Assembly: GCA_947484245.1 (NCBI GenBank)
Contig: CANKOT010000077.1
Coordinates: 1-10,996 of the forward strand
Source: Comamonadaceae bacterium
GTDB taxonomy: Bacteria; Pseudomonadota; Gammaproteobacteria; Burkholderiales; Burkholderiaceae
Direction: 5' to 3'
Length of the DNA stretch: 10,996 nucleotides
Shown here: positions 1 through 10,996 of the stretch, in pieces
Position numbering within the stretch: the stretch's first letter is position 1
Layout: the number at the start of each line of letters is the position of its first letter
Notes under the pieces: generated by a model
What the model was told of the DNA's origin: nothing
Database searches by the model: none
Seen by the model: only the letters and a program-made list of their open reading frames with translations
Program-made: the position numbers and the translations under genes

Positions 1-382
1 CAAACACCCGTTCATCATAATGGGTCATGACGGCCAGTTGAACAGACATGACTTTCTTGGATGAACTCAGGTTAACCAGAAACTCTCTGTCAATTTGCAT
101 GTAGGTGTACTCAAATCGAGTCAGCTCAGGAGAGCCTTTGATCTTTTTACCGGGCTTGCCGTCTTTCCCTTTTGCGTCTCCCTTTGCACCCGCTCCATGC
201 TCATCAGCTGCAGCAGCTAGCTCGGGATCAACCACCGGTTTGGGGTTGAAGAAACCCGACAAGAACAGTGTGGCAAAAACCACAATGATTAAAACGACAA
301 CCAAGCCCACGACTCCCAAAATAATTTTGAGTTTCGAGCCTTTCGGTTTTTCTTCAACAACTTCTTGTACTTCTTCAGCCAT
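1..382 (-). CDS. fliL: Flagellar basal body-associated protein FliL (partial, N-terminal part)
   Basis: FliL is a single-pass inner-membrane protein that surrounds or supports the MotAB stator at the flagellar base. The 127 residues visible show a short acidic/basic cytoplasmic start (MAEEVQEVVEEKPKGSK), one hydrophobic segment at about residues 18-42, a flexible periplasmic linker rich in Gly, Lys and Asp (about 62-84), and then the start of the conserved periplasmic domain (FEYTYMQIDREFLVNL at about 90-105, followed by a beta-strand pattern). The reading frame is open to the window edge, so the C-terminal part is outside. The start at 382 is supported by an AGAGG ribosome binding site at 389-393. 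It lies 42 nt downstream of the fliK stop on the same strand, so the two are probably one transcript, as in the usual fliK-fliL-fliM order. The identification rests on architecture, conserved pattern and neighbour; I consider it secure. Confidence 0.9.
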   Translation of the reverse strand, partial: MAEEVQEVVEEKPKGSKLKIILGVVGLVVVLIIVVFATLFLSGFFNPKPVVDPELAAAADEHGAGAKGDAKGKDGKPGKKIKGSPELTRFEYTYMQIDREFLVNLSSSKKVMSVQLAVMTHYDERVF

Positions 383-424
383 GAGGCACCTCTATAGGGT
401 CAACTTTACGATTGATACTTCGGA

Positions 425-2494
425 TTAAGCCAAAGTATCCCATCCGTCTGCAGATCTCAACTCTTTATGGGCCAATGCCGCGTTGGGTGTTTCTGGGGTC
501 TCTACCCTGACATTGGCTTCATTGAAGTTGTTTTGTCGGGGTGTCGAATTTCCGCCAGACTCACGTTGAGAATCGCTGTTCACCCAGACATTAGCAACTG
601 CCATGCCCGATTGTGCCAAGCCTTCGCGTAACTTCGACATACCTTGTGTGATCAATTCGCGTGTCAGTGCATTGTCGGTCTTAAATAGGGCATCTAAGCC
701 GCCACTGCGCATGTCCAGTTCCACGTCAATGCTGCCCAAGTGGCCTGGGTTGAGTTTCAAATGCAGGCGCCATTGGCCTTTTTCCATCTGTTCTTGGAGG
801 CGCTCACTCATGGCCTGTCCCAGTTTGTCTGCCAGTTGTTGTATTTGAGCACCCCGATCCTCTAAGCTTGGTGCTGGAGGGGAATTTGTTGAAGTTGGGC
901 CGATCAGGCTATGTGTGGAGCGAGATGGCTCAGTGTTTGACGCGCTCACGGGAGAAGAGCTTGACTCAAAAGTAGCGCTGCTTAGCGCAATGTTCAAGTC
1001 AGCTAGAAGGTCGATGCCAATGTCTGTATCGCCCAGATTAAGGGTGGCTTGAGGAATAGAAGCGCTGCTATTGTCAGATTTCAAGGCGGCTGAGGCTAAA
1101 TTCGCCCATGTTGTGGGGGTGTCATTGCCATTGAGTTTGGCCAATTGCCGGGTCATGGTTTCCCATGCGGGAACCATTCGCATGCGCATTGCATCGAGAG
1201 GGCCCATTTCAACGGGAGACTCACTGGCAGGTTGAATGATGCTTTTGGGTGCCACTGAATCCAAGGTCTTTGTCGCAACCTGAGCAAGCAGGGCGGCAGC
1301 CATCAAGGGAGTTTCAACCGAAATAGGCGCTTGTGATGCTGGAGTGGGTGCTGCAGCGCTGACCAGGCCCATTTGAATGGCAGGGTTAGGCAAATTCGCA
1401 GGTGCAACGCTGTGCAAAGCAGTCTGAGGGGATGCCACCAAGGATGATGCATTTTGCAGGGTGCCAGAGGCTTGGTTGGCCAGAAGCAAGCTGTTAAGGT
1501 CAGACACACTGACGCTCGAGCCCACGGTCATCTCTGCAACAGGGGTGTCAAAATTCTCATTTGCCTGAGCAGTATCAGTGCTTGGTTTTAACTGACTTGC
1601 CGTATTGATGGGCAAGCCACTTTGAAGCAATGCTTGGGGAGCTGGTTGTTGTTGATTCAATAAAGACACCGATGCCGATACCGGTGCTGATCCGGGCAAC
1701 GATGCCGGTGCCGATACCGGTGCCCCTGCAGCTCCCGGGTTTACGGTCAAGTTATTCAGATTGGCCATTGAATTTGGAGATGTCAGATTGAGACTCTGAT
1801 GAGGTGCATTCGCCCAAACCGATTGGGCTGCCTTTTGAGCTTCTAAATTGACCGGCATTGCACTGGGGTGCGAGGCCAACCAAGTCAGGGTTGAGGCCTT
1901 CGGAAAGGCCTCTGACAGAGAGATACCAACGAGTGGCAGCCCAACTTCTTGAACTTCCGCATTTTGAAGCGTGCCCATAACAGGGGCAGTTGGGACCCTA
2001 TTGAGCGTCAAGTCTGAGTTGATTGAGCTGGCCAATGACATCAGAGAACTAGCGTTGTTTGGAGGGTTTGTCATAGTCGCCCACCCAATGGAGGAGGTTG
2101 TTTCTGTGCCAACCTGTGTGCTTGGTGTGCCTATTAACAAGTCGCCAAACAAGGCCTTGACAGCACTTTCACCTAAACCCTGGGATCTTGCAAATTCAGC
2201 CAAACTTCCTGCATCGGGAAGCGGCGAAGTTGTGGTGATGAGTGAAAGTTGATCACCCAGGTTCAGAGTTTGCAGGCCCGAGGTGGCCAAACCAAGCCCG
2301 TTATCTGCTCCGGGTGCGGCAATGCCTTGCCGGTCTGTAGGTGTCATCAAGTCGCGCATGACCCCTGCAAATTCTTGACCCGACATGGTGCCAGACATGC
2401 TGGCGTCGACGCCACTCACGGGGGCTGTAGCCCCTAAAGACAAGGCATTGGGGGCGGTGGTGCTTGCGAAAATTAGGTTGGCATCCATGTTCAT
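425..2494 (-). CDS. fliK: Flagellar hook-length control protein FliK
   Basis: FliK is a secreted molecular ruler that measures hook length and switches the export gate protein FlhB from hook to filament substrates. The 689-residue protein has the expected layout: a long low-complexity part rich in Ser, Ala, Pro, Asn and Gln (about 1-560), then a compact C-terminal Flg_hook domain at about 565-650. The domain signature LKLNPGHLGSIDVEL begins at residue 579 and is followed by the TRELI...LREGLAQSGM...VWVNS pattern. There is no signal peptide, as expected for a flagellar type III substrate. Length is above the roughly 400-residue enterobacterial form but within the range of proteobacterial FliK. 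A tandem tetrapeptide repeat occurs at about residues 256-276. Codon 1 (2494) and codon 3 (2488) are both ATG, and no strong Shine-Dalgarno sequence separates them. It is first in the minus-strand unit, with fliL next. Confidence 0.92.
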   Translation of the reverse strand: MNMDANLIFASTTAPNALSLGATAPVSGVDASMSGTMSGQEFAGVMRDLMTPTDRQGIAAPGADNGLGLATSGLQTLNLGDQLSLITTTSPLPDAGSLAEFARSQGLGESAVKALFGDLLIGTPSTQVGTETTSSIGWATMTNPPNNASSLMSLASSINSDLTLNRVPTAPVMGTLQNAEVQEVGLPLVGISLSEAFPKASTLTWLASHPSAMPVNLEAQKAAQSVWANAPHQSLNLTSPNSMANLNNLTVNPGAAGAPVSAPASLPGSAPVSASVSLLNQQQPAPQALLQSGLPINTASQLKPSTDTAQANENFDTPVAEMTVGSSVSVSDLNSLLLANQASGTLQNASSLVASPQTALHSVAPANLPNPAIQMGLVSAAAPTPASQAPISVETPLMAAALLAQVATKTLDSVAPKSIIQPASESPVEMGPLDAMRMRMVPAWETMTRQLAKLNGNDTPTTWANLASAALKSDNSSASIPQATLNLGDTDIGIDLLADLNIALSSATFESSSSPVSASNTEPSRSTHSLIGPTSTNSPPAPSLEDRGAQIQQLADKLGQAMSERLQEQMEKGQWRLHLKLNPGHLGSIDVELDMRSGGLDALFKTDNALTRELITQGMSKLREGLAQSGMAVANVWVNSDSQRESGGNSTPRQNNFNEANVRVETPETPNAALAHKELRSADGWDTLA
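1668..1727 (-). repeat. Imperfect 12-bp tandem repeat within fliK
   Basis: Five consecutive 12-bp units on the plus strand (ACCGATGCCGAT, ACCGGTGCTGAT, CCGGGCAACGAT, GCCGGTGCCGAT, ACCGGTGCCCCT) are degenerate copies of one sequence. Read on the minus strand they encode an Ser-x-Pro-x type tetrapeptide series (SAPA, SLPG, SAPV, SASV) in the disordered part of FliK. Because 12 bp is a multiple of three, gain or loss of a unit would keep the frame and change the ruler length by four residues. Confidence 0.8.
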
Positions 2495-2550
2495 TCCATG
2501 CTGGTTATTTCAAATTCAAGCCCAAAGTCATGGGCCGCTTCAGCTTAGTT

Positions 2551-2566
2551 AGCAAAAACTGTGACA
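2551..2566 (-). promoter_or_regulatory. Possible sigma-54 promoter facing fliK
   Basis: Read on the minus strand, TGTCACAGTTTTTGCT has the -12 element TTGCT, the CAC of the -24 element, and correct spacing, but the invariant GG is GT. The predicted start near 2540 would give a leader of about 45 nt before the fliK ATG at 2494, a sensible distance. The mismatch in the most conserved dinucleotide keeps the confidence low. Confidence 0.35.
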
Positions 2567-2604
2567 ACTTGGCATTGCCGCTGTCGGTAATGAGTGCTAT
2601 GGCT

Positions 2605-2621
2605 TTGGCACGGACTTTGCA
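2605..2621 (+). promoter_or_regulatory. Sigma-54 (RpoN) promoter facing flhA
   Basis: The sequence TTGGCACGGACTTTGCA matches the sigma-54 consensus TGGCACG-N4-TTGCW essentially perfectly. The invariant GG is at 2607-2608 and the invariant GC at 2619-2620, with the required 10-nt spacing between them. Transcription would be expected to begin about 12 nt beyond the GC, near 2632. This predicts dependence of the flhA operon on RpoN and an enhancer-binding activator such as a FleQ-type protein, which is established for flhA in polarly flagellated gammaproteobacteria. The start would fall only about 2 nt before the flhA ATG. Confidence 0.75.
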
Positions 2622-2633
2622 GAGTACCAAGCT

Positions 2634-4730
2634 ATGAGCACCTTCACACTGTCAACAGTTCGACAGAACTTGTCCAAATTCGATTACACCGGCCTGGGGT
2701 TACCCGCTATGGTGCTTTTGATCATGGCCATGTTGGTCGTGCCGCTACCGCCTCTGCTTCTGGACATTTTGTTCACCTTCAACATTGGCTGCAGTTTGTT
2801 GATCATCATGATTGCCATTGGCACACGCAAACCGCTTGAATTTTCATCTTTTCCCTCCGTCTTGTTGTTTGCCACCATGCTTCGCTTGGGTTTGAATGTG
2901 GCTTCCACCAGGGTTATCTTGGTGAGCGGCCATGAAGGCCATGATGCAGCTGGCAAAGTGGTGGCTGCATTTGGAGAGTTCGTGATTGGGGGCAACTATG
3001 TAGTTGGTTTCATTATTTTTGCGATTCTCATGATCATCAACTTCATCGTGGTTACAAAGGGAGCAGGGCGTGTATCTGAAGTAAATGCTCGCTTTACCTT
3101 GGATGCAATGCCTGGTAAGCAAATGTCAATTGACGCTGATTTGAATGCTGGCGTGATTGATCAAGAAACCGCAAAAAAGCGTCGCGAAGAACTTTCGCAA
3201 GAATCGGACTTCTTCGGCTCCATGGACGGTGCCTCCAAATTTGTAAGTGGCGATGCGGTGGCCGGTTTGCTTATATTGGTCATTAACTTAATTGGCGGTT
3301 TGGCCATTGGTGTGGGACAACACGGTTTGTCGCTCAGTGAAGCCGGACGCATTTACACACTCCTGACCATTGGCGATGGTCTGGTAGCCCAAATTCCTTC
3401 CTTGTTCTTGTCGCTGGCCACGGCCATCATTGTGACCCGCGTCACCACCTCTGAGTCTATGACCGAGCAGGCCAGCTCGCAGCTTTCCAATCCAACGGCT
3501 TTGTACATGTCAGCCGCCATTTTGGCCATTTTGGGCTTGGTTCCCGGCATGCCTCACTTGGTATTCATTACCTTGGCCTTGTGTACCGCTGGCTTGGCCT
3601 GGCGCATTACCCAAAAACAAGCCGAGCCTGTTTCGACACCTGCAGAGCAAGCCGCGTTGGCGGCGGCTGAAGAGCCCAAAGAATTGAACTGGGACGATGT
3701 TGATCAAGTTGATTTAATTGGTTTAGAAATTGGCTATGGCCTCATTCCCTTGGTTAACCCCGAAACGGGTGGTCAACTCATGAACCGTGTGAAGGGTGTG
3801 CGCAAAAAATTGTCTGCAGAATTGGGCTTTTTGGTCCAGCCTGTTCGAATTCGCGATGCCCTCACCATTGATCCCGATGCGTACCACATTGTTTTAAAAG
3901 GCGTGGTGCGAGGTAAAGGCCAAATCAAGGTGGGCCGCGAAATGGCCATTAATCCTGGCCAGGTCTATGGAACTTTGGAAGGCGAAGCCACAAAAGAGCC
4001 CGCTTTTGGCTTGGATGCTGTTTGGATTGACCCTTCACAGCGCGATTACGCCAGAACGCTTGGCTATACCGTGGTTGACCCAAGTACAGCCATTGCCACC
4101 CACTTGAATAAAGTGCTCAGAGACAACTCGGCTGATTTGCTCAGCCATGACGAAGTACAGCAGTTGTTAGACAAATTGGCCTCCAAGTCACCCAAGTTGG
4201 TTGAAGATTTGGTGCCAGGTAAGTTGTCTTTGGGTGTTGTGACTCGCACTTTGCAAAATTTATTGAACGAGTCGGTTTCCATTCGCGATATGCGCAGCAT
4301 TGCCGAAACGCTGTCTGAGGTAGCCTCACGCACCCAAGACCCCGATCAGTTGACGTCGCTGGTTCGACCCAAATTGGGACGCATGATTGTTCAAAGCTTG
4401 GTTGACGAAAGCAACAGCCTGTCGGTTATGACACTAGATCCCAACCTGGAACAACTCTTGCATAACATCTTGCAACAGTCGGCTCCTGGACAGAATATGG
4501 CAATTGAGCCTGGTTTGGCAGAGAGATTGTTTGGTGCGTTGCGTGAAGGAGCGCGTGCTGTGGAAGAAATGGGTCATCCTGCAGTTTTGGTGGTCTCTCC
4601 TGCGATTCGTCCTTGGCTTTCAAAAGCGGTTCGTTATCGCGTGAATGAGTTAACCTTGCTTTCATATAGTGAAATCCCGGATGACCAAAGCGTGAAAGTG
4701 ATTCACACCGTGCATGCCGAAACCCGTTGA
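2634..4730 (+). CDS. flhA: Flagellar type III export gate protein FlhA
   Basis: FlhA forms the nonameric export gate of the flagellar type III secretion system, coupling proton flow to export and docking chaperone-substrate complexes on its cytoplasmic ring. The 698-residue length is normal for the family. The N-terminal half holds the membrane segments (first at about 22-40, last ending near 325). The FHIPEP signature region is at about 141-171 (TKGAGRVSEVNARFTLDAMPGKQM), and the Lys-Asp pair at 202/207 (KFVSGD) matches residues implicated in proton use in the Salmonella protein. The C-terminal half is the soluble FlhA-C domain, separated by an Ala/Glu-rich linker at about 335-355. The start at 2634 places the VPLP motif after membrane segment 1 at residues 36-39, exactly as I recall for the enteric protein. 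No Shine-Dalgarno sequence precedes the ATG. The gene is first in flhA-flhF-flhG-fliA; flhB, its usual neighbour, is not adjacent. Confidence 0.97.
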   Translation: MSTFTLSTVRQNLSKFDYTGLGLPAMVLLIMAMLVVPLPPLLLDILFTFNIGCSLLIIMIAIGTRKPLEFSSFPSVLLFATMLRLGLNVASTRVILVSGHEGHDAAGKVVAAFGEFVIGGNYVVGFIIFAILMIINFIVVTKGAGRVSEVNARFTLDAMPGKQMSIDADLNAGVIDQETAKKRREELSQESDFFGSMDGASKFVSGDAVAGLLILVINLIGGLAIGVGQHGLSLSEAGRIYTLLTIGDGLVAQIPSLFLSLATAIIVTRVTTSESMTEQASSQLSNPTALYMSAAILAILGLVPGMPHLVFITLALCTAGLAWRITQKQAEPVSTPAEQAALAAAEEPKELNWDDVDQVDLIGLEIGYGLIPLVNPETGGQLMNRVKGVRKKLSAELGFLVQPVRIRDALTIDPDAYHIVLKGVVRGKGQIKVGREMAINPGQVYGTLEGEATKEPAFGLDAVWIDPSQRDYARTLGYTVVDPSTAIATHLNKVLRDNSADLLSHDEVQQLLDKLASKSPKLVEDLVPGKLSLGVVTRTLQNLLNESVSIRDMRSIAETLSEVASRTQDPDQLTSLVRPKLGRMIVQSLVDESNSLSVMTLDPNLEQLLHNILQQSAPGQNMAIEPGLAERLFGALREGARAVEEMGHPAVLVVSPAIRPWLSKAVRYRVNELTLLSYSEIPDDQSVKVIHTVHAETR

Positions 4731-4750
4731 ACATCGAATAGAGCGAGATC

Positions 4751-6214
4751 ATGGAACTAAAAAGAATTCTAGCCCGCGACACACGCAGTGCGACAGAGCA
4801 GGCGATGGCCATGTATGGACCAGATGTCCTGATCATTTCCAACAACCGAGTGTCGGGTCAAACTGAGTTGGTGGTGGCATTGGATGTGGCGGCTGAGTCA
4901 GCTACCTCAGTTTTGAATGAAGAAATGCCGACGGTCATGCCTAGTGTGCCGGTCGTGGCTGCCAGCCCTGAAAAAATCGAAGCTAAAGAGGCATCGCCCT
5001 CTGGCACAGACAACGAATTTGGTGATCATTTGCATGTGTTGTTGACACGCGGCGCAGGGGTGTCAGCATCAGCATCAGCACCCGCTGAAGTTGCCCAAGT
5101 TAAGGCGCCCGTTGAAGTTAAAAAACCCGCCGCCAAGGCCGCGCCTGTGGAAAAGAAGAAAACAGTGCGCAAAGTTGCTGCCCCCGCTGCAAAGAAGACA
5201 CCCCCTTCAAAACTGGCCCCTAAAGAAGAATTCCGTGCGGATGGCCAACACGAACAAATCCGAAGTCAAGAAATTGTGAGTCTGGTTCGCGAAGAGTTGG
5301 CTGCATTGCGCCGTGAATTCAGGTTGAGTCAACAAACCATGGGCTGGGAATCGCAACAAAGATGGTCTGAGCCAATTGCCCCGATTGTAGAAAACTTGGT
5401 GCAATCTGCCATGCCGTTTGAGTTAAGGACTTTGTTGCTTGACGGTTTGAAAGAGCAAAACACTTTCAAGCAAGCCATGAAAAGCATTCGAGATACGCTC
5501 ATGTGCAATTTGAAGCGTCCTCAAGCAGCCTTGCCGACAGCCGGTGTTCATGTGTTGGCCGGCCCTTCTGGTGCTGGCAAAACGCTCATGGTGGCGCGGT
5601 TGGCCCAACAAATGGCATTGGCCGAGGGTGCAGAAAAGGTTGCCGTGGTGTCATTTCAAGACACACGGGCTGGCGCATGGAGCCAAACTCAAATGCTTTG
5701 CGCCCAATCGGGTGTCGATAGTTTCCGTGCCACCGATTTAGACACCTTAAAGTTGGTGTTAGACGAACTCTCAAGCCGCCAATTGGTCCTTATTGACACG
5801 GCCAGCGTCCAAATGGGCGAGCGTTTGTTAGACGTTTTGAAAGTTTTGCCCACCGCCTCACTGCATGCCGTGGTGCCTGCCGACGCCTCTGCTGTCACCC
5901 TTAAGCGCGTGCTGCTCGATTCAAAAATGAACTGGAGCAGCCTTATGGTTAGTAAAGTTGATGAATCTAGTGCGCCATGGGCCTTATTGCAGTTTTTGAC
6001 ACAAGATGCTACTAAACTCTCGCTGTCTGTCGGTAGTTGCTCTGACCGTGTGGCAGCAGGTGGTATGGAAATGTCGCCTTCTGTTTTGGTCAATCTGGCA
6101 ATTGCACAATTGACGCCAGCTGAGCTTTCTGCACAGCCAACTTTGTCTAACCCTGCTGAATTGAAGCGCACACCCGTCGCGCGCAAAACAGCTCAACGAG
6201 AAATTCATGGATAA
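4751..6214 (+). CDS. flhF: Flagellar SRP-family GTPase FlhF (divergent G domain)
   Basis: FlhF is the third SRP-type GTPase (with Ffh and FtsY); it sets flagellar position, typically recruiting the first basal-body parts to the pole. The 487 residues comprise the FlhF-specific start (MELKRILARDTRSATEQAMAMYGPDVLIISN, the B domain), a Lys/Pro/Ala-rich linker at about 105-157, a helical N domain (about 165-255), and the G domain. The P-loop GPSGAGKT at 271-278 is intact. Other G motifs are altered: DTR in place of the usual DTYR (304-306), DTAS instead of DTAG (349-352), SKVD instead of TKLD (401-404), and no recognisable GQ-V-PED closing motif near 427-440. It starts 20 nt after the flhA stop and overlaps flhG by 8 nt, implying coupled translation. 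The identity is firm from N domain, order and P-loop; full GTPase activity is doubtful. Confidence 0.9.
   Translation: MELKRILARDTRSATEQAMAMYGPDVLIISNNRVSGQTELVVALDVAAESATSVLNEEMPTVMPSVPVVAASPEKIEAKEASPSGTDNEFGDHLHVLLTRGAGVSASASAPAEVAQVKAPVEVKKPAAKAAPVEKKKTVRKVAAPAAKKTPPSKLAPKEEFRADGQHEQIRSQEIVSLVREELAALRREFRLSQQTMGWESQQRWSEPIAPIVENLVQSAMPFELRTLLLDGLKEQNTFKQAMKSIRDTLMCNLKRPQAALPTAGVHVLAGPSGAGKTLMVARLAQQMALAEGAEKVAVVSFQDTRAGAWSQTQMLCAQSGVDSFRATDLDTLKLVLDELSSRQLVLIDTASVQMGERLLDVLKVLPTASLHAVVPADASAVTLKRVLLDSKMNWSSLMVSKVDESSAPWALLQFLTQDATKLSLSVGSCSDRVAAGGMEMSPSVLVNLAIAQLTPAELSAQPTLSNPAELKRTPVARKTAQREIHG
5063..5080 (+). repeat. Three TCAGCA hexanucleotide copies in flhF
   Basis: Three perfect tandem copies of TCAGCA encode Ser-Ala-Ser-Ala-Ser-Ala at the start of the FlhF linker. 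Copy-number change would stay in frame. It is too short to claim phase variation. Confidence 0.6.
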
Positions 6215-7025
6215 AACCACCATGACACAAGTGATCGGTATTGCCAGTGGCAAAGGCGGGGTGGGTAAAACCACAGTCTCTGTCAATTTGGCGGTAGCGC
6301 TCCAAGGCATGGGGCATCGCGTCATGCTGTTTGATGCTGATCTTGGTTTGGCCAATGCTCAAATTGCGTTGGGTTGCCGATGCCCGTTCAACTTGACTCA
6401 CTTTTTGTCAGGTGAAAAAACCCTGCAAGAAATTATTGTCACAACACGCCAAGGTGTGAAGTTGGTGCCGGGCGCATCGGGCGTGCAAGAAATGGCGGCG
6501 CTCAGCGATTCAGATGCCAATCGAATTGTGCAAGCCTTCAGCTCTCTTGAAGATCAAATTGATTACCTCATCGTTGACATGGCCGCTGGCATAGCGCCTG
6601 CCGTGATGTCGTTCATGTCGGCTTGTGCGCGAAGGTTTGTGGTGGTTCGAGACGACCCCTCTTCTATTGCAGATGCCTATGGCACCATCAAGGTGCTGAT
6701 ACAAGATCACGGTTTGGATGAAATTTATTTGATTCCCAATGGCGTTGCTTCAGCCCAAGAGGGCTATCAACTGTTTGAAAGAATCAATCAAGTTTGCGCC
6801 AGATTTTTAAACCACACTGTTCGATATTTGGGGTCGATTGAAAACGACGAAATGATCTTGTCGGCCCTTAAAAAATACCAATCGGTGTTGGAGTTTGCGC
6901 CAGGCAGCTCTGGCTCAAGAGATTTCAGGCGTTTGGCAGAGGCCGTTTGTCAGTTGTCACCTTCAGATCGCGCATCTGGGGGGCTTCAGTTTTTCCTAGA
7001 GCGCCTGGTTAAGGCGAGGGCTTAA
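6207..7025 (+). CDS. flhG: MinD-like ATPase FlhG (FleN), flagellar number regulator
   Basis: FlhG/FleN is a ParA/MinD-family ATPase that limits flagellar number, acting on FlhF and on the FleQ-type master activator in species that have it. The 272 residues show the deviant Walker A motif GKGGVGKT at 15-22, the switch I/DADLGLAN motif at 43-50, and the Walker B-like region LIVDMAAGIA at 121-130. The segment RDDPSSIADAYGTIK (148 onwards) corresponds to the usual DEPTS-x-TDAY element. Only about 14 residues precede the P-loop, so the N-terminal DQAxxLR helix that stimulates FlhF GTPase in other FlhG proteins is absent. Upstream of the ATG at 6207 the frame is open only to 6165 and contains no ATG, GTG or TTG, so the short N-terminus is not a start-choice error. 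It overlaps flhF by 8 nt and ends 4 nt before fliA. A C-terminal amphipathic membrane-targeting helix (FFLERLVK) is plausible. Confidence 0.92.
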   Translation: MDKTTMTQVIGIASGKGGVGKTTVSVNLAVALQGMGHRVMLFDADLGLANAQIALGCRCPFNLTHFLSGEKTLQEIIVTTRQGVKLVPGASGVQEMAALSDSDANRIVQAFSSLEDQIDYLIVDMAAGIAPAVMSFMSACARRFVVVRDDPSSIADAYGTIKVLIQDHGLDEIYLIPNGVASAQEGYQLFERINQVCARFLNHTVRYLGSIENDEMILSALKKYQSVLEFAPGSSGSRDFRRLAEAVCQLSPSDRASGGLQFFLERLVKARA

Positions 7026-7029
7026 ATTC

Positions 7030-7776
7030 ATGGCCCATTCAACTCGTCTTTATGAAGAAGTTCAGAACAACAGCGAAGCGCTGGTCATGGCCCATTTGGG
7101 CATGGTCAAGCGAGTTGCCTTGCATCTGAAGGTGCGCTTGCCGCCTTTCATGGAATTGGACGAGTTAATTCAAGTGGGCATGATTGGTTTGCTTGAAGCT
7201 GCCAGAGCCTACAACCCCTCCAAGGGCATTGAGTTTGAAAACTTTGCCCACAGCCGGGTTCGTGGTGCCATTCTCGATGAGGTAAGACGGCTGTCCTTTC
7301 TACCCCGTTCGGCGGTGGCTATCAACAAGTCGCACAACGAAGCCAATCATGAGTTGGCTGCAGAGCTGGGAAGAACTCCCACCCAATCTGAGTTGGCCGA
7401 CCACATGGGCAAAGACATAGAGCTTTTTCACAAAGAAAGAACGCAAGCTCGCCGCTTTGAGACCTATTCCATGGAAGTTGTGACGGAAGAGGTGATGAAC
7501 ATTGCCACCGATTCGTCGCAGCAACCAGAAGCCATTGTGGAGCACGAGCAATTCATGGGCGCACTGACGGATGCCGTGGCCGAATTACCCGAGCGCGATC
7601 AATTGTTAATGAATTTGTATTACGTTGAAGAGCTCAATTTGAAAGAAATTGGCGAAGTTCTGGGTGTGACGGAGTCGCGCGTCAGCCAGTTGCTCACGGC
7701 TGTCGTCAAAAAGCTTCGAGGCACCCTCAAGGTAGAGCCTGTCTCCTCTGGCAAGTCCAAAGGGGGCAAGTCGTGA
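7030..7776 (+). CDS. fliA: Flagellar sigma factor FliA (sigma-28)
   Basis: FliA directs RNA polymerase to late flagellar genes (filament, chaperones, motor, chemotaxis) and is held inactive by FlgM until the hook is complete. The 248-residue protein has region 2 at about 14-86 (LDELIQVGMIGLLEAARAYN and the -10 binding RVRGAILDEVRR), region 3 at about 95-165, and region 4 at about 185-232 with the helix-turn-helix LKEIGEVLGVTESRVSQL. There is no region 1.1, as expected for this group. The ATG at 7030 lies 4 nt after the flhG stop, with a purine-rich AAGGCGAGGG at 7011-7020 as the ribosome binding site. A Lys/Gly/Ser-rich tail follows region 4. A near-consensus promoter of the type FliA itself recognises begins 39 nt after the stop, in front of fliS. 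Confidence 0.97.
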   Translation: MAHSTRLYEEVQNNSEALVMAHLGMVKRVALHLKVRLPPFMELDELIQVGMIGLLEAARAYNPSKGIEFENFAHSRVRGAILDEVRRLSFLPRSAVAINKSHNEANHELAAELGRTPTQSELADHMGKDIELFHKERTQARRFETYSMEVVTEEVMNIATDSSQQPEAIVEHEQFMGALTDAVAELPERDQLLMNLYYVEELNLKEIGEVLGVTESRVSQLLTAVVKKLRGTLKVEPVSSGKSKGGKS

Positions 7777-7814
7777 ACCTTGCAAATATGCCTTCTCAGC
7801 ACAGTCTTTTTGGC

Positions 7815-7841
7815 TCAAGTTTCCCTGTCAACCTCCGATAC
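7815..7841 (+). promoter_or_regulatory. Sigma-28 (FliA) promoter for fliS
   Basis: A -35 element TCAAGTTT (7815-7822) is followed after exactly 11 nt by TCCGATAC (7834-7841). Both closely match the FliA consensus TAAAGTTT-N11-GCCGATAA, with correct spacing. Transcription would begin near 7848, giving a leader of about 27 nt to the ATG at 7875. It lies in the gap between fliA and fliS, so newly made FliA would activate the gene next to its own. Confidence 0.8.
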
Positions 7842-7874
7842 CTGCAGTGTCAGTACTTATTGGAGCAGGAAAAC

Positions 7875-8309
7875 ATGAGATTGCATTTCAAAGCCATGGA
7901 AAGCTACGGAGAAGGCAGCCGTACTTCGCAAGCCGTTGTCGCCGACAACGTTGAGTTGATTCAAATGTTGTTTGATGGACTGATTGACAGTCTGGTCACA
8001 GCCCGTGGCCACATTGAACGCGAAGACATTGTCGAAAAGAATAAAAGTTTGATGCGTGCAGGCCGAATTGTGATTGGCTTGCAAGGCGCATTGGACCTGG
8101 AAAAAGGCGGTGATTTGGCCAACAACCTGTATGAGTTGTACAGCTATGTCACACGTCGATTGATTCATGTGAATGCACGCAACGACTTAGAAGTGTTGCA
8201 AGAGGTCTATGTCCTCATGAGTGATATTCGCCAAGCTTGGCGTGATGTTCCTAATTTGTTACCCAAACCAACACCTGCTGTAGGTGTTGGAATGTCTTCA
8301 ATGCATTGA
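7875..8309 (+). CDS. fliS: Flagellin export chaperone FliS
   Basis: FliS binds the C-terminal helix of flagellin in the cytoplasm, prevents premature polymerisation and delivers it to FlhA. The 144-residue product is close to family length and is all helical. Family hallmarks include MLFDGLIDSLVTARGHIE at about 36-53, the KNKSL segment, LDLEKGGDLANNLYELYSYV at about 77-96, a TRRLIHVN helix and the closing DIRQAW. The reading frame can be extended upstream to a GTG at 7773 that overlaps the fliA stop. I prefer 7875 because the FliA promoter lies inside that extension, AGGA at 7867-7870 is a good ribosome binding site, and the extra 34 residues resemble no part of FliS. The tail PKPTPAVGVGMSSMH is unusual and encoded partly by a hairpin. 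Its usual neighbours fliC and fliD are not in the window. Confidence 0.88.
   Translation: MRLHFKAMESYGEGSRTSQAVVADNVELIQMLFDGLIDSLVTARGHIEREDIVEKNKSLMRAGRIVIGLQGALDLEKGGDLANNLYELYSYVTRRLIHVNARNDLEVLQEVYVLMSDIRQAWRDVPNLLPKPTPAVGVGMSSMH
8268..8290. repeat. Perfect 9-bp inverted repeat at the fliS 3' end
   Basis: CCAACACCT (8268-8276) and AGGTGTTGG (8282-8290) are perfect complements around the 5-nt loop GCTGT. It lies inside the last codons of fliS. No T-run follows on the plus strand, so it is not a standard intrinsic terminator; mRNA 3' protection or a protein site are alternatives. Confidence 0.75.
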
Positions 8310-8314
8310 ACTTG

Positions 8315-8328
8315 AACCCGAAAGGGTT
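8315..8328 (+). repeat. Small GNRA-loop hairpin after fliS
   Basis: AACCC and GGGTT form a 5-bp stem closed by the stable tetraloop GAAA, starting 6 nt after the fliS stop. The following TGGTTTTG is only weakly U-rich, so on its own it would be a poor terminator. Confidence 0.5.
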
Positions 8329-8347
8329 TGGTTTTGAAGGTCACAAT

Positions 8348-8390
8348 AACGGGCGTAGCTGAGTAGTCAGCCGCCCGTTTGTTCGTTTTT
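8348..8390 (+). terminator. Intrinsic terminator between fliS and motA
   Basis: AACGGGCG (8348-8355) pairs with CGCCCGTT (8372-8379). Inside it GCTGA (8358-8362) pairs with TCAGC (8367-8371) around the loop GTAG, leaving a 2-nt TA bulge. The 13-bp GC-rich stem is followed by a T-rich stretch ending in TTTTT (8386-8390). The structure is a good match to a rho-independent terminator for the fliA/fliS transcripts. It ends immediately before the motA ribosome binding site (GGAG at 8391-8394), so it may instead act as an attenuator or leader structure for motA. Confidence 0.75.
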
Positions 8391-8401
8391 GGAGAAAAAA
8401 T

Positions 8402-9265
8402 ATGAATGCGATTATTGGTATCGTTGTTTTGATGGTTTGTGTGTTCGGCGGCTTTATTATGGCCGGCGGAAGCATGAAGCCGATTATCAAAGCCGCGCCG
8501 GTTGAAACTTTCATTATTTTGGGAGCGGGTGTTGGCGGCATGCTGATTGGTAACAGCATGGATATTTTCAAAGGTGCTTTGGGGGGCATGGGCAAGGTTT
8601 TCAAAGGCCCGGCCTATAAAAAGGAAGATTACCTGAGTACCATTTTTGTTGTCTCTAAAATCATGAAGACGCTGAAAACAGAGGGTGCGGTAGCACTTGA
8701 AGCGCACATTGAAAACCCAGAGGCCAGCGCCATTTTTGGCGAGTACCCCAAAATTTTGCATGACCATGCGTTGCTGCATTTGATCTGCGACACCGTTCGT
8801 CTCATGGTCGTGTCCACCACCACTCTCAGCCCTTATGCCGTAGAAGAGGTCATGGACCAGGCAATTAAAACTCACCATCACGACGCTCTGAAACCCCAAA
8901 CCGCCTTGGCCACTTTGGCGGGCGCTTTGCCTGCTCTGGGTATCGTGGCTTGCGTGTTGGGCGTGGTTAAAACCATGGATGCGATTGACCAGCCGCCTGC
9001 AGTTCTGGGAGCCATGATTGGTGGTGCTTTGGTTGGTACCTTCTTGGGCGTGTTCATGGCTTATGGTTTTGTTGAGCCAATGGCCTCACGTTTGGCACAG
9101 ATCATCGATGATGAAAGCCAAATCTTCAAAGTGGTCAAACAAATCATCATTGGTACCATGCATGGACATCCTATGCCGCTCATCATTGAAGCCGCCAGGG
9201 TCAGTATCAGTCACCACAATCAACCCAGTTTTGCAGAAGTCTTTGATGGCTTGCGAGGTGCGTAA
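8402..9265 (+). CDS. motA: Flagellar motor stator protein MotA
   Basis: MotA forms the pentameric ring of the stator and pushes on FliG as protons pass through the MotA-MotB channel. The 287-residue length is normal. Four membrane segments are visible (about 2-20, 34-52, 170-190, 203-223), with the large cytoplasmic loop between the second and third. Key functional positions are retained: Glu100 in the LEAHIENPE segment matches E. coli Glu98, Pro177 (LPALGIVACVLGVV) and Pro226 (YGFVEPMA) match Pro173 and Pro222, and Lys92 stands where E. coli has Arg90, keeping the charge. The ATG at 8402 has a clear ribosome binding site, GGAG at 8391-8394. It is followed by motB after 2 nt. No sigma-28 or sigma-54 promoter was seen between fliS and motA. 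Confidence 0.97.
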   Translation: MNAIIGIVVLMVCVFGGFIMAGGSMKPIIKAAPVETFIILGAGVGGMLIGNSMDIFKGALGGMGKVFKGPAYKKEDYLSTIFVVSKIMKTLKTEGAVALEAHIENPEASAIFGEYPKILHDHALLHLICDTVRLMVVSTTTLSPYAVEEVMDQAIKTHHHDALKPQTALATLAGALPALGIVACVLGVVKTMDAIDQPPAVLGAMIGGALVGTFLGVFMAYGFVEPMASRLAQIIDDESQIFKVVKQIIIGTMHGHPMPLIIEAARVSISHHNQPSFAEVFDGLRGA

Positions 9266-9267
9266 AC

Positions 9268-10335
9268 ATGGCTGAGGCAGTGGCAGAAGCGAAACCTGAA
9301 ATTCAAGCAGAAGCGGCCCCTCTGCTTGAAGGGGCGCCTGCAGCTGAATCTGTTGCAGAAGTTGAAGCTGCGGCAGAAGTAGCACCGCTCATTCCAGACG
9401 AAGCGGCGCCAGATGCGCCCACGGTTGTAGCCCCAACCATCATGATTAAGAAGATCATCGACGATGGCCATGGGGGTGCTCACGGGGGCGCCTGGAAAAT
9501 TGCGCTGGCCGACATGATGACAGCCATGATGGCGTTCTTCTTGCTCATGTGGTTGCTCGGCTCGTCCAATGCCGATCAGCGAAAAAGTATTGCTGACTAT
9601 TTCAAGCCAACTTCTCAAAGCAATGTCACCATGGGCAAGCTAGCGGGATCAGACGGCCTGCTGGGCGGCAGCTCCATCATTGACACCGATGGCTTTCCAT
9701 TTTCTGCCAAACAAACAGGCCTGCTGAACATGGTCACCCCTCGTTCGCAAGGCGGCCCAACAGAAAACGATCCTTCGCCTAAAGGTGCTGACAGCAAAGA
9801 AGAGGGTCAAGATGGTGAAAACAAATCCAAGGCTGGCGGCGAAGCCTCTGACAAAGCTACCGACAAAGCCAATTTTGACAAATTAGAAAAAGAAATCAAA
9901 GAGAGCATGGCCAAAAACCCCAAGCTCGACAAGCTCAAAGATCAAGTGACCTTTGCGCGTGATAAAGATGGTCTGCGCATTGAAATCATTGACAAAGCAG
10001 ACTTTGCCATGTTTGGCCTGGGCACCACCAACATGACACCGCGCGCCCAAGCGCTGATTGCGGAAGTGGCCAAAACTTTGGCAGCCATGCCCAACAAAGT
10101 GGCCATTAGAGGCCATACCGACAGCGTGCAATTTGCCAACACAGACGACAGAAACAACTGGTCTTTGTCGGCAGAGCGCGCAGAAGAAACTCGCAAGATC
10201 ATTGAGAAGAAGGGCATTCCTTCAAATCGATTTGCCAAGATTGAAGGTGTGGCCGACACAGCCCCCTACAACCCGAACGATCTCAAAGATCCGCGCAATC
10301 GTCGCATTAGCATTACGGTGATGAACAGGGAATGA
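9268..10335 (+). CDS. motB: Flagellar motor stator protein MotB with acidic N-terminal extension
   Basis: MotB is the rotor-core dimer of the stator, carrying the proton-binding Asp in its membrane helix and anchoring to peptidoglycan. The 355-residue protein has a cytoplasmic Ala/Glu-rich stretch (about 1-50), the family start IKKIIDDGHGGAHGGAWKIALAD, one membrane helix (about 79-98) with Asp82 equivalent to E. coli Asp32, a charged, probably disordered linker (about 160-205), and an OmpA-like peptidoglycan-binding domain (about 245-352) with GHTDS at 282-286, WSLSAERA at 298-305 and NRRISI at 344-349. The start at 9268 has a good ribosome binding site, GAGGTG at 9255-9260, whereas the internal ATG at 9442 (residue 59) has none, so the extension appears real. 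The extension adds about 50 residues relative to the enteric protein. The stop overlaps the next gene start. Confidence 0.96.
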   Translation: MAEAVAEAKPEIQAEAAPLLEGAPAAESVAEVEAAAEVAPLIPDEAAPDAPTVVAPTIMIKKIIDDGHGGAHGGAWKIALADMMTAMMAFFLLMWLLGSSNADQRKSIADYFKPTSQSNVTMGKLAGSDGLLGGSSIIDTDGFPFSAKQTGLLNMVTPRSQGGPTENDPSPKGADSKEEGQDGENKSKAGGEASDKATDKANFDKLEKEIKESMAKNPKLDKLKDQVTFARDKDGLRIEIIDKADFAMFGLGTTNMTPRAQALIAEVAKTLAAMPNKVAIRGHTDSVQFANTDDRNNWSLSAERAEETRKIIEKKGIPSNRFAKIEGVADTAPYNPNDLKDPRNRRISITVMNRE

Positions 10336-10996
10336 GTAGCTCTTCGCAAACCTTTGTTCAGTGTTTAACTGCAGTGGCCCAACACCATGGGCTGCAGGTT
10401 AATCCTGAGCGCGTGATCACTGAGTATGCGCTGGGTCATGACGAGCCCAGCGATTTGGTGCTCATGCGCATTGCCTCCGACATTGGTTTAAAAGCCAAGG
10501 CCATGCCCATGACTTGGCAGGGCTTGTTGGCGCAAACCGGCGTGTTTCCTCTCATAGCTCGCACCAAGTCTGGTAAAGCCCTTATTGTGGTGGGTGTTCG
10601 AAATGAAGGCGAAGCCAAGGTGGCTGTGCTAGATCCGCAGAGTGCACAAGCCGTGGTGGTTCTCATGGACCGCGCAAGCTTTTGCGCCCAGTGGAGCGGC
10701 GATGTGTTGTTGCTCAAACGAGAGCACAAACTCACTGACCCCAATCAGCCCTTTGGCTTCAGATGGTTTATTCCAGAAATCTTGAAGCAAAAATCTGCGT
10801 TTCGAGATATTTTCTTGGCGGCCATGGCCATGCATGTGTTGGGATTGGCGTCTCCCATCTTTTTCCAATTGGTCATTGACAAAGTGCTGACGCACCAAAG
10901 CGAAACCACGCTGTGGGTCTTGGGTGTGGGCATTGTGTTGGCCTTGTTGTTTGATGCGATCTTTGGCTATTTGCGCCAACTGCTTACCTTGTCGGC
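10332..10996 (+). CDS. Type I secretion ABC transporter, HlyB/LapB type (partial, N-terminal part)
   Basis: This would be the inner-membrane ABC exporter of a type I secretion system, which moves RTX toxins, adhesins or enzymes directly from cytoplasm to outside with a membrane-fusion protein and TolC. The 221 visible residues hold a C39-peptidase-like domain (about 1-128) and the start of the exporter membrane domain (from about 155), preceded by FGFRWFIPEILKQKS, very close to the HlyB pattern. The catalytic Cys position aligns with Thr7; Cys11 aligns with a second, non-catalytic Cys. The His found at 83 in HlyB is Ala here; Asp101 in the LDP motif remains. It is therefore a non-cleaving C39-like domain that should bind substrate rather than cut a leader. 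The ATP-binding domain is beyond the window. The ATG at 10332 overlaps the motB stop (ATGA), indicating translational coupling. Substrate is unknown from this window. Confidence 0.85.
   Translation, partial: MSSSSQTFVQCLTAVAQHHGLQVNPERVITEYALGHDEPSDLVLMRIASDIGLKAKAMPMTWQGLLAQTGVFPLIARTKSGKALIVVGVRNEGEAKVAVLDPQSAQAVVVLMDRASFCAQWSGDVLLLKREHKLTDPNQPFGFRWFIPEILKQKSAFRDIFLAAMAMHVLGLASPIFFQLVIDKVLTHQSETTLWVLGVGIVLALLFDAIFGYLRQLLTLS

Follow-up and report, generated by a model that had tools for sequence, protein, structure and literature searches.

A type I secretion exporter gene directly behind the flagellar stator gene motB in Comamonadaceae and its probable giant ALTTAQ-repeat substrate

Introduction

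The LapB/LapC/LapE-LapA system of Pseudomonas combines a type I secretion system (T1SS) with a giant surface protein, as the gene cassette that we describe here behind the flagellar stator gene motB probably does. The two differ in that the HlyB model gives the exporter of our cassette a higher score than the LssB model does and in that the giant proteins that we printed begin with repeats. In marine Synechococcus, SwmA/SwmB tie a giant surface protein to swimming, but motility there is nonflagellar. FrhA of Vibrio cholerae is T1SS cargo, and we know of no adjacency of frhA to motB.

FrhA is a large repeats-in-toxin adhesin (excerpt of PMC10865825). In V. cholerae O395, frhA is reported as a class 4 flagellar gene that falls in expression without FlrA, FlrBC, or FliA, and in V. 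cholerae A1552 loss of FlrA is reported to increase its expression in late stationary phase (excerpt of PMC6890996). The giants reported here that carry FliA-like sites resemble flagellar-class frhA, as compared from sequence alone, but they have another repeat type, ALTTAQ, and come from another class of bacteria. Given a flagellar-class frhA, a system of this kind is already known; what is new is the junction with a stator gene, the ALTTAQ cargo, and the flagellin-linked relatives.

In Salmonella, SiiAB are described as MotAB-like proteins that control retention of SiiE (excerpt of PMC6272769). The SPI-4 genes siiA to siiF resemble our locus in that one stretch encodes both a MotAB-like pair and the T1SS for a giant substrate. 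However, SiiAB are accessory secretion proteins, whereas the MotAB proteins encoded here are flagellar stators within a flagellar operon, and SiiE has Ig-like domains where the giant described here has ALTTAQ repeats. In the excerpts available from the open-licence literature, no paper connected a giant T1SS protein of these bacteria with FliA, and the term “ALTTAQ” was not found in that literature. To our knowledge, PF20080, the ALTTAQ family, is a Pfam repeat without a role.

Results

The window, the whole stretch of 10,996 nucleotides that we analyzed, is a flagellar region with fliL and fliK on the minus strand and, in order on the plus strand, flhA, flhF, flhG (named from a MinD-type match and its gene place), fliA, fliS, motA, motB, and an ABC exporter gene of which the window includes only the 5' part. 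Before fliS-motA-motB-exporter lies a FliA (sigma-28)-like site, TCAAGTTT-N11-TCCGATAC (positions 7815 to 7841, plus strand). A matrix built from 10 flagellin sites alone scores this site at 19.5, above every other site on either strand of the window (next, 12.7). The fliS open reading frame (ORF; positions 7773 to 8309, plus strand) encodes an export chaperone with PF02561 and a TIGR00208 score above the cut-off. Because the PF02561 domain begins only at about residue 52 of the called ORF, the true start probably lies downstream of both the called GTG and the sigma-28-like site (window positions 7773 to 7880). A conserved terminator-like hairpin occupies the gap between fliS and motA (positions 8343 to 8382, plus strand; −21.2 kcal/mol for positions 8341 to 8395) and is visible in nine printed relatives, both with and without the exporter; Rfam at gathering thresholds gave no match anywhere in the window, this hairpin included. 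Given this hairpin, read-through from the fliS promoter into motAB is plausible rather than certain.

Both stator genes are of the standard flagellar type. The product of motA (positions 8402 to 9265, plus strand) has PF20560 and PF01618 and passes the equivalog TIGR03818 for flagellar MotA1 (337.2 bits; cut-off, 303.8), and motB (positions 9268 to 10335, plus strand) encodes a plug (PF13677) and an OmpA-type domain (PF00691). Because MotA passes the flagellar cut-off and sits in a flagellar operon, membership of the SiiAB family was rejected. In a comparison of MotB with viral contigs, 21 stretches fit a pattern and none encoded a relative.

The motB stop codon is a TGA that ends at position 10335, and the exporter ORF opens with an ATG at position 10332, so that the two genes share an ATGA (positions 10332 to 10335, plus strand), as the first-pass annotation had reported. 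The exporter ORF continues for 221 codons to the window end (positions 10332 to 10996, plus strand). Scans of positions 9200 to 10996 agree with the earlier statement that neither promoter nor terminator separates the genes: no sigma-70-type promoter was found there, and the first plus-strand terminator-like site lies at position 10525, within the exporter ORF. The scans made in motB likewise found no internal promoter from which the exporter would be expressed independently. The overlap itself is not conserved. In two of the closest relatives (L001 and L003), the exporter starts 7 bp past the motB stop, with an overlapping ATG present but out of frame in L001, and the conserved feature is the very tight spacing of motB and exporter rather than the ATGA.

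The exporter fragment comprises a C39-like domain (PF03412) and the start of the membrane domain. It matches the N termini of TIGR01846 (HlyB; 121.5 bits) and TIGR03375 (LssB; 103.1 bits), below the cut-offs because it is only a fragment, and it aligns with the solved HlyB structure from residue 11. The full-length exporter of L003 has the transmembrane and ATPase domains of an ABC exporter (PF00664, PF00005, and PF03412) and scores 646.4 against TIGR01846 (cut-off, 725.55) and 529.9 against the LssB model (cut-off, 693.1). Because the first of these scores is under the TIGR01846 cut-off, we describe the exporter as HlyB-like rather than as a member of the HlyB subfamily. The L003 hlyD gene, whose counterpart would lie outside the window, scores 318.5 against TIGR01843 (cut-off, 208.65), and its frame overlaps the exporter end. 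Outer-membrane proteins of the OEP family, candidates for the TolC-type role, were found above the cut-off in all six genomes tested, and no OEP gene lies on the cassette contig in G001 to G003.

We scanned a species-genome collection with the exporter fragment and kept the best 80 of 111 relatives. The three best matches (L001, L002, and L003), from Comamonadaceae metagenome-assembled genomes (MAGs) with exporters 73 to 74% identical to that of the window, have motB upstream of the exporter, and besides the window they are the only such loci among those 80, within contig reach. In a tree built from the N-terminal part of the exporter (83 rows), they form one clade with the window (97/95). The adjacency about which the first-pass annotation had asked therefore extends to three further MAGs and is not a feature of one strain, but it is found in only 3/80 exporter loci.

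The window stops short of hlyD and of any substrate gene, and everything downstream is therefore taken from relatives, which the window's own downstream genes probably match. Rightward extension in L001 and L003 gives the adaptor and the probable large substrate that had been sought: motB is followed by the exporter (713 amino acids), hlyD (454 amino acids), a gap of nearly 600 bp, and a giant gene made up of PF20080 “ALTTAQ” repeats, with 15 to 16 PF20080 stretches in the part sequenced and an open frame that runs off the contig. The shorter contig of L002, with hlyD split into two frames, reaches the first 80 residues of the giant. ORFs matching the L003 giant were found at 47 or more of the 80 exporter loci, either upstream of the exporter (29 loci, mostly Oxalobacteraceae, with Iodobacter) or downstream of it (18 loci, mostly Comamonadaceae). 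No such ORF was found at the other 33 loci in the ORF set used; some of these are on short contigs or had an ORF of the other strand preferred.

Based on gene adjacency, the giant ALTTAQ-repeat protein is probably the substrate of the exporter, in keeping with the large surface-type substrate suggested beforehand. The seven complete exporter-linked giants that we printed are 1,318 to 3,086 residues long, begin with repeats, have no signal peptide that could be seen by eye, and terminate in an acidic domain that we labeled Ca-binding-like from its sequence. A single-sequence AlphaFold2 model of the N-terminal 484 residues of the giant has many short helices (mean pLDDT, 67), and a Foldseek search with it returned no PDB match at an E value of 0.001 or better.

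The space between hlyD and the giant also contains a conserved ORF of 73 to 83 residues on the opposite strand (L001, positions 4699 to 4951; L003, positions 13521 to 13743, minus strand), with similar ORFs in L005, L007, L015, and L036. It has no Pfam match (L003 and L007 copies) and no NCBIfam match (L003 copy).

That a proton-channel pair shares its gene string with a T1SS for a giant substrate could also mean that MotAB cooperates physically with the exporter in holding or releasing the giant, as is thought for SiiA/SiiB and SiiE. We consider this very improbable, since MotA is a standard flagellar stator by a curated cut-off, encoded in an ordinary flagellar operon, and motB is not beside 77/80 exporter relatives within contig reach.

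The history of the junction can be read from the stator genes themselves. In a tree of MotA plus MotB (46 rows), the window is placed immediately outside a clade of 20 rows (joint group, 92/86), and only 3 of these 20 nearest rows carry the exporter; two noncarriers share a four-row group with L001 and L003, and L002 is elsewhere. All 17 nearest noncarriers have, by folding, a hairpin with a T-run directly 3' of a TAA motB stop, and in 16 of them the next gene reads by eye as a FAD-binding oxygenase (L123 has other ORFs). A terminator scan did not list the motB hairpins of L112 and L120, probably because A-T pairing absorbs the T-run. The window and L001 to L003, by contrast, have a TGA stop with no hairpin after motB, and their MotB ends in NRE or NRD versus NQ or PQ in the 17 noncarriers. 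A genome that branches outside the 20-row clade (G084) has TGA and NRE at motB without exporter or hairpin. The genes behind its motB (L211, positions 810 to 4428) resemble by eye those for GDP-sugar synthesis, a different cluster at the same site.

The last 50 nucleotides of the L002 motB look recombinant. From positions −800 to −200, its nearest relative is the noncarrier L116 (95, 93, and 88% identity in three blocks), over the last 50 columns it is 96% identical to the carrier L003 and at most 84% identical to any other row, and the 150 columns between these regions are nearest to other noncarriers. No signal of this kind was detected in the L001 motB. The most economical account is that recombination at the very end of motB allows the cassette to spread and to take the place of the terminator; repeated loss of the cassette is a possible alternative history. 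With so patchy a junction, marked by the hairpin of all 17 noncarriers and the recombinant-looking tail of L002, the coupling to MotB is local. The first-pass annotation had proposed that the exporter is cotranslated with MotB. As a general rule this was rejected, given that motB adjoins the exporter in 3/80 loci, that 3/20 of the nearest MotAB rows carry the exporter, and that the ATGA is not kept.

The carriers are MAGs. In one of them (G002), which may be composite, motB occurs twice, once together with the exporter (L002) and once with the hairpin and oxygenase gene (L107). In G003, contig C30 opens with an ORF end of 89 residues; tested as a possible C terminus of the giant, it had no significant match among the ORFs of the 80 loci. 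Between this ORF end and the FAD oxygenase gene that trails motB in sister genomes lies a block of mostly minus-strand ORFs (L207, positions 1640 to 11545) that look by eye like surface-sugar genes.

The patchy distribution of the exporter on the MotAB tree, the L002 motB tail, and the other gene cluster behind motB in G084 are what would be expected if a self-contained surface-protein cassette that moves by recombination had landed behind motB by accident, yielding a fused transcript without a role in motility. That 70/80 exporter loci have no canonical flagellar neighbor (motB, fliE-J operon, or flagellin) within contig reach points the same way, although many of the contigs are short and the query proteins came from Comamonadaceae. 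We nevertheless regard such an accident as unlikely, because cassettes of the same kind also occur at other flagellar places.

A search with flagellar proteins found a canonical flagellar gene at 10/80 exporter loci, namely motB (L001 to L003), fliF (L004, L005, L007, L011, L015, and L023), or flagellin (L023 and L024). Five of these loci (L004, L005, L007, L011, and L015) contain the operon genes fliE-fliF-fliG-fliH-fliI-fliJ as far as the contigs reach, and L023 has fliE-J operon genes together with its flagellin gene; in all six, a sigma-54 activator gene stands first in the operon. At L010, this activator and an unnamed ORF were the only matches, and at L014 a fragment of that ORF was the only one; a 38% match to the activator at L054 was set aside. 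The other 67/80 loci showed no match, again with many short contigs and Comamonadaceae queries.

At the genome level, motB was matched in 26 of the 30 exporter genomes searched. The other four comprise two with flhA, one with fliF beside the exporter (G005), and one in which neither motB nor flhA was found (G029). Within the genus of the window, the exporter was detected at an E value of 1e-150 in 7/90 genomes, all of them with motB (12 best candidates scored per genome); motB was found in 65 of the 90, which are of unstated completeness.

FliA-like sites are far more common at the giants than at control genes, which likewise argues against an accidental landing. In a test with the FliA consensus TAAAGTTT-N11-GCCGATAA, the best near-start site scored 13/16 in 11/29 giants and 12 in 4 more, compared with none at 13 and 5 at 12 among 462 control genes from these loci, and none of 60 exporter genes or 55 hlyD genes reached 12. 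We also used a matrix trained on 12 flagellin and fliS sites, with the giants excluded from training. Nine of the 29 giants scored above all 462 controls (maximum, 13.5, leaving out the fliS of L003, a training gene), and 13 exceeded the control 99th percentile (10.8), with sites 63 to 168 bp before the called start; the remaining 16 did not exceed it. Among 61 exporter genes, the best scores were 14.6 (L048) and 11.8 (L024), only one being above the control maximum, and the best of 57 hlyD genes was 8.6. The exporter genes as a class are thus without FliA-like sites. Relatives are not independent samples.

Letter-shuffled giant upstream regions exceeded 13.5 in 0.3% of cases. The reverse-strand control failed: 9/29 giant upstream regions were above 13.5 on the opposite strand, equal to the number on their own strand. 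These nine sites (L001, L003, L005, L015, L033, L034, L036, L053, and L062) lie about 240 to 335 bp upstream of the giant. Of the seven loci where small ORFs were sought, five (L001, L003, L005, L015, and L036) have the 73- to 83-residue ORF behind the opposite-strand site; in L007 the ORF is present and the site is missing (reverse score, 5.1), and L023 has neither. The site of the small ORF scores 22.7 in both L001 and L003. We read the opposite-strand sites as probable divergent promoters of the small ORF.

Thirteen more starts were scored, 11 of them from exporter-less ALTTAQ genes or their neighbors in the same genus and 2 from the carriers G002 and G001. Nine were above 13.5 (L182, L183, one of three L185 frames, L188 to L192, and L002 [292 bp]); the other two L185 frames, L187, and L194 were not. 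Four genes with ALTTAQ hits (L197, L198, L200, and L201, from G031, G051, and G103) had no FliA-like site, with scores of 0.2 to 6.1; L199 and L202, open at the start, fell outside the scoring. FliA-like sites of 12/16 or better were also sought in the motAB loci of six exporter genomes from other genera (L099, L101 to L104, and L106), and one was found, in L106.

PF20080 occurs above its cut-off in 28/90 genomes of the genus, with subthreshold matches only in G034 and G070. Four of the 28 (G031, G051, G063, and G103) have no flagellin or motB match, and G031 has a 45% FlhA-like match. For the other 24, we tallied linkage by hand from coordinates, among the matches listed. In at least 15, including the exporter genomes G014 and G015 (two of the seven), a flagellin and an ALTTAQ match lie on one contig no more than 10 kb apart, and 3 are motB carriers with the cassette, one of which (G002) has no flagellin match. 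In G106, the distance from flagellin to the ALTTAQ match is 15 kb, among the matches listed. No linkage within 10 kb was seen, again among the matches listed, in G054 (48 kb), G066 (191 kb), G077, G084, and G098, some of which have short contigs.

Direct reading placed the ALTTAQ genes of five loci in genomes without the exporter (L182, L187, L189, L190, and L191) within about 2 kb of flagellin genes, and in G055 the PF20080 and flagellin matches are only about 42 bp apart. The surroundings of L212 to L214 and L216 contain genes read as flagellin, fliD, flgL, or flgK, and those of L215 fliE-fliI; the fliD and flgL genes of L216 and two flagellin genes were confirmed by search, and the other names were given by eye. 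This clustering of exporter-less ALTTAQ genes with flagellins is a further point against the cassette having reached motB by chance. In L189, a family 41 glycosyltransferase gene (PF13844) adjoins the giant. Open frames over flagellins in G037, G040, and G049, also of this genus, are unusually long (758 to 992 codons).

The proximity of ALTTAQ genes to flagellins, down to about 42 bp in G055, would also fit a giant that coats or decorates the flagellar filament, as a sheath, hair, or cap-like structure, and is not an adhesin, with exporter-less versions leaving by the flagellar export apparatus. The four exporter-less proteins that we printed end in repeats, as opposed to the Ca-binding-like domain that ends the seven exporter-linked ones, and this counts for the same reading. 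Against it, the exporter-linked versions resemble ordinary T1SS cargo, and we consider a filament coat a minor, rather doubtful outcome within the explanation that we prefer, namely an exporter that serves the flagellar program.

Discussion

On balance, we lean toward the view that the exporter belongs to an accessory T1SS of the late flagellar program, with a giant ALTTAQ protein associated with the cell surface or filament as its cargo. The exporter would be the inner-membrane ABC component, working with HlyD and a TolC-type pore whose gene lies at another place, and its export cargo would be the giant. A mobile cassette of exporter, hlyD, small ORF, and giant would have replaced the last bases of motB together with its stop codon and terminator, and the hairpin is indeed absent in the carriers. 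The exporter and hlyD would then be cotranscribed by read-through from the fliS-motA-motB transcript, with the giant transcribed from its own FliA-like promoter, such that pump and cargo would both be made late in flagellum assembly. The giant may appear on the surface of swimming cells or on their filaments, where its likeliest role would be that of an attachment protein or a filament-associated surface protein.

The link to swimming that the first-pass annotation had suggested has gained strength, from the flagellar neighbors and the FliA-like sites though not from MotB as such, and a substrate clearly unrelated to motility was not what the relatives revealed: many of their giants have FliA-like sites, and there are flagellin-linked kin. 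A broader proposal, which we put forward tentatively and as possible rather than probable, is that ALTTAQ (PF20080) proteins are an unrecognized class of giant flagellum-associated proteins in the Comamonadaceae and their relatives. Members would be products of late flagellar genes switched on by FliA, some leaving through a T1SS wired into motB, flagellin, or fliE-J clusters and others possibly through the flagellar export apparatus, and all would coat or extend from the filament or the swimming cell.

The PF20080 repeat family thereby gains a testable cellular place in the late flagellar program, and a secretion cassette is found spliced onto a stator gene where the terminator would otherwise lie, a cassette that apparently moves through recombination at the very end of motB. 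The arrangement suggests that freshwater bacteria time the secretion of a giant surface protein to the motor, and removing single genes from it would allow a test of whether it serves a switch from swimming to attachment. With the exporter behind motB and the same pump or giant beside other flagellum genes and with FliA-like sites, the giant probably takes part in swimming or in the transition from swimming to an attached state.
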